Source: Bizionia sp. M204
Lineage (GTDB): Bacteria; Bacteroidota; Bacteroidia; Flavobacteriales; Flavobacteriaceae
Reading direction: 5' to 3'
DNA length: 64,000 nucleotides
Assembly (NCBI RefSeq): GCF_023205095.1
Contig: NZ_CP046242.1
Coordinates: 1,167,001 to 1,231,000 of the forward strand
Each line of letters begins with the position of its first letter. Position 1 is the first letter of the stretch. The notes under the pieces were generated by a model. That model searched no databases, was not told where the DNA came from, and was given only the letters and a program-made list of their open reading frames with translations. Below, in pieces: positions 1 to 64,000 of the stretch. A program made the translations under genes and the position numbers.

Positions 1-1169
1 GCGCACATTAGAAACCCTATTAAGGGAATTAATTTTTTCCCTTGTATTTCACGAGATAATTTAAATGCCACATAATTTACAATGGCAAAAATTAATAAAA
101 ATCCTGCGCTTCCAGCAGTAGAAATACTTTCAAGCTCTAAAGTATTTGCTATCAATAAGGTTAACACGGCCGTAATAAGTAATCCAATAGGCTGATTCCA
201 GAGTTTACTAGTTAAGTGATGTGGTAATTCATCATCTTCCGCAACTTCAAAACTCACACGACTTCCACCATAAAGGGATGCATTTATTGCCGAAAAAGTT
301 GAAATTAAAGCAGCTACCGTAATAATGGTAAATCCTACTTTACCAAGCATGGGTTTGGCTGCTTCCGCTAACACATAATCTTCTGCTTTTGCTATAGTTT
401 CAAATGGCAAAGAACCTACTGTTACTATTGCAATAATAACATACAGAAAAACCACAAACCAAACGGAATAACTATAAGCTTTAGGGATATTAATTTCTGG
501 ATTAATAATATCTGGTGCCGCATTGGCAATAAGTTCAAAACCTTCATAAGCTACAAAAATAACCATCCCTCCCGTTAATAATAAAAGTGGACTTTCCCAA
601 TTAGAAACAGCAAGTTGCTCAACATTAGGATTGCCAAACAACCCATACAGACCAACAACTATAAAACCTAGTAATATAAGTAGCTTTATTATTACAGCAT
701 AAGATTCTATTTTACTTACCACCGCAATACTGTAGTAATTTATTATGGTCGCTATAATTATAATGCCACTTAAGTATACATGCGAATCCCATGAAGGATT
801 TCCGGTAATATTAAATAAATTAGGCACATAAGATCCAAAAGCAGAAGCATAAAGCGAAAGCATAATAATATAACTCACCCACAACAAATTATTAATGGCG
901 CCACTGAAAACAGTTTTTCCGAAACCCTGATTTATAAATTTAACAGTGCCACCTCTATCGGGAAAAGCTAATGATAATTTTGAATAACTATAAGCTGTCA
1001 AACTCGCTATAATTCCAGCAAAAAGGAATGCAATGGGAGTGCCACCTTGTGCTAATGAAACGGCTAATCCTAACACCGCAAAAATACCACCTCCAACCAT
1101 ACCTCCTATTCCAATGGATATGGCTTCACGTAAACTTATTTTAGCATTGGAATTTGTGTTATTTTTCAT
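1..1169 (-). CDS. APC family amino acid permease (partial, C-terminus outside window)
   Basis: A continuous minus-strand frame runs from an ATG at 1169 off the left edge, giving 389 codons. The N-terminus has the APC-superfamily signature: the helix-1 segment SIGIGGMVGGGIF, followed by glycine-rich hydrophobic segments. Several more hydrophobic spans follow, separated by short loops, as expected for a proton- or sodium-coupled amino acid transporter of the inner membrane. Family members are usually somewhat longer than what is visible, so only the last helices should be missing. The substrate cannot be read from sequence. It is divergent from fumC. A TACTTTTA element upstream resembles a weak flavobacterial -7 box. 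Confidence 0.85.
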   Translation of the reverse strand, partial: MKNNTNSNAKISLREAISIGIGGMVGGGIFAVLGLAVSLAQGGTPIAFLFAGIIASLTAYSYSKLSLAFPDRGGTVKFINQGFGKTVFSGAINNLLWVSYIIMLSLYASAFGSYVPNLFNITGNPSWDSHVYLSGIIIIATIINYYSIAVVSKIESYAVIIKLLILLGFIVVGLYGLFGNPNVEQLAVSNWESPLLLLTGGMVIFVAYEGFELIANAAPDIINPEINIPKAYSYSVWFVVFLYVIIAIVTVGSLPFETIAKAEDYVLAEAAKPMLGKVGFTIITVAALISTFSAINASLYGGSRVSFEVAEDDELPHHLTSKLWNQPIGLLITAVLTLLIANTLELESISTAGSAGFLLIFAIVNYVAFKLSREIQGKKLIPLIGFLMC

Positions 1170-1284
1170 AAAATCATGGAATCGTTATAATTAAAAGTAA
1201 CATTTTTTATTTATTGGTAACCTTTAAGGGAAGATTTTCTAACAAATAACACCTTAACAGCTACAGGATTTAGTCATAAAATCG

Positions 1285-1292
1285 TAATTTTG
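1285..1292 (+). promoter_or_regulatory. Candidate -7 element (TAATTTTG) of fumC
   Basis: TAATTTTG matches the flavobacterial TAnnTTTG -7 consensus and lies 35 bases before the fumC ATG. No TTG -33 element is seen at the expected spacing, so support is moderate. Confidence 0.4.
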
Positions 1293-1327
1293 CAGAACAA
1301 CTAAATTTATTTCAACTTATATATATC

Positions 1328-2728
1328 ATGAATTTTAGAATAGAAAAAGATACCATGGGCGAAGTTAAAGTGCCTGCGGAAAAACTTTGGGGCGCACAAA
1401 CAGAACGCTCCAGAAACAACTTTAAAATTGGTGCACCTGCATCTATGCCATTAGAAATTGTTTACGGTTTTGCTTACTTAAAAAAAGCAGCAGCCTATAC
1501 AAATTGTGAATTGGGTGTGCTTGCTGAAGAAAAACGCGATCTGATTGCGCAAGTTTGTGAAGAAATTTTAGAAGGCAAACACGACGACCAATTTCCCTTA
1601 GTTATCTGGCAAACCGGTTCTGGTACACAAAGTAATATGAATGTTAATGAGGTTATTGCCAATAGAGCACATCAAATTGCTGGTAAAACCATAGGTGAAG
1701 GTGAAAAAACCATTCAACCAAATGATGATGTCAATAAATCGCAATCGTCAAATGATACCTTTCCTACAGGCATGCATATTGCAGCTTATAAGAAAATTGT
1801 GGAACATACGATTCATGGTGTTATTCAATTACGAAATACACTTCATAAAAAATCATTAGCTTTTCATGATGTAGTAAAAATTGGACGTACCCATTTAATG
1901 GATGCTACACCTTTAACTTTAGGTCAAGAATTTTCGGGTTACGTATCCCAATTAGATCATGGTTTAAAGGCTTTGGAGCATACATTACCTCACTTATCGG
2001 AATTAGCCCTGGGTGGAACTGCCGTAGGAACAGGCTTAAACACACCTGAAGGTTATTCAGAATTAGTAGCGAAATACATTGCTGATTTTACTGATTTACC
2101 GTTTGTAACAGCACCTAATAAGTTTGAAGCTTTAGCGGCTCACGATGCTTTGGTTGAAACACATGGCGCTTTGAAACAATTAGCCGTTTCTTTAAATAAA
2201 ATTGCTAATGATATCCGAATGATGGCTTCAGGACCACGTTCAGGGATTGGTGAAATCACGATTCCAGCAAACGAACCTGGAAGTTCCATTATGCCAGGAA
2301 AAGTAAATCCAACACAGTGTGAAGCATTAACTATGGTGTGCGCTCAAGTTATGGGTAACGACGTGGCTGTTACTATTGGCGGCATGCAAGGTCATTATGA
2401 ATTAAATGTTTACAAACCAATGATGGCTGCCAATGTTTTACAATCGGCACAATTACTTGGTGATGCTTGTATGAGTTTTGATGAGCATTGCGCACAAGGC
2501 ATTGAACCTAACCACGATGTTATTAAAAAATTATTAAATAACTCATTAATGCTTGTAACCGCTTTAAACACCAAAATAGGCTATTACAAAGCTGCAGAAA
2601 TTGCAAATACAGCTCATAACAATGGTACAACCTTAAAAGAAGAAGCTATTAATTTAGGCTATGTAACTGCGGAAGATTATGATGCTTGGGTAAAACCAGA
2701 AGATATGGTAGGCAGTATAAGTAAATAA
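1328..2728 (+). CDS. fumC: Class II fumarate hydratase
   Basis: This is cytoplasmic, iron-independent fumarase, which interconverts fumarate and malate in the TCA cycle. The 466-residue length is normal for class II enzymes. It carries the superfamily signature [11 protein letters not shown] at about residue 320, the substrate-binding [10 protein letters not shown] near residues 96-104, and the [10 protein letters not shown] segment that helps form the active site. The ATG at 1328 gives the usual N-terminus of the family ([11 protein letters not shown]). It appears to be a single transcription unit with a TAnnTTTG element just upstream. Aspartase and argininosuccinate lyase share the fold, but the N-terminal and PGKVNP contexts fit FumC best. 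Confidence 0.96.
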
Positions 2729-2768
2729 AAATAAATATATTACGCTATTAACAACAAATTTTAAAAAC

Positions 2769-4202
2769 ATGAAACAAAATTTACTCCTATTTACAGGATT
2801 GCTTTTTATGAGCTTTTCTGTAAATGCACAAATATCATTTGTAAAAAGCACAATTGATGCGAGTACAAGTGCAGAACCATATACCATAGCCTCTGGATAT
2901 TTAGATGGAGATGCCTATTTAGATTTGGCTGTAGGATCCGATGTTACGGGTGAAGTAACCTGGTATAAAAATAATGGTGATGGTACATTTGCAACCGGTA
3001 TCATTTTAACAGCTGTAGGTCCTAACGCTTTATCTTATGTTGAAGGATTAACAATTGCCGACATAAATGGTGATGGTGATAACGATATTATAGCAGCAAG
3101 TTATGTTGGTGGTAATTTAGTATGGTTTGAAAATAATGGTGACGATACCTTTCAACCTGCTTTGACAATTTCATCCAGTATTGCTGGTGCAGGAACGGTT
3201 ATAGCAGCTAACATTGATAATGATGTAAATGGCTATTTAGATCTTATAATCACTTCTTATGATGGCCATAGTGTCGTATACTTCTTAGGAAATGGCGATG
3301 GTACCTTTGGAACACTTCGTTATGTAGTTCCAGTAACGCCTGGTAGTGGTCCTGGAACAATGGATATAGCTGATTTTGATGGCGATGGCGATTTGGATGT
3401 TGTTGTTGGATTCACAGGAAATGGCGATGTTAAATTATATGACAATCGTTTAATTCCAGATGGTCTAGATGGTTCGGGCAACGTACCTTTTACAGCTTAT
3501 ACAAATAATGTGGATACCGGAAATGGATTTTTGTTTTCAGTTATATTTGCAGACATCAATGATGATTCTAATCTTGACATTGTGAGATCAGACAATAATC
3601 CAGGTGCAAACCCGGCCATTGCTTGGTATTCAAATGATATAAGCGGAACTGGCACCACATTTACAGAAACTACCATTGCAACCACTATAAATAGATCCGC
3701 TGCCATAGGTGTTGCCGATTTTAACAACGACTCTTACAATGATTTAGTTGTTGCTAATGGTCGTGCAACAGATAACGATTTTATATGGTTTACCAGTAAT
3801 GCCACTGGTGGCTTGGGAAGTGAAATTCTTATTGATGATAATAGTTCTGCAGCTTTTGATTTAGAAATTCAGGATTTTGATAATGATGGCGATCTAGATA
3901 TAGCAAGTATTAGCTATTTACAAGATGACGTTTTTATTTTTAAGAATGATTTATTTACCTTAAGTACTCCAGAATTTCAAGTTAGTACATTTGGTATCTA
4001 TCCAAATCCAACTTCTAATACCTTAAATTTTAAAACAACAAATCAAGAGCCTTTCAAAATTCTAGCATACAATATTTTAGGTAAAGAGGTTTTAAATACA
4101 ACGGTTTTGAATAATTCTTTAGACGTTTCCATACTTGCAAATGGCGTATACCTTTTGAAGGTTGAAAACTTAGACAAAACATTCAAATTTGTAAAGCAAT
4201 AA
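2769..4202 (+). CDS. Secreted FG-GAP/VCBS repeat protein with T9SS sorting domain
   Basis: This is an exported protein of unknown ligand. A signal peptide occupies about residues 1-20 and ends at VNAQ. Several calcium-binding FG-GAP/VCBS blades follow, each with an acidic loop such as DINGDGDNDI, DFDGDGDLDV or DFDNDGDLDI, suggesting a beta-propeller over roughly residues 30-390. The last 70 or so residues begin FGIYPNPTSN and form a type A C-terminal sorting domain of the type IX secretion system (Por_Secre_tail), including GVYLLKV near the end. It should therefore be delivered to the cell surface or medium. It lies 40 bases after fumC and ends before a strong terminator. Confidence 0.9.
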   Translation: MKQNLLLFTGLLFMSFSVNAQISFVKSTIDASTSAEPYTIASGYLDGDAYLDLAVGSDVTGEVTWYKNNGDGTFATGIILTAVGPNALSYVEGLTIADINGDGDNDIIAASYVGGNLVWFENNGDDTFQPALTISSSIAGAGTVIAANIDNDVNGYLDLIITSYDGHSVVYFLGNGDGTFGTLRYVVPVTPGSGPGTMDIADFDGDGDLDVVVGFTGNGDVKLYDNRLIPDGLDGSGNVPFTAYTNNVDTGNGFLFSVIFADINDDSNLDIVRSDNNPGANPAIAWYSNDISGTGTTFTETTIATTINRSAAIGVADFNNDSYNDLVVANGRATDNDFIWFTSNATGGLGSEILIDDNSSAAFDLEIQDFDNDGDLDIASISYLQDDVFIFKNDLFTLSTPEFQVSTFGIYPNPTSNTLNFKTTNQEPFKILAYNILGKEVLNTTVLNNSLDVSILANGVYLLKVENLDKTFKFVKQ

Positions 4203-4226
4203 CAAAACGTCCATTTATAATATCTA

Positions 4227-4260
4227 AAACGCTAGTAATAATTTTTGCTAGCGTTTTTTT
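4227..4260 (+). terminator. Rho-independent terminator after the FG-GAP gene
   Basis: A perfect 9-bp stem (AAACGCTAG / CTAGCGTTT) spans 4227-4256 and runs into a seven-T tract, 24 bases after the stop codon. Confidence 0.85.
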
Positions 4261-4299
4261 ATTACCCAAAATTTAAGCAACTTTGAAAAAACTACTATC

Positions 4300-5535
4300 G
4301 TGACGACATTAATAACAAACATTCAAGAATTACTTCAAGTTAGAGACACAAACATTTTAAAGGTTTCTGGAAAAGACATGAAGCAGCTACCAACCATTAA
4401 AAATGCCTATCTTTTAATAGATGATGATACCATTGTAGGCTATGGCCATATGGAAGATTGTAAAAATATTGAAGCAGATACAGTAATTGATGCCACAGGA
4501 AAAGTGGTTTTACCTACGTGGTGTGACTCTCATACACATATTGTTTATGCTGGAAATAGAGAACAGGAATTTGTTGATAGAATTAACGGTTTAAGTTATG
4601 AGGACATTGCCAATCGTGGAGGTGGTATTTTAAATTCTGCTGAAAAATTACAACAAACCAGTGAAGACGATTTATTTGAACAATCTGTTAAACGATTAAA
4701 AGCCGTTATGAAATTAGGAACTGGCGCCATAGAAATTAAATCTGGCTATGGACTAACAGTAGAAGCCGAATTAAAAATGCTTCGGGTTATCAAGCGATTA
4801 AAACAAGATTTTCCTCTAAAAGTCAAAGCAACACTTTTAGCAGCACACGCAGTGCCAAAAGACTATAAAGACAATAAAGATGGTTTTGTTGATTTAGTTA
4901 TAAATGAAATGATTCCAAAAGTTGCCAAAGAGCAATTGGCAACCTATATTGATGTGTTTTGCGAAAAAGGTTATTTCGATTTAAACGATACAGAACGTAT
5001 ATTAAAAGCTGGTAAATCACATGGATTAATTCCTAAAATTCATGTAAATCAATTCAATGCCTTTGGTGGTATTGAAGTAGCTGTAAAAAACCAAGCCATT
5101 TCTGTAGATCATTTGGAAGAATTAAACGAAAGCGATATTGCCATGCTAAAAACAGGTAATACCATGCCAGTCGCACTTCCATCTTGCTCCTATTTCTTAA
5201 GCATCCCTTACACTCCAGGACGCCAGTTAATTGATGCTGGATTACCACTAGCATTAGCTTCAGATTATAACCCAGGCTCCACCCCTAGTGGAAATATGAA
5301 TTTTGTGGTTAGTACGGCATGTATAAAAATGAAGTTAACACCAGAGGAAGCCATAAACGCAGCCACAATAAATGGTGCTTATGCTATGGGAATAAGCGCT
5401 ATGTACGGCAGTATAACACGTGGAAAAAAAGCAAATATCATTATTACAAAAGCCATTCCTAGCTATGCTTTTTTACCCTATGCTTTTGGTGATAATCATA
5501 TTGACACGGTCATGATAAATGGACAAATTGTTTAA
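4300..5535 (+). CDS. hutI: Imidazolonepropionase
   Basis: HutI hydrolyses 4-imidazolone-5-propionate to N-formimidoyl-glutamate, the third step of histidine degradation. The 411-residue protein has the amidohydrolase metal motif HTH at residues 78-80, AHAVP in the middle, and the ASDYNPGSTP segment near residue 325, all typical of HutI. The start is a GTG at 4300, because the next in-frame ATG would remove the conserved beta-sandwich N-terminus. The gene overlaps the next one by 17 bases. hutG follows at 7170, after an opposite-strand gene. hutH and hutU are not in this window. Confidence 0.95.
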   Translation: MTTLITNIQELLQVRDTNILKVSGKDMKQLPTIKNAYLLIDDDTIVGYGHMEDCKNIEADTVIDATGKVVLPTWCDSHTHIVYAGNREQEFVDRINGLSYEDIANRGGGILNSAEKLQQTSEDDLFEQSVKRLKAVMKLGTGAIEIKSGYGLTVEAELKMLRVIKRLKQDFPLKVKATLLAAHAVPKDYKDNKDGFVDLVINEMIPKVAKEQLATYIDVFCEKGYFDLNDTERILKAGKSHGLIPKIHVNQFNAFGGIEVAVKNQAISVDHLEELNESDIAMLKTGNTMPVALPSCSYFLSIPYTPGRQLIDAGLPLALASDYNPGSTPSGNMNFVVSTACIKMKLTPEEAINAATINGAYAMGISAMYGSITRGKKANIIITKAIPSYAFLPYAFGDNHIDTVMINGQIV

Positions 5536-6088
5536 TTTCAATTTAACACAACAATCTAAATTATCTCAAGAACTCCTACATATAGGTGTTTCTAATTTTA
5601 ATGACGCGCTTACCTATGTACAAAATTTACCCTATGGAAGGAACAGCAATAGAAGTGAATATACGCTAATACTAAAAGAACACAAAGGAACCTGCTCTAC
5701 AAAACATGCCTTTTTAGCAGCACTAGCAAATCAAGAAAATATACTTCAAGTAAAACTCTTTTTGGGTATTTATAAAATGTGTGAAGAAAACACAGAGGGT
5801 GTTTCAGCAGTATTAGAAAACTACCAGTTACCTTATATTCCAGAAGCTCATTGCTATTTGAAAATAAATAATAACATAGCAGATGTTACAAGAAATAGTA
5901 ACAATCACATTTCTTTTGAAGCCTCATTACTTTATGAAGAAGAAATTGTATCACATCAAATTGGTGATTATAAAGTGAAACGTCATCAAGATTATTTAAA
6001 GGACTGGATTGTTTCAGAATCAATCACTTATAATTTTAAAACCATTTGGAATATCCGAGAAGCTTGTATTCAAAGTATTTCAAAATAA
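5519..6088 (+). CDS. Transglutaminase-like conserved hypothetical protein
   Basis: I do not recognise a named family. The 189-residue soluble protein has the order of a papain/transglutaminase-like triad: Cys59 in KGTCSTKHA, His111 in PEAHCYLKI and Asp122 in IADVTR. This is the pattern of small bacterial transglutaminase-like proteins, which may be proteases or amidases. There is no signal peptide. It starts inside the 3' end of hutI with a 17-base overlap, so the two are co-translated and it may act on something related to amino acid metabolism. The link to histidine breakdown is inference only. A terminator follows. Confidence 0.75.
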   Translation: MDKLFNFNLTQQSKLSQELLHIGVSNFNDALTYVQNLPYGRNSNRSEYTLILKEHKGTCSTKHAFLAALANQENILQVKLFLGIYKMCEENTEGVSAVLENYQLPYIPEAHCYLKINNNIADVTRNSNNHISFEASLLYEEEIVSHQIGDYKVKRHQDYLKDWIVSESITYNFKTIWNIREACIQSISK

Positions 6089-6097
6089 TTATATAAA

Positions 6098-6125
6098 AAA
6101 CCCGAAAGCCTAAACTTTCGGGTTT
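6098..6125. terminator. Bidirectional terminator between convergent genes
   Basis: A perfect 11-bp stem (AAACCCGAAAG / CTTTCGGGTTT) lies between the plus-strand gene ending at 6088 and the minus-strand gene ending at 6166. It has A-rich and T-rich flanks on both sides. Confidence 0.85.
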
Positions 6126-6165
6126 TACTAGTATTAGCTCTATGGAAAACTATTACTAGTTTATT

Positions 6166-7050
6166 TTAATCTAATATAAATTCTGAAGTAGCAACTAAAT
6201 CTTTTTGATTAAAAACATTAACCATATAGCGACCTTTTTCAAACTTGTTATCACCATTTGGTGAAACAAATTCACAAATATTTAAACTAGAATTTTCATA
6301 ATTAAATTTACTAACAAGACTGTAATTTAATACCTTTTCACCAAATTCAATTTGCTCATTAGCTCCCATGGTATTGTTTTTTGGGTCAATAACCTGAATG
6401 TATAATTCTTGATCACCGCCTTGTACTAATGTGTTTTTTGGAACGGTAAAACATACACGAATTTTATCAGCACGTCTTGCACTTTCAGTAGGAATTAATT
6501 TTCCTGAATTTCGTTCAATAACACCATAACCTTTTAAGCTAACGGCTCCTAAAACGGCTGCATTACTAACTACTTCAGCTAATGCTGTATTTTGAACCAT
6601 TAAAGAATCCGTAAACATAGTACGTTCTTCCAAACGGATTTTAGTACTATCTAAAGAGGTCGCTAGCAACTCATTTTCAATTTTCAATCGGTCATTTTCA
6701 GTTAATAACACATTCATTTCTTTCTGTAATGCTGTGTATTTAGACTTGTAGCGGTATAAACTCTGTACGTTCGTTTCAGAAACTTTAAGCGAGTCAATTA
6801 AACCTTGAATACGTCCTTTGGCTTCAACTAACTTTTCATTGGCTATAGTATTATCGCCAATAACAATATCATATTGCTTGGCCATATTGCTCAAATCGTT
6901 CATCACCATTTCCTTCTCTTGCAATAATTGCGTTTCCGTTTCCTTTTTTTCATTGTAAAGCTTGGAAGTATAAATTCCTGTAGCTACAAATAAAACTAAA
7001 GCAATTCCTAATGCCACTTTTAATCCTGTACTGTTTTTATTAGATTCCAT
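6166..7050 (-). CDS. Membrane-anchored coiled-coil protein of unknown function
   Basis: The 294-residue protein has one transmembrane helix at about residues 10-27 (VALGIALVLFVATGIY), then a long heptad-rich region over roughly residues 30-160 predicted to form a coiled coil, and a compact beta-rich C-terminal domain. The C-terminal part reads like a beta-sandwich and includes KGYGVIERNSGKLIPTESA. Similar proteins in flavobacteria are often labelled as chromosome-partitioning ParA by name transfer, but no Walker motif is present here, so that label is not supported. It is divergent from hutG and shares a 120-base regulatory region containing an inverted repeat. A TATATTTG box (7132-7125, minus strand) is its likely -7 element. 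Confidence 0.8.
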   Translation of the reverse strand: MESNKNSTGLKVALGIALVLFVATGIYTSKLYNEKKETETQLLQEKEMVMNDLSNMAKQYDIVIGDNTIANEKLVEAKGRIQGLIDSLKVSETNVQSLYRYKSKYTALQKEMNVLLTENDRLKIENELLATSLDSTKIRLEERTMFTDSLMVQNTALAEVVSNAAVLGAVSLKGYGVIERNSGKLIPTESARRADKIRVCFTVPKNTLVQGGDQELYIQVIDPKNNTMGANEQIEFGEKVLNYSLVSKFNYENSSLNICEFVSPNGDNKFEKGRYMVNVFNQKDLVATSEFILD

Positions 7051-7127
7051 AAATAAATTCGTTTTTTAAAAAATTAAAGTTACTACTAATTTTGTGCTTT
7101 TTTAAGCAATTGTTTTTAAAGTTTCAA

Positions 7128-7153
7128 ATATAAAGTACATTTATACTTTATAT
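7128..7153. promoter_or_regulatory. Inverted repeat in the hutG divergent promoter region
   Basis: ATATAAAGTA at 7128-7137 and TACTTTATAT at 7144-7153 are perfect 10-base inverted arms separated by 6 bases. The left arm overlaps the TATATTTG -7 box (7125-7132) of the leftward gene. The right arm ends 16 bases before the hutG ATG. This suggests an operator, though AT-rich inverted repeats also arise by chance. Confidence 0.45.
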
Positions 7154-7169
7154 CTAATTTACATCATTT

Positions 7170-8192
7170 ATGGATAAACTGGTACTGTTTAATGAGTCAA
7201 ACCTCAATTCGCTAATTAATAAGCGTCCAGATGAATCCAAATTTGGAGAGCATATTACTATAATTCCCAAACCTACAGATATATACGAGCAACTTAAAAA
7301 TTTGGACGTTCAGTATATAATTTTTGGTATTCCAGAAGATGTTGGTGTATTTGCTAACCTAGGAAAATCGGGCACTTCCAAGGCTTGGGATGCCTGCCTT
7401 AAAGTTTTGTTAAATATTCAAAGTAACGCGTTTACACATGCACATAAGGTTTTAATTCTAGGCCATTTGGATTTCTCTGAAGAACTGAAAATGCTATCAC
7501 AGCTAGACCAGGCCAATCCAAAAGATCTTCAAAAATCTCGTAAATTGGTAAAGCAAATAGATATCCATGTCGCCCAATTAATTTCCACAATTGTTAAATC
7601 TGGAAAAACACCCATTGTTGTTGGTGGTGGCCATAACAACGCTTACGGAAATATAAAAGGAACTTCACTCGCTTTGAAAAAGCCTATAAATGTTATTAAT
7701 TTTGATGCACATTCAGATTTCAGAGCTGAAGAAGGCAGACATAGCGGAAATGGTTTTAGTTATGCTTATTCTGAAGGTTTTTTGAAAAAATATTTTATTT
7801 TCGGATTACATGAGAACTATACGTCTGCTGCTATTTTTAAGCAATTAGAAAATAATTCACACATAGATTTCAACACATTTGAAGCACTGGAAATACGAAA
7901 AGAAGTAAAGTTTAAAACCGAAATAAATCGCGCCTTACAATTCATTAACTCAAAACCGTATGGAATTGAATTAGATTGTGATGCTATTCAGAATACGCCA
8001 AGTAGCGCCATGTCACCTAGCGGATTCAGCGTTAGTAAAACACGAATGTTTTTAAATGCTGTAGCACAAAGTAAACACGCCATGTATCTTCATCTGTGTG
8101 AAGCTGCTCCAACGCCAGAAACTGAAGCCCAAGTAGGTAAACTCCTAACGTATTTAATAACCGATTTTATTAGATCACATGCCAATACTTGA
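7170..8192 (+). CDS. hutG: Formimidoylglutamase (arginase/agmatinase superfamily)
   Basis: HutG hydrolyses N-formimidoyl-glutamate to glutamate and formamide, the step after HutI. The 340-residue protein has the three manganese-binding signatures of the ureohydrolase fold: GGGH at residues 152-155, DAHSD at residues 179-183 and the ELDCDAI segment near residue 270. Arginase or agmatinase activity is possible from the fold alone. The neighbouring hutI and the longer N-terminal region make formimidoylglutamase the best call. It overlaps the next gene by 14 bases. Confidence 0.88.
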   Translation: MDKLVLFNESNLNSLINKRPDESKFGEHITIIPKPTDIYEQLKNLDVQYIIFGIPEDVGVFANLGKSGTSKAWDACLKVLLNIQSNAFTHAHKVLILGHLDFSEELKMLSQLDQANPKDLQKSRKLVKQIDIHVAQLISTIVKSGKTPIVVGGGHNNAYGNIKGTSLALKKPINVINFDAHSDFRAEEGRHSGNGFSYAYSEGFLKKYFIFGLHENYTSAAIFKQLENNSHIDFNTFEALEIRKEVKFKTEINRALQFINSKPYGIELDCDAIQNTPSSAMSPSGFSVSKTRMFLNAVAQSKHAMYLHLCEAAPTPETEAQVGKLLTYLITDFIRSHANT

Positions 8193-8646
8193 AATCATCC
8201 CATTTGAAAAACAATACGCTAAAAATTTTTATGCGTTGAATATGGAGTGGCTTAAAACCTATTTTTATGTAGAACCGTTTGATGAAGAAGTTTTAAGCAA
8301 TCCCGAAACCTATATTATTAACAAAGGAGGTCATATATTTTTTATTCGAATAAAGCATAAAATAGTTGGAACGGTTGCTCTTATGCCAACGCCTAATAAA
8401 AAGGTTCTAGAACTTACTAAAATGGCTGTTTCACCAGAATTGCGCGGTCAAAATATGGGACAGAAATTAATGCAATATTGTATTGAGTTTGCCAGAAAAG
8501 AAAACATCAAACAACTACTGCTCTACTCAAACACAAAATTGGTAAATGCTATTTATATTTATAGAAAATTTGGGTTTGTAGAAATTCCTGTTGAAACCAA
8601 TTCGCCCTATAAACGCGGTAACATAAAGATGATTTTAGATTTGTAG
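8179..8646 (+). CDS. GNAT family N-acetyltransferase
   Basis: This 155-residue GCN5-related acetyltransferase has the acetyl-CoA-binding motif A around LTKMAVSPELRGQNMGQKL (about residues 74-92), with the R/QxxGxG/A-type turn RGQNMGQ, and the motif B segment IYIYRKFGFVEIP near residue 125. The substrate is unknown. It overlaps the 3' end of hutG by 14 bases, so it is translated from the same transcript. It could modify an amino-acid-derived compound, but that is inference. Confidence 0.88.
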   Translation: MPILEIIPFEKQYAKNFYALNMEWLKTYFYVEPFDEEVLSNPETYIINKGGHIFFIRIKHKIVGTVALMPTPNKKVLELTKMAVSPELRGQNMGQKLMQYCIEFARKENIKQLLLYSNTKLVNAIYIYRKFGFVEIPVETNSPYKRGNIKMILDL

Positions 8647-8697
8647 TTTCGGCTTCTTTTATAATAATCGTATCTTTATTTTCTAATACAGTCTAAT

Positions 8698-9531
8698 ATG
8701 AAAACTAAATATCTTTCAATCTTTTTCCTTACCATTTTATTTTATGCTTGTAAATCGGATAAAGAACAATCAGCGCCTATCTTGAATGAAACTGAAATAA
8801 AAACCGAAACAAAGGTTAAGGTACCGTCAAAAACAGATACACCTAATTATTACGTTGAATCTGATATCAAAATAACACCCATTGAACATGCCAGCATGGT
8901 TATTACTTTCCATGACACCTCAATTTATGTGGATCCTGTTGGTGAAGTAGTTCGTTATGCAGATTTTAAGAGTCCATCTTTTATTTTAATCACAGATATT
9001 CATGGGGATCATTTGGATATTAAAACTTTAGAAGCAATCAATACCACAAACACCATTATTATAGGTCCTCAAGCTGTTAAAGATAAATTACCGGAATCTT
9101 TACTGGCCAATTTTACCGTTTTGGAAAATGGTCAGAAAAAAGATGATTTCTTGAACAAAACGGCAATGTATATTGAAGCAATTCCCATGTATAACTTAAG
9201 AGAAGAGGCTTTAAAATTTCACCCTAAAGGACGTGGAAATGGCTATATTTTAGCTATAAACAAGACGCGCATATATATTTCTGGTGATACAGAAGATATT
9301 CCTGAAATGCGTAATCTGAAAAATATTGATATTGCTTTGGTTTGTATGAATTTACCCTACACCATGCCAATTGAAGCTGCGGCTGATGCTGTTTTAGCTT
9401 TTCAACCAAAAACCATTTTGCCATATCATTATCGTGGCACTGACGGATTTAGCAATGTAGAAAGTTTTAAAAAACGTATCAACGACCAAAACAAGTCCAT
9501 TGAAGTGATTCAATTAGATTGGTATAAATAA
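8698..9531 (+). CDS. Metallo-beta-lactamase-fold lipoprotein
   Basis: A lipoprotein signal peptide with Cys18 (LFYACKSD) is followed by a linker and a UlaG/RNase Z-like metallo-beta-lactamase domain. Metal ligands are visible in DIHGDH (about residues 101-106), SGDTED near residue 200 and PYHYRG near residue 240. The protein should sit in the periplasm or outer membrane as a hydrolase of unknown substrate. A second, cytoplasmic protein of the same fold is encoded at 25687-26364. The 277-residue length is the domain plus a short lipoprotein leader. Confidence 0.87.
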   Translation: MKTKYLSIFFLTILFYACKSDKEQSAPILNETEIKTETKVKVPSKTDTPNYYVESDIKITPIEHASMVITFHDTSIYVDPVGEVVRYADFKSPSFILITDIHGDHLDIKTLEAINTTNTIIIGPQAVKDKLPESLLANFTVLENGQKKDDFLNKTAMYIEAIPMYNLREEALKFHPKGRGNGYILAINKTRIYISGDTEDIPEMRNLKNIDIALVCMNLPYTMPIEAAADAVLAFQPKTILPYHYRGTDGFSNVESFKKRINDQNKSIEVIQLDWYK

Positions 9532-9552
9532 TCACAATATTTTCATTTTTAG

Positions 9553-9582
9553 TTGATTAGTTAAAAAAATATTTTATATTTG
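9553..9582 (+). promoter_or_regulatory. Flavobacterial-type promoter of the small-protein pair
   Basis: TTG at 9553-9555 and TATATTTG at 9575-9582 are separated by 19 bases, a full match to the flavobacterial -33/-7 consensus. Transcription would start near 9589, upstream of both possible starts of the next gene. Confidence 0.7.
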
Positions 9583-9657
9583 ACTAGCTATTAACCCAAT
9601 CTATTACCTACTATGTTTCTTAAATGTACTACCTATCTGTACCACAGTTTTGTTTTA

Positions 9658-9855
9658 ATGGAACAAATTAGCATTGTAAAAATACTTGCTATTACTGTTG
9701 TATTCTTTTTAATCCTACTCATATTAGGTGTTAGAAAATCAATAATTTTAAAAAAAGAAAATGAGCGTTTAAGCAAATCTTCACCATCTATAGATGAAGA
9801 TATTAATAAACCTTATAAGGATTTTACCGAAGGACACATGTATAATAACCATTAA
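9658..9855 (+). CDS. Small single-pass membrane protein
   Basis: The protein has 65 residues from the ATG at 9658, or 80 from an in-frame ATG at 9613. One hydrophobic helix (ILAITVVFFLILLILGV) near the N-terminus is followed by a charged cytoplasmic tail. The shorter start puts the helix at the usual distance from the N-terminus and is preferred, but the promoter at 9553-9582 permits either. I recognise no family. It is followed after 9 bases by another small open frame, and the pair lies between a strong promoter and a strong terminator. Confidence 0.6.
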   Translation: MEQISIVKILAITVVFFLILLILGVRKSIILKKENERLSKSSPSIDEDINKPYKDFTEGHMYNNH

Positions 9856-9864
9856 GTTACAGTA

Positions 9865-10026
9865 ATGGAAATACTTATTTACATGGTCATTTTTAATTTT
9901 TTAGTTTTAAGGATTGCTTTTAAAACGAAAATTGGGTTATATACTATTTCTCCAGAAAAGCGATGGAAAAAAGCCAATGATAAATTTGAAAAAAATTTAA
10001 GCGCCTTAAAAGAAAATAGAAGTTGA
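9865..10026 (+). CDS. Very small hypothetical protein (53 residues)
   Basis: An ATG at 9865 opens 53 codons to a TGA at 10024-10026. The product has a hydrophobic N-terminal half (MEILIYMVIFNFLVLRIAF) and a lysine-rich C-terminal half, so it is a plausible small membrane-associated peptide. It lies 9 bases downstream of the preceding small membrane gene and about 50 bases before a terminator, which supports a two-gene transcript. No family is recognised. Confidence 0.5.
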   Translation: MEILIYMVIFNFLVLRIAFKTKIGLYTISPEKRWKKANDKFEKNLSALKENRS

Positions 10027-10078
10027 TAATTTCAAAATGGATTCCGGGCATTTGTATGAATCCGAATAACAAATACTA

Positions 10079-10111
10079 AAAAAAAGCCTCGTAATTACGA
10101 GGCTTTTTTTT
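10079..10111. terminator. Bidirectional terminator
   Basis: A perfect 28-base palindrome at 10081-10108 (arm AAAAAGCCTCGTAA) has an A-run on one side and a T-run on the other. It lies between the small-protein genes and the end of ettA. Confidence 0.9.
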
Positions 10112-10117
10112 AAACAA

Positions 10118-11809
10118 TTAGCGAACTAATTTTTTATACTTAATACGTTTTGGCATCATATCGCCACCCAAGCGTTTTTTCTTATTTTCTTCGTAATCGC
10201 TAAAACTACCTTCAAAAAAGTAGACTTCACTATTGCCTTCAAACGCTAAAATGTGCGTACAAATTCTATCTAAAAACCAACGGTCGTGACTAATTACGAC
10301 GGCACAACCTGCAAAGTTTTCTAAACCTTCTTCTAATGCACGTAATGTATTTACGTCCAAGTCGTTTGTAGGCTCATCCAATAATAAAACGTTACCTTCT
10401 TCTTTTAATGTCATGGCTAAATGCAAACGGTTACGTTCACCACCAGATAATAATTTTACTTTTTTATTTTGTTCACCACCTGAAAAATTAAAACGACTCA
10501 AATAGGCTCTAGAGTTAACTTCTTTTCCTCCCATCATTATTAAATCCTGTTCATCACTAAAATTCTGCCAAATGGTTTTTTCTGGGTCTATATTAGAATG
10601 ACTTTGATCCACGTAAGCAATTTTTGCTGTTTCACCCACTACAAATTCGCCTTTATCAGGTTCAATTTCACCCATAATCATTTTAAAAATCGTGGTTTTA
10701 CCTGCACCATTTGGACCAATAATTCCAACGATTCCTGCTTGTGGTAAATTGAAATTTAAATCTTCGTATAATAATTTATCATCATAACCCTTACTCACGC
10801 CTTTAGCTTCAATAACATTGGTTCCTAAACGTGGACCATTAGGAATGTAAATTTCTAATTTCTCATCCAATTGTTTTTGGTCCTGACTCATTAATTTATC
10901 GTAGTTATTTAAACGCGCTTTTTGTTTGGTTTGACGACCTTTAGCGCCTTGACGTACCCATTCTAGCTCACGTTCCAACGTTTTCTGACGTTTAGAAGCT
11001 ACTTTACTTTCTTGAGCCATTCGTTTTGATTTCTGGTCTAACCACGATGAATAATTTCCTTTCCATGGAATACCTTCCCCTCTATCTAATTCCAAAATCC
11101 ATCCAGCTACATTATCCAAAAAGTATCTATCGTGCGTAACGGCAATTACAGTTCCTTTATATTGCGCTAAATGATGCTCTAACCAATGTACAGACTCTGC
11201 ATCCAAGTGGTTGGTTGGCTCATCTAATAATAATACGTCAGGTTCTTGCAATAATAAGCGACATAAGGCTACACGACGGCGCTCACCTCCTGAAAGAATG
11301 CCAATCTTTTTATCGCCATCTGGCGTTCGCAACGCATCCATGGCTATTTCTAATTTAGTGTCTAATTCCCAAGCATCTGATGCATCAATTTGATCTTGAA
11401 GAATAGCCTGACGATTCATTAGCTTTTCCATTTTATCGGCATCTGAATATACTTCCTCCAGACCAAACATATCATTAATTTTATTATACTCGTCCAAAAT
11501 AGCTACAGTTTCGGCTGCGCCTTCACGAACAACTTCCATAACCGTTTTCTCATCATCCAATTGAGGTTCTTGCTCTAAATAGCCCACTGAATAATCTTGA
11601 AGAAAGGTAACATCACCTTGGTAGTTTTTATCTTGACCTGCAATAATTTTTAATAAGGTGGATTTTCCAGATCCATTAAGACCTAGAATTCCAATTTTTG
11701 CGCCATAAAAAAAACTTAAATAAATGTTTTTTAACACAGGTGTGTTGGCACCTGGAAATGTCTTGGTTAAACCAGACATGGAAAAGATTACTTTTTTATC
11801 GTCACTCAT
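10118..11809 (-). CDS. ettA: Energy-dependent translational throttle protein EttA (ABC-F ATPase)
   Basis: EttA is a ribosome-associated ABC-F ATPase that gates the first elongation steps according to the ATP/ADP ratio. The 563-residue protein has two ABC domains and no membrane segment. Domain 1 has Walker A GLNGSGKS (residues 43-50), signature LSGGE and Walker B DEPTNHLD. Domain 2 has GPNGAGKT, LSGGERNR and DEPTNDLD. The basic linker between the domains (KRMAQESKVASKRQKTLERE) matches the ribosome-contacting P-site tRNA interaction region. Its length is close to that of E. coli EttA. A resistance-type ABC-F is possible but less likely given the conserved length and motifs. Confidence 0.93.
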   Translation of the reverse strand: MSDDKKVIFSMSGLTKTFPGANTPVLKNIYLSFFYGAKIGILGLNGSGKSTLLKIIAGQDKNYQGDVTFLQDYSVGYLEQEPQLDDEKTVMEVVREGAAETVAILDEYNKINDMFGLEEVYSDADKMEKLMNRQAILQDQIDASDAWELDTKLEIAMDALRTPDGDKKIGILSGGERRRVALCRLLLQEPDVLLLDEPTNHLDAESVHWLEHHLAQYKGTVIAVTHDRYFLDNVAGWILELDRGEGIPWKGNYSSWLDQKSKRMAQESKVASKRQKTLERELEWVRQGAKGRQTKQKARLNNYDKLMSQDQKQLDEKLEIYIPNGPRLGTNVIEAKGVSKGYDDKLLYEDLNFNLPQAGIVGIIGPNGAGKTTIFKMIMGEIEPDKGEFVVGETAKIAYVDQSHSNIDPEKTIWQNFSDEQDLIMMGGKEVNSRAYLSRFNFSGGEQNKKVKLLSGGERNRLHLAMTLKEEGNVLLLDEPTNDLDVNTLRALEEGLENFAGCAVVISHDRWFLDRICTHILAFEGNSEVYFFEGSFSDYEENKKKRLGGDMMPKRIKYKKLVR

Positions 11810-11886
11810 AATATTGTTCTGTTATTGAGTTATGTTTTTATAATGTTATAATTTAAATAGGACTCTATAAGGAGCTTGAATACAGA

Positions 11887-12069
11887 CTAAACGCGCCCTT
11901 TCAAAGCATTGAAAACCCATGCGATTGCGAAAAAACCGATTCCAACAGCTGCAAATCCCCAACCTGCTACATCATCATATCTAAATGCACCAAGTGCTAT
12001 TAATGCCAATCCTACGAAAATCATAATGGCAGTCGCCCAAGCTAAAACCGTATTTTTATTCATTGCCAT
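11887..12069 (-). CDS. Small two-helix membrane protein (CAL67264 family)
   Basis: The protein has 60 residues and two hydrophobic helices (about 9-28 and 34-54) joined by FRYDDVAGWG. It resembles the small conserved Bacteroidota family known as CAL67264 membrane proteins. The function is unknown. Translation may start at 12069 or two codons later at 12063. It lies 77 bases upstream of ettA on the same strand, so the two could be co-transcribed. A terminator separates it from pirin. Confidence 0.8.
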   Translation of the reverse strand: MAMNKNTVLAWATAIMIFVGLALIALGAFRYDDVAGWGFAAVGIGFFAIAWVFNALKGRV

Positions 12070-12124
12070 AATTTGTTATTTTATTTAAAAGTTAGCAAAT
12101 ACAAATATCGTGATTTTTAACAGA

Positions 12125-12148
12125 AAAAGCAGCCTTTAAGCTGCTTTT
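12125..12148 (-). terminator. Terminator after pirin
   Basis: A 9-bp stem (AAAAGCAGC / GCTGCTTTT) at 12125-12133 and 12140-12148 follows the pirin stop codon on the minus strand and ends in a T-run. Confidence 0.75.
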
Positions 12149-12173
12149 TAATTCTATTATTTCATGAAAATTA

Positions 12174-12890
12174 TCATATTGGAACCTCGATAAATAGTAA
12201 TCCCGAATCTTTATTTGCTTGAATCAAAAACGTATCCGTTTCTGAAATACCCAAAGCATCTCTAGTTTCCAATGTTTCTTTTTCTATGGTTACATTTCCA
12301 AAAATATTCATGATATACACCCCATGATTTTTACTTTTTAGTTGATATTCAAATGTTTTGCCTCCATCTAAATCCATTCTTGAAATAATGGCATCTTGAT
12401 GAATTTTTAAACTACCTTCATGATTAGCATCAACCGATGTTACTAATGTTTGTAGCGCATTTTTCCTATCTAATTCATTAAACGCCTTTTGTCCATAACG
12501 TGGTTCTACATTTTGCTTGTTGGGAATTACCCATATTTGAAACAAACTTAAATGTTCATCTTTGGACCCATTTATTTCAGAATGATGCACGCCAGTTCCA
12601 GCACTCATTACTTGAACTTCGCCAGGCAAAACCGATTGCCAGTCTTCCTTCATGTTGTCCCGATGTTTTAAAACACCACTTAAAGGAATGGTAATAATTT
12701 CCATGTTTTCATGTGGATGTGTTCCAAATCCCATTTTAGGCGCAATAACGTCATCATTTAAAACACGTAAAGCGCCATATTGCATGTTATCTTTATTATA
12801 ATAGTTAGCAAAACTAAAAGAGTGATTTGCTTGCAACCAACCATGATTGGCAAACCCTCTGTTTTCGGCTTTATGTAGAAGTGTTTTCAT
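12174..12890 (-). CDS. Pirin family protein
   Basis: This is a bicupin metalloprotein of the pirin/quercetinase family. From the ATG at 12890 it has 238 residues. The N-terminal cupin holds the metal ligands in THPHEN (His58, His60) and VHHSE (His103, Glu105), the set used by human pirin and E. coli YhhW. A GTG four codons upstream is the longest frame, but MKTLLHKAENRG is the normal family start. Some homologues cleave quercetin and others act as redox sensors or regulators, so the role here is not fixed. It ends the redox operon that begins at 14622. Confidence 0.88.
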   Translation of the reverse strand: MKTLLHKAENRGFANHGWLQANHSFSFANYYNKDNMQYGALRVLNDDVIAPKMGFGTHPHENMEIITIPLSGVLKHRDNMKEDWQSVLPGEVQVMSAGTGVHHSEINGSKDEHLSLFQIWVIPNKQNVEPRYGQKAFNELDRKNALQTLVTSVDANHEGSLKIHQDAIISRMDLDGGKTFEYQLKSKNHGVYIMNIFGNVTIEKETLETRDALGISETDTFLIQANKDSGLLFIEVPI

Positions 12891-12974
12891 TTTAGTGCCC
12901 ACGAAAGTGAGTGGTTTTAATTTTTTAATCCAACCAAAGGAGGGACATTATTAAATATTAAATTGAAAAATATG

Positions 12975-13412
12975 CTATCGTAATTTATCTAGTAAATCAC
13001 TTAAATGTCCCGCTTCATCCTCTGTAAGATTTTCTAAAAAATCCAGATTCAAATCGGCAGAAATTTCTTGAATGAGTGCCAATCCTTCTTTTGTAATATG
13101 AATATAAACTACTCGTCTATCATAATCACATGGCATACGCTCTATCAGGTGTTTTGCCGATAGTTTATCCATAAGTCGTGTAGCATTTGGTGCGCGTTCA
13201 ATCATCCGATCCTTAACAGTTTGCGCCTTTAAAGGTTCTCCTGCACCTTTTAAAATTCGTAATATATTATACTGCTGTGGTGAAATACCGAAAGGCTTAA
13301 AAAAAGCATTCTGTTTATTGGTAATCCAACCGGCTGTAAACAGGATATTTATTAAAGCTTTGACTTTATTATTTTCAAAACGTGAATTGACATCATCAGC
13401 TATATTTCCCAT
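12975..13412 (-). CDS. MarR family transcriptional regulator
   Basis: This 145-residue winged-helix regulator has a dimerisation helix near the N-terminus, the recognition region QQYNILRILKGAGEPL through RLMDKLSAKHLIER, and the wing DYDRRVVYIHIT (about residues 95-115). One cysteine lies in the wing (MPCDYD), so an OhrR-type N-terminal redox cysteine is absent. It is the fourth gene in a minus-strand operon of redox genes. A perfect palindrome on the operon promoter (14668-14685) is its likely autoregulatory operator. Confidence 0.9.
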   Translation of the reverse strand: MGNIADDVNSRFENNKVKALINILFTAGWITNKQNAFFKPFGISPQQYNILRILKGAGEPLKAQTVKDRMIERAPNATRLMDKLSAKHLIERMPCDYDRRVVYIHITKEGLALIQEISADLNLDFLENLTEDEAGHLSDLLDKLR

Positions 13413-13429
13413 TATCTCAAATTTAAAAT

Positions 13430-13726
13430 CTATGAATTTTTATCATAAATAATATCTCTATAATCTTCTTGTTTCTTTTTAAAAACGTGTTGCGCATAGG
13501 AACAACTAGCTACCGCTTTTAAATTATTTTCACGCATGAATGCAACAGCGGCATCAATAAGTTTATAACCAACACCTTGACCGCTTAACGAGGCATCTAC
13601 TTCAGTATGATTGATATCAATAACATCATCAGACTGAAATCTATATGTCATTTCGGCTTTTTGCTCGCCATCTATTTCAATATAAAATTTGCCGCTTTTA
13701 TCTTGTTTTTTATGTTTAACTTCCAT
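13430..13726 (-). CDS. Small GNAT-like (YjdJ/COG2388-type) acetyltransferase
   Basis: The product is a compact single-domain acetyltransferase-like protein of 98 residues. The central SLSGQGVGYKLIDAAVAFMRE is the shortened acetyl-CoA-binding loop of this group, followed by the conserved C-SYA segment (ASCSYAQHVFKK). The start at 13726 overlaps the preceding gene by 11 bases in the pattern ATGGAAGTTAA. The longer upstream frame is not needed. It lies in the DoxX-oxidoreductase-MarR-pirin operon. The substrate is unknown. Confidence 0.85.
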   Translation of the reverse strand: MEVKHKKQDKSGKFYIEIDGEQKAEMTYRFQSDDVIDINHTEVDASLSGQGVGYKLIDAAVAFMRENNLKAVASCSYAQHVFKKKQEDYRDIIYDKNS

Positions 13727-14264
13727 GATTAATCTCGTTTTTAAATAATTCAACTTTATTTTTTAATTCCAAGTTTAGGGCTTCTTCAATTAGTTTTCCG
13801 CCTTGAAAATTGGTTCCAAACATGGGTAAAGAAAATTCTGCTATAATGTGCGCTTCATGTCTTGGAAAACGATCTTTAGCAATGGCTAAAACAGATGCAC
13901 CTCCTCTACCGCCTGGTGATGCTGCCATTAAAAACATAGGCTTATTAGCAAATGTTTTTGGATTAATTCGTGACATCCAATCGAAAGCATTTTTAAATAC
14001 CGTACTGTAAGCCCCATTATGTTCTGCTAATGATATTAATAAACCATCGGAATTTTGGATGTGATTGAATAAATTTTTAGCTGAATCCGGATGACCATCT
14101 CGAGCTTCCAAATCAACACCAAAAAGCGGCATTTCAAAATCGTTTAAATCTAAAACAGTTACTTCAAAATTGGCGTCTTCTATTAAACCCGCTGTGTATT
14201 CCACTAACTGTTTGTTAATGGATTTCTTACTGTTACTTCCGGCAAATGCAATAATTTTTTTCAT
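13716..14264 (-). CDS. NAD(P)H-dependent FMN reductase / oxidoreductase
   Basis: This 182-residue flavodoxin-like protein of the NADPH-dependent FMN reductase family begins with the phosphate-binding loop FAGSNSKKSINKQL. It contains SLAEHNGAYSTVFKNAFDW, which builds the flavin site, and AASPGGRGG near residue 115. It likely reduces quinones, azo compounds or free flavin with NAD(P)H. It is one base downstream of the DoxX gene and overlaps the next, so it is translationally coupled. The MarR operon context suggests a role in electrophile or quinone stress. Confidence 0.9.
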   Translation of the reverse strand: MKKIIAFAGSNSKKSINKQLVEYTAGLIEDANFEVTVLDLNDFEMPLFGVDLEARDGHPDSAKNLFNHIQNSDGLLISLAEHNGAYSTVFKNAFDWMSRINPKTFANKPMFLMAASPGGRGGASVLAIAKDRFPRHEAHIIAEFSLPMFGTNFQGGKLIEEALNLELKNKVELFKNEINHGS

Positions 14265-14265
14265 G

Positions 14266-14622
14266 TTAATTTTGTAGTCTTTTGTTAAATATATACGACA
14301 CCACCAATAGAATAATTGCTAGTACGGCCGCTAATTGTTCGCCGTCACCTATCATGTAATGCGCAAAAAACGCCAAAATAAATGCATAAAAGTAACCTGC
14401 ATACGCCCATTCTTTTATGGTTGTTAAACTTGGTGTCCATAATGCAATTAATCCCAGCAACTTAATTACCGCATACGGATAAATTAAATAGGTTGGATAT
14501 CCAAAATTGGTAAACAAAGTAGCTACATCATCATACATAAAAAAATACATGCCTGCAGAATACAATAATAAAATAGACAGTAGTCCAGTAGCAACGTAAT
14601 AAATAATTTTATCCTTTTTCAT
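14266..14622 (-). CDS. DoxX-like membrane protein
   Basis: The protein has 118 residues from the ATG at 14622 and four hydrophobic helices. It includes YPYAVIKLLGLIALWTP and AYAGYFYAFILAFFAH, which match the DoxX-like family. A TTG further upstream (14647-14649) would fall inside the promoter element, so the ATG is preferred. As the first gene of the five-gene redox operon it sits directly behind the palindrome-bearing promoter. DoxX proteins elsewhere accompany thiol or quinone redox enzymes in the membrane. Confidence 0.85.
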   Translation of the reverse strand: MKKDKIIYYVATGLLSILLLYSAGMYFFMYDDVATLFTNFGYPTYLIYPYAVIKLLGLIALWTPSLTTIKEWAYAGYFYAFILAFFAHYMIGDGEQLAAVLAIILLVVSYIFNKRLQN

Positions 14623-14646
14623 TTTAATGGTTTTAATATTAGACAG

Positions 14647-14685
14647 CAAATATACGAAACTATAAATTAGTTTCCAAGGAAACTA
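14647..14685 (-). promoter_or_regulatory. Promoter with overlapping MarR-type operator
   Basis: On the minus strand a TTG (14677-14675) and TATATTTG (14654-14647) are separated by 20 bases, a full flavobacterial promoter. An 18-base palindrome at 14668-14685 (TAGTTTCC-AA-GGAAACTA) covers the -33 TTG. A further half-site GAAACTA lies at 14656-14662. The placement is ideal for repression by the MarR protein encoded in the same operon, which is inference. Confidence 0.75.
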
Positions 14686-14767
14686 TTTCCATGTAATGTT
14701 ATTTAACAAAATAATCACTTTCAAACCTAAATCTACTTTCGTAAATTCGTAGCAAAGAAAAAATTCT

Positions 14768-16396
14768 ATGGATATCAACTTCAATAAAAACGAAGATCAT
14801 AATAAATTGCTTGTTTCCGAACTAAAAAAACGTCTCACCTATGTAAAACTTGGTGGTGGAAAAAAAAGCATAGAAAAGCAACATGCTAAAGGCAAATTAA
14901 CAGCAAGAGAGCGCATTGATTATTTATTAGACGCTAAAAAACCAGCCATTGAAATTGCTGCTTTCGCGGGAGACGATATGTATGAAGAGCACGGAGGATG
15001 TCCATCCGCTGGGGTGGTTGTAAAAATGGGTTATGTAAAAGGTAAACAATGTTTGGTTGTTGCTAATGATGCCACGGTTAAAGCTGGAGCTTGGTTTCCA
15101 ATAACGGCTAAAAAGAATTTACGCGCTCAAGAAATTGCTATAGAAAACAGATTACCTATTATATATTTAGTGGATTCAGCTGGTGTTTACCTGCCATTAC
15201 AAGATGAAATATTCCCTGACAAGGAACACTTTGGTCGTATTTTTAGAAACAACGCTATAATGAGTAGCATGGGAATTACACAAATTGCTGCGGTTATGGG
15301 AAGTTGTGTTGCTGGTGGTGCCTATTTACCGATTATGAGCGATGAAGCCTTGATAGTAGATAAAACCGGAAGCATCTTTTTAGCTGGTAGTTATTTAGTG
15401 AAAGCCGCAATAGGAGAAACTATAGATAACGAAACACTTGGTGGCGCAACAACACACTGCGAAATTTCTGGTGTAACGGATTATAAAGCAAAAGATGACA
15501 AAGATGCTTTAGATAAAATTAAAAACATTGTTGATAAAATTGGCGATTATGATAAAGCAGGATTTAATCGTGCTGATGCTAAAAAACCGAAAGAAAACCA
15601 AGAAGATATTTACGGAATTATTCCAAAATCGCGTGCTGATCAATATGATATGTACGAAATTATCAAGCGTTTGGTTGATAATAGTGAATTTGAAGAATAC
15701 AAAGCCGGATACGGCCAAACCATTATTACCTGTTACGCACGTATTGACGGCTGGGCTGTTGGTATTGTTGCCAACCAACGTAAACTGGTGAAAACTGCCA
15801 AGGGCGAAATGCAGTTTGGTGGTGTAATTTATAATGATTCGGCTGATAAGTCTACCCGTTTTATTGCTAATTGTAATCAGAAGAAAATTCCTTTAATATT
15901 TTTACAGGATGTTACTGGTTTTATGGTTGGTAGTAAGAGTGAACATGGTGGGATTATAAAAGATGGTGCAAAAATGGTAAATGCTGTTAGTAATAGTGTG
16001 GTTCCCAAATTCACCATTATTTTAGGAAACAGTTATGGTGCTGGTAATTATGCCATGTGTGGAAAAGCGTATGACCCACGTTTAATTGTGGCTTGGCCAA
16101 GTGCTGAACTTGCCGTAATGAGTGGAAATAGTGCTGCTAAAGTCTTATTACAAATAGAAAAAGCATCGCTTAAAAAGAAAGGTGAAGAAATAACGCAAGA
16201 TAAAGAAGATGAACTCTTCAAAAAAATTAAAGACCGTTACGACAAACAAGTATCTCCTTATTATGCAGCGTCGCGCATTTGGACAGACGCCATTATAGAT
16301 CCTTTAGATACCCGAAAATGGATTAGTATGGGAATAGAAGCGGCAAACCATGCGCCTATTGAAAAGCCATTTAACATGGGGGTATTACAAGTATAA
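14768..16396 (+). CDS. Acyl-CoA carboxylase beta subunit (methylcrotonyl-CoA carboxylase-like)
   Basis: The 542-residue carboxyltransferase subunit moves a carboxyl group from carboxybiotin to an acyl-CoA. Both crotonase-like halves are present. The first has GARERID-type ARERIDYLLD and the oxyanion segment GSCVAGGAYLPIMSDE. The second has FLQDVTGFMVG, GNSYGAGNYAMCGKAYDPR and SAELAVMSG. DSAGVYLPLQDEIFPDKEH is closer to methylcrotonyl-CoA carboxylase (leucine breakdown) than to propionyl-CoA carboxylase, but the substrate is not certain. The biotin-bearing alpha subunit is not in the window. Its stop codon overlaps the following MFS start by one base. Confidence 0.9.
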   Translation: MDINFNKNEDHNKLLVSELKKRLTYVKLGGGKKSIEKQHAKGKLTARERIDYLLDAKKPAIEIAAFAGDDMYEEHGGCPSAGVVVKMGYVKGKQCLVVANDATVKAGAWFPITAKKNLRAQEIAIENRLPIIYLVDSAGVYLPLQDEIFPDKEHFGRIFRNNAIMSSMGITQIAAVMGSCVAGGAYLPIMSDEALIVDKTGSIFLAGSYLVKAAIGETIDNETLGGATTHCEISGVTDYKAKDDKDALDKIKNIVDKIGDYDKAGFNRADAKKPKENQEDIYGIIPKSRADQYDMYEIIKRLVDNSEFEEYKAGYGQTIITCYARIDGWAVGIVANQRKLVKTAKGEMQFGGVIYNDSADKSTRFIANCNQKKIPLIFLQDVTGFMVGSKSEHGGIIKDGAKMVNAVSNSVVPKFTIILGNSYGAGNYAMCGKAYDPRLIVAWPSAELAVMSGNSAAKVLLQIEKASLKKKGEEITQDKEDELFKKIKDRYDKQVSPYYAASRIWTDAIIDPLDTRKWISMGIEAANHAPIEKPFNMGVLQV

Positions 16397-17667
16397 TGTT
16401 TAAAAAACAATCAGCTTCATCAGCCTTTACTATCATCTTACTAATATTAGCTGGTGAAGCTGTTTTTGTTTTACCCTTTGTTTTAGCACGCATATTTAGA
16501 CCTACTTTTTTAGAAGTCTTCGCAATCAACAATACGCAATTGGGGAGTTGTTTTTCGGTTTACGGCATTGTGGCATTTGTTTCTTATCTTTTTGGTGGTC
16601 CATTAGCCGATAAGTTTAAACCGAATAAACTTATGGCTGTGGCCTTATTTCTCACAGCTCTTGGCGGATTTTATCTTGCTTCTTATCCGTCTCTATTTTT
16701 ACTCCATGTCCTTTACGGTTTCTGGGGATTTACTACCATATTTTTATTCTGGGCTGCCATGATTAAAGCAACTCGAATTTGGGGAGGCACCAATAATCAA
16801 GGTATTGCATTTGGTTTTTTGGATGGTGGTCGTGGTTTAACAGCTGCCCTATTTGGTACTTTAGGAGTATTGTTGTTTTCATTCTTTGTAACATCCAATA
16901 TTAATGACACAAGCTTAAGTGAAAGACAAAGTGCTTTTAGAATGGTAATAATTGCTATATCTTTAATAGTTTCAGTAATTGGAGTTTTAGTTTATTTCTT
17001 TCTTAAAAATGATACTTATTCAGAACAAAACAGCAAAATTTCCCAAAAACTAACACTTAAAAACTTTAAAGTAATTATGAAATATCCAAGTGTTTGGTTG
17101 CTCATGATAATTATTTTATGTGCTTATTTTGGATATAAAATGACAGACGTTTTTAGCCTATATGCAAAAAACGTGATGAAATACGACGATATCGATTCGG
17201 CTCAAGTTGGAACGTACCTTTTATACATGCGACCAATTATAGGTGTTACCATTGGTTTATTAGCAGATAAAACACGAGCCTCTTTTTGGATTGTTATTGG
17301 ATTTCTATTGATGCTTTGTACAAGTTTAATTTTTTCGACGACCTTCATAAATAGTAATGAAACAATCCTATTTGTTTTATCTATTATTATCATGGCCATT
17401 GGTGTATATTCCGCACGCGTATTATATTTTGCTACGTTGGAAGAAGCTAAAATACCATTGGCGCTCACTGGTACTGCTGTTGGTTTTATATCTATAATTG
17501 GCTACACACCTGATATCTTTGCTGGTCCTATAATTGGATATTTATTGGATGCATCACCTGGCGTTTTAGGACATAGACATGTTTTTATGACCATGGCTAT
17601 TTTTTCTTTTATTGGTTTATTAGCAGCTTTTGCATTCTATAAAATTTCAACAAAAAAGAACGCTTAA
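16396..17667 (+). CDS. MFS transporter
   Basis: The 423-residue protein has about twelve hydrophobic helices and the MFS loop 2-3 motif GGPLADKFKPNKLM. FGFLDGGRGLTAALFG in the middle is typical of the organic-anion/oxalate or sugar-phosphate antiporter branches. Its ATG overlaps the stop codon of the acyl-CoA carboxylase subunit (TAATG), so the two are co-translated. That suggests transport of a carboxylic or branched-chain acid, as inference. Confidence 0.88.
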   Translation: MFKKQSASSAFTIILLILAGEAVFVLPFVLARIFRPTFLEVFAINNTQLGSCFSVYGIVAFVSYLFGGPLADKFKPNKLMAVALFLTALGGFYLASYPSLFLLHVLYGFWGFTTIFLFWAAMIKATRIWGGTNNQGIAFGFLDGGRGLTAALFGTLGVLLFSFFVTSNINDTSLSERQSAFRMVIIAISLIVSVIGVLVYFFLKNDTYSEQNSKISQKLTLKNFKVIMKYPSVWLLMIIILCAYFGYKMTDVFSLYAKNVMKYDDIDSAQVGTYLLYMRPIIGVTIGLLADKTRASFWIVIGFLLMLCTSLIFSTTFINSNETILFVLSIIIMAIGVYSARVLYFATLEEAKIPLALTGTAVGFISIIGYTPDIFAGPIIGYLLDASPGVLGHRHVFMTMAIFSFIGLLAAFAFYKISTKKNA

Positions 17668-17678
17668 TTTCTTAAGCG
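17661..17678 (+). terminator. Weak hairpin at the end of the MFS gene
   Basis: CGCTTAA / TTAAGCG (17661-17667 and 17672-17678) forms a 7-bp stem that includes the stop codon. A T-rich but interrupted tract follows, so terminator function is uncertain. Confidence 0.35.
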
Positions 17679-17713
17679 CTCTTTATTTATTTTCTAATTA
17701 TACCATAAAATTA

Positions 17714-19858
17714 TCACAGACTATTATATGCATTTACCAATCGAACAAACTCGGAACGGTAACCATTCCCATCCTGGCCTCTACCCTGTTTTGCTAAATC
17801 CAATACATCATTCAACTTGGAATTATTATCATATTCTGAATGACGCAATTGCATACCGTATAACGCAACAGCTGAAGCAAATTTCATATCAACTGATGCG
17901 TTTTCAACTTTATTTTCATGCACATGAACCATCTCGATACTTTTATCACCATCTGGTTTTTTGTATCGGAATTTCACGGTGAATAGTTCATCAGAGAAAC
18001 TAGACGCATTTTCATTTTTGGTATATTTTAAATCAGAAATATCTTTTAAATAATGGCTTTTCACACCAACTGGAATAACTTCATATAAAGCCGTTACGGT
18101 ATGTCCACTGCCTAATTCACCAGCATCTTTGGTATCATCAATAAAATCTTCATCAGCTAACAACCGGTTTTCATAACCTATTAATCGGTAGGCTTGAACA
18201 ACCGCAGGATTGAATTCTACTTGAATTTTTACATCCTTAGCAATCGTAAATAAGGTTCCGCCAAATTCCTTTCCAAAAACTTTTTGTGCTTCCTGCATCG
18301 TATCAATATAGGCATGGTTTCCGTTGCCTTTATCTGCTAATGTTTCTAATTTTGAATCTTTGTAATTCCCATATCCAAACCCTAAAACGGATAGGAACAC
18401 ACCTGTTTTGCGCTTGTCTTCAATTAGTTTTTCCATATCTTTATCGGAAGAAGCGCCCACATTAAAATCACCATCTGTTGCTAGAATTACGCGATTATTA
18501 CCGTTTTTCTTAAAGTTCTTTTCCGCCAAACTATAAGCCAACTCAATACCTTGTCCACCAGCTGTAGAGCCTCCAGATTGCAACTTATCTAAAGCTGCTA
18601 TAATTTTCTCTTTCTCAATGCCAGATGTTGGTTCTAAAACCACACAAGCTGCTCCAGCGTAAACAACTATAGAAACATAGTCTTGAGGACGTAATTGGTT
18701 CACCAATAATTTATAAGCTGATTTCAATAAAGGCAATTTATTCGCATTTCCCATAGAACCTGATACATCAATTAAAAAAGTTAAATTGGATGCTGGTAAT
18801 TGGTCATTTTCATACGTTTTTCCTTGTAAACCAACACGTACTAATTGCGTATCTGTATTCCAAGGCGTTTGAATTTGTTCGGTGTTTATGGAAAATGGAT
18901 GTTTACCTGTTGGTTGCGGATAATCATAGTCAAAATAATTTACCATTTCTTCAATTTTAACTGAATTCGCTGGAATTTCTTGTCCATTATTAATCATCCG
19001 TCTGATGTTACTGTAAGATGCTTTGTCAACATCTATTGAAAACGTTGACAACGGTTTTGTTTTCACATTTTCGAAAGTATTTTCTACAATTTCTTCGTAA
19101 ATATCATTATTATCATACGTATTCGGTTGAATTATATGATGTTTGACTTCTTTAGGCAGTTTATAATTACTCCCTTTTGTTGTTACAATAATAACACCAT
19201 TTGAACCTTGGGAACCATACAAAGCGCTACCACCTGCACCTTTTATAACATTTGTACTCGCAATATCTTTAGGTTTTATTTTTGATAAAGTTTCCGCCGA
19301 AACTACATTGCCATCAATTACAATAAGCGCTTGATTGATTCCAGAAAGCGAGCGATTGCCTCGTAAAACAATTCGAGTGCTTTGGTTAACACCATTATTA
19401 TTAGTGTTTATTTGTAATCCTGATACTTTTCCTGACAAAGACTGAACTATATTTGGGTTGGAACTTTGTGATAGTTGTTCCGTACGAACACGCTGGTAAG
19501 ACATCGTTCTTCTTGTAGCTTTTCGTTTGATACCTAAAGCAGTCACAACAACTTCTTCCAATGATTCAGAATCCACTTGCATGGCGAAGGAAATAGTGTT
19601 TGTGTTTTTCTTGATTTTTCGTTCTGCAGTTATATAACCGATAAATGAATAGGATATAGTAGCGCCTTCAATGGCTTGAATGGTATATAATCCGTCAAAA
19701 TTGGTTTGAGTACCATTTGAAGTTCCTTTAACTATAATATTCACACCAGGTAATGGCAGTCCGTTTTCATCTGTAATAGTTCCCGAGATTGTTTTCTTTT
19801 GCCCGTGTATTTGCAAACTTATAAAGGCCACACATACAATTAGTAATAGATTTTTCAT
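17714..19858 (-). CDS. VWA/YfbK-like protein with carboxypeptidase-like and TonB-plug domains
   Basis: The 714-residue exported protein has an unusual order: signal peptide (1-20), carboxypeptidase-regulatory-like domain (about 22-95, with GTITDENGLPLPGVNI), TonB-receptor plug domain (about 115-228, with LSGKVSGLQI, VLRGNRS and SALYGSQGSNGVIIVTTKG), a YfbK-like N-terminal region (about 265-355), a VWA domain (about 358-535) and a YfbK-like C-terminal region (about 537-714). The VWA metal site is intact: DVSGS at 364-368, STAGG at 431-435 and ATDGD at 460-464. No beta-barrel follows the plug, so it cannot be a transporter alone. It probably binds partners in the periplasm. The gene is monocistronic. 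Confidence 0.88.
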   Translation of the reverse strand: MKNLLLIVCVAFISLQIHGQKKTISGTITDENGLPLPGVNIIVKGTSNGTQTNFDGLYTIQAIEGATISYSFIGYITAERKIKKNTNTISFAMQVDSESLEEVVVTALGIKRKATRRTMSYQRVRTEQLSQSSNPNIVQSLSGKVSGLQINTNNNGVNQSTRIVLRGNRSLSGINQALIVIDGNVVSAETLSKIKPKDIASTNVIKGAGGSALYGSQGSNGVIIVTTKGSNYKLPKEVKHHIIQPNTYDNNDIYEEIVENTFENVKTKPLSTFSIDVDKASYSNIRRMINNGQEIPANSVKIEEMVNYFDYDYPQPTGKHPFSINTEQIQTPWNTDTQLVRVGLQGKTYENDQLPASNLTFLIDVSGSMGNANKLPLLKSAYKLLVNQLRPQDYVSIVVYAGAACVVLEPTSGIEKEKIIAALDKLQSGGSTAGGQGIELAYSLAEKNFKKNGNNRVILATDGDFNVGASSDKDMEKLIEDKRKTGVFLSVLGFGYGNYKDSKLETLADKGNGNHAYIDTMQEAQKVFGKEFGGTLFTIAKDVKIQVEFNPAVVQAYRLIGYENRLLADEDFIDDTKDAGELGSGHTVTALYEVIPVGVKSHYLKDISDLKYTKNENASSFSDELFTVKFRYKKPDGDKSIEMVHVHENKVENASVDMKFASAVALYGMQLRHSEYDNNSKLNDVLDLAKQGRGQDGNGYRSEFVRLVNAYNSL

Positions 19859-19862
19859 GGTT

Positions 19863-19897
19863 TTGTGTTTTAAATTCTAGGTAAACCTAAAACACAA
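19863..19897 (-). promoter_or_regulatory. Inverted repeat in the leader of the VWA gene
   Basis: TTGTGTTTTA (19863-19872) and TAAAACACAA (19888-19897) are perfect inverted arms. Inside lies a second small stem, TAGG/CCTA, with a TAAA loop. The structure ends 4 bases before the ATG at 19858, where it could affect ribosome access or bind a regulator. Confidence 0.4.
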
Positions 19898-19931
19898 TGG
19901 TCATAATAAAAACTAGGAATTCGTGAATGGG

Positions 19932-20999
19932 TTATTTGATTGAGGCAAGTGTCTTTTTTCGCTGTATTTTTCCAGAATGGGTTTCTTGAAAATGTTTTAC
20001 AAAGAAAATATCTTTAGGAATTTCATGTTTATTTAATCCTGTAAAGACGTCTTGTTTTATGGTTTTCTCTTCACCCTCAATAACTAAAATAACACGTTCG
20101 CCTAACTCGTTATCAGGTTGTGAAGCAATAAAAAATCGTTCATCTAAATGAGCTGTCAGCGTATTTTCAATTACTTCGGGATAGACTTTGACACCTCCAG
20201 AATTAATAACATGATCTATACGTCCTAACCATTCAAATGTGGATTTATCTTGAATTTTAACCACATCATTCGTAACAATTATGGCTTCGGAAATGTTTTT
20301 AGCATCAATAACCAAACATTCACGATTATCTTGTGAAATTATAACGCCGGGTAATACTTGAAAATACGGTTTCGGTGTTTCTTCAGAAAAATTATTAAGT
20401 TGCTTTACGGCAATATGGCTAACGGTTTCAGTCATACCATAGGTTTCATAAACTGTTGGTTTTATAGTCTGAATAATCTTTTTTAAATCTTTTGAAACCG
20501 GAGCTCCACCAACAATGATGGTTTTAATTTTGGTAACTTTAGACAGATTCTTTTGCAATTGCATGGGAATCATAGCAGCAAATTGGTATGTTTTACGCGG
20601 ATTAATTTCTAGCATCTTTTTTGGTGGAATACTATCTAAATGTAAACCCAACATCAAAGCACGAATTAACATCATTTTTCCGGCTATCGTTCCGGCAGGC
20701 AAACATAAAAGTGCGCGATCTTTTGGTTGCAATTCGAAAAAATTACCTGTGGTAAGTGCTGAATGCACCATAGCTTGTTTACTAACACCAATAGTTTTAG
20801 GTGTTCCAGTAGAACCTGATGTTTGTACCGTAAGTGTTTCATTTGAATCCAACCAATCTGCTAAAAATTCGCCAATAGCTATTTCAAAATCGTCACCTTC
20901 CTTGATGAAACTATAAGCGACTTCCTTTAAACCTTCACGATTATAATGAATACCATTTAGTTGAAAATGATTGTGAACTTTATCAAATGTTGGTGTCAT
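19932..20999 (-). CDS. menE: o-Succinylbenzoate-CoA ligase
   Basis: MenE activates o-succinylbenzoate with ATP and CoA for menaquinone synthesis. The protein is an AMP-forming acyl-CoA synthetase of 355 residues, shorter than E. coli MenE but usual for Bacteroidota. It has the P-loop-like TSGSTGTPK (60-68), the A5 motif YETYGMTET near residue 195, and the C-terminal GRIDHVINSGG and SGKIQRK motifs with the catalytic lysine. It is 6 bases downstream of the CPBP protease gene and in one operon with menC. Confidence 0.92.
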   Translation of the reverse strand: MTPTFDKVHNHFQLNGIHYNREGLKEVAYSFIKEGDDFEIAIGEFLADWLDSNETLTVQTSGSTGTPKTIGVSKQAMVHSALTTGNFFELQPKDRALLCLPAGTIAGKMMLIRALMLGLHLDSIPPKKMLEINPRKTYQFAAMIPMQLQKNLSKVTKIKTIIVGGAPVSKDLKKIIQTIKPTVYETYGMTETVSHIAVKQLNNFSEETPKPYFQVLPGVIISQDNRECLVIDAKNISEAIIVTNDVVKIQDKSTFEWLGRIDHVINSGGVKVYPEVIENTLTAHLDERFFIASQPDNELGERVILVIEGEEKTIKQDVFTGLNKHEIPKDIFFVKHFQETHSGKIQRKKTLASIK

Positions 21000-21005
21000 G
21001 ATTAA

Positions 21006-21965
21006 TTAGTTGTTTGTTATATTTTCAGATTCTATTATTGGAGCTTCAACAGTACCAAACAATTTTTCTTTCCAATTGTTCCAATTATATTTTTTTGAAA
21101 ACACAAAAAGTACAACTGGAAAAATTACAAAAACAGGCATAAACACGTCCATAAAACCAGCTGCTCCAGGTAATGATGTGTCTTTAAATACGGAGTGTGT
21201 TTGAAGTGCTGTCCAATCTGCAGTTACCAATAAAGCTGTAAACAAATTATTGGCGGCATGAAACCCTAAAGCTAATTCTAGCCCTTCGTCCATTAATGTT
21301 GCAATACCTAAAAACAAACCTGTGCCTATATAATAAACCATGACGATGTAGCCTAATTGTTTAACTTCCGGGTTAGCGATATGTAAAAGTCCAAATACCA
21401 CGGATGTGGTTAACAACGGCACCCATTTATTTTTAGTAATAACACCCATACCTTGCATTAAATACCCACGAAATAAGTACTCTTCAAAACTCGTTTGAAG
21501 TGGAATTAGTGCAATTGCAATAACGCATAGAATGATAAATGGGACGAGTTTAAAGTTTAAAACATAATCTTCCGGCGACAAAAAATAATCTAAAAAAATA
21601 AAACTAGTAGATACAAATCCCCATAAAATAAAAGCGAACCAAAAACGCTTCCAGTCAATTTTATCACGCGCAGTTGTTAAAGATACGATGGATTGTTTAT
21701 GAAGATATTTAGCCACAATAAAAACCCCTACCAAACCAGCTGCAAAAGATAGCAACATGAGGAACAGATTTAAATTTGGTTCCAATACTGTCATCATTTG
21801 CGCTTCCGTCATGCCAAAAGCATTACCACCATCGGAAACGGTTTTAAATAAAACAGCCAAGGTAAATGGCATTTGTCCTATCACGACCGCTAGAAAAATA
21901 ATGAGGATTCCAATAATATATCGCCACCATTCGTGCAGACCTTTAAATGCTTGTGCTATGTACAT
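21006..21965 (-). CDS. CPBP family intramembrane metalloprotease
   Basis: This 319-residue integral membrane protein has about eight helices. It has the conserved motifs of the CPBP/CAAX-protease-related (ABI) family: EEYLFRGYLMQ (motif 1, about residues 162-172), FGLLHIANPE (motif 2) and a third motif FHAANN. The glutamates and histidines bind zinc in this family. Members process prenylated or small membrane proteins, or act in bacteriocin immunity. It lies between menC and menE with gaps of 31 and 6 bases, so it is co-expressed with menaquinone genes for reasons unknown. Confidence 0.9.
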   Translation of the reverse strand: MYIAQAFKGLHEWWRYIIGILIIFLAVVIGQMPFTLAVLFKTVSDGGNAFGMTEAQMMTVLEPNLNLFLMLLSFAAGLVGVFIVAKYLHKQSIVSLTTARDKIDWKRFWFAFILWGFVSTSFIFLDYFLSPEDYVLNFKLVPFIILCVIAIALIPLQTSFEEYLFRGYLMQGMGVITKNKWVPLLTTSVVFGLLHIANPEVKQLGYIVMVYYIGTGLFLGIATLMDEGLELALGFHAANNLFTALLVTADWTALQTHSVFKDTSLPGAAGFMDVFMPVFVIFPVVLFVFSKKYNWNNWKEKLFGTVEAPIIESENITNN

Positions 21966-21996
21966 GTTTTATAATTGTGTTCGTGTTAAACTTAAA

Positions 21997-23049
21997 TTAA
22001 TTGCTAGTTGTAGCGCTTATATTGAAGTGCCATAACTTGTTATTATCATAAAATAAAGAACCTGTGTTTATAGTTAAAGGACTCTCAAAATTATTAGTAA
22101 ATAAACTTCCTGTTCCTAAACCTTGAGGCATATTTGCGTTTAAAGTATATGTCCATTGGGCAATAGCATTCAAACCTACATTACTTTCCAAAGCACTTGT
22201 TATCCACCAACCAATTTGATTGCTTTCGGCCTGTTGAATCCACTCTTGACTCCCTTTCCAGCCTCCTACAAAACTCGGTTTTAAAATAATGTATTGCGGT
22301 TTAATGTGATTTAAAAGCAATGCCTTGTCTGAATTTTCGAAAACGCCAATTAATTCTTCATCTAAAGCAATTGGAAGCGGAGTTTCCAAACATAATTTTG
22401 CCATAGCTTCTATTTGGCCAGCTTTTATTGGTTGCTCAATAGAGTGTAAATTTAAATCGGATAGACGTTTTAGTTTTTCTAACACATCGGTTTCAGAAAA
22501 AGCGCCATTGGCATCCACGCGTAATTCAATATCATTAGCTGAAAATTCATTCCGAATAGACTTCAGCAAACCAATCTCCGTTTCAAAATCAATTGCACCA
22601 ATTTTCATTTTAATACAGGTAAAACCTGCTTCAATTTTATCTTGAATTTGCTGCTTCATAAAAGCATCTGTTCCCATCCAAATCAAACCATTAATAGGAA
22701 TAGATTTATTGTTTTGAGTAAATTGTGAAGGAAATAAATCGAAAGGTGTTTTAGCATCCAAAGATTTAAAAGCCATTTCCAAACCAAATTGAATACTTGG
22801 GAAAGTTTTTAATTTAGTATATAAAACGGCGAGACCTAAATGGATGTTTTTGCACGTCCATTGTAATTGTTCTTCATAATTAGGAACATCATCCGCGCTT
22901 AAACCGCGTAAAATACCACATTCACCAATCCCTTGTTTTCCTTCATGTTCTAGAATAATAAACCAAGTTTCCTTCGTTTTTAAAACCCCTCGAGACGTAC
23001 CACTTGGCTGCTTAAAATTAAGAATATATTTATGATAAGATGCTTTCAT
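21997..23049 (-). CDS. menC: o-Succinylbenzoate synthase
   Basis: MenC dehydrates SHCHC to o-succinylbenzoate. It belongs to the enolase superfamily and the start chosen here gives 350 residues. The catalytic KMKIG (second lysine), the metal ligands in LRVDANGAF, IEQP and LDEEL, and the final ILKPSF lysine are all visible in order. The ATG at 23049 gives the conserved N-terminus MKASYHKYILNF. The longer frame starting at 23094 adds 15 residues with no family support. A TACTTTTG element lies just upstream. It is the first gene of the menC-CPBP-menE unit. Confidence 0.92.
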   Translation of the reverse strand: MKASYHKYILNFKQPSGTSRGVLKTKETWFIILEHEGKQGIGECGILRGLSADDVPNYEEQLQWTCKNIHLGLAVLYTKLKTFPSIQFGLEMAFKSLDAKTPFDLFPSQFTQNNKSIPINGLIWMGTDAFMKQQIQDKIEAGFTCIKMKIGAIDFETEIGLLKSIRNEFSANDIELRVDANGAFSETDVLEKLKRLSDLNLHSIEQPIKAGQIEAMAKLCLETPLPIALDEELIGVFENSDKALLLNHIKPQYIILKPSFVGGWKGSQEWIQQAESNQIGWWITSALESNVGLNAIAQWTYTLNANMPQGLGTGSLFTNNFESPLTINTGSLFYDNNKLWHFNISATTSN

Positions 23050-23106
23050 ATAGTATTCAAAAGTACTCAATTTATTTTGTATTTTAGACAACATAAAACA
23101 ATCCTA

Positions 23107-24024
23107 ATGCCTGAATTTCCAAACATTATTGTATTTGCCATTCCGTTTTTTGTTTTAGCAATGTTGCTTGAAATGTATGTTACTACCAAACAACAGATTA
23201 GGACCTATGAAACAAAAGATGCCTTATCGTCTATTGCTATGGGATTGGGTAATGTTTTCTTGAATTTTTTAAGCAAAGCTATTGTGCTTTTGGTCTTCTT
23301 TTGGATATATGACAACTTCCGATTGTTTACTATTCCTGTAGCTTGGTGGAGTTTTGTATTAATTTTCTTTGCGGATGATTTCTCTTATTATTGGTTTCAT
23401 CGTATTTCTCATGAAAGTCGTTTGTTTTGGGCATCACATGTGGTGCATCACTCATCGCAAAAATATAATTTAAGTACTGCTTTACGCCAAACATGGTCTG
23501 GCGGATTTTATTCGTTCGTTTTTTGGCTTTGGATGCCTTTATTGGGTTTTCATCCTGCCATGATTTTATTACAAATGTCTATTAGTTTGTTATATCAATT
23601 TTGGATTCATACCGAAGCTATTGATAAAATGCCTAAGTGGTTTGAAGCCGTATTTAATACACCATCTCATCATCGGGTTCATCATGGCAGTAATCCGTTG
23701 TATTTAGATAGAAATCATGCAGGTATTCTAATTATTTGGGATAAGTTATTTGGTACGTTCCAACCTGAATTAAAAGAGGAAAGAGTTATTTATGGTTTGG
23801 TTGTTAATATTAACACGTATAATCCCGTAAAAATTGCTTTTATAGAATGGCGAAATATGCTAAAAGATGTTTTTTTTGGTAGAAAATCTTTAAAAAATCG
23901 GTTTCTCTATTTAGTGAAACCACCTGGTTGGACGCATGATGGAACCGGAAAATTGAGTGATGATTTACGTCGGGAGTGGCTGGAGAGTAGTTTGCAGTCG
24001 CAGTCGCAGCTTAAAGAAGATTAG
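23107..24024 (+). CDS. Sterol desaturase / fatty acid hydroxylase family membrane protein
   Basis: The protein has 305 residues from the ATG at 23107 and several membrane helices. It has the eight-histidine di-iron pattern of the fatty acid hydroxylase superfamily: HRISH (98-102), HVVHH (111-115), then HTE and HRVHHG further on (about 175-205). It would insert oxygen into a lipid or sterol-like substrate. The substrate is unknown. The gene is divergent from menC and is followed after 38 bases by an SDR, which suggests a two-enzyme lipid or isoprenoid step, as inference. Confidence 0.9.
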   Translation: MPEFPNIIVFAIPFFVLAMLLEMYVTTKQQIRTYETKDALSSIAMGLGNVFLNFLSKAIVLLVFFWIYDNFRLFTIPVAWWSFVLIFFADDFSYYWFHRISHESRLFWASHVVHHSSQKYNLSTALRQTWSGGFYSFVFWLWMPLLGFHPAMILLQMSISLLYQFWIHTEAIDKMPKWFEAVFNTPSHHRVHHGSNPLYLDRNHAGILIIWDKLFGTFQPELKEERVIYGLVVNINTYNPVKIAFIEWRNMLKDVFFGRKSLKNRFLYLVKPPGWTHDGTGKLSDDLRREWLESSLQSQSQLKED

Positions 24025-24062
24025 TTTTAAATAAAGAGACACCCGTTTTGGCGAGCATTTTT

Positions 24063-24854
24063 ATGAATTTCAACAGCAAAGTTATATGGATTACGGGAGC
24101 TTCCAGCGGAATTGGTAAAGCTTTGGTTGCTAGTTTGGCAAAGCAGAAATGCCAACTTATTATTTCATCCCGACGTTTAACAGATTTGGAAATCGTAAAA
24201 AATGCGCAACCCAATCCCGAAAATATTGCCTGTGTGCCTTTTGATTTAGCCGATTATAATAATATGTTACCAATTGTTGAAAGTGCCATCGGCAGTTTTG
24301 GCACGATTGATATTTTAATAAATAATGGTGGCATTAGTCAACGGTCGCTCATTATTGAAACCGATATTGCTGTTGATAAAAAACTGATGGAAGTAGATTA
24401 TTTAGGAACTGTAGCCCTTACAAAAGCATTGCTACCCTATTTTGTGCATCAGAAATCTGGACAGTTTGTAACCGTAACGAGTTTAATGGGGAAGTTCGCA
24501 TCGCCTTACCGGTCAGGATATTGTGGAGCCAAACATGCGCTTCATGGCTTTTTTGATGCCTTACGATTAGAACATGAAAAAGACGGAATATCTGTCACTT
24601 TAATTTGTCCAGGTTTTGTAAATACTGATATTGCACGCCATGCCTTAATTGGCAATGGTGAGCAACAAAACACCCAAGATACAGCTACAGAAAAAGGGCT
24701 TCCAGCAGACGTTTTTACTGAACGCATGCTGAAAGCCGTTTATAAAAATAAATTTGAAGTTTATATTGGTAAAAAAGAAGTGTTAGGCGTTTTTTTAAAA
24801 CGTTTCTTTCCAAAATTTCTGCATTGGTATACCTTAAGAAGTGCTGTACGTTAA
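24063..24854 (+). CDS. SDR family NAD(P)-dependent oxidoreductase
   Basis: This classical short-chain dehydrogenase has 263 residues from the ATG at 24063. The Rossmann motif TGASSGIGKAL sits at the N-terminus, NNGG around residue 92, the catalytic serine in TVTSLMG and YxxxK as YCGAK. A C-terminal hydrophobic, basic stretch (LGVFLKRFFPKFLHW) resembles membrane-associated SDRs of the DHRS7 type. A TTG further upstream is not needed. It follows the desaturase-like gene and probably shares its transcript. Confidence 0.9.
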   Translation: MNFNSKVIWITGASSGIGKALVASLAKQKCQLIISSRRLTDLEIVKNAQPNPENIACVPFDLADYNNMLPIVESAIGSFGTIDILINNGGISQRSLIIETDIAVDKKLMEVDYLGTVALTKALLPYFVHQKSGQFVTVTSLMGKFASPYRSGYCGAKHALHGFFDALRLEHEKDGISVTLICPGFVNTDIARHALIGNGEQQNTQDTATEKGLPADVFTERMLKAVYKNKFEVYIGKKEVLGVFLKRFFPKFLHWYTLRSAVR

Positions 24855-24855
24855 A

Positions 24856-25610
24856 TTAATCTATTTTTACAATTTCCACGTCACCAAATGATAAGCCGTT
24901 TTCTACTCTAACACTTCCTTTATAGGTAATTGTTGGTTCGCCGTAGGACCTTATTTTAAGCTTATCAGACACATTGCATTGATAACTGCCATCGCCATAA
25001 GCCGTTATTTTGGTTTCCTTATTATTTACCTGTGAAAAATCGACCGTACTTTCACCATAACCAATTATTTTTTGGTTTTCAATACTACCCTTTTCAATAA
25101 CTAAATAACTTTCGCCATATATGGATACTTTTAAATCTTTTCTTTCATGGTTACTTGAGATTCACCATAGATACTAAAGACAATTTTATCGGATATGATG
25201 GCATCTTCAAAATTAAAACGCTCTTCGCCTCTTAAAGAAAACGATTTTACTTTTTTATAGTAAATAGTTGCTCTTGCCACGGTTCCTTTATAAGCCTCAA
25301 CCGTTCTGTGTTTGGTGCTTTTTTCTTTATCGTTTTCGGTGATGATTTTAGCATCATCCAAATAAACTTGCAGTGTTTTGTTTTTAACTTCTACATTAAT
25401 TTCCTCTAAAGGTTCGCTTATCATTTCAATAACCACTTCTTCCTTATCACCAGTTTTAAAAACAACTTCTATATGTGGACTGATAATAACTTTGTCAAAC
25501 GTTTTAACGCTAAAGGTTTTATTTTGTCCAACAACCAAGTGGGCACTTAAAAAAAGGGTAATAAAAAAAATAGTGATAATTGGAGACGTACTTTTTAAAA
25601 AGGAATTCAT
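24856..25610 (-). pseudogene. GIN-domain (DUF2807) protein broken by a frameshift
   Basis: The reading frame starts at an ATG at 25610 with a signal peptide ending SAHLVVGQ and enters a beta-helical GIN domain with YGES-type turns. It then stops early at 25131. A second frame, offset by one base, continues the same repeat pattern (VSIYGESYLVIEKG, IIGYGESTVDF, KIRSYGEPTITYKG) to a TAA at 24856. One missing A in the run at about 25138-25142 explains the break, and the repaired product would be about 251 residues. Non-canonical slippage is unlikely because the P-site codon would not re-pair. Either gene decay or a homopolymer sequencing error fits. Confidence 0.8.
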
Positions 25611-25686
25611 AATGCGTATTTTGATTAATATATCCTTAAAGACAAGCACTTTTTAGGTTTGTTACAGTTTTGAATACGTTTTTTAA

Positions 25687-26364
25687 TTACAATTCCAAAC
25701 TATCGCCAATTTTCAATAACATTAAATCTTTATCTTTTTCAAAAAATTTGCGTTTTGCAACTTCATGATCAATTTCTATATATCCGAAGGTATCAAAATG
25801 GTAGCCTAACACTTTATCACATTGCACAAAATCACTGGCTAAAATAGCATCATCAATTCCCATGGTAAAATTATCGCCAATTGGTAAAATGGCTAAATCT
25901 AACTTGGTACGTAGTGGAATGAGTTTCATATCCATGGTTAATGCTGTATCTCCAGCAATGTAGATGTTTTTATGTTCGCCTTCAATAACAAAACCTCCTG
26001 GTTGTCCACCATAGCTGCCATCAGGAAACGACGAGGTATGAATAGCATTTACATATTTCACAACACCAAATTCGAAGTCCCAAGAACCTCCATGATTCAT
26101 AGGATGTCCTTCCAACCCTTTATTTTGAAAATGGGTTACAATTTCAAAATTGGAAACAATAACGGCATCTGTATTTTTAGCAATCGCTTCCACATCCAAA
26201 ATATGATCTTGGTGTGCATGAGTTAATAAAATATAATCCGCTTTTAAGGTGCTAATATCTATATGTTTGGCGTTCTCATTACCCGTAATAAAAGGGTCCA
26301 CAAGAATGTGAACACCATCTACTTCTATTCCTAAACTGGCATGACCGTAAAAAGTAATTTTCAT
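25687..26364 (-). CDS. UPF0173-type metal-dependent hydrolase
   Basis: This is a 225-residue cytoplasmic metallo-beta-lactamase-fold protein. The domain begins ITFYGHASLGIE and has the metal-binding LTHAHQDHILD (His-x-His-x-Asp-His), IAGDTALT and a later GYHFDTF. This is the UPF0173 group of small hydrolases with no established substrate. It lies 77 bases downstream of menA on the same strand and may be in that transcript. Confidence 0.9.
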   Translation of the reverse strand: MKITFYGHASLGIEVDGVHILVDPFITGNENAKHIDISTLKADYILLTHAHQDHILDVEAIAKNTDAVIVSNFEIVTHFQNKGLEGHPMNHGGSWDFEFGVVKYVNAIHTSSFPDGSYGGQPGGFVIEGEHKNIYIAGDTALTMDMKLIPLRTKLDLAILPIGDNFTMGIDDAILASDFVQCDKVLGYHFDTFGYIEIDHEVAKRKFFEKDKDLMLLKIGDSLEL

Positions 26365-26441
26365 TGAAAGAGGGTTTTAAATTCGGTATTGAAAAATACA
26401 AAATCTAAAACAATTTTATGAAGTGATAGCCATAAAATCTA

Positions 26442-27344
26442 CTAAATAATATAGCCCACTCCCATTAAAATGGCGAGTAGAAATGTAGAAATAGCCACTT
26501 TTTTTAATTCTGAATCTAGTAAGGAAGGGTTAGTCGTTTTTCTAACATAGAATAAATGCTTCACCAGTGGAATATACATAACCATAAACATTAAATTATA
26601 TGGCGAAACATAATACAAAACTGCAAATGCGGAGGAAAGAAGAATAGCACCACAAATTAAAATATAATGATAGCGTTTGGCATTTTCAAAACCGAGCTTT
26701 ACGGCTAACGTAATTTTATTTGATTTTTCATCCGAAATAATATCGCGCATATTATTTAAGTTCAAAACCGCCACACTCAATAAACCAATGGTAAAAGCCG
26801 GCAAAATAATAACGTGATCTATTTTTAAGGTGTATAGAAAATACGTGCCTAAACCACTTACTAATCCGAAGAATATAAATACAAATACATCACCTAGACC
26901 TTTGTAACCATAAGCAGAATCGCCAACGGTATAATTAATTGCCGCATAAACTGAAAGTGCTCCCAAGGCTAAAAATAGCATGGTATATAAAAAATGACGC
27001 ATACCAAAAGCGCAAAAAAGTAAAGTGACAACTAAAGCTATAATGACTAAAATATTAATTTTTATAGCCATAAACATTTGGTCTGCAGATACATTTCCAC
27101 TTTGCAAAGCACGTTTTGGACCTACACGTTCATCATTATCGGTACCTTTAACACCGTCGCCATAATCATTAGCAAAGTTGGATAGCACTTGTAGTGCAAC
27201 CGTTGTTAAAAGTGCTAAAACAAAAATATACCAATTTACATATCCATTATAGGCTGCAAAACTTGTAGCAAGAATAATTCCTGAAATGGATAATGGTAAG
27301 GTGCGCAATCTTGCTGCTGAAACCCAATGTTTTATTGATGGCAT
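26442..27344 (-). CDS. menA: 1,4-Dihydroxy-2-naphthoate polyprenyltransferase
   Basis: MenA attaches the polyprenyl tail to DHNA to give demethylmenaquinone in the inner membrane. The 300-residue UbiA-family protein has about eight helices. It has the first aspartate-rich motif NFANDYGDGVKGTDND (about residues 57-72) and the second NLNNMRDIISDEKSNK (about residues 195-210). The gene starts 9 bases downstream of menB. The UbiA fold is shared with other prenyltransferases, but the motifs and the neighbour make MenA clear. Confidence 0.94.
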   Translation of the reverse strand: MPSIKHWVSAARLRTLPLSISGIILATSFAAYNGYVNWYIFVLALLTTVALQVLSNFANDYGDGVKGTDNDERVGPKRALQSGNVSADQMFMAIKINILVIIALVVTLLFCAFGMRHFLYTMLFLALGALSVYAAINYTVGDSAYGYKGLGDVFVFIFFGLVSGLGTYFLYTLKIDHVIILPAFTIGLLSVAVLNLNNMRDIISDEKSNKITLAVKLGFENAKRYHYILICGAILLSSAFAVLYYVSPYNLMFMVMYIPLVKHLFYVRKTTNPSLLDSELKKVAISTFLLAILMGVGYII

Positions 27345-27353
27345 AGACTGTAT

Positions 27354-28193
27354 TTAAGGAATCCATTTTTTTGGAAAATTAGGCTTACGTTTTTCTAAAA
27401 AGGCATCACGACCTTCTTTGGCTTCGTCTGTCATATAGGCTAAACGCGTAGCTTCTCCAGCAAAAACTTGCTGACCAACCATACCATCGTCTGTTAAATT
27501 CATAGCAAATTTGAGCATTTTTATAGATGTTGGCGATTTGGCTAAAATTTCTTGAGCCCACTCATAGGCCGTAGATTCCAATTCGTCATGTGGAATAACT
27601 GCATTTACCATGCCCATATCAAAAGCTTCTTGTGCCGAATAGTTTCTACCTAAAAAGAAAATTTCACGGGCCTTTTTCTGTCCAACCATTTTAGCTAAAT
27701 AAGCAGATCCGTAACCACCATCAAAACTGGTAACATCGGCATCCGTTTGCTTAAAAATAGCGTGTTCTTTACTAGCTAATGTTAAATCGCAAACTACATG
27801 TAAACTATGTCCACCACCAACTGCCCATCCCGGAACAACGGCAATAACGGCTTTTGGCATAAAACGAATTAAACGTTGTACCTCCAGAATATTAAGTCTA
27901 TGATAACCATCATCACCAACATAACCTTGATGACCACGTGCTGTTTGATCGCCTCCTGAACAAAAACTATAAACACCATCTTTGGTTGAAGGCCCCTCAG
28001 CTGATAATAATACGACCCCAATATTCACATCTTCATGTGCATCATAAAACGCATCATATAATTCACTAGTCGTTTTTGGGCGAAAGGCATTTCGAACATT
28101 TGGTCTATTAAAAGCTATGCGTGCCACACCATCAGATTTCTGATAGGTGATGTCTTCATATTCCTTAACCGTTTTCCAGTTTGCTACACTCAT
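27354..28193 (-). CDS. menB: 1,4-Dihydroxy-2-naphthoyl-CoA synthase
   Basis: MenB closes the naphthoate ring from o-succinylbenzoyl-CoA. This is a crotonase-fold protein of 279 residues from the ATG at 28193. It has FCSGGDQ, AVVPGWAVGGGHSLHV (oxyanion hole) and DVTSFDGGYGSAYLAKMVG, the segment around the key aspartate of MenB. A TTG six codons upstream would extend the frame but lies in the likely promoter TATTTTTG. It is the first gene of a menB-menA-UPF0173 unit and is divergent from the C1 peptidase. Confidence 0.95.
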   Translation of the reverse strand: MSVANWKTVKEYEDITYQKSDGVARIAFNRPNVRNAFRPKTTSELYDAFYDAHEDVNIGVVLLSAEGPSTKDGVYSFCSGGDQTARGHQGYVGDDGYHRLNILEVQRLIRFMPKAVIAVVPGWAVGGGHSLHVVCDLTLASKEHAIFKQTDADVTSFDGGYGSAYLAKMVGQKKAREIFFLGRNYSAQEAFDMGMVNAVIPHDELESTAYEWAQEILAKSPTSIKMLKFAMNLTDDGMVGQQVFAGEATRLAYMTDEAKEGRDAFLEKRKPNFPKKWIP

Positions 28194-28244
28194 TTTCTTT
28201 ATTTTTGTCAAAAATAATTATTATTTATCTAACAATTCAGTACC

Positions 28245-29363
28245 ATGAGAAATATTCTGTTTTTATTCGCCTTTCTTTTTACAATCACAACCAGTTTTTC
28301 ACAAAGTTACACCTTTGAATCGGTAATCGATTTAGATGCCACCGATGTGATTAGCCAAGGAAATACGGGAACATGTTGGAGTTTTTCAACATCCTCATTT
28401 TTAGAAAGTGAAATCATGCGGTTAACGGGAAAACAAATTGATATTTCTGAAATGTTTCAAGTCCGTCACACCTATCCTAAAAAAGCATGGAATTATGTTA
28501 TGCGTCAAGGAAAAGCACAATTTAGTGAAGGTGGTTTGGCTCATGATGTTATGAACAGTATTCGCGATTATGGTTTGGTACCACAATCCGTTTATAGTGG
28601 CATGGAAACTGGGGTAACTGGACACAATCATGCTGAAATGGTAGCCGTTTTAAATGGCATGTTGGATGTTTATATTGAAAATCCAGGAAGACGATTATCA
28701 CCTAAATGGCAAGCAGTTGTAAATAGTACTTTGGATACCTATTTAGGAAAAGATATTACCTCCTTTACATATGAAGGTGTGGAATATACACCAAAATCGT
28801 TTCAGGCAATGACGCAAATTAATCCTGATAATTATGTAAGCATAACCTCATTTACACACAAGCCGTTTTACTCCCAATTCATTTTAAATATTCCCGATAA
28901 TTTCTCCAATGGTAGTTTTTATAATGTGCAATTAGATGAACTGATGTCCACCATTAATCACGCTTTAGAAAATGGTTTTACGGTTGAATTAGATTGTGAT
29001 GTGAGTGAAAAAACATTTTCTGCTAAACACGGTATTGCGGTAATTCCTAAAGATGATGCAACCGCTGCTGAAGCTATTATTAGCGTACGTCCGGAAAAAA
29101 CAATTACTCCAGAATACAGACAACAAGAATTTGAAAACTACGCTACAACAGACGATCATTTGATGCATATTACTGGTATGCTAAAAGATCAAAATGGCAC
29201 CTTATATTATAAGGTAAAAAATTCTTGGGGAACAGATGAAAGTCGCGTAGCCAATGACGGTTATATATATATGAGTGATTCTTTTATGCGTTTAAAAACC
29301 ATTTCAGTCATGGTGCATAAAGACGCTGTTACTAACGATTTAAAGAAGAAATTGAAATTGTAA
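28245..29363 (+). CDS. Exported C1 (papain/bleomycin hydrolase-like) peptidase
   Basis: The 372-residue protein has an N-terminal signal peptide ending SFSQ. The active-site cysteine is Cys44 in GNTGTCWSFST. The histidine is in TDDHLMHITG and the asparagine in YYKVKNSWGT, near residue 325. This order and spacing match the PepC/bleomycin-hydrolase branch of clan CA. Unlike cytoplasmic PepC it appears exported, so it probably trims peptides in the periplasm. The gene stands alone between a divergent promoter region and a terminator. Confidence 0.9.
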   Translation: MRNILFLFAFLFTITTSFSQSYTFESVIDLDATDVISQGNTGTCWSFSTSSFLESEIMRLTGKQIDISEMFQVRHTYPKKAWNYVMRQGKAQFSEGGLAHDVMNSIRDYGLVPQSVYSGMETGVTGHNHAEMVAVLNGMLDVYIENPGRRLSPKWQAVVNSTLDTYLGKDITSFTYEGVEYTPKSFQAMTQINPDNYVSITSFTHKPFYSQFILNIPDNFSNGSFYNVQLDELMSTINHALENGFTVELDCDVSEKTFSAKHGIAVIPKDDATAAEAIISVRPEKTITPEYRQQEFENYATTDDHLMHITGMLKDQNGTLYYKVKNSWGTDESRVANDGYIYMSDSFMRLKTISVMVHKDAVTNDLKKKLKL

Positions 29364-29383
29364 TAAAAATAAGAACCAAGACC

Positions 29384-29407
29384 GTCCCGATAATTATCGG
29401 GACTTTT
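29384..29407 (+). terminator. Terminator after the C1 peptidase
   Basis: The 20-base perfect palindrome GTCCCGATAATTATCGGGAC is followed by TTTT, 20 bases after the stop codon. Confidence 0.75.
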
Positions 29408-29506
29408 ATAATCAAGAATCAAGACTTAAATTTTGCTGACTTGATAACCTAGTTATTGAATTGGGAAATGTTTAATTAAATAGACTTTCAAGCAACTAAA
29501 AAAAAT

Positions 29507-29546
29507 AAAAGTCATCAACTCCTAAATCGCTGTTGATGACTTTTTT
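29507..29546. terminator. Bidirectional terminator downstream of cvfB
   Basis: A 13-bp stem (AAAAGTCATCAAC at 29507-29519 and GTTGATGACTTTT at 29532-29544) has A- and T-runs outside. It is placed to end the minus-strand gene that stops at 29584. Confidence 0.85.
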
Positions 29547-29583
29547 ATAATAGTTTCAAATTGTAAGATATACTAGAGGATTC

Positions 29584-30417
29584 CTATTCTACCAAATAAA
29601 TCCCATCATCTTTAATTTCAATCAATTTTTGTCTGTATAAGGTTCCAATAGCTTTCTTAAAGCTTTTTTTACTCATTTGAAGCGCATTTTTTATAGTATC
29701 TGGATCAGATTTGTCTGTAAGGTTTAAATAACCACCATGGTCTTCCAGTTCCTTCATTATTAAATCCGCATTCGGTTCGATACTTCGGTAACCCATTTTA
29801 CCTAAACCAATGTCCAGTTTATTATCAGGTCGGATTTTCTTAACATAGCCTTTTAAGCGGTCGCCAATGGAAAGGTCTTGAAAAATATCATCGTTAAAAA
29901 TTAAGCCTTGATGTTTTTTATTCACTATCACATTCATACCAATATCAGATGGATGCGAAACTATTAAATCCACTTCTTGAAAAGCTTCAACCGTTAATTC
30001 TTTATTATCTAAAAACTGATTGGTTTTACTAGAAGCAACTAAACGATTAGACGTTTCATCAAGAAAGCAATACACCAAATACCAGCCGCCTTTTTTCATA
30101 CTAAAGGCCTGTTCTCTAAATGGACAGAATAACTCTTTAACCATTCCCCAGTCTAAAAAAGCACCATGTTCGGTAACGGCATTACAACGTAATACAGCAA
30201 ATTCACCACGTTGAATATACGGCTTATCGGTAACGGCAACTAGACGTTCTTCGTTATCTAAATACACAAATACATCCAGTTTATCCCAAATTTTAAATTC
30301 TTTCGGGACATAGCGGTTTGGCAGTAAAACCTCATTTCCATCCGCGTCTTCCAAAAATAATCCTGGTTCGGTTTCGCGAAGGATTTCTAATGTATTGTAT
30401 TCTCCAATTTTTATCAT
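29584..30417 (-). CDS. CvfB-type S1 RNA-binding protein
   Basis: The 277-residue protein has tandem OB/S1 domains and a C-terminal winged helix, the CvfB/YitL arrangement. The S1 repeats are visible as LFLEDADGNEVLLP, GAFLDWGMVKELFCP and GLIFNDDIFQDLSIGDRLKGYVKKIRPDNKLDIGLG. The last 60 residues (TIKNALQMSKKSFKKAIGTLY) form the winged helix. CvfB binds RNA and affects virulence gene expression in Staphylococcus. The role in flavobacteria is not established. The gene is transcribed alone or with DUF2853. Confidence 0.87.
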   Translation of the reverse strand: MIKIGEYNTLEILRETEPGLFLEDADGNEVLLPNRYVPKEFKIWDKLDVFVYLDNEERLVAVTDKPYIQRGEFAVLRCNAVTEHGAFLDWGMVKELFCPFREQAFSMKKGGWYLVYCFLDETSNRLVASSKTNQFLDNKELTVEAFQEVDLIVSHPSDIGMNVIVNKKHQGLIFNDDIFQDLSIGDRLKGYVKKIRPDNKLDIGLGKMGYRSIEPNADLIMKELEDHGGYLNLTDKSDPDTIKNALQMSKKSFKKAIGTLYRQKLIEIKDDGIYLVE

Positions 30418-30502
30418 GTGACAAAGGTACTATTTTATGAGATATCTTGTGTATCTGTTTTTATGGATTTAGAAATATCCTCAATATTTTAAATTTAGGT
30501 AT

Positions 30503-30527
30503 AAAAAAAGCCACTTGAAGAAGTGGC
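30503..30527 (-). terminator. Terminator after DUF2853
   Basis: On the minus strand a 7-bp stem (GCCACTT / AAGTGGC, at 30510-30516 and 30521-30527) leads into a seven-T tract, 23 bases after the DUF2853 stop. Confidence 0.8.
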
Positions 30528-30549
30528 GTTTTACATATGTTATGAAGAT

Positions 30550-30888
30550 CTAGTAAACAGATTCCTTTTTGAAATGTTTAGTTAATAGATAATATACAAC
30601 AGCTCTGTACTTATTACGGTTGGATTTACCGTATTGTTCCATAACTATTTCAATTCCTTTATCTAATTCCGGGCTATCTTTTAATCCAAGTTTTTTAATT
30701 AAGAAATTGTTTTTTACCGTTGCTAATTCCGATGCATCTGAACCTGAAACCGTTGCTGCATCCGCATTATAAATAGATGGTCCACAGCCAATAGTTACTT
30801 TTGTCAGTAAATCCATATCTGCATTTACACCTAATTTATCTTTTAAATCGGCTGCATATTTAGCTATTAATTCGTCTCTTTTACTCAT
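30550..30888 (-). CDS. DUF2853 family protein
   Basis: The 112-residue soluble helical protein matches DUF2853: the N-terminal MSKRDELIAKYAADLKDKLG, the central IGCGPSIYNADAATVSGSD and the C-terminal NRNKYRAVVYYLLTKHF. The function is unknown. It sits between menD and cvfB on the same strand, with its own terminator. Confidence 0.88.
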   Translation of the reverse strand: MSKRDELIAKYAADLKDKLGVNADMDLLTKVTIGCGPSIYNADAATVSGSDASELATVKNNFLIKKLGLKDSPELDKGIEIVMEQYGKSNRNKYRAVVYYLLTKHFKKESVY

Positions 30889-30976
30889 GTTTATAAAAAT
30901 TAATTTAAAGATTAATATGAGCCCCTAATATACTTAATAATGAGTCATTTAAAAAATACGACGCCATTTTTAACAA

Positions 30977-32737
30977 TTACTTAATAAACTTGAAATAATT
31001 CAATAATACGTCGTCATTCTCTGTACGTGGTGTGAATATTTCTAATATTTTGGGTTGATCTGATTCTTTATAAAAATCTTTTAATTTATTTTTAAGCTGA
31101 GTGGCATTCGCTGCAGTTCCATATTGGAAGCCATACATAGCAGCCAATTGTTTTGCTGTAAAATTATGAGTAGTTTCAAAAAAGTTTTCAAAATTTTCTG
31201 AATCCTTATTTCCTGGCAAAATTCTAAAAATTCCACCGCCTTGATTATTCACAATAATTAGTCTAAAATTATTAGGAATGTAATTATTCCACAGTGCATT
31301 GCTATCATAAAAAAAGCTTAAATCGCCAGTAATAAAAATCGTTTGTTTTTCTTGGCCAACGGCACAACCTATAGCTGTAGAAGTACTGCCATCAATACCA
31401 CTGGTGCCACGATTACAAAACACGTTTATTGATTTATGAATATCAAAAAGCTGTGCATATCTTATCGTGGAACTGTTACCCAATTGCAATGCGAGATTAT
31501 TTGGTAAACTTTTAAATACCGTCTCAAACACCTGAAAGTCACTAAAAGGAATTTCGTTTAAATACGCACTATGTTTTTCTTTTCTATAAAGTCTAACCTG
31601 CTCCCAAGTGGCTTTGTAATCACTTTTTACAAAATGCGTGATTTGGGGTAAGAAGGTTTCAAAAAAATTATTAGGTGTTGTTTCAATATGTTTCTCCAAA
31701 CAAAAAAATGTGTCATTTGCATAATCACGATCTATATGCCAATGTTGCTTTGGCTGGTAACTTCGTAAAAAAGCTTTAATTTTTTTGGAGACTACTAGTC
31801 CGCCAAAGGTTAATAAAATATCAGGTTGCAAGGCTTTAAAATCATCATCTTCTAAAGGTGCAATCATGGTGTCTATACTATTGAAAAACCCTGGATTGTG
31901 GATATTAGAAGTTGTTTCCGTAAACACAATTACGCTATTATCTTTTACCAATTCATCCAACCATTTTTGTTCTATTTCGTTTGGTGGATTTACGCCAACT
32001 AAAACCATTTTTTTGGTTGCGCTATTCCAGGCATCAAGGCATTCATTATAAATAAAGTCGTCTACTTTGCTTGCGCGTTTGTTTATATCAATAATTTTTG
32101 GATTCACACTTAAGCTATCCGTTAACTCATAAAGGGGTTCGTGAAATGGCATATTAATATGAACTGGACCACGCTTGGACAAAGCTTTGTTAAGCGCTTT
32201 ATTGATTTCCGTTTCATTTTCCTGCTGTAACTCCTGTTTTCTTCCTAAAAAGCGCTCTAATTTGTTTTCTAGTGTTTTAAGAATGGCTGGTTCATCTTCA
32301 TCCCGATTTTTAAATTCGGCATCCATTTGTGAACTTAAGTTTGCCGTATAAATAATATGATTTTTATAAACATCGGTTTGGTTAATGGTTTGCCCATCAC
32401 CTATTCCTATCAAGTGTTTCGGTCTATCAGCCGATAAAACAACCAACGGAATATGACTGTAATAAGCTTCAGCAATAGCAGGATAGTAATTTAAAAGTGC
32501 ACTACCTGAACTACAAACTACAGCTACTGGCTTTTGGATTTGTTGCGCAATTCCCAATGCAAAAAAGGCAGCACAACGTTCATCTACAATACTATAGCAT
32601 GTAAAATAATCATCGTGTGTAAAACCGATAGTTACAGGTGCATTTCTACTACCTGGTGAAATAACAATATGTTGAATGTTTTTAGCTTTGCAAAGCAGAA
32701 CAATGGTTTGCGCAAGCGGAATTTTTGGGTATTGCAT
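30977..32737 (-). CDS. menD: SEPHCHC synthase
   Basis: MenD is the thiamine-diphosphate enzyme that joins 2-oxoglutarate and isochorismate to make SEPHCHC. The protein has 586 residues, the normal length. It has the N-terminal PYR domain with ISPGSRNAP and AERDERCAAFFALG-type SIVDERCAAF. The C-terminal PP domain has RGTSGIDGSTSTAIG and the ThDP motif GDLSFFYDSNALW through NNQGGGIFR. It follows menF by 50 bases on the same strand, in the menI-menF-menD unit. Confidence 0.95.
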   Translation of the reverse strand: MQYPKIPLAQTIVLLCKAKNIQHIVISPGSRNAPVTIGFTHDDYFTCYSIVDERCAAFFALGIAQQIQKPVAVVCSSGSALLNYYPAIAEAYYSHIPLVVLSADRPKHLIGIGDGQTINQTDVYKNHIIYTANLSSQMDAEFKNRDEDEPAILKTLENKLERFLGRKQELQQENETEINKALNKALSKRGPVHINMPFHEPLYELTDSLSVNPKIIDINKRASKVDDFIYNECLDAWNSATKKMVLVGVNPPNEIEQKWLDELVKDNSVIVFTETTSNIHNPGFFNSIDTMIAPLEDDDFKALQPDILLTFGGLVVSKKIKAFLRSYQPKQHWHIDRDYANDTFFCLEKHIETTPNNFFETFLPQITHFVKSDYKATWEQVRLYRKEKHSAYLNEIPFSDFQVFETVFKSLPNNLALQLGNSSTIRYAQLFDIHKSINVFCNRGTSGIDGSTSTAIGCAVGQEKQTIFITGDLSFFYDSNALWNNYIPNNFRLIIVNNQGGGIFRILPGNKDSENFENFFETTHNFTAKQLAAMYGFQYGTAANATQLKNKLKDFYKESDQPKILEIFTPRTENDDVLLNYFKFIK

Positions 32738-32787
32738 GTAAGATTGAATCTAAGCGTAAAAATAGCAAATAGCTTCCTGATAAAAAA

Positions 32788-33924
32788 TTATTGTAATACC
32801 TTTTTCATTGTCACCGATTTAGCCATGGTTTCCTCCCATTCTAAATTGGGATTGGAGTCTTTTGTGATGCCTCCTCCAATGTATAAAAGGGCTTCCGTGT
32901 TTTGAATTTGCATGCAACGCAGATTTACAAACAGATTTGAAACCGTTTTAATACGCGTGTAAGCATTATTTTCAACATTGCGTCTGTTCGGGTTTTTTGA
33001 AATGGATTTCTTAATATTTAGTTCACCTAAAAAACCTGTATAAAAATCGCGTTTATACGCTTCATTTTCAAGGATAAATTGTTTGGCTTCTTCTTTTGGC
33101 ATACCGCAAACAGCAGGTGTGGGATGCAAAATTTCAATAATATTTTTTAAGCTCGAAGTATCAGAATTCACCCGACCAGAAATGTGCGTTTTTAAATGCA
33201 GTAAATTTCCTGCTTTTACAGTTTCCACCTCGGAGATTTTTAAATTATCTAACTGGCTTTCTAGATTTGAAACGATGAAATTGGTAACAATTTGTTGTTC
33301 CTCCAATTCTTTATCCTTCCAAACCACATCTATGGTGTTTTTATAAACTTGCGTTCCCGCCAACGCCATGGTGCTGAATTGGTTATTTTCAATATGAAGC
33401 AAAGTTTCTGGCGTAGCACCTAACCACAATCCTACTTTAGGGTGAAACCATACATACACATAAGCGGTTGGATAGGTTTCTAATAACCTTTTATAAATTT
33501 TAATAGGATTTGTTTCTGAAATAGTAATCGATTCTTGCCGGGATAATACGACTTTTTCAAATGTGCCTTTATGAATAGCTTTAATCCCCTTTTCAACTAA
33601 TGCAATATGGTTTTGCTTAGCCACAGTTATATCAGATGTCTCAATAACTTTTGAAGCACATGAGTTTATGGATGATTCTTCAATAGTTTCACTTTCAAAT
33701 TCTAAAATTAATGATGTTTCAACAGGAATTAAAACACTAGTTTCTTTTATGTTAAAAGGCGAAAAAACAAATCCACTTTCAGAGAAATTCGTGGTTTTAT
33801 AAAGTGTATCATCTTGCTGTAAAAACGTTTTAATTATAGTCTCATTAGGGTTTCTATAAGCTACAAAGGGCAAGTTGTTTACATACTGATCTTGAAGGTT
33901 CTCTAGAAAAACAGAAAATGTCAT
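32788..33924 (-). CDS. menF: Isochorismate synthase
   Basis: MenF converts chorismate to isochorismate, the first committed step to menaquinone. The 378-residue chorismate-binding domain is complete: VVLSRQE, YVWFHPKVGLWLGATPE, MALAGTQVY, ELEEQQIV, HPTPAVCGMPKEEA and YTGFLGE. Members of this family include siderophore-type EntC, but the flanking thioesterase and menD fix it as MenF. It starts 3 bases after the thioesterase stop. Confidence 0.93.
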   Translation of the reverse strand: MTFSVFLENLQDQYVNNLPFVAYRNPNETIIKTFLQQDDTLYKTTNFSESGFVFSPFNIKETSVLIPVETSLILEFESETIEESSINSCASKVIETSDITVAKQNHIALVEKGIKAIHKGTFEKVVLSRQESITISETNPIKIYKRLLETYPTAYVYVWFHPKVGLWLGATPETLLHIENNQFSTMALAGTQVYKNTIDVVWKDKELEEQQIVTNFIVSNLESQLDNLKISEVETVKAGNLLHLKTHISGRVNSDTSSLKNIIEILHPTPAVCGMPKEEAKQFILENEAYKRDFYTGFLGELNIKKSISKNPNRRNVENNAYTRIKTVSNLFVNLRCMQIQNTEALLYIGGGITKDSNPNLEWEETMAKSVTMKKVLQ

Positions 33925-33927
33925 GTT

Positions 33928-34353
33928 TTATTTTTTTCTTGGTAATGAAATAGTTGACAAGCGGCAAACTGAAATCAAGTTGTCATGGTCATCCGTGACG
34001 CGAATATCTATTAATTGCGTGGTTCTTCCTTTATGCAAAAAAGTGGCTTTAGCAAATACATGACCGTCCGTTACACTTTTTAAATGGTTGGCTGTAATTT
34101 CGGTGCCGCGAACAAATACCTCGTCTAAATTTGAAAACAAGTGGGATGCAAAACTACCAACACTTTCTGCCAATGCTGCTGTTGCTCCACCATGCAACAC
34201 ACCATCTGGTTGATATACGCGCGAATTAACCGGCATTTTGGCAATTAAATAATCATCGCCAAAATCGGAAATACTAATTTCTAGGGTTTCCATCAAGGTG
34301 TTTTTGCAAACCGCATTGATTTCCTTAAGTTTGGCTTCTTTAGATATGGACAT
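33928..34353 (-). CDS. Hotdog-fold thioesterase, probable DHNA-CoA hydrolase (MenI-like)
   Basis: The 141-residue PaaI/YdiI-type hotdog thioesterase has GVLHGGATAALAESVGSFAS, with the likely catalytic Glu63, the same motif and position as E. coli MenI (YdiI). C-terminal RTTQLIDIRVTD is also typical. It lies directly before menF and menD in one operon, so hydrolysis of 1,4-dihydroxy-2-naphthoyl-CoA is the best role. The family also has hydroxybenzoyl-CoA and phenylacetyl-CoA thioesterases, so the substrate is inferred from context. Confidence 0.85.
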   Translation of the reverse strand: MSISKEAKLKEINAVCKNTLMETLEISISDFGDDYLIAKMPVNSRVYQPDGVLHGGATAALAESVGSFASHLFSNLDEVFVRGTEITANHLKSVTDGHVFAKATFLHKGRTTQLIDIRVTDDHDNLISVCRLSTISLPRKK

Positions 34354-34405
34354 AAAATTCTGTATTTTTAAATCGAAATGTAAAAGTACAAAACACCAAT
34401 AACAA

Positions 34406-35047
34406 ATGAATCTAACTGAAAAGGAAATATCTTACACCACCACGAATAGTTATGCCACTTTAAATACATTATCGGCAACTACAAAAAACGTTTGGTTTGT
34501 TTGTCATGGGATGGGTTATTTAAGTCGATATTTTTTAAGATATTTTCAGGGCTTATCTGCTGAAGAAAATTATATTATTGCGCCTCAAGCACCAAGTAAA
34601 TATTATACACCACCAAAATTTAAACATGTTGGCGCGAGTTGGTTAACGAAAGAAACTACGGTTAAAGACACCGAAAATATTATGCGTTATTTTGATTCCG
34701 TTCTGGAAGCGGAAGGCCTTCCTGACGGAATAAATTTAATTGTTTTAGGGTATTCACAAGGTGTGAGTGTGGCAACGCGATATCTTGCCAAACGCCAACT
34801 GAAATGTTCCCAACTGGTATTGCATTCTGGCGGAATTCCAAAAGAATTAGTGGCTGCTGATTTTCAATATTTAGATGCATCAACCAAAGTATCGCTTATT
34901 TATGGTACTGAAGATGAATATTTAAATGAAGAACGCATCCATCACGAAGAAACGCGCGCTACCGAATTATTTGGAAACCGGTTGCAATTAGTCCCTTTTG
35001 AGGGCAAACATGTTGTAAACGTTGAATTAATTAACGGTTTGGTGTAA
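34406..35047 (+). CDS. Alpha/beta hydrolase (phospholipase/carboxylesterase-like)
   Basis: This 213-residue soluble hydrolase has the nucleophile elbow GYSQGVS near residue 117, an oxyanion region CHGMGYLSRYF, a catalytic aspartate in YGTEDEYL and histidine in EGKHVV. The layout fits the PF02230-type esterase group rather than MenH, though its position beside men genes makes a MenH-like role worth keeping open. It is divergent from the menI-menF-menD unit. Confidence 0.85.
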   Translation: MNLTEKEISYTTTNSYATLNTLSATTKNVWFVCHGMGYLSRYFLRYFQGLSAEENYIIAPQAPSKYYTPPKFKHVGASWLTKETTVKDTENIMRYFDSVLEAEGLPDGINLIVLGYSQGVSVATRYLAKRQLKCSQLVLHSGGIPKELVAADFQYLDASTKVSLIYGTEDEYLNEERIHHEETRATELFGNRLQLVPFEGKHVVNVELINGLV

Positions 35048-35050
35048 CTA

Positions 35051-35998
35051 TTAATTAGTCAGATTTTTAATAATCTCACGTATCGGCAAAATAGCTTTGG
35101 TATGTTCAATACTAGGTCCAGCAACCCAAACTGTTTTGTACGTTGCTTGTAAGGCTGCTTTTTCAGTGGCTTTCATCCCAATATAAAACCGGATCATTTT
35201 CACCCATTTTTTAAGGGTTTTATTTTTATTTAGTAGCTTTTCTAAACCCGTTGATTTTGTTCCTATTTTCTGAACATAAGGCGTATTTATTACCGTACAC
35301 GGTGTTCCTGAAATACGCTCTGTCATAACAATATCGTCCGCGCCATAATCCACACAGGCTTGTTTATAGTCGTCCGTAACACCAGCCTCAATAGAAGCAA
35401 TAAACGGACTTCCTACAGAAACACCTGCTGCTCCATAGCTTAACATCGTGTCAATATCTGATTTGCAACCCACACCTCCAGCGGAAATGACTGGAATATT
35501 TAATTCTTTATGCAATAAACTGGTTAATTCTTGTGGCGATAAATTACCACGATGCCCACCAGCTTCACTATTTACAGCTACGGCTGCATCAGCACCTAAT
35601 TGTTCTACTTTTTTGGCGAAATGTAAATCGGTTACGTCACAAAATACTTTAATACCAACGGCATGCGCTTCCCTAATGGTTTCTTCTGGATTTCCTAAAG
35701 AGGTTAAAATGAAATCGCAACCTTCTTCACAAATCACACGTAATTGTTCTTTATATTTGACATTGGATTTATTCACAATCAGATTATATCCAAAAGCACC
35801 ACCCGAAACCTTTGCCTCTTTTAACTCATTTATAGAAGCTCGCAATTCATCCAAGGTTCTATAGTTTAAAGCTGGAATACAGCCAGCAATGCCGCTTTTC
35901 ATCCCTTCGATTACCATAGCCGTATTGGAAACCAAAAACATAGGCGCCATAATGATTGGGTGTTTTATTTTGAGAAGATCGGTGAGTTGGGTTGACAT
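35051..35998 (-). CDS. Nitronate monooxygenase-like FMN enzyme
   Basis: This TIM-barrel FMN protein has 315 residues from the ATG at 35998. It carries the 2-nitropropane dioxygenase/NMO signatures: PIIMAPMFLVSN at the N-terminus, EAGGHRG near residue 140, ISAGGVGCKSDID and GAAGVSVGSPFIAS (phosphate site). It may oxidise nitronates or act as a flavin enoyl reductase of related type. The frame extends to 36157, but a TATATTTG box at 36029-36022 lies inside that extension, which supports the inner start. A paralogue is at 46919-47896. Confidence 0.87.
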   Translation of the reverse strand: MSTQLTDLLKIKHPIIMAPMFLVSNTAMVIEGMKSGIAGCIPALNYRTLDELRASINELKEAKVSGGAFGYNLIVNKSNVKYKEQLRVICEEGCDFILTSLGNPEETIREAHAVGIKVFCDVTDLHFAKKVEQLGADAAVAVNSEAGGHRGNLSPQELTSLLHKELNIPVISAGGVGCKSDIDTMLSYGAAGVSVGSPFIASIEAGVTDDYKQACVDYGADDIVMTERISGTPCTVINTPYVQKIGTKSTGLEKLLNKNKTLKKWVKMIRFYIGMKATEKAALQATYKTVWVAGPSIEHTKAILPIREIIKNLTN

Positions 35999-36021
35999 GT
36001 AATCTGAATTTGTTTGCGCCA

Positions 36022-36029
36022 CAAATATA
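36022..36029 (-). promoter_or_regulatory. -7 element of the nitronate monooxygenase-like gene
   Basis: CAAATATA on the plus strand reads TATATTTG on the minus strand, 23 bases before the chosen ATG. No clear -33 TTG is present at the usual spacing. Confidence 0.5.
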
Positions 36030-36118
36030 AGAGAATTTATTATGCGTGCATAGTTTATGGTTGTAAATTTAGTTTCCTCAACGAGTTGTTTCTGACGCCT
36101 AAAATTAGTGGTTACAAA

Positions 36119-36151
36119 AAACCTAACAGGTTTTGAAAACCTGTTAGGTTT
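36119..36151. repeat. 33-base perfect palindrome
   Basis: AAACCTAACAGGTTTT (36119-36134) and its exact reverse complement (36136-36151) flank a single G. It lies between the dnaK terminator and the nitronate monooxygenase promoter. It may be an extra terminator or a dispersed extragenic palindrome. Copy number outside this window is unknown to me. Confidence 0.7.
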
Positions 36152-36161
36152 AGACATAAAG

Positions 36162-36187
36162 AAAACGCAATCAAATTAATGATTGCG
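36162..36187 (-). terminator. Terminator after dnaK
   Basis: On the minus strand CGCAATCA / TGATTGCG (8 bp, at 36166-36173 and 36180-36187) is followed by TTTT, about 80 bases after the dnaK stop. Confidence 0.6.
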
Positions 36188-36268
36188 CTTTTAGTTTTGT
36201 GAGATCCCAAAATAAATTTGGGATAAGCGATTCACAAATTATTTGTTTTACAAATAATTGTTCTCTGT

Positions 36269-38176
36269 TTACTTCACTTCTTCGAAATCCACGTCTTCTA
36301 CGTCGCTTCCTTCGTTAGCATCTGTTCCTGCATTTGCATCAGGACCTGCTTCTGGACCACCTTGTTGCCCATCTGCTTGTGCTTTATACATTTCCTCGCT
36401 TGCTACTTTCCATGCTTCGTTAATTTTCTCTAAAGCTGGATCAATAACGGCAAGATCTTTAGTTTCGTAAGCTTTCTTCAATTCTTCAAGTGCTTCTTCA
36501 ATTGGCTTTTTCTTATCATCAGATAATTTTTCGCCAAATTCTTTCAGCTGACTCTCCGTTTGGAAAATCATCGCATCAGCAGCATTCAATTTTTCAGCAG
36601 TTTCTTTTGCTTTCGCATCGGCATCGGCATTGGCTTCAGCATCTGCTTTCATTTTTTGAATTTCTTCTTCTGATAATCCTGAAGAAGCTTCAATACGAAT
36701 ATCTTGTGTTTTGTTCGTCGCTTTATCTGTTGCCGAAACTTTAATGATACCATTGGCATCAATATCAAACGTTACTTCAATTTGAGGGGTTCCACGTTTT
36801 GCTGGTGGAATTCCGTCTAAATGGAAACGTCCAATTGTTTTGTTGTCGGCAGCCATTGCACGCTCTCCTTGTAACACATGGATTTCAACAGATGGCTGAT
36901 TGTCAGCTGCTGTAGAAAATACTTGCGATTTTTTAGTTGGGATCGTCGTGTTAGCTTCAATAAGCTTAGTCATGACGTTACCCATTGTTTCAATACCTAA
37001 TGATAAAGGCGTTACGTCTAATAACAATACATCTTTTACATCACCAGTTAAAACACCACCTTGGATAGCAGCTCCTAAAGAAACTACTTCATCTGGGTTA
37101 ACACCTTTACTTGGTTTTTTTCCGAAGAATTTCTCAACAGCTTCCTGAACAGCAGGAATACGTGTAGATCCACCAACTAAAATAACCTCGTTAATATCAC
37201 TTTTTGTTAAACCTGCAGCTTTCATAGCAGACTCACAAGGTGCAATTGTACGTTTTACTAAATCGTCAATTAACTGCTCAAATTTAGAACGTGTTAAAGT
37301 ACGTACCAAGTGTTTTGGTCCACTAGCTGTAGCCGTAACATATGGTAAGTTAATTTCTGTTTGTGCCGCAGATGATAATTCAATCTTCGCTTTTTCAGCA
37401 GCTTCTTTTAAACGCTGTAACGCCATTGGGTCCTTGCGTAAATCAATATCTTCTTCAGACTTGAATTCGTCAGCTAACCAATCAATGATTTTCTCATCAA
37501 CGTCATCACCACCTAAATGTGTATCACCTTCTGTTGATAATACTTCAAATACACCATCACCTAATTCTAGGATAGATACATCATGGGTTCCACCTCCAAA
37601 ATCGAAAACAACGATTTTTTGATCCGTTCCTTTTTTATCCATTCCATAGGCTAAAGCAGCAGCAGTAGGTTCGTTAATAATACGTTCTACCTTTAAACCG
37701 GCAATTTCTCCAGCTTCTTTAGTTGCTTGGCGTTGCGAGTCATTAAAGTAAGCAGGTACTGTAATTACAGCACGTGTTACATCTTGACCTAAATAATCTT
37801 CAGCCGTTTTCTTCATTTTTTGAAGGATCATAGCTGATAATTCTTGTGGTGTATATAAACGACCATCAATATCCACACGTGGTGTGTCGTTATCTCCTTT
37901 TACTACTTTGTAAGGTACGCGTCCTGCTTCTTTTGCAGATTCAGAAAACTTATTACCCATAAAACGCTTAATAGAATAAACCGTTTTTGTTGGATTGGTA
38001 ACGGCTTGACGTTTTGCTGGATCACCAACTTTAATTTCACCGCCTTCAACGAAAGCGATCACAGATGGTGTTGTTCTTTTACCTTCTGCATTTGGTATTA
38101 CAACTGGCTCATTACCTTCCATTACAGAAACACAAGAGTTAGTTGTACCTAAATCGATTCCAATAATTTTACTCAT
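36269..38176 (-). CDS. dnaK: Chaperone DnaK (Hsp70)
   Basis: The 635-residue ATP-dependent chaperone is complete. The N-terminal ATPase domain starts [12 protein letters not shown] and has [12 protein letters not shown] and [10 protein letters not shown]. The linker and substrate-binding domain have [16 protein letters not shown], and the lid ends with the acidic tail [11 protein letters not shown]. The tail is rich in Gly, Pro and Asp before that motif. No dnaJ or grpE lies next to it. The promoter region holds inverted TGACA boxes and a near-proteobacterial -35/-10 pair, described separately. Confidence 0.98.
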
Positions 38177-38202
38177 AATAGTTATTTATTTTAATTTGTA
38201 TT

Positions 38203-38220
38203 TTCCGATTAGAATCGGAA
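38203..38220 (-). promoter_or_regulatory. Palindrome in the dnaK leader
   Basis: TTCCGATT-AG-AATCGGAA is an 18-base inverted repeat, 27 bases upstream of the dnaK ATG. If transcription begins near 38241 it lies within the 5' leader and would form a short hairpin. Confidence 0.45.
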
Positions 38221-38247
38221 GTGTTGTGTTCTTATTTATTTTCGGAA

Positions 38248-38295
38248 TGTATAAGACAATGATTGTGCCATGACAAAAAAAGTGACACGATGTCA
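38248..38295 (-). promoter_or_regulatory. dnaK: dnaK promoter with TGACA/TGTCA boxes
   Basis: On the minus strand TTGTCA (38276-38271) and TATACA (38253-38248) are 17 bases apart. Just upstream is a palindrome TGACA-TCG-TGTCA (38295-38283). A third TGTCA forms part of the -35 element. The boxes could be a heat-shock operator, but no regulator is known to me for them. Confidence 0.55.
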
Positions 38296-38374
38296 GACTC
38301 CTATGTTAATATACCTTTAAACCGCGCGTATGACGTGAATTATTAGTATTTTTAAATTCTAAAAAATAATGATT

Positions 38375-38869
38375 ATGAAAAATCTAGTAACACTATTAGT
38401 TGGATTTGTTTTAGTTTTAACCTCTTGTGAAGGTCCTCAAGGACCTCCAGGCTCTCCTGGTAGAGATGGCGGATTAATAGTAGCTCCAGCTTTTGAAATT
38501 GAACTGAATTTTACAAGCGCAAATAATTATGAATTTTTTGAACCTTATGGTTTTGAAACGTATCCTGCCGATGTCACTTTAGTGTATATTCTTTGGGAAG
38601 TGGTTAATGGGCAAGAAGTTTGGCGCTTATTACCTCAAACAGTAGAGTTTGAAGATGGTACTTTAATGTACAATTTTGATTTTACACGAACGGAAGTGCG
38701 TTTCTTTTTAGATGGTACTGTAAATTTCAATACTCTAGATAATTCGTGGACGCGCAATCAAGTATTCCGAGTGGTTGTGGTTCCTGCCGATAATGTTGGC
38801 AAACATGATTATTCTGATATCAATGTAGTAATGGACACTTATGGTATTACAGAATTTGAAAAACATTAG
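38375..38869 (+). CDS. Lipoprotein with a short collagen-like stretch
   Basis: The protein has 164 residues from the second ATG. The lipoprotein signal ends at Cys18 (LTSCEG). Directly after it come four Gly-X-Y triplets (GPQ GPP GSP GRD) and then a compact beta-rich domain with many aromatic residues (WEVVNGQEVWRLLPQT). The triplets are too few for a stable collagen triple helix and may act as a linker. Similar short GPxGPxG lipoproteins are common in Bacteroidota with unknown function. The upstream ATG at 38369 is two codons away. It stands alone, divergent from dnaK. Confidence 0.78.
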   Translation: MKNLVTLLVGFVLVLTSCEGPQGPPGSPGRDGGLIVAPAFEIELNFTSANNYEFFEPYGFETYPADVTLVYILWEVVNGQEVWRLLPQTVEFEDGTLMYNFDFTRTEVRFFLDGTVNFNTLDNSWTRNQVFRVVVVPADNVGKHDYSDINVVMDTYGITEFEKH

Positions 38870-38900
38870 GTTAAATTCCTATGGAATATACGTGCGTTTC

Positions 38901-38932
38901 TTGAAAATCATCATAAACTAAATGTATATTTG
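38901..38932 (+). promoter_or_regulatory. Flavobacterial-type promoter of sdaA
   Basis: TTG at 38901-38903 and TATATTTG at 38925-38932 are separated by 21 bases, a full consensus match, 24 bases upstream of the ATG. Confidence 0.7.
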
Positions 38933-38956
38933 TAGTTAATCTAAACTGATTATAAT

Positions 38957-40381
38957 ATGGAGTGTATTTCTGTCTTCGATATGCTAAAAATTGGTGTGGG
39001 ACCTTCTAGTTCGCACACATTAGGTCCTTGGCGTGCTGCCGAAAGATGGATTGCGGAATTAAAATCTAAAAACCGGTTTGAAAAAGTAGAAAGCATCACG
39101 GTAGATTTATACGGCTCCTTGTCCTTAACTGGAAAAGGCCATGCTACAGATTATGCGGTTATGTTAGGTTTAAGTGGCGCCGATCCCGAGTATATTCCTG
39201 TGGATACTATTGATGTTATAATAGCCTCCATTAATAACACCCATAAACTGCGTTTTAATAATGAACGCACTATAGATTTCGACCCGAAAAAAGACATCGT
39301 TTTTAATAGAAAATTCTTGCCATACCATGCTAACGGCATGCGTTTTACGGCGGTTATTAATGGCAGGAAATCCCATGCCTACTACTACTCTATTGGTGGT
39401 GGATTTGTGGTTCAAGAAGAACGTCAGAATTCTAAAGCCAACAAAATTATATTCTATTGTACGTTTCCATATCCTGTTGAAAATGGCGTGAAATTACTTG
39501 ATTTTTGCCAGCAACTAAATTTACCGATTTCAGGCGTTGTTTTAGAAAATGAAAAGTCCATTCGCGATGAAGAAACAATTGATTTTGAATTAAAACGCAT
39601 CTGGAATACCATGTTAGAATGTATGTACGTTGGTTGTCATACAGAAGGTAATTTACCTGGAGGTTTAAATGTGCGCCGTCGTGCCTATGATATGCACAAG
39701 AATTTAAATAATGGCGTGCCGTATGATTCGCCTGAAACCTGGTTACAAAGTATTCGTCAGACGGAAGTTAAATTCCGACAAATTTTAAAATGGGTGAGCT
39801 GTTTTGCTTTGGCTGTAAATGAAGTAAATGCGGCTTTAGGTCGTGTTGTTACAGCGCCAACAAACGGCAGTGCAGGTGTAATTCCAGCTGTTTTAATGTA
39901 TTATTTAGTTATTGAAAACCATGATGCCCATTTTGAACATATCAAGAAGTTCTTATTAGTTTCTGGTGAAATTGGTTCCATATTTAAAAAAGGAGCCACC
40001 ATCTCGGCTGCTATGGGTGGTTGTCAAGCAGAAATTGGCGTATCATCTGCTATGGCTGCAGGCGCTTTGTGCGAATTAATGGGTGGCACACCAGACCAAG
40101 TTTTAATTGCGGCTGAAATAGCTATGGAGCATCACTTGGGTCTCACCTGCGATCCTATTGGTGGTTTAGTACAAATACCATGTATTGAACGTAATTCTAT
40201 GGGAGCAATAAAAGCCATTAATGCCGCTGAATTAGCCCTAGACACCGATCCTAAAAATGTAAAAGTGCCTTTAGATAAAGTGGTTCAAACTATGTGGGAA
40301 ACGGCTAAAGACATGAATTCCAAATACAAAGAAACCAGTGAAGGTGGACTTGCCGTTAGTGTTAATTTAACGGACTGCTAA
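38957..40381 (+). CDS. sdaA: L-serine ammonia-lyase (iron-sulfur type)
   Basis: The single-chain enzyme deaminates serine to pyruvate and ammonia with a [4Fe-4S] cluster. The protein has 474 residues and two domains. The beta domain starts with [21 protein letters not shown]. The alpha domain has [28 protein letters not shown] and [22 protein letters not shown], which supply the cluster cysteines. It has its own promoter. Confidence 0.94.
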
Positions 40382-40501
40382 TTGGTTTTTTAAACCCATT
40401 GATTCTTGTGTGTACTGGTAACCTATTTTATTGAAATACTTAAAAATTTAATGGTATCCACTCTTAATTTATTAATTTTACCTGCATTTTAAACCAAACT
40501 T

Positions 40502-41320
40502 ATGTCAGTAGCCAAAAAACAGTACAAACGCATTACCGTAAAAACATTAGTGGATATGAAAGCCAAAGGCGAAAAAATATCCATGTTAACAGCCTATGAT
40601 TATACCATGGCTAAAATTGTTGATGGTGCCGGAATAGATGTGATTCTTGTTGGCGATTCCGCCAGTAATGTTATGGCTGGACATGAAACAACCTTACCCA
40701 TTACGTTGGATCAGATGATTTATCATGCATCATCAGTCGTTCGTGCGGTTGAGCGTGCCTTGGTTGTTGTAGATTTACCTTTTGGAAGTTACCAAAGTGA
40801 TCCAAAAGAAGCCTTGCGTTCTGCCATCCGAATTATGAAAGAAAGTGGCGGACATGCTGTAAAACTAGAAGGCGGAAAAGAAGTTAAAGATTCTATTAAA
40901 CGTATTTTACATGCAGGAATTCCGGTTATGGGACATTTAGGTTTAACACCACAATCCATTTATAAATTTGGAACTTATACCGTTCGTGCCAAAGAAGATG
41001 AAGAAGCAGATAAACTGAAAGAAGATGCTTTAATGCTTGAAAAAGCGGGTTGTTTTGCTATTGTGTTAGAAAAAATTCCCGCCAAATTAGCTCAAGAAGT
41101 TGCGGAAAGTGTCAGCATTCCTGTTATAGGCATTGGCGCTGGAAAAGGTGTAGATGGTCAAGTGCTTGTATTGCACGATATGATTGGTATGACACACGAA
41201 TTTAATCCACGGTTTTTACGTAGATATATGAATTTGTATGAAGATATGACCAATGCTATTTCGCAATATGTTACTGATGTGAAATCGGTTGATTTTCCGA
41301 ATGATGAGGAACAGTATTAA
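40502..41320 (+). CDS. panB: 3-Methyl-2-oxobutanoate hydroxymethyltransferase
   Basis: PanB transfers a hydroxymethyl group from methylene-THF to 2-oxoisovalerate, the first step of pantothenate synthesis. The 272-residue TIM-barrel has the magnesium-site motif [42 protein letters not shown] and IGIGAG. The other pantothenate genes are not nearby. The length is normal. Confidence 0.96.
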
Positions 41321-41369
41321 ATCCGATTGTTGGATTGTTGGAAATATGACAAATAGTTTAAATTAGTAA

Positions 41370-41720
41370 ATGCATAGATTTAAGGATTTAGAAGTATGGA
41401 AAAAAAGTAGATTATTTTGCGTAGAAATTTATTCTATAACATCTAAATTTCCCGAATCGGAGAAATTTGGATTGTCTAATCAATTGCGAAGAGCCTCTGT
41501 TTCCATACCTTCAAATATTGCTGAAGGTTCATCTAGACATTCGAATAAAGATTTTACAAGATTTCTTGAAATAGCAATTGGTTCAGCATACGAAATTGAA
41601 ACACAATTATTAATTGCGTCAGACTTAAATTTCATAAACAAAGTAGATTGAGATAATCTATTAAATAGTTTAGATGCTATTATTAAAATGACCTCTAAAT
41701 TTAAATCAACGCTCAAATAA
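41370..41720 (+). pseudogene. Four-helix-bundle (23S rRNA IVP) protein with an in-frame stop
   Basis: The frame encodes the start of the four-helix-bundle family: FKDLEVWKKSR, FPESEKFGLSNQLRRASVSIPSNIAEGSSR and FLEIAIGSAYEIETQLLIA. It stops at a TGA (41649-41651) after 93 residues. The same frame then continues with DNLLNSLDAIIKMTSKFKS to a TAA at 41718-41720. The full length of about 116 residues fits the family, so the TGA looks like a nonsense change. The truncated protein lacks part of the last helix and may or may not fold. These genes occur as free-standing copies or in 23S rRNA insertions. Confidence 0.75.
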
Positions 41721-41741
41721 ATCCAAAAATCTAATAATCTA

Positions 41742-42452
41742 GTGATCAAATCGTCTAAATTACTCTCCAACAAAACCAACCTCCAAGTCCTATACGAAGA
41801 CAATCACCTAATCATCGTGAACAAACGCGCTGGTGATATTGTTCAAGGTGATAAAACTGGCGACACGCCGTTAAGCGATGTGGTTAAAGACTATATAAAG
41901 GACAAATACAACAAACCTGGCAATGTGTATTTAGGTGTGGTTCATAGATTGGACAGACCAACTACTGGTGTAGTTATGTTTGCTAAAACCAGTAAAGCCT
42001 TGCCACGATTAAATAAACTATTTGCGGAAAGAGGTGCCCATAAAACCTATTGGGCTTTAGTTAAAAAGGCACCTCCAAAACAAATGGATACGTTAATACA
42101 TTGGTTGCGGAAAAACCCGAAGAACAATAAATCCACTGCCTTTCCTAATAAATCTGCTGATAGTAAAAAAGCCATTTTGCAGTATCAGGTGTTAAAACAA
42201 TTAGATAATTACTATTTAGTAGAAGTCGCTTTAGAAACCGGCAGACATCATCAAATTCGTGTGCAATTAGCTAGTATTGGTTGTCCAATAAAAGGCGATT
42301 TAAAATATGGCTTTAACCGAAGTAATCCAGATGGCAGTATTAGTTTACACGCTAGACACTTAAAATTTACGCATCCTGTTTCTCATGATGTTATTGATGT
42401 TACAGCACCTGTACCAAATGATCCCGTTTGGAACGCCTGTTTAGAAGATTAA
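41742..42452 (+). CDS. RluA family pseudouridine synthase
   Basis: The enzyme isomerises uridine to pseudouridine in structured RNA. The 236-residue protein has the catalytic HRLDRPTTGVVMFAKT motif with the essential aspartate, and the later ETGRHHQIRVQLA. No S4 domain precedes it, so it resembles the shorter RluA/RluD-like members with catalytic domain only. The start is a GTG at 41742, since no in-frame ATG precedes the conserved VLYEDNHLIIVNK. Its 3' end overlaps the convergent histidine kinase gene by 12 bases. Confidence 0.9.
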   Translation: MIKSSKLLSNKTNLQVLYEDNHLIIVNKRAGDIVQGDKTGDTPLSDVVKDYIKDKYNKPGNVYLGVVHRLDRPTTGVVMFAKTSKALPRLNKLFAERGAHKTYWALVKKAPPKQMDTLIHWLRKNPKNNKSTAFPNKSADSKKAILQYQVLKQLDNYYLVEVALETGRHHQIRVQLASIGCPIKGDLKYGFNRSNPDGSISLHARHLKFTHPVSHDVIDVTAPVPNDPVWNACLED

Positions 42453-43280
42453 TTTTGTTTCTTCACGATACGGATAGTTAATTTGCAAGCTTGTTCCTTC
42501 CTTAATTTCAGAACGTAAATTAAACGCCGCGTGAATTAAATCTGCACGACTTTTCATATTTAGTAAGCCTGCTCCCTTTTCTGCGGAAGCGATATCAAAA
42601 CCTTTGCCATCATCTTCAATATGAATTATCAGCTGTTGCTCTTGATAATCTAATTTCACCATTAAACTCGCTGCCGATGCATATTTCACGGTATTTGAAA
42701 TAAACTCTTGGATTATTCGGAATAAGATAATGCTATCTTTGGAATTGGTGAATGTGGTTTCATCACCTGTAATTTCTAATTGGGCTGATAATAGCTGTAG
42801 TTTATTTAAACGTGCCACTTCGTTTTCAACCGATTTTTGAAAACCACGATTCACAATTACATCACTATTTAAGGATTTAGAAAGCGCACGCACTTCGCTT
42901 AAACTCTCTTTGACTACATTTTTAGTTTCCGTAAATTGCTCCTTAATGGCTTCCTGAACTTGCATATTCATAATGCTCATTTGCATATTGGCAACAGACA
43001 GTAATTGCCCAATATTATCATGCAATTCCTGACCAATATTTTTAAGTGTTTGTTCCTGAATTTCTATTTGGGTGTTAGAGATTTCTTCTTGAAAGACTTT
43101 CTCGCGTTCAATTTTATCTAAAAGCAGTTTGTTTTTTCGTTTTTGAAAAACGATAAAGAATATAATAATTAAAGCCGTAACAATTATTAAAACAGCTATC
43201 ATGTATAACAATAGGTAACGTTCAGCTGCTGTTGAAACAGCTTGCTTCTGGAATACTATAAAAAGTAACGTTCTAATCAT
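42441..43280 (-). CDS. NarL-type sensor histidine kinase (HisKA_3)
   Basis: The 279-residue kinase has one or two transmembrane helices near the N-terminus (about residues 24-45), a coiled linker, the H-box QELHDNIGQLL with His87, the N-box QEFISNTVKYAS with Asn196, and the G-box DDGKGFD at 223-229. There is no large sensor domain in its own chain. It overlaps the preceding membrane protein gene by 8 bases, so the two probably act together as a split sensor. No response regulator lies beside it. It shares a convergent 12-base overlap with the RluA gene. Confidence 0.88.
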   Translation of the reverse strand: MIRTLLFIVFQKQAVSTAAERYLLLYMIAVLIIVTALIIIFFIVFQKRKNKLLLDKIEREKVFQEEISNTQIEIQEQTLKNIGQELHDNIGQLLSVANMQMSIMNMQVQEAIKEQFTETKNVVKESLSEVRALSKSLNSDVIVNRGFQKSVENEVARLNKLQLLSAQLEITGDETTFTNSKDSIILFRIIQEFISNTVKYASAASLMVKLDYQEQQLIIHIEDDGKGFDIASAEKGAGLLNMKSRADLIHAAFNLRSEIKEGTSLQINYPYREETKLIF

Positions 43281-43977
43281 ATTGTGGTTTGCAAAAAATG
43301 AGAGCTAAAGTAAAAGTTACATACATAAACACATTAGCGAATAAAAATATTTGCCACTTCAGAAACACAAAATTCCAATCTGAAGTAGATGAATATATTT
43401 CAAAAAAGACTAAAGGGGTTGTAATTAACCACCAAATTAACACAATAGCACTAATATAAAAGTTGATGGACTTATAAAAATTTAGAATGGTATCACTATT
43501 TAAAATTTCATAGAGATATAAACTAATAGCAAGAACAACTGCTAAAGTTGACATGATGTGTATAATAGGAATATATCTAGTATAAAGTACTTTATAATCA
43601 ATAATTAAAAAAAGAATAGATAATATGATAAATAACCATTTTGTGAGTTTTAACACATTTTTCAGTCGAATTTCATGAATTATTTTCTGAAAATATAAAA
43701 CGTAAAATATGGTACTGCCCATAACCCAAAAAATAGTTGTAAACCAATAATTCTGTTGAAATATAGTGCCTTTAATAACGTCATAAATATCTAAAAACTT
43801 GAAAAAACTTGGATATCTAAAAGTTAAATCTAGTATAGCGCTATATAAAAGAAACCATATAAAATAAATAACAGCAGTAGATTTATACTTTTTATAAAAG
43901 AATAAACCTGTACCTGCTGCTAAAAATTCAACGGAATGCGTAATTAAGAAATAATTTTGGCTTAAAAACTCATTCAT
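43273..43977 (-). CDS. Multi-span membrane protein, likely kinase partner
   Basis: The 234-residue protein has about seven hydrophobic helices and no recognised catalytic motif, with an N-terminus starting MNEFLSQNYFLITHSVEFLA. Short polar loops and aromatic-rich helices resemble 7TM sensor modules of Bacteroidota kinases. The gene overlaps the histidine kinase by 8 bases (ATGATTAG pattern) and starts 8 bases after the upstream exported protein. I infer that it forms the ligand-sensing part of the kinase complex. Confidence 0.7.
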   Translation of the reverse strand: MNEFLSQNYFLITHSVEFLAAGTGLFFYKKYKSTAVIYFIWFLLYSAILDLTFRYPSFFKFLDIYDVIKGTIFQQNYWFTTIFWVMGSTIFYVLYFQKIIHEIRLKNVLKLTKWLFIILSILFLIIDYKVLYTRYIPIIHIMSTLAVVLAISLYLYEILNSDTILNFYKSINFYISAIVLIWWLITTPLVFFEIYSSTSDWNFVFLKWQIFLFANVFMYVTFTLALIFCKPQYD

Positions 43978-43985
43978 AATTTTGG

Positions 43986-44522
43986 TTATTGTGGATAATT
44001 GGCACTTGGTGGATTTCCAGTGCCTGCCATATTCAAGCCATCACCTCCAGGAATGTCACCATCACCTTCAATCAGAAATGGAATCATACTGGCTTCTGAT
44101 ACATTCTTACGTCCCGTAGGCACTAAAAATACGGTGGCATAACCTGCTTTGCCATTAGTTTCATGTTCGCCATAAGCTGCAAAATAAATGCGGACGCCAT
44201 TCATATCATAGCCTAAATCTTGAGCTTGATTTTCAGCATAGTCCAAATAATCTCTCATGTCTTGAAGAGAAAAATTTGCAGATCTGTTATCTGGTTTACC
44301 AATAGCTGCTTGAATGGCATTGGCTCTTGTGGCGCTCCAATTATCATTTAATTCTTGCGCACGTTCAGGTGAAATAAGACCTGGAGGTGCCTTAAATTTA
44401 CTAGATGACAACGCATCATTATCATTTTCAGCAGATTTAGAATCATCAGTAGTACAACTGAAGCTAATAAACAACATACATACATACATACATACGGATT
44501 TCAAATTAAAATAATTTTTCAT
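43986..44522 (-). CDS. Exported putative lipoprotein, paralogue A of a tandem pair
   Basis: The 178-residue protein has a signal sequence and a possible lipidation Cys23 (FSCTTDD, an imperfect lipobox). Its body has PGLISPERAQELNDNW, then DNRSANFSLQDMRDYLDYAENQ (78-99), LGYDMNGVRIYFAAYG and VFLVPTG. The tail has GDGDIPGGDGLNM (153-165) and ends NYPQ. It aligns along its full body with the neighbour at 44556-45068. I do not know a family name. The signal-peptide region holds a CATA tetranucleotide repeat at DNA level. It is 8 bases upstream of the 7TM gene. Confidence 0.75.
   Translation of the reverse strand: MKNYFNLKSVCMYVCMLFISFSCTTDDSKSAENDNDALSSSKFKAPPGLISPERAQELNDNWSATRANAIQAAIGKPDNRSANFSLQDMRDYLDYAENQAQDLGYDMNGVRIYFAAYGEHETNGKAGYATVFLVPTGRKNVSEASMIPFLIEGDGDIPGGDGLNMAGTGNPPSANYPQ
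44027..44060 (-). repeat. 34-base direct repeat, copy 1
   Basis: These 34 bases are identical to 44597-44630. Both encode the IPGGDGLNM tail segment of the paralogous exported proteins. The surrounding codons differ more. Confidence 0.8.
44475..44495. repeat. CATA tetranucleotide repeat in the signal-peptide codons of paralogue A
   Basis: Five consecutive CATA units plus one C lie within the first 20 codons of the 44522-43986 gene. A change of one unit would shift the frame and switch the protein off, as in phase-variable genes. Confidence 0.75.
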
Positions 44523-44555
44523 AATTTAAATATTTAAGGGTTAATAATTACATGT

Positions 44556-45068
44556 TTATTGGGGATAGTTAGAATTTGGCGGATGACCAGAACTTCCCAT
44601 ATTCAAGCCATCACCTCCAGGAATGTCACCGCCTTGGCGTTTAAAATGAAACGGCATACTAGAACCTTCTGATAAGGCTTGCATACCTGTTGGTACAAAA
44701 AACATGGTGGTGTAACCAACGCCTTCTTCATTGGTATCTGGATAGGCACCTAAATACAAACGCACACCATCCATTCTGTAACCTAATTCATGGGATTGAT
44801 TTTCTGCATATTTTAGGTAATTTCGTACATCTTCTAAAGACCACCAAGCCGATCGGTTGTCTGGACGCATAACAATTTGCTCGCTAATTAATTGGTGTCG
44901 CGTGTTAAAAGCAATGTCTAAAGTTTTAGCTTCTTCGGGTGTAATAACACCTGCAGGCTTAACAATACCTTCCACCACATCATCATGACCAGCGCAATTA
45001 GGACAGAAATAATAAGTAGCTAAAGCGCCAATGATGGCACCAATAATTAATAAGGATACATTTTTCAT
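44556..45068 (-). CDS. Exported or membrane-anchored protein, paralogue B of a tandem pair
   Basis: The 170-residue protein has an N-terminal hydrophobic segment (LLIIGAIIGALATYY) followed by CPNCAG, which could be an anchor with a cysteine pair. The body repeats the pattern of paralogue A: GVITPEEA, DNRSAWWSLEDVRNYLKYAENQ (70-91), LGYRMDGVRLYLGAYP, MFFVPTG, GGDIPGGDGLNM (146-157) and the end NYPQ. It is the first gene of the four-gene minus-strand set. The gap to paralogue A is 33 bases. Its function is unknown. Confidence 0.75.
   Translation of the reverse strand: MKNVSLLIIGAIIGALATYYFCPNCAGHDDVVEGIVKPAGVITPEEAKTLDIAFNTRHQLISEQIVMRPDNRSAWWSLEDVRNYLKYAENQSHELGYRMDGVRLYLGAYPDTNEEGVGYTTMFFVPTGMQALSEGSSMPFHFKRQGGDIPGGDGLNMGSSGHPPNSNYPQ
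44597..44630 (-). repeat. 34-base direct repeat, copy 2
   Basis: This copy is identical to 44027-44060 and lies in the 3' part of paralogue B. The two copies are 570 bases apart and in the same orientation. Confidence 0.8.
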
Positions 45069-45213
45069 TTTTGGTTAGTTTGATTAATAGGTCTTAAAAA
45101 TATAAAAAAGAATGAAATAGACTTTGTTTTTCTAGAAATAAAATGATTTAATTTCATTTTTCAACTATCCTATTTATTGGCGATTAGCCTTCAAACTGTC
45201 AGAAAATTTTCAC

Positions 45214-46752
45214 TTAACCTAACCAACCCTCGCGATCTAAACTACGGTATTGAATGGCTTCGCTAATGTGGGAACCATTTATAGACGGACTAGCTTCTAA
45301 ATCGGCAATGGTTCTGGAAACTTTTAAAATCCTATCATAAGCGCGAGCGGACAAATTCAAACGTTCCATGGCTGTTTTTAATAATTCTTTGGAAGCAGCA
45401 TCCAGTTTACAATATTTCCGAATTTGCTTCACATTCATTTGCGCATTATAATGCACGCTATCCGAATCCACAAAACGTTCTGTTTGTTTTTCTCTGGCTG
45501 CAGTAACCCGTTTTCTGATTTCTACAGATGCTTCGCCTTTGCGTTCATCAGATAATTTTTCAAAAGGTACTGGTGTCACTTCAATATGAATATCTATTCT
45601 GTCTAATAACGGTCCAGACACTTTACTTAAATATCGTTGCATTTCGGCAGGTGATGATGTTACAGGCGCATTAGGATCGTTAAAATAACCACTCGGACTC
45701 GGATTCATACTCGCCACCAACATAAAGGATGATGGATAGGTAACGGTAAATTTGGCTCTGGAAATGGTAACTTCCCGATCTTCTAACGGCTGACGCATAA
45801 CCTCTAAAACCTCGCGTTTAAATTCTGGTAATTCATCTAGAAACAACACACCGTTGTGCGACATGGAAATTTCGCCTGGTTGCGGATAGCTACCTCCTCC
45901 CACTAAAGCGACATTTGATATGGTATGATGCGGACTTCTAAAAGGGCGTTGCGCCATTAAACCCGTATTTTCTTTAACACGACCAACGACGGAATGAATT
46001 TTGGTGGTTTCCAAAGCCTCACTCAATGTCATTGGAGGAAGTATGCTTGGTAACCGTTTTGCAAGCATGGTTTTACCAGCGCCTGGAGGACCAATTAAAA
46101 TAATATTATGACCACCAGCTGCGGCAATTTCCATACAACGTTTAATACCTTCTTGACCTTTTACATCAGCAAAATCAAACTCCGGGAAATTAAGACTTTT
46201 ATTAAACTCTTCCTTGACGTCTATTATAATTTGTTCTAGTGGTTCACCTTTATCAAAATAGTCTATAACTTGTGTAATGGTATCTACACCGTAAACATTC
46301 AATCCGGAAACAATGGCAGCTTCTTTGGCATTTTGTTTGGGAAGAATAAACCCTTTAAAACCTTCTTCGTGTGCTTTTATGGCAATGGGTAAAGCGCCTT
46401 TTATGGGTTGCAAGGTTCCATCAAGAGATAATTCACCCATAATTAAATAAGCTTCTAAATCGTCTGCTTTTATTTGGTTGGTGGCGGCTAGAATTCCCAT
46501 AGCTAGGGTTAAATCGTAGGCACTTCCCTCCTTCCGTAAGTCGGCAGGCGACATATTTATAATTATTTTTTTGCCGGGAATTTTATAACCATTGTTTTGA
46601 AGCGCAGCAGCAATTCGGAAATTACTTTCTTTAATAGCATTATCCGGTAAACCTACCAAATGATAGCCAACGCCTTTATCCACATTTACCTCTACGGTTA
46701 TGGTTGTCGCTTCAACGCCAAATACCGCACTTCCAAAAACTTTTTTTAGCAT
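45214..46752 (-). CDS. comM: YifB/ComM family Mg-chelatase-like AAA ATPase
   Basis: The 512-residue protein has an N-terminal Lon-like domain (FGVEATTITVEVNVDKG), then the AAA core with Walker A GPPGAGKTML near residue 215, a Walker B GVLFLDELPEF, and a C-terminal domain. In transformable bacteria ComM helps branch migration during natural transformation, and similar proteins are widespread. In Bacteroidota the role is not established. Confidence 0.93.
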   Translation of the reverse strand: MLKKVFGSAVFGVEATTITVEVNVDKGVGYHLVGLPDNAIKESNFRIAAALQNNGYKIPGKKIIINMSPADLRKEGSAYDLTLAMGILAATNQIKADDLEAYLIMGELSLDGTLQPIKGALPIAIKAHEEGFKGFILPKQNAKEAAIVSGLNVYGVDTITQVIDYFDKGEPLEQIIIDVKEEFNKSLNFPEFDFADVKGQEGIKRCMEIAAAGGHNIILIGPPGAGKTMLAKRLPSILPPMTLSEALETTKIHSVVGRVKENTGLMAQRPFRSPHHTISNVALVGGGSYPQPGEISMSHNGVLFLDELPEFKREVLEVMRQPLEDREVTISRAKFTVTYPSSFMLVASMNPSPSGYFNDPNAPVTSSPAEMQRYLSKVSGPLLDRIDIHIEVTPVPFEKLSDERKGEASVEIRKRVTAAREKQTERFVDSDSVHYNAQMNVKQIRKYCKLDAASKELLKTAMERLNLSARAYDRILKVSRTIADLEASPSINGSHISEAIQYRSLDREGWLG

Positions 46753-46886
46753 AATTGCTTGATTTCCTTAAATGTATGAAAAAACAATGAGTAATGTGGC
46801 AACTAAATTTTAGAAATATGTTGATAATTATGACGAATTAGCAAACTCTTAAGTCGTCAATTCAAGCCTAATGAGCAGATTTTATT

Positions 46887-46894
46887 TATATTTG
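46887..46894 (+). promoter_or_regulatory. -7 element of the second nitronate monooxygenase-like gene
   Basis: TATATTTG lies 25 bases before the ATG at 46919 and inside the longer frame that begins at 46871. This supports the inner start. The -33 element is not clear. Confidence 0.5.
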
Positions 46895-46918
46895 GTATGC
46901 AATCAAAACACACAAAAA

Positions 46919-47896
46919 ATGAGTAAAGCATCGTTTATAAAAGACTTAACATTGCCTGCTGTTGCGGCACCTATGTTTTTAATTTCTGGACCACAATTAG
47001 TCATTGAATGTTGTAAAAATGGCATTGTTGGAACGTTTCCTGCTTTAAATCAGCGTACGAGCGAAGGTTTTGAAGAATGGCTGGTAGAAATTAAAACCGC
47101 ACTTGCCAAATTTGAACAAGAAACAGGAAAAAAAGCAGCACCATTTGGTGTGAATCTGATTGTTCATAATACAAATCCACGTGTACAAGCCGATTTAGAA
47201 CTATGTATTAAACACAAAGTACCATTAATTATTACATCTTTAGGTGCTGTTTCAGAACTGGTTGATGCTGTTCATAGTTATGGCGGATTAGTATTTCATG
47301 ATATTATTAAAAAACGGCATGCAGAAAAAGCTGCCGAAGCTGGTGTAGATGGGCTTATTCTCGTTTCCGCCGGAGCTGGTGGTCATGCAGGAACTATTAA
47401 CCCGATGCCCTTAATTGCAGAAATTAAACGCTTCTTTAAGAAAACCATTTTGCTAGCAGGAACCATAAGCACAGGACGAGATATAGCATCTGCCTTACAA
47501 ATGGGTGCCGATTTAGCCTATATGGGAACCCGATTTATTAATACGCAAGAAAGTAAAGCACCTCAAGAATATCGGGATATGATTATTGATGCTGGCGCTG
47601 ATGATATTGTTTATACAGCCGCTATTTCTGGTGTTGCTGCCAACTTTTTAGGACCAAGCATAAAAGCCATGGGAATCACCGAAGAGATGTTAACACGTGA
47701 GAAAAAAGTAGATTTTGGTGAAGAATTAACAGCTCATAAAGATGATGCAAAAGCATGGAAAACGATTTGGTCCGCTGGACAAGGGGTTACTAATATTCAA
47801 AATGCACCTCATGTTTCTGAATTGGTGAAAGCACTTAAAAGTGAATTTATTTCGGCTCTTGAGGAACAAACGAATTACTTGGAAATTTATAAGTAA
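46919..47896 (+). CDS. Nitronate monooxygenase-like FMN enzyme (paralogue)
   Basis: This is an FMN TIM-barrel protein of 325 residues from the ATG at 46919. It has LPAVAAPMFLISGPQLVIE at the N-terminus, VSAGAGGHAGTINP near residue 155, LAGTISTGRDIAS and GADLAYMGTRFINTQES. It is a distinct branch from the enzyme at 35051-35998. The canonical active-site context suggests nitronate oxidation, but propionate-3-nitronate and enoyl-reductase-like roles are possible. It is convergent with the YheT-type hydrolase. Confidence 0.87.
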   Translation: MSKASFIKDLTLPAVAAPMFLISGPQLVIECCKNGIVGTFPALNQRTSEGFEEWLVEIKTALAKFEQETGKKAAPFGVNLIVHNTNPRVQADLELCIKHKVPLIITSLGAVSELVDAVHSYGGLVFHDIIKKRHAEKAAEAGVDGLILVSAGAGGHAGTINPMPLIAEIKRFFKKTILLAGTISTGRDIASALQMGADLAYMGTRFINTQESKAPQEYRDMIIDAGADDIVYTAAISGVAANFLGPSIKAMGITEEMLTREKKVDFGEELTAHKDDAKAWKTIWSAGQGVTNIQNAPHVSELVKALKSEFISALEEQTNYLEIYK

Positions 47897-47899
47897 GGA

Positions 47900-48865
47900 T
47901 TATTGCGAATTTTTACGAATAAACTCCAAAGTCCGAAGTTCATTATAATAATAACCACGGGTTTGGATAAAGCCCATGTGACCACCATGTTTGGGCATTT
48001 CTAAAAATAAATTTGGGTTATTTATCGCTTCTTTAACTGGATAGCATTCAGGTGATAAAAAGGAATCATTGAGCGCATTAATAATTAAAGTAGGAATCTT
48101 AATATTTGGAAGAAATTGCAGCGAACTACTTTTCTCATAATAATCGGAACCATCTTTAAAACCATGAGCTTTAGCGGTATAAAAATTATCGAAATCGTAT
48201 AACGTTTTAATTTCTTTTAAATCTTTAGGCGAAATTTTATCCGGATGATTTTCGCTTTTAACCCGTAATTTATTGATTAAATCACGTTTGAATTTTTCAT
48301 GAAACGGAAAATTTTTAAGAGTATGCAACTCTTTAGCAGAACCAGCTAAATAACACGGAACTGACACGGCTATTCCTCGTTTAACTTCAGTGGGAATGTT
48401 TGTGGATTCTCCTAAATATTTTAGAGTAACATTTCCACCAAGACTAATACCCTTAATATAAATTTCCGAATATGCTTTTGTGCCAATAACATGGGTAATA
48501 ACATCCTGTAAATCCGCTGTGGCTCCTGAATGATAGGATTGAAAATGCAAATTATCTTCACCGGAACATCCACGGAAATTAACCGATAACGCATCTATTT
48601 TATTCTCATTACACAGCTTGGCTGTTCCAGTAACATAAGCACGTTGAGCGCTACCTTCCATACCATGCAAAATAATGATAAGCTTATCTGTTTTTTCATC
48701 AGCATAACTCCAATCCAAATCTAAAAAATCGCCATCGGATAAGGTGAGCCGTTCGCGTTTTTGGACAATGCCTTCAACTTTTCGGATTAATCCTGAATAA
48801 ACAGTGGCCACAAAGCCTTTTCTGAAAAAATAAGGTGGTTTATAGGTGGATTCTAGTATGGGCAT
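47900..48865 (-). CDS. YheT-type alpha/beta hydrolase
   Basis: The 321-residue protein belongs to the COG0429 branch. ILHGMEGSAQRAYVTG is the oxyanion region, GISLGGNVTLKYLGE holds the nucleophile serine near residue 142, the acid is in NALNDSF and the histidine in MPKHGGHMGF. The substrate is unknown. It starts 1 base downstream of adenine deaminase and so is co-transcribed with it. Confidence 0.88.
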   Translation of the reverse strand: MPILESTYKPPYFFRKGFVATVYSGLIRKVEGIVQKRERLTLSDGDFLDLDWSYADEKTDKLIIILHGMEGSAQRAYVTGTAKLCNENKIDALSVNFRGCSGEDNLHFQSYHSGATADLQDVITHVIGTKAYSEIYIKGISLGGNVTLKYLGESTNIPTEVKRGIAVSVPCYLAGSAKELHTLKNFPFHEKFKRDLINKLRVKSENHPDKISPKDLKEIKTLYDFDNFYTAKAHGFKDGSDYYEKSSSLQFLPNIKIPTLIINALNDSFLSPECYPVKEAINNPNLFLEMPKHGGHMGFIQTRGYYYNELRTLEFIRKNSQ

Positions 48866-48866
48866 A

Positions 48867-50486
48867 TTAAACTTCTAAAGGTGTAAATTTAAACGTATTT
48901 CCATCAAATAAGCCTTTGTCACTCAATTTTAAGGACGGAATTACCAATAATGCCATAAAGCTCAAGGTCATATAAGGTGCATTTAATGTGCTGCCTAATT
49001 GTTTAGCTATTTTATCTAATTTGCCATAAGCTTCCCCAATGGTTTTGGCATCTTGATTGCTCATGATACCAGCAACGGGTAAGGAAACAATGTGACTATC
49101 AGTATCTGAAACGGCACAAATTCCACCTTTGTTTTCAATAATTACATTCACAGCTTTGCAAATGGCTTCATCGGTCGCACCAACGGCAATAATATTATGG
49201 GAATCATGACCAACAGAACTGGCAATGGCACCAGATTTTAATCCGAAGTTTTTAATAAAGGCCATAGACGGTTCATCATTATTATAGCGATTTACAACCG
49301 TCATTTTTAAAATATCTTTTTCAATATTTGAGATTAAGTTTCCGTTTTCAATTAACGCATCTTCAATAAGCTCATTGGTTACCAGTTGCCCTTCCAAAGC
49401 TTCAATAACGCGAATCTGTTTGGCTGAAGATTCGATTCTAAAATCGGACACCTGCTTTTTAGATGTAATGAAATTATTAAGTATTTCGAATTCTGTATGT
49501 GGAATAAGCGATTGTCCGTTTTCAAAAACCACCTCACCATTAATAACCGTTTTAAGCGTTTTAAAGTGACTTAAATCTTCCACAACAATGAAATCGGCTG
49601 CATCATTTACTTGCAATAAGCCGACTGATAAATTATAATGCTTTACGGGATTTATACAGGCCATTTGTAATATTTGAAATACATCAAAGCCTTTGGCAAT
49701 GGCACGCGCACATAATTGATTAATATGACCAAGTAATAAATCGTCTGGATGCTTATCATCGCTACAAAACATCATGTTTTCGTAATGTTCTGGTAACAAA
49801 TCAATTAACGCTTCAAAATTTTTAGCAGCACTCCCCTCTCGGATTAAGACTTTCATACCTTTTTTGAGTTTCTCTAACCCTTCCTCATAGGTAAAACATT
49901 CATGGTCGGTGGTTATGCCTGCGTTGATATATTTTGTTAAATCATCACCACGTAAACCTGGCGCATGACCATCTATGGGTTTGTTGTAGTGTTTTGCCCA
50001 AGCTATTTTTTTAAGCACCTCGTCATCATCAAACAAAACCCCTGGATAATTCATCATTTCGGCTAAATAGCTAATATCTGGATTGGCCATTAAGGTTTTA
50101 ATTCCTTCCGAATCAATTACAGCTCCTGCGGATTCAAAGGTGGTTGCTGGCACGCAAGATGGTGCACCAAAATTAAATTTGAATGGTGTTTGCTTCCCGT
50201 TTTTAATCATGAATTCCACACCTTCTACTCCCAAAACATTAGCTATTTCATGCGGATCGGAAACGGTTGCTATTGTTCCATGGTTTACGGCTATCCTAGC
50301 AAATTCACTGGGTACCAACATAGAACTTTCAATATGAATATGCGCATCCACAAATCCTGGTAAGATAAACTGTTGTATGTTATGAGACACTTCTTCGATA
50401 GCTGAAATTTTGCCGTTTGTTACGGTAATTTCACCCGAAAAAATACGCTTATTGGGTATATCTACAATCTGTCCTTGAATTTTCAT
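48867..50486 (-). CDS. ade: Adenine deaminase
   Basis: The 539-residue amidohydrolase deaminates adenine to hypoxanthine in purine salvage. It has the metal-binding [20 protein letters not shown] near residue 50, [20 protein letters not shown] and a C-terminal domain with [13 protein letters not shown]. This is the bacterial Ade type with its own C-terminal domain, not the adenosine-deaminase-related type. It is followed directly by the YheT-like gene. Confidence 0.94.
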
Positions 50487-50519
50487 AAAGTCGTTTCGGT
50501 AAAGCTACTTATTTTAAAT

Positions 50520-50545
50520 AAAAAAAGCGAGAACGAGTCTCGCTT
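50520..50545 (-). terminator. Terminator after the DsbD-like gene
   Basis: On the minus strand AAGCGAGA / TCTCGCTT (8 bp at 50525-50532 and 50538-50545) leads into a seven-T tract, 14 bases after the stop. Confidence 0.85.
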
Positions 50546-50558
50546 GATTTTTAAGTAC

Positions 50559-52592
50559 TTATTGTTTTTGTTTAAATCGTTTTACACCTGCTTTTAACCA
50601 ATCGTAATATTCATCGGCATCTGGCATGTAACCTACAGCCTTGCTAATATCGTTTCCGTCAGTGTCCTGAATTACATATAAAGGTTGTGCGTTGGTATTG
50701 TAACGCACTTGTTGAAATTCCAACCATTTATGGCCAAAAGTTGTGACATTATTTCCTGTTAATTCAGATTCATATTGTTCGTCTTTAGGTAGCTTTTTTC
50801 TATCATCAACATATAATGAAATCAATACCACGTCATTATTTAACACATTAAAAACATGCTCCTTTACCCAAACTTGCTCTTCCATTTTTCGGCAATTAAC
50901 ACAAGTTAATCCGGTGAAATCCAGCATTACAGGTTTGTTCACTTTCTTGGCATAAGCTAAACCTTGATCATAGTCATGAAATGCTATTAAGTTATTTGGT
51001 CCATAATGTGCATGCTCTGGAAGTTCAACCGCTGTACCTGTTCCACTGGAATACAAAGCTGGTTTGGTATTTCCAACACCATAGGGCGATTCACTATTAG
51101 TGCTCATTGGTGGTGGAAAACCACTAATAAGTTCCACTGGTGCTCCCCAGAGTCCTGGAATCATATAAACCGTAAACGATAAAGCTAACAATGCCATACA
51201 TAAACGACCAACGGAAATATGTGGTAAAGGCGAATCGTGTGGTAATTTAATTTTCCCTAATAAATATAAACCTAGTGTACCAAAAATAGCAATCCAGATG
51301 GCTAAAAATACCTCACGGGTTAACATGTGCCATTCGAGTACTAAATCCACCATAGACAGGAATTTGAAAGCAAATGCTAATTCTAAAAACCCTAAAGTCA
51401 CTTTAACAGTATTCAACCAACCACCCGATTTTGGCATGGAATTTAACCAACTCGGGAAAAATGCGAATAAAGCAAATGGTAACGCTATTGCTGATGAAAA
51501 ACCTAGCATACTAATAATTGGTGCAATACCACCTTTAGTTGCTGCATCTAACAAAGCTGTTCCTGCAATAGGGAAGGTACATGAAAACGACACAACCGCC
51601 AATGCTAAAGCCATAAAGAAAATACCTACCACTCCACCTCTATTGGCACCAGTATCTACTTTGTTGACCCAAGAATTTGGTAACATAATTTCAAAAGCTC
51701 CTAAAAAGGAGAAAGCAAAAATCAATAAAGCTAAAAACATGATGGTATTAAATATAACACCTGTTGAAAATTCATACATAGCATTACTTCCAAAAATAGC
51801 GGAAATAGCTGTACCTAAGAGTGTGTAAATTACAATAATGAAGAAACCGTATAGCAACGCATTTCTAATCCCTTGACCTCTTGTTTTACTTTGCTTGGTA
51901 AAGAAACTTACCGTCATAGGAATCATTGGAAACACACACGGTGTTAGTAATACCAAAAACCCTAAAAAGAAAGCCGTAAAAAACGTTACCCATAGACCTT
52001 TGGATTCGTTTTCTACTTCCGAATCCAAAACCGTATAATCTGGCGACACTTCTGTTTTAGATTCATTTAAATTTAAAATGTTTGAAAGTCCGGAATTCTC
52101 ATTCATAACAGGAATGGCATCTTCCATGGTGGTGTTGTCCAAATTAAATGTAACAGATTTCTGTTGATAAATGCAACGCATATCATCACAAGCCTGGAAA
52201 TCGATGGTTCCGGTAATGGATTTTAAATTTGGATTTAAAAGTTGAATTTTTTGAGTGAAAGTAGCTTCCCTGTCAAAGTAGTTTAAATCCATTTCAAACA
52301 CCTTATCAAAAGCAATGATATACTTACTCTCCACAACATTACCAATCAGTTTATAATTATCTGTTTGGTCAATGGTGTCGAAAATAAATTCGGTTGGCGT
52401 TGGTCCACCATCTGGTAAGTCTTGAGAGTATAAATGCCATTTATCTTCAATGGTTGCCTCAAAAATTAAATTGTATTCGGTTTCTGATAGTTTTTCAGTT
52501 TTTCCTGTCCATTTTACGGGGTTTAAAATTTGGGCATGTACTGAAAACACAGTAATAAGAAGCGTTGTAAATAGAATTAAATTACGTTTCAT
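50559..52592 (-). CDS. DsbD-like thiol:disulfide interchange protein
   Basis: The 677-residue membrane protein moves reducing power from the cytoplasm to the periplasm. The N-terminal domain is exported (signal VFSVHA) and has the alpha-domain cysteine pair in ACDDMRCIYQQ. About eight helices follow, with LLTPCVFPMIPMTVSFF and a second SCTFPIAGTALL holding the transmembrane cysteines. The C-terminal thioredoxin-like domain has CVNC at residues 564-567. It overlaps tilS by 11 bases. Confidence 0.92.
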   Translation of the reverse strand: MKRNLILFTTLLITVFSVHAQILNPVKWTGKTEKLSETEYNLIFEATIEDKWHLYSQDLPDGGPTPTEFIFDTIDQTDNYKLIGNVVESKYIIAFDKVFEMDLNYFDREATFTQKIQLLNPNLKSITGTIDFQACDDMRCIYQQKSVTFNLDNTTMEDAIPVMNENSGLSNILNLNESKTEVSPDYTVLDSEVENESKGLWVTFFTAFFLGFLVLLTPCVFPMIPMTVSFFTKQSKTRGQGIRNALLYGFFIIVIYTLLGTAISAIFGSNAMYEFSTGVIFNTIMFLALLIFAFSFLGAFEIMLPNSWVNKVDTGANRGGVVGIFFMALALAVVSFSCTFPIAGTALLDAATKGGIAPIISMLGFSSAIALPFALFAFFPSWLNSMPKSGGWLNTVKVTLGFLELAFAFKFLSMVDLVLEWHMLTREVFLAIWIAIFGTLGLYLLGKIKLPHDSPLPHISVGRLCMALLALSFTVYMIPGLWGAPVELISGFPPPMSTNSESPYGVGNTKPALYSSGTGTAVELPEHAHYGPNNLIAFHDYDQGLAYAKKVNKPVMLDFTGLTCVNCRKMEEQVWVKEHVFNVLNNDVVLISLYVDDRKKLPKDEQYESELTGNNVTTFGHKWLEFQQVRYNTNAQPLYVIQDTDGNDISKAVGYMPDADEYYDWLKAGVKRFKQKQ

Positions 52593-53904
52593 TATGGAGA
52601 CTAATTTTTAATATAGGTTTCGTTTCGTTAGTTACTTTAAATCGGTTATCGGCGCGTAAACCAATAACCCAAACAATTTGCTTATTGGTACATAATAACC
52701 AGGCTTGTTCTTTTTCGGGTAAAGACAATTTTTCATCTTTAAAAAATTTACTCAATTTCTTTTTACCATCCATCCCAAAAGGGTAAAAATAGTCGCCTTT
52801 TTCCCATTTTCTTACTGTTAAAGGATATTTTAACAAATCTTTATCAACATATAATACTGTAGCTGAAATTTCATCAATTTTCGTGGTATTTTCAATTGTT
52901 AAACGACCAATGGGAAGTGCCAATTCAGAATCATTTTCTTGTAAAACAACTGATGTTTCCGCAATATTTATTGGTAATTCTGTTAAAATTAAAGTGGTTC
53001 TATCTTTAAGCAACCTATGTGTTTTTGACAGAACAAATTTTCCGGATTGTGCAAATAATAATTGATACACATCATCCCATTCTGTAAACTGAAAATCTTT
53101 AAGTAGCTGGTATAAATAGACTTTCGGATTGGATAATTGTTGTAATTTTTTTACATCCAACTGAAAACTATTATCTGTTGTGTAAACTATTATTTTCTGA
53201 ATTCGAACCAAGGCGTCATCAATAATTTCAGCCGACTCTTGTAAGTGAACTTGTGTTTTTTGAAAATTTTGAAGGAATTGCGGATTCATTTCCTTTAAAA
53301 CAGGAATGATATCATGTCGTAATTTATTCCGAAGGTATTTGGTGGATGCATTGGTACTATCTTCCTGCCACGACATTTTTTCACCTTTTGCAAACACTTG
53401 TAATTCGTTGTGTGAAAACGGTAATAAAGGTCTAACAAGCTTACCATTTGTTTCAGGAATGCCTGTTAAACCATCTAAACCAGTTCCACGCATGAGATTT
53501 ATGAAAAAGGTTTCCAAGTTATCATCGGCATGATGGGCTGTTAAAATATAATCGAATTGTAATTGATCTGCCAATTCTTGAAACCAGGCATAACGTAATT
53601 CGCGCGCAGCCATTTGAATAGAGATATTATTTTCTGTAGCGTAGGTTCCGGTTTCAAAACTTTCTATAAACACTTCTAAATCTAAATCTTCGGCTAACTC
53701 TAAAACAAATTCTTCATCCGCATCACTTTCAGTTCCGCGTAAATTGAAATTACAATGTGCCAAAGCAATGTTTAAATTCATTTTATGGCAAACACGGGTT
53801 AGAACCACACTATCCATTCCTCCAGAAATAGCAATTAAAATCCGGCTTTTAGCTAAAAAAGGAAATACTTGGTGGATATGATTTTCAAAATCAATTTGTG
53901 TCAT
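52582..53904 (-). CDS. tilS: tRNA(Ile)-lysidine synthase
   Basis: TilS adds lysine to the wobble cytidine of tRNA-Ile (CAU), converting its codon identity. The 440-residue protein has the PP-loop SGGMDS at residues 27-32 and the YILTAHHADDNLETFFINLMRGTG segment of the catalytic domain. Two further domains include EKGDYFYPFGMDGKKKLSKFFKD. The CAAATTTA element at 53924-53931 (TAAATTTG on the minus strand) lies just upstream. It starts the tilS-dsbD unit. Confidence 0.94.
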   Translation of the reverse strand: MTQIDFENHIHQVFPFLAKSRILIAISGGMDSVVLTRVCHKMNLNIALAHCNFNLRGTESDADEEFVLELAEDLDLEVFIESFETGTYATENNISIQMAARELRYAWFQELADQLQFDYILTAHHADDNLETFFINLMRGTGLDGLTGIPETNGKLVRPLLPFSHNELQVFAKGEKMSWQEDSTNASTKYLRNKLRHDIIPVLKEMNPQFLQNFQKTQVHLQESAEIIDDALVRIQKIIVYTTDNSFQLDVKKLQQLSNPKVYLYQLLKDFQFTEWDDVYQLLFAQSGKFVLSKTHRLLKDRTTLILTELPINIAETSVVLQENDSELALPIGRLTIENTTKIDEISATVLYVDKDLLKYPLTVRKWEKGDYFYPFGMDGKKKLSKFFKDEKLSLPEKEQAWLLCTNKQIVWVIGLRADNRFKVTNETKPILKISLHNET

Positions 53905-53960
53905 ATAATTTTCAATAATACGTCAAATTTACACTTTTAAAAGAACTATTCGTAATCCTT

Positions 53961-55265
53961 TTAAGCCTCCAAAACGTCGCGCATAGCTTTGGCTTTTATG
54001 AGGCACTCCTCGTATTCATTTAACGGATTGCTTTTAGCTGTAATGGCACCACCAACAGAATACGACACATACTGATTTCTGCCGTTGTAAAGTATACTTC
54101 GTATCACCACATTAAAATCAAAATCACCTTGAGGTGTCATATAACCAACAGCACCGGAATATAAGCCACGCTTTGTTTCTTCAAGGTTTTCAATAATGCG
54201 CATGGCCGAAATTTTAGGTGCACCTGTCATGCTTCCCATAGGAAATGTGGATTCAATAATATGGATAGGATTTGTGCTTTCTGAAACCGTACTTTGAATG
54301 GTTGAAATCATTTGATGAACTTGTTGAAAACTGTAAATTTTACACAATTCCAATACGTGAACGCTTCCCTTAATTGCCGTTTTAGATAAATCATTTCGGA
54401 CTAAATCCACGATCATGATATTTTCGCTACGCTCTTTAACATCATTTATTAACTGATTTTTAAGTGAGGTATCTTCTTCTTCATTTCCAGACCGTTTGGC
54501 GGTTCCTTTTATAGGTTGCGAAATAACCGTTTGTCCTGATTTTTTCAAATAGCGTTCAGGCGAGGCTGACAACAAATATTTATCATCTAATTTTAAGAAA
54601 GTAGCAAAAGGTGGTTTTGAAATCGCATTCAGATTGTTATAAATGGCTAATGGCTTTATTTGGGTGTCTTCCGCATAAAACTCCTGACAGAAATTAGCTT
54701 CATAAATATCGCCACGATGAATATGAGCCAGCATATTATTCACCTTTTCAAAATAAGCATCTTTGGTAATCCTCATTTTAATTTTGATGGGATTATCTAA
54801 TACATTTTCATCGCGATTAGAATGAAATTCTTCTACTTTTTTAATAGCTTCCAGATCTGCTTCTATCTCATCATCCACCATATTCAGATACTGCAAGACC
54901 ACTTGATTTCCTTTGATTAAAAATAATTTTTTAGGCTGAAAGAAACACAAGTCTGGAAATTGTAATCCATCAAAGTTTTCAGATTTTAAGGGTTCTGTTG
55001 TGTTTTTTAAATCATAGGTTAAATACCCAAAAATCCAATCGTTAGTTATGGTTTGATACTCTTTTAATTTCTGAAATGCATCTATATAATCCGTTTGAAT
55101 ACTAGTAAAAGCATCCACAGCTAAAACAGCATCATAACTGCTATGCGTTTGTGTGTAAGTATTAGAATCTAACCACAAAACCTCACGGAATTGCTGACTC
55201 CAAAGCAGTAACTTATTTTTAAAGACTTGGATGTCTTGGGGTTGATATGTGTGGTTTTTTCTCAA
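53961..55265 (-). CDS. pabB: Aminodeoxychorismate synthase component I
   Basis: PabB makes 4-amino-4-deoxychorismate for folate synthesis with the glutaminase PabA. The 434-residue chorismate-binding protein has DIYEANFCQEFYAED, SPERYLKKSG, ISQPIKGTAKRSGNEEED, and FPMGSMTGAPKISAMRIIENLEETKRG. The N-terminal fold also matches. The start is a TTG at 55263-55265, since no ATG is available before LLLWSQQF. PabA and pabC are not adjacent. Anthranilate synthase is a close relative but the motif set fits PabB. Confidence 0.92.
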   Translation of the reverse strand: MRKNHTYQPQDIQVFKNKLLLWSQQFREVLWLDSNTYTQTHSSYDAVLAVDAFTSIQTDYIDAFQKLKEYQTITNDWIFGYLTYDLKNTTEPLKSENFDGLQFPDLCFFQPKKLFLIKGNQVVLQYLNMVDDEIEADLEAIKKVEEFHSNRDENVLDNPIKIKMRITKDAYFEKVNNMLAHIHRGDIYEANFCQEFYAEDTQIKPLAIYNNLNAISKPPFATFLKLDDKYLLSASPERYLKKSGQTVISQPIKGTAKRSGNEEEDTSLKNQLINDVKERSENIMIVDLVRNDLSKTAIKGSVHVLELCKIYSFQQVHQMISTIQSTVSESTNPIHIIESTFPMGSMTGAPKISAMRIIENLEETKRGLYSGAVGYMTPQGDFDFNVVIRSILYNGRNQYVSYSVGGAITAKSNPLNEYEECLIKAKAMRDVLEA

Positions 55266-55410
55266 TAAAAAAGTTATTTACAAAGTACCGAAAATTTCAT
55301 TGGATAAAAAAGCAGAACTATGGTATGTATCATAACAATTTATAAAGTTGCAAAGCCATAAAGCATAAGACATATAAAACATTTACCTTTGTAGCCTAAA
55401 ACAGAAACCT

Positions 55411-56769
55411 TTGGACGCAATTACCTTTCAAGATTTAAAATTAAATACGCCTTTATACAACGCATTAGACGATTTAGGCTTTACCAATCCAACACCTATT
55501 CAGGCTGAAGCCTTTAATGTAGTTGCTTCAGGATCTGATGTGGTTGGGATTGCCCAAACTGGTACCGGTAAAACCTTTGCCTATATGTTGCCAATTTTAA
55601 GGGGTTTAAAATACTCCGAACAAGAAAGTCCACGTGTTTTGGTAATGGTGCCTACGCGAGAATTAGTAGTTCAGGTAGTTGATGAAATTGAAAAATTAGC
55701 CAAATACATAAATGTCCGGGTATTGGGTGTTTATGGTGGCGTGAACATTAATGCCCAAAAACGTGCTGTTGCCGAAGGTATTGATATTATTGTAGCCACT
55801 CCAGGACGCTTGTATGATTTAGCCGTTAGTCGTGTGTTGCAATTAAAAACCATTCAGAAATTAGTAATAGATGAAGTAGATGTCATGCTAGATTTAGGTT
55901 TCAGGCATCAGTTAATAAATATTTTTGATATTCTACCTGAACGTCGTCAGAACATAATGTTTTCGGCTACAATGACGGAAGATGTGGACGCGTTAATAAA
56001 TGACTTTTTTATAGCACCAAAACGTGTTTCCATTGCCGTTTCTGGAACCCCTTTAGAAAATATTGATCAACATAAATATGCCGTTCCCAATTTCTATACG
56101 AAGTTAAATTTGCTAAAAGAAATTTTAAAAGACACCGAAACCTTTAATAAAGTGTTGATTTTTGTCGGTTTTAAGAAAATGGCAGATCGGTTATTTGATG
56201 CGCTGGATGAAAATTTCCACGATGAATTATGCGTAATCCATTCCAATAAAACTCAAAATTACCGTTTACGAAGTATTGAGCAGTTTCGTGCTGGGGACAA
56301 TAGGATTTTGGTGGCAACCGATGTTATGGCTCGTGGTTTGGATATTGATAATGTGTCTCACGTTATCAATTTTGATACACCCAATTTCCCTGAAAATTAC
56401 ATGCACCGCATTGGTAGAACAGGTCGTGCCGAACGTGAAGGTAAATCCATACTTTTTTATACTGAAAAAGAACAAGAAGCTTTAGAACGTATAGAGGGTT
56501 TGATGCAAATGACAATTCCAGAAATTGAATTCCCAGAAAATGTTGCTATTTCTACAGATTTATTAGAAGAAGAACGTCCTCAAATTTTAGAACGAAATAA
56601 TCCGCTAAAATTACGTGATGAAGATGCGCCAGGTCCCGCATTTCATGAAAAGAAAGAGAAAAATAGTAAAGAAAATCTAGGTGGTTCGTATAAATTTAAA
56701 ATTGCGGCCAAATATAAAAAGCCAAAGACGCGTGGTGATAAGAATTATAATAAGCGGAATAAAAAGTAA
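55411..56769 (+). CDS. DEAD-box-type RNA helicase
   Basis: The 452-residue helicase has the Q motif region ITFQDLKLNTPLYNALDDLGFTNPTPIQ, Walker A AQTGTGKT near residue 51, PTRELVVQ, motif II as DEVD rather than DEAD, SATMTED (SAT motif), and HRIGRTGRAE. The C-terminal tail is basic and likely binds RNA. The role is ribosome assembly or mRNA turnover in general. The start is a TTG at 55411 and a TACCTTTG element lies 20 bases upstream. Confidence 0.92.
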   Translation: MDAITFQDLKLNTPLYNALDDLGFTNPTPIQAEAFNVVASGSDVVGIAQTGTGKTFAYMLPILRGLKYSEQESPRVLVMVPTRELVVQVVDEIEKLAKYINVRVLGVYGGVNINAQKRAVAEGIDIIVATPGRLYDLAVSRVLQLKTIQKLVIDEVDVMLDLGFRHQLINIFDILPERRQNIMFSATMTEDVDALINDFFIAPKRVSIAVSGTPLENIDQHKYAVPNFYTKLNLLKEILKDTETFNKVLIFVGFKKMADRLFDALDENFHDELCVIHSNKTQNYRLRSIEQFRAGDNRILVATDVMARGLDIDNVSHVINFDTPNFPENYMHRIGRTGRAEREGKSILFYTEKEQEALERIEGLMQMTIPEIEFPENVAISTDLLEEERPQILERNNPLKLRDEDAPGPAFHEKKEKNSKENLGGSYKFKIAAKYKKPKTRGDKNYNKRNKK

Positions 56770-56823
56770 GAAGCTTCGCTCTTATTTGCCATTAGCAACC
56801 TTAAAAATGACCTTAAGTTAATA

Positions 56824-56842
56824 TATAAGATTCTTTCTTATA
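56824..56842. terminator. Weak hairpin between the helicase and DUF3124 genes
   Basis: TATAAGA / TCTTATA (7 bp at 56824-56830 and 56836-56842) lies between convergent genes and is followed by an interrupted T-run. A terminator role is possible but unproven. Confidence 0.35.
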
Positions 56843-56851
56843 AAGGGATTT

Positions 56852-57364
56852 TTATTTAATACGTTTCCCAACGGTTGTAAACGATAAACCCTGCTGACCT
56901 AAAGTAGAATTCATAACACCTTCAAATAAAGGTTCTGGTGCCTCTTTAGGCTTACGCCATTCAAATATAAAATTAGAACCTGTACCTCCTGTTACGTCTA
57001 CTTCATCAATGATAGCTTCCGTAGTTTCTAAAGGTGCCAAATATATTGGTTTATCAAAATAGGTGCGAATTAATTTGCCATGAGAATCATAATATTTGGC
57101 ACTAACTATATAAATAGTATCTGAATCGCTGGTGTTTCGCATGCTAGCCATAGCCGTTAAATTATGCGTTTTATGCTGAGACATGCTGTAGATTTGGGAG
57201 TAAATGGAAAGATAGGTTTTTCCATACTCCAACACGTCTTTCGCAGTAATATCTTTACGTCTTTTATTCCAGTTTTCTGCATGAAAATCGTCTGGGTCTT
57301 GTTTTTCATTACAAGAAAATAAACAAACAAAACTTAAGAATACACAGATATAAATACGTTTCAT
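56852..57364 (-). CDS. DUF3124 lipoprotein, copy 1
   Basis: The 170-residue lipoprotein has a signal ending at Cys18 (LFSCNEK). The DUF3124 body has YLSIYSQIYS, LTAMASMRNTSDSDTIYIVSAKYYDSHGKLIRTYFDKPIYLAPLETTEAIIDE and the DVTGGTGSNFIFEW motif, near residue 125. Function is unknown. Another DUF3124 lipoprotein is encoded at 60942-61457, on the other side of the LytS/LytTR pair. Confidence 0.85.
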   Translation of the reverse strand: MKRIYICVFLSFVCLFSCNEKQDPDDFHAENWNKRRKDITAKDVLEYGKTYLSIYSQIYSMSQHKTHNLTAMASMRNTSDSDTIYIVSAKYYDSHGKLIRTYFDKPIYLAPLETTEAIIDEVDVTGGTGSNFIFEWRKPKEAPEPLFEGVMNSTLGQQGLSFTTVGKRIK

Positions 57365-57706
57365 ACGAAAGCAGAAATTAATGTGGAAGCAATATACAAA
57401 TAGCTTTTTTAATTTTTAAAAAAAATCCCTCACCATTTCGGGCAAGGGATCCATAAATAATCTTGTATCCTTTTAAAACCTTCCTAACAATAACTTAAAC
57501 CATAATAAGTCGCTTTAAAAATCAACATGATTAGTATCTATTTGCTATAATCATAACTATAAATATCTTCAATTTTTGCTAACTGCCAAAATTTTCATTG
57601 TAAATTTTTATAAAATGACCTATAAATCAATAAATTACAATTCTTTGAAAACTAAAGAAGCGACCCGAAAGTCGCTTTTAAAAATCTTTAATAAGATGAA
57701 ATGGCA
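57365..57706. other. 342-base gap with no coding gene
   Basis: The gap holds the AT-rich upstream region of DUF3124 copy 1 and two hairpins: a strong minus-strand terminator at 57418-57450, and a weaker hairpin AAGCGAC / GTCGCTT at 57658-57677 just after the ExbB-like gene. The segment between them has no open frame of useful length on either strand. It may be a long 3' untranslated region or a small RNA on the minus strand. Confidence 0.5.
57418..57450 (-). terminator. Strong minus-strand terminator in a gene-free stretch
   Basis: On the minus strand ATCCCT...AGGGAT (57450-57445 and 57430-57425) with partial inner pairing leads into eight T residues. The nearest gene on this strand ends at 57707, about 260 bases upstream. 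Confidence 0.7.
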
Positions 57707-58091
57707 CTAAACCTCTTTTTGCAATCCTTTTAATAATAGAATACCAATTCTTGCAATTATAAATGTCAGCAAACCAAAACCAGCGGTTAACAGCGATACT
57801 TTTAAGCCTCCTGCAAAAATAGCCGGATCTGGATCACCCATGGCTTGAACAGAGTCGAAGGCGGTAATTAATCCGATTATAGATGCCAAAAAACCTAATA
57901 CTAAACCTAGCAAACTACTGTCTGCTGCTAACTTAACCAATTTTTTTGGATAGATTAACGTTGGATTTTAAACTACTGAATCCTCTGATTAAAAAAACAA
58001 TAGAAATAATTAAACAAATGGTAATTAAGGACATCATGATGGGTCCACCTTCGGAAAAAGGATTTATGAGTAATAAAGTTAATAATATCAT
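57707..58091 (-). pseudogene. MotA/TolQ/ExbB-like protein broken at an A-run
   Basis: The first frame starts at an ATG at 58091 and reads NPFSEGGPIMMSLITICLIISIVFLIRGF, then ends SKKIG-stop. The second frame, one base over, continues KLAADSSLLGLVLGFLASIIGLITAFDSVQAMGDPDPAIFAGGLKVSLLTAGFGLL from 57940 to 57707. Joined at a run of seven A (T7 at 57941-57947 on the plus strand), with one A removed, the frame gives a 127-residue proton-channel-family protein of normal length for Bacteroidota. Transcript slippage on A7, decay or sequencing error are all possible. A minus-one ribosomal shift would hit a stop and is excluded. Confidence 0.75.
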
Positions 58092-58282
58092 AAACAAATG
58101 GTTTTAGTTAAACATGGTACAAACATAAGTTGCATTTCAAGTGAAATCTTAAAAATGCGGTGGATGACCAATTTAGACCTCATTATAACCGTCATGTTGA
58201 AACCAGCTCTAAACCTGTTATTCGTCTACAAAATATGAAAACGCATGAAAAACGTTGTATTATTGTATGTTTATTTACTTAT

Positions 58283-59335
58283 ATGTTTACAAAAAAATCC
58301 ATTTTAAAAGCACTTCTGCGTTTTTTACTACATCTCGTTTTTTGGTGTTGTGTGTTGTTGTTTTTTACAAAATTCTTTAGTGGCAAAAATGAGAATTTTA
58401 ATGATACGTTTTTGTTTTCACTCTTTATCATGCCTATTACTATTGCCACAACTTATATTTCCGTTTATAAATTAATTCCAGGTTATTTAGTATCAAAGCG
58501 CTATTTGCAGTTTGCCTTATATAGCCTATATACCCTAATTATTTCTGGATATTTAATTATGGTTTCTATATTTTTCAGTTTAATATATTTAGCCAATTTT
58601 GAATATGAGGCTATGAATCCCGTGACTCGGAATATATTTATTATCACCTCTGGCGTTTATTTAGTAGTTATTTTAGTTAGTGCTTTTAAGTTGCTCCAGC
58701 TTAATTTAAAACACACCGAAGAAACCAAAGTGTTGGAAACTAAAATTTTGGGAACCCAATTAAAACTAAAGGAACAAGAGTTGCATTATTTAAAGATGCA
58801 AATCCATCCGCATTTCTTATTTAACACTCTGAATACTATGTATGGTTTTGCATTAAAAAAGGCAGATGAAACACCCGAAATGATCTTGAAACTTTCCAAT
58901 TTACTAGATTACTTATTATATCAAGTAGATAAACCTTTTGTTCTTTTAACACAAGAAATACAGCATATAGAAGATTATATTGCCCTTGAAAATTTGCGTT
59001 TTAATGATACATTAGCCGTGACATTTAATTACTGCCATATTCTTGAAACGACAAAAATTGCACCCATGCTTCTATTGCCATTTGTAGAAAACAGTTTTAA
59101 ACATGGAGGTTTAAAATCAGGAAAGTTAACTATAAACATAGACCTGACCGTTAAACAAGAGGAGATTATTTTTTCCATAGAAAACACGCAAGCTAAAATT
59201 GAAAATTCCCAAGATGGTATTGGTTTACAGAATATTCAGAAACGTTTAGATTTACTCTATAAAGACCATTATAATTTAACTATTTTAGACACCGATGATT
59301 TATATAAAGTTCATTTAACCTTAAAATCTAATTAA
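58283..59335 (+). CDS. LytS/YehU-type sensor histidine kinase
   Basis: From the ATG at 58283 the kinase has 350 residues. About four transmembrane helices fill the first 140, then a coiled segment leads to the His_kinase motif QIHPHFLFNTLN with likely phospho-His177, and a C-terminal ATPase domain with LLLPFVENSFKHGG and IGLQNIQKRLDLLY. The open frame extends upstream to 58160, but the added residues are polar and lack family support. The in-frame ATG at 58235 is an alternative. It lies directly before its LytTR response regulator. Confidence 0.85.
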   Translation: MFTKKSILKALLRFLLHLVFWCCVLLFFTKFFSGKNENFNDTFLFSLFIMPITIATTYISVYKLIPGYLVSKRYLQFALYSLYTLIISGYLIMVSIFFSLIYLANFEYEAMNPVTRNIFIITSGVYLVVILVSAFKLLQLNLKHTEETKVLETKILGTQLKLKEQELHYLKMQIHPHFLFNTLNTMYGFALKKADETPEMILKLSNLLDYLLYQVDKPFVLLTQEIQHIEDYIALENLRFNDTLAVTFNYCHILETTKIAPMLLLPFVENSFKHGGLKSGKLTINIDLTVKQEEIIFSIENTQAKIENSQDGIGLQNIQKRLDLLYKDHYNLTILDTDDLYKVHLTLKSN

Positions 59336-60052
59336 TTGCGATCCCAGAAAAACATAGCCTGTCTAATTGTTGATGATGAAGCTATGGCGCGCGATATTAT
59401 TAGCGCTCACCTTTCAAAAATTGAAGCCATAGATGTCATTGCTAGTTGCAGTCATGCCATGGAAGCTTTTCAGGTAATTAGCAATCATAAAATTGATTTA
59501 GTGTTTTTGGATATTAATATGCCCGATATTTCGGGTATCTCATTTGCCAAATCCATCAATAAAAACATTAAAATTATTTTTACCACGGCTTATCGCGATT
59601 ATGCTGTAGAAGGTTTTGAATTGCAAGCTGTTGATTATTTATTAAAGCCCATTTCGTTTATACGCTTACTAAAAGCGGTGAACACTTATTTTGATGTGTA
59701 TGCTACCCAAGAAAACGCGTTAATGTCCACTACAGAATTGCATGCGTTTATGTTTGTAAGATCAGACAGACGCATGATTAAAATTGATTTTGAAGCTATT
59801 ATTTATATTGAAAGTTTTAGCGATTATATAAAAATTCACCTAGCCAATGAAACCATTGTAACACGCGAAACTATTAGTGCTATTGAAGCCAAACTGCCAA
59901 GTAAACAATTTATTAGGATCCATCGATCTTATATTATCGCTATTAAACAAATCACATCTTTTACCAATGAACATGTTGTGATTCAGGACCAAGCTTTAAC
60001 TATTAGTAGAAGTTATAAAAAATCGGTTTTAGACCTATTGGAACAGTTTTAA
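59336..60052 (+). CDS. LytTR family response regulator
   Basis: The 238-residue regulator has a receiver domain with VDDEAMARD and the phosphoacceptor Asp59 in LVFLDINMPD, and a C-terminal LytTR DNA-binding domain (about 135-235) with FVRSDRRMIKIDFEAIIYIESFSDYIKIHL. The start is a TTG that follows the kinase stop codon with no gap, so the genes are coupled. Target promoters are unknown. Flanking DUF3124, ExbB-like and TMEM175 genes are possible targets. Confidence 0.9.
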   Translation: MRSQKNIACLIVDDEAMARDIISAHLSKIEAIDVIASCSHAMEAFQVISNHKIDLVFLDINMPDISGISFAKSINKNIKIIFTTAYRDYAVEGFELQAVDYLLKPISFIRLLKAVNTYFDVYATQENALMSTTELHAFMFVRSDRRMIKIDFEAIIYIESFSDYIKIHLANETIVTRETISAIEAKLPSKQFIRIHRSYIIAIKQITSFTNEHVVIQDQALTISRSYKKSVLDLLEQF

Positions 60053-60182
60053 AGTTGTTTGAATTTGCTGTTTAATATATTTTTGGCTCGTATATGATTT
60101 GGTAGCGCTGCTCTTTAAAATAACTTAAGATTCTTTTATATTCACCAAAACGCCCAAGAGAAAATAGCGTTGGCTATAACGC

Positions 60183-60752
60183 TTAAATATTTTTCTCAAT
60201 CCGCGTATCTGGAATGAGCCACATAATGGCAACTATAACATAACATGCAATGGATAACCACGTACTTATAAAGGCTAAACCTATACCAAGGCAATAAAAT
60301 ACTATAGAAATTTTTCCTTTACCATCCGTTCCAATGGCTTTTTTAAGAGGAAAAGCATCGTCGTGCGATTTTATAATAACACTTTGCAAAATAAAATAGG
60401 CAATGGCATTACCAAGTAAAACCACGCCATAGGAAATTATGGGTAGCTTAGCTTCGTAATTATCACCAATCCACGCTGTAGTAAACGGAATTAAGGAGAG
60501 CCAAAAGAGTAAATGCAAATTGGCCCATAATGTTTTACCGTTTACTTTTTGTGTAATTTGAAACAGATGATGGTGGTTATTCCAATATATACCAACATAA
60601 ATAAAACTAGCAACATAACTAATAAAAACGGGAGCTTTAGCCAAAAGCGATTGAAAATCTGTTCCTTCCGGTGCACTTAACTCTAAAACCATAATGGTAA
60701 TAATAATGGCCATGACACCGTCACTAAAAGCTTCTAACCTGCTTGTTTTCAT
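60183..60752 (-). CDS. TMEM175-like (DUF1211) channel protein
   Basis: This integral membrane protein has 189 residues from the ATG at 60752 and six helices. The first helix carries the family motif RLEAFSDGVMAIIITIMVLEL, with the FSDG signature of bacterial TMEM175 potassium channels. The NHHHLF segment follows. Selectivity has not been tested here. A longer frame starting 8 codons upstream is unnecessary. It is convergent with the LytTR regulator. Confidence 0.9.
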   Translation of the reverse strand: MKTSRLEAFSDGVMAIIITIMVLELSAPEGTDFQSLLAKAPVFISYVASFIYVGIYWNNHHHLFQITQKVNGKTLWANLHLLFWLSLIPFTTAWIGDNYEAKLPIISYGVVLLGNAIAYFILQSVIIKSHDDAFPLKKAIGTDGKGKISIVFYCLGIGLAFISTWLSIACYVIVAIMWLIPDTRIEKNI

Positions 60753-60895
60753 AACATATAATAATTGAAATACCAAAGCTAATAAAATTCGCGCTTTATT
60801 TGTGTGGCAGGCTTATAAATTACAAGCCTCCAGGTCCTTTGTTTTATTTCCGTTCTAGAAACAGAAATCTTTAAAAATTATAATTAAATGTTCTT

Positions 60896-60903
60896 TATAT
60901 TTG
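60896..60903 (+). promoter_or_regulatory. -7 element (TATATTTG) of DUF3124 copy 2
   Basis: TATATTTG lies 39 bases before the ATG at 60942 and falls inside the longer frame that starts at 60888. This supports the inner start. No clear -33 TTG is seen. Confidence 0.45.
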
Positions 60904-60941
60904 TAAGTAATGTTAACCATTTCATTGAAAACCCTGTTACC

Positions 60942-61457
60942 ATGAAATCTACTATCGTCCTTTTTTCAGTTTTATTCATCTTATTTGTCTCATGCGATAA
61001 AAAATCGTCTAGCAAGGAGCGTGAAATAATTTCTAATGAACATCAGGTGCCTAAACAGGTCGAAAAATCAAACGGTGATTTGGTCACGAAAAAAGTATAT
61101 GTTCCCGTTTATTCTAACATTTATCAGCGTACGCGAAATGATAGAACGCAGCTAACATCTACATTAAGTATTCATAATACGAGTGAAACTGACACCCTGT
61201 TTATTAGTAGAATTGATTATTTCAATACGGAAGGAAAATTTGTTAGGAGTTATATAAAATCGCCTATTTATTTAAGTACGTTTGAAACGTTGGAGTATGT
61301 TGTGGATGAGGAGGATGTATCTGGTGGTTCTGGTGCTAACTTTGTGGTGGAATGGTATGGGAACACCAAGTTAAATCCGCTATTTCAAGCTGTAATGATT
61401 GGTGGTTTAGGAAGTAAATCTTTTTCATTTGTAACGGAAGGGGTTTATTTTGAATAA
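60942..61457 (+). CDS. DUF3124 lipoprotein, copy 2
   Basis: The protein has 171 residues from the ATG at 60942. The lipoprotein signal ends at a cysteine in FVSCDKK. It has KVYVPVYSNIYQR, LTSTLSIHNTSETDTLFISRIDYFNTEGKFVRSYIKSPIYLSTFETLEYVVDE and DVSGGSGANFVVEW, matching copy 1 at 56852-57364. The two flank the LytS/LytTR genes in opposite orientation. Their function is unknown. Confidence 0.87.
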   Translation: MKSTIVLFSVLFILFVSCDKKSSSKEREIISNEHQVPKQVEKSNGDLVTKKVYVPVYSNIYQRTRNDRTQLTSTLSIHNTSETDTLFISRIDYFNTEGKFVRSYIKSPIYLSTFETLEYVVDEEDVSGGSGANFVVEWYGNTKLNPLFQAVMIGGLGSKSFSFVTEGVYFE

Positions 61458-61856
61458 TATTGAGATCGTACTTTTGTTAAAAATTACATTAAAAACACAC
61501 TATTAAAAGTCGGATTTTTATAATGAGCTCGTGGATAATTAGACATTACAAAATTTCAGAATAAATCATTTTTCTAAAGTGTTTAGAATATCTATTAGTT
61601 TATTTTTTTATTTTTAAACTTTCAATCAAATGTAATCTCTCGGTGATTTCTATTTTGTAAGCTGGTTTGGTAAATTTTAAAATAAGCTTATCTATGGTTT
61701 TGTCTGTGAACAATTTTAAATCCTTTTAACAAGGGTTACAAATAACATAACCATAAAGTTCTTAATCCGTGTTACGACTATTAAAACATCTAGTGTCCAT
61801 AGTCCTATTTGTTTCTGAATGCTTGAACTAAAATGCTTTCTAAATAACGCCTCTTT
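61458..61856. other. 399-base gap, mostly non-coding
   Basis: An AT-rich region with no clear gene. The minus strand has short open stretches in different frames that could be remnants. The best one is listed as a separate feature. I see no promoter, terminator or RNA gene that I can support. Confidence 0.4.
61600..61713 (-). pseudogene. Possible degraded open frame
   Basis: A minus-strand frame from a TTG at 61713 reads FTDKTIDKLILKFTKPAY and ESLKIKK to a stop at 61600. A second frame just beyond an A-run continues KLIDILNTLEK. The composition looks protein-like and could be a decayed small gene, but no family is recognised and chance is not excluded. Confidence 0.2.
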
Positions 61857-62246
61857 CTACTTTTGAGAGTGAATACCAAACATATTACCTTCCAAATCTT
61901 GAGCCATTACCATAAAGCCATAATCGCCAATAGATTGTTTGGATTGAAATACGGTCCCTCCTGCTTCCGCTACACGTGCTTCTTCAATGGAACAATCCTC
62001 ACTTCGGAAATAAATAATTGTGGAGTTTTTACCTGATTCAAAACCCGGCATTTTTACTAATGCACCACTAGCGCCATCTTGTTCCATTTCCATAGGAAAC
62101 GCCATCATTTGCATACCATCACCCGCACTATCTGGCATGGGAAGATCCATTAATTTAAGGTTTAGAACCTGTTCATAAAATTTTTGTGCTTTTTTGAGGT
62201 CGTTAACATAAATTTCGAACCAAACTACAGGATTTTTAGGTGCCAT
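61857..62246 (-). CDS. VOC family (glyoxalase/bleomycin-resistance-fold) protein
   Basis: The 129-residue protein has the paired beta-alpha-beta-beta-beta fold of the VOC superfamily. The first module has WFEIYVNDLKKAQKFYEQVLNLKL. The second has VAEAGGTVFQSKQSIGDYGFMVMAQDLEGNMFGIHS. It could be a metal-dependent enzyme or a binding protein. The substrate is unknown. Confidence 0.88.
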   Translation of the reverse strand: MAPKNPVVWFEIYVNDLKKAQKFYEQVLNLKLMDLPMPDSAGDGMQMMAFPMEMEQDGASGALVKMPGFESGKNSTIIYFRSEDCSIEEARVAEAGGTVFQSKQSIGDYGFMVMAQDLEGNMFGIHSQK

Positions 62247-62362
62247 ATTATTTTGTTTTAGTGGTTGTTTTGTAAATAGTTAGCTATCAAAGCTAAACAA
62301 ATTTCATGAATTAATTTCTTCTCAAACCAAATTAATTTAATACAAGATACCACTGTAATAGG

Positions 62363-63475
62363 TTAATTTCCCCAAGGTCCTTTTTTGGTAACAACTGAAA
62401 AGTGCGTACCATCAAAAAGAAAAAGCCCCATCCAACCACCAAACCAAAAACGGCTTTCTTTGTCTTCGTACATATATTGAATAGCATTTGTTAGCAAGCC
62501 ATCAGTTTTAGAATAATTTTTAAAGGTACCTCCATCATACCGATAAACCCCATAGTTTTCGGCGGGAAACCATATATTTCCATTTGAATCTTCATAAATA
62601 TTCCAGACTTCATCACCACTAACAAGGCCATTTTCTGTAAAATTAGTAAACGTTTCTCCATCATAACGACTAACCCCTTTATGGTGTGTTGCAAACCAAA
62701 AATTATGATATTTATCTTCTAAAATGCGGTTAATTGAATTGTTTGGTAAGCCATTTTTTTCTGAAATATGTGTTAGTGTTTTTCCATTATATTTATAAGC
62801 TCCACTTGGTGTTCCAAACCACATATTTCCGTTGCTATCTTCCATTATACAATGCACAATTTTGCTACTTGTAACACCTCGTAATACATCTGGTTCTGAT
62901 TCTGGTATGACAAACGGTGTGAATTTTTCACCATTAAAAGTGTACGCTCCTCCTAACGTGCCAATCCAAATGAGACCTTTACTATCTATAATTAAACTCC
63001 AAATGTTCGTGTTTAACAAGCCATCCTTCGCATTAAAATTGGTAAAGGTGTCACCATTATATTTGGTTAATCCGCGTTCGGTTCCAAACCAGATATTGCC
63101 TGCTTCATCTTCAAGTATTCCTCGTACTGCAAGTCCATTAAAGCCTTCGTTTTCAGAAAAATATTCTAAAGATTTTCCAGAAAAACGAATTACACCATCG
63201 CCATTTGTGCCAAACCACAAATTCCCTTTACTATCTTGAAAAATATTACGGACAAAATCGCTAATTCTGTTGGCTGGTGGTTCATTTATAAATGGTGCGC
63301 CATAATTTGGACTATTTATTGGCTCACTTACTTTTGGGCTATGACTAATGTTGGAATTTGAATGTTTCTGAGCATTTGATTTTGCAGATGTTTTAGTTTG
63401 TCCGTTACAAGCCGTTAACAGAAACGAGCTAAAAACAATTAGGCATATTTTTAATACTAGGTATATTTCTTTCAT
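62363..63475 (-). CDS. Reg_prop (two-component regulator propeller) lipoprotein
   Basis: The 370-residue lipoprotein has Cys23 (LTACNGQ) followed by a propeller of about seven Reg_prop blades. Each has a D-(S/E)-x-G-N-(L/I)-W-F-G-T core, for example DSKGNLWFGTNGDGV, DEAGNIWFGTERGL and DSNGNIWFPAENYGV. In hybrid two-component systems such propellers sit in front of a Y_Y_Y domain and a kinase. Here neither is attached, so it is a stand-alone periplasmic binding protein. A TAAATTTG box lies upstream (63505-63498, minus strand). Confidence 0.88.
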   Translation of the reverse strand: MKEIYLVLKICLIVFSSFLLTACNGQTKTSAKSNAQKHSNSNISHSPKVSEPINSPNYGAPFINEPPANRISDFVRNIFQDSKGNLWFGTNGDGVIRFSGKSLEYFSENEGFNGLAVRGILEDEAGNIWFGTERGLTKYNGDTFTNFNAKDGLLNTNIWSLIIDSKGLIWIGTLGGAYTFNGEKFTPFVIPESEPDVLRGVTSSKIVHCIMEDSNGNMWFGTPSGAYKYNGKTLTHISEKNGLPNNSINRILEDKYHNFWFATHHKGVSRYDGETFTNFTENGLVSGDEVWNIYEDSNGNIWFPAENYGVYRYDGGTFKNYSKTDGLLTNAIQYMYEDKESRFWFGGWMGLFLFDGTHFSVVTKKGPWGN

Positions 63476-63663
63476 TTTTGGCGAATATTTTTCTTTTCAA
63501 ATTTAATATGAAAGATTCCTTTATAGCAGTCTGAAATGTAAAAAATATGTCAAAAAAGTGTCTTAATGAAGTTTGAAAACCAATTAAATCCTAAATTCCA
63601 TTTTCCTTCCTACCGATTTTAGTAATTTTCTATCCAGAATAAAAAAAACTTACCTAATAATTG

Positions 63664-64000
63664 ATGAATCCTGAAAAGAACTCAAAAGAACATAAAAAAC
63701 CATGGCCAACTAAAGCCGCCATGGAGCAGGTTTACACCATGAAACTTTGGGGAGGCAACACTGCTCATTATTATTCTGGTGATGGCTCTCACCTACCAGA
63801 ATTGGTAAACCCGTATATAGAAGCGGTCACCACGTTTTTAAAATCGTTTGAAAACCCGTTGACAGTTGTGGATTTAGGTTGTGGTGATTTTAACATTGGA
63901 AACAGCTTGGTACAACATACGAAGAAATATATAGCAGTAGATATTGTACCTGATTTAATAAAACATAACATAGAAAAATTTAAAACAGCAAATTTAGAAT
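63664..64000 (+). CDS. Class I SAM-dependent methyltransferase (partial)
   Basis: The frame opens at an ATG at 63664 and runs off the right edge after 112 codons. It has VVDLGCGDFNIGN, the glycine-rich SAM-binding motif I, and a following VDIVPDLI acidic motif. The N-terminal WGGNTAHYYSGDGSHLPELV is unusual but does not identify a substrate. The remainder of the gene is outside the window. Confidence 0.82.
   Translation, partial: MNPEKNSKEHKKPWPTKAAMEQVYTMKLWGGNTAHYYSGDGSHLPELVNPYIEAVTTFLKSFENPLTVVDLGCGDFNIGNSLVQHTKKYIAVDIVPDLIKHNIEKFKTANLE

Follow-up and report, generated by a model that had tools for sequence, protein, structure and literature searches.

We argue, with somewhat better than even confidence, that a small alpha/beta protein and a stand-alone seven-helix (7TM) membrane protein form a split, exchangeable, multi-subunit sensor for a two-component kinase. 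Across the genomes compared, the two proteins are inherited together, are usually duplicated together and stand directly before a kinase that lacks a sensor domain. This looks like a widespread and undescribed sensing device, and no description of the module was recognised in the literature searched, mostly openly available full text.

The four genes in Bizionia

The window is the whole stretch of DNA analysed, 64,000 nucleotides from the marine flavobacterium Bizionia sp. M204. It contains the following features.

45069..45213, minus strand: 145-base gap from a comM/yifB-type gene to small gene A, a probable promoter region
44556..45068, minus strand: small protein A, 170 aa; N-terminal membrane anchor, alpha/beta core domain, Gly-rich linker, conserved C-terminal tail
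44559..44630, minus strand: conserved C-terminal tail of small protein A, residues 147-170
43986..44522, minus strand: small protein B, 178 aa; paralogue of A with a lipobox-type signal, core and tail as in A
43989..44060, minus strand: conserved C-terminal tail of small protein B, residues 155-178
43273..43977, minus strand: stand-alone 7TM protein, 234 aa, probable receptor or transducer
42441..43280, minus strand: single-TM HisKA_3/HATPase_c histidine kinase without a sensor domain, 279 aa
43020..43022, minus strand: codon of the putative phospho-accepting His87 in ELHDN, its role assigned by analogy with HisKA_3 kinases

The ORF coordinates confirm what the earlier note described, four minus-strand genes spaced (5' to 3') by 33 bases, 8 bases and then an 8-base overlap. 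An AT-rich block in the upstream gap is common to several Bizionia loci by eye. No regulator site could be established in this gap. The 8-mers enriched before the first gene derive mostly from the last part of the coding region that precedes it, and therefore we do not claim a binding site.

The kinase scores above the Pfam cut-offs for both HisKA_3 (45.8 bits against 24) and HATPase_c (41.5 against 26.4). It has a single hydrophobic stretch, within residues 15-49, and its description as a single-TM HisKA_3 kinase without a sensor domain holds. It carries ELHDN, which we take to be the conserved histidine motif of these kinases, with His87 as the presumed phospho-acceptor. It reached the cut-off of none of the named NCBIfam kinases (UhpB, NarX, LiaS and others); the best score was 97.8 bits for UhpB against a required 408.

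Spread and pairing of the module

The earlier note had named uniqueness of the order to this genome as a refuting case, and the order proves not to be unique. The 7TM gene follows the small gene in 99/100, 80/80 and 20/20 loci of relatives, and the kinase is present in 96/100, 77/80 and 18/20 of the same sets, which overlap partly in genomes. The set of 80 came from a contig search with an alignment; a search with one protein gave no loci. This gene order is far above chance expectation. The small protein was matched in 233 of 397 Flavobacteriaceae genomes and the 7TM protein in 73 of 395 Bacteroidota genomes. Judged by sequence, the layout is one that recurs across the phylum Bacteroidota.

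Among 200 sampled loci a small gene without a following 7TM gene was seen once, at a contig end, and the other 199 have one to five 7TM genes. Exactly one kinase is found in 190 of the 200, none in 9 and two in 1. The earlier note had asked whether the exported genes are regularly found away from kinases. The counts above speak against this as a rule, but five loci away from contig ends have no adjacent kinase (L070, L263, L266, L302, L303). In four genomes with a 7TM gene the first search missed the small protein, which was later found upstream in all of them. At L349 the region upstream of the 7TM gene showed no small protein, and L352 contains a 7TM gene. Among the loci examined no ORF matched two of the four module profiles, so no fusion was found. 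The one long frame in the Bacteroidota 7TM search (711 aa) comes from a match that is very weak.

The pairing appears specific. In 8 of 10 genomes with an extra pair, the 7TM protein that comes after the leaderless small protein falls in one branch (local support 0.989); in one of these eight (L121) the extra pair stands second. For the other two extra pairs the trees disagree, and one 7TM protein (L109_t3) falls in the matched branch though a different small protein precedes it. Duplicated pairs thus remain matched for the most part. Distances also co-vary across 48 modules, with partial r of 0.28, 0.50 and 0.44 after the neighbouring gene's signal was removed, against a permutation maximum of 0.12-0.14. 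At one locus (L306) the pair stands before a LytS-type kinase and a LytTR regulator.

One can imagine a scenario where the small proteins are outputs: the kinase would control their expression and the 7TM protein alone would be the sensor. The small gene comes first, so it is likely expressed no less strongly than the rest, and in two-component operons the first gene is often autoregulated. The specific pairing speaks against this scenario, as does the occurrence of the pair with another kinase class and without any adjacent kinase. We consider it improbable, and the small proteins as pathway targets only are disfavoured; they may be ligands or ligand-binding proteins.

The small proteins and the 7TM protein

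A and B are the only two matches of their kind in the whole genome. They had been called full-length paralogues. The paralogy stands, with 63 of 134 aligned residues identical (47%, E 2e-37) over residues 38-170 of A and 46-178 of B. Full-length is slightly generous, because their N-termini are unlike by eye, anchor-type in A and lipobox-type in B. Second copies with a lipobox-type signal also occur at L145 and, shortened, at L148. About 38 of 234 homologues are leaderless, so export is not a defining property of the family.

The earlier note could name no family for the exported proteins, and this is borne out. A Pfam scan of A, B and the 7TM protein gave no family at E<=1, and an NCBIfam scan of the three gave no match near a cut-off. 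The pore-forming toxin BSAP5b (NF053772) reached only 16.1 bits of the required 380, over residues 1-119. Neither the small-protein nor the 7TM family is represented in Pfam or NCBIfam. A PDB sequence search with the small protein gave no match. Its fold matches are weak (Foldseek best E 0.74, VIA best Z 3.2), which does not show that the predicted fold is new. There is also a second kind of small protein, with 11 members. Profile-profile comparison alone supports its homology to the first kind; single-sequence comparison gave no signal and a search with the class-1 profile recovered 0 of the 11. Its domain is also contained in the third gene at L316 and at L318.

The 7TM call is upheld by a single-chain AlphaFold model of the window protein, which has seven long helices at a mean pLDDT of 90.8. 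Loop charges favour an orientation that is probably N-out/C-in. The helices are predicted in a GPCR-like arrangement, and GPCRs would share the orientation. The top VIA row is 7xp6_R (Z 12.2, rmsd 4.1 over 220 residues), whereas the best Foldseek E is only 0.27, at about 10% identity. It must be noted that Z values of this size can reflect just a shared helical arrangement and not GPCR homology.

If the 7TM protein were a transporter or membrane enzyme, the small protein would be its substrate or helper and the kinase would read its activity. Transport-coupled kinases are known, and the missing family assignment is compatible with this. However, only 1 of 24 divergent 7TM members matches a transporter family, and weakly (PF00375, E 9e-4), and all among the 50 VIA matches listed are GPCR-type chains, VIA only re-ranking Foldseek's matches. 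We regard this as very unlikely.

The tail raises another line of reasoning. In small protein A its mean conservation is 2.85 bits, on par with the core, while the variable linker preceding it has 1.38 bits. This could mean that the small protein is a signal precursor or carrier whose tail acts as agonist on the 7TM protein, which would be a peptide-type receptor coupled to the kinase. The GPCR-like arrangement and the joint duplication of the pairs agree with such self-signalling. Known specificity-determining pheromones vary between species, but in the close branch the tail hardly differs from species to species. No recurring peptidase or exporter family was found among the 22 most frequent neighbour clusters (named by eye), and leaderless small proteins exist. 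The tail may simply belong to the fold, since its block 151-160 is predicted at pLDDT 86 in the single-chain model of A. Self-signalling seems unlikely. A broader reading is doubtful too. It holds that these proteins are a phylum-wide, undescribed class of stand-alone GPCR-like 7TM receptors of Bacteroidota, in which the tail of the cognate small protein is a tethered or released agonist, several pairs serve one kinase and another kinase class is used elsewhere.

Response regulator, proposed mechanism and known systems

The earlier note stated that no regulator is adjacent and that the partner would lie elsewhere. In the window no response regulator adjoins the kinase. This is a local feature only, because a regulator directly follows the kinase in 25 of 100 relatives in one set and 18 of 20 in another; in one divergent module (L128) it is of the receiver/GerE type. 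A candidate partner is an unlinked NarL-type regulator (L142, G000:3214042-3214677). It is found at 51% identity or more in 30/30 module genomes, and none of 30 comparison genomes exceeds 43%; a control regulator (L138) is found in 30/30 and 23/30. The comparison genomes were picked for having no small-protein match, and three (G011, G018, G026) were later found to have divergent pairs. At E<=1e-48 the candidate occurs in 158 of 397 genomes. Of these, 146 also have a small-protein match and 12 have none; a further 87 genomes have a small-protein match but not the candidate. It also occurs where the module has its own regulator (G090 and G302, for example). Within two genera the candidate and the module are absent together (G006 versus G240 and G392; G040 versus G262). 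This is suggestive, but G292 and G359 go against it. Given this distribution its occurrence reflects lineage no less than it reflects the module, so we keep it as a candidate and not as an established partner. For the regulator of another divergent module (L068), the best match in the window genome is 30% identical and lies beside another kinase.

For the split sensor we propose the following route. The small protein and the 7TM protein would form a complex at the inner membrane. A, anchored, and B, probably a lipoprotein, would use core domain and tail to act on the 7TM protein from the periplasmic side. The 7TM protein would hand its state to the kinase's single TM helix, and the kinase would phosphorylate a NarL-type response regulator, encoded right after it in divergent relatives and presumably elsewhere in the window's lineage. 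Several pairs may feed one kinase. Since some homologues are leaderless, no single periplasmic mechanism can, as it stands, account for every member of the family. The idea of a surface-sensing or self-signalling unit is thus partly retained: a conserved sensing unit with a sensor-less kinase and the small and 7TM proteins as likely partners survives, but export is not defining and the absent regulator is local.

NarL-type systems, with a HisKA_3 kinase and a GerE regulator, have a similar kinase core, and divergent modules share the adjacent receiver/GerE regulator. The module differs from them in having two unnamed families ahead of a kinase with no sensor domain, and in the window the regulator is not adjacent. 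7TMR-DISM and 7TMR-HD receptors likewise have a seven-helix membrane part that resembles a receptor and is presumed to drive a signalling output. As a rule they are fused to that output, whereas the module's 7TM protein is separate. PF07695 (7TMR-DISM) has no match in the window protein, one in 72 relatives (E 0.011) and none at E<=0.01 in 24 divergent members. LiaFSR and CpxP-CpxA have separate membrane or periplasmic proteins that modulate a kinase. Family scans gave no sequence relation to them, and the module's accessory pair differs in being phylum-wide, multiplied and exchanged between kinase classes. One paper names 7TMR-DISM and 7TMR-HD as bacterial receptor families and describes BtsS, a LytS-type kinase whose 7TM receptor part, with a periplasmic N-terminus, binds pyruvate and gives the kinase its input (PMC10653868). 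BtsS has 7TM part and kinase in one protein and no small partner; a LytS-type kinase occurs in the module only at L306.

Sensor-less kinases probably take their input from the small-protein and 7TM families, neither of which has a Pfam or NCBIfam model. If this is true, it would explain a route by which such kinases sense. It would also make a bacterial 7TM receptor easy to dissect, since receptor and output are separate here, and would show a sensory cassette exchanged between kinase classes. Should the doubtful tail-agonist reading also be true, the module would correspond in bacteria to peptide-GPCR signalling, with a phosphorelay as its output.

Gene order across the Bacteroidota

An earlier note described four packed minus-strand genes: two paralogous exported proteins, a 7TM protein and a HisKA_3 kinase, with no response regulator adjacent. 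The window ORFs lie at the claimed positions, spaced by 33 and then 8 bases, with the 8-base overlap as described:

44556-45068, minus strand: small protein A
43986-44522, minus strand: small protein B
43273-43977, minus strand: 7TM protein
42441-43280, minus strand: kinase

A and B are indeed paralogues (134 residues aligned, 47% identical) and are the sole matches of their kind within the genome. Neither the small proteins nor the 7TM protein has a family in Pfam or NCBIfam, and family scans for their relatives gave stray weak matches only. By Pfam, gene four encodes a HisKA_3/HATPase_c kinase. The closest named relatives of A, at 84% identity, come from Bizionia, which marks the source as a marine flavobacterium of Bizionia type. 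An AT-rich block (CATTCTTTTTTATATTTTTA-like) 5' of gene A, at window 45069-45213, is by eye common to several Bizionia loci and is possibly a promoter. The second small gene of Bizionia argentinensis (L148:7575-7895) matches B, and its 106-aa frame without a tail suggests that paralogue B can decay.

Across the Bacteroidota a 7TM gene follows the small gene, nearly always with a kinase as well. Of 397 Flavobacteriaceae genomes, 233 were matched by a profile built from A and B. From the better-scoring matches listed, 100 regions were sampled, two of them from the same genome in a few cases; the weakest matches of that search were left out. In profile scans the small gene is followed by the 7TM gene in 99 of these 100 loci, and the remaining one (L100) has a contig end 134 bases away. 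The kinase is present in 96. It is missing at contig ends in L100, L041 and L093, and its absence from L070 is real. Among 80 named loci, which share some genomes with that sample, the 7TM gene follows in all 80 and the kinase is present in 77, all three misses being at contig ends. A phylum-wide search for the small protein matched 36 of 395 genomes. In 20 of its loci, picked so as to take in weak matches and other families, the 7TM gene is always next and the kinase is present in 18 (L263 and L266 are real exceptions).

The window's rluC-like and panB-like genes adjoin the module again in 140 and 132 of these 200 loci respectively, which implies that the window's branch retains a single chromosomal site. 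Between the panB-like and rluC-like genes lies a 93-aa frame (window 41370-41651) whose cluster occurs in 14 of the 200 loci, with a longer 123-aa form in L038; we take it to resemble the four-helix-bundle protein of the 23S rRNA intervening-sequence type.

Pairing, kinase exchange and the regulator

All but one of the 200 loci have 1 to 5 7TM genes. Kinases number one in 190 loci, none in 9 and two in 1. The two-kinase locus (L098:7177-9583) runs small protein-7TM-kinase-7TM-kinase. Ten genomes have a leaderless small protein additional to an anchored one. The leaderless proteins share one branch (local support 0.95), and the 7TM proteins downstream of them share one branch (0.989) in 8 of the 10, L109 and L189 being the exceptions. 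The eight include L121, in which the leaderless pair is the second, not the first. One L109 protein (L109_t3), downstream of another small protein, also falls within this 7TM branch.

Tree distances were correlated over 48 simple modules after the adjacent RluC-type gene's signal was removed. The partial r is 0.28 for small protein and 7TM, 0.50 for small protein and kinase and 0.44 for 7TM and kinase, against largest values of 0.12-0.14 in 500 permutations each. At L306 the small-protein/7TM pair is followed by a His_kinase of LytS type and then by a LytTR regulator, whose domains all exceed the Pfam cut-offs. No ORF in the loci scanned matches two of the four module profiles, as a fusion would.

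A NarL-type regulator directly follows the kinase in 25 of the 100 Flavobacteriaceae loci and in none of the 80 named loci, which are from close relatives. In the phylum-wide set, 18 of 20 loci have a regulator in that place, including a low-scoring match at L258 that may be of another type. The simplest history is that the regulator was lost or relocated in the window's branch. Comparing the presence of unlinked regulators between genomes with and without the module pinned down no relocated partner. About 5.6 kb past the window end lies a 256-aa GerE protein (L140, G000:C1:1236653-1236817) with no receiver recognisable by eye.

Distant relatives

The 7TM profile matches 30 of 30 genomes with the module versus 4 of 30 without a small-protein match. 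All four turn out to have a small protein upstream of the 7TM gene: those of L301-L303 are divergent and were missed by the first profile, and that of L307 is of a second, leaderless kind. Of 31 genomes searched, 11 have this second kind; the next gene always encodes a 6- or 7-TM protein, and in 9 of the 11 a kinase-profile match comes after it. In two Flavobacterium loci (L316:52-810, L318:52-801) a lipoprotein-like protein takes the kinase position. It matches the second-kind profile (37.7 and 34.0 bits), so here the 7TM protein is flanked by leaderless and lipoprotein versions of one domain. Profile-profile comparison with the window's families gives 79% (E 1.6e-5) for the second-kind small proteins and 97% (E 4.4e-11) for their 7TM proteins, a value that hydrophobic sequence can inflate. 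This supports a distant homology of both.

Of 395 Bacteroidota genomes, 73 gave a match to a divergent 7TM profile, and the 7TM protein is present in all 20 distant loci taken from that search (L352 included). In 18 of 19 distant loci examined a small protein lies directly upstream by position, 12 of these being profile-recognised; L349 has none there. Sixteen of the 19 have a regulator after the kinase. By eye, many distant small proteins carry a CPPxC-like motif at the C-terminal end, as opposed to GxPPxxNYPQ in the window's branch. Genes near the pairs at L311, L316, L318 and L355 resemble those for phage-tail-collar proteins.

Membrane side, structure and mechanism

That the small proteins are exported holds for the window's two, not for the family. 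A simple hydrophobicity rule applied to 234 small-protein ORFs, from genomes not de-duplicated, gives 152 with an anchor or signal, 34 with a lipobox and 48 with neither. Setting aside 6 fragments and 4 apparently shortened lipoproteins leaves 38 leaderless proteins, which retain the core and a similar C-terminus, so export is not a family-wide property. These are the chief objection to one periplasmic mechanism for all members. Either the domain is active on both sides of the membrane or the leaderless forms get outside by another route.

The model of small protein A (mean pLDDT 82.9) has an N-terminal helix (2-21), three more helices and two long strands, and no useful match among solved structures. 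Its tail has block pLDDT 86 (151-160) and 68 (161-170). The 7TM model (pLDDT 90.8) aligns with GPCRs along its whole length (top Z 12.2, rmsd 4.1, 220 residues), though helical bundles under about Z 13 may have just a common arrangement; the best Foldseek E is 0.27. Mean lysine plus arginine is 3.56, 2.19, 2.03 and 1.33 in loops 1, 3, 5 and the C-terminus, and 0.22, 2.67, 1.01 and 0.38 at the N-terminus and in loops 2, 4 and 6. These counts favour an N-out/C-in orientation, with the long loop 2 as an exception. Helix conservation is about equal in outer and inner halves (2.19 and 2.31 bits), a pattern to be expected if the protein is a transducer making contacts at either side.

Two-component systems whose accessory proteins are encoded separately are already a known kind, as are kinase-borne 7TM receptors. 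What appears new is the present combination of two unnamed families, which full-text literature searches did not find. A passage of PMC10653868 describes BtsS as a bacterial 7TM receptor forming part of a kinase; there the receptor belongs to the kinase itself, whereas in the window's module the two are separate genes.

We argue that a split sensor is the best supported reading, the comparison giving linkage, mostly matched duplication, two kinase classes and no fusion. The module proteins would form a physical complex, with a direction of signalling within it and a role for the small-protein tail. The small protein and 7TM protein would be an exchangeable input part, and the kinase without a sensor domain would be the output part.
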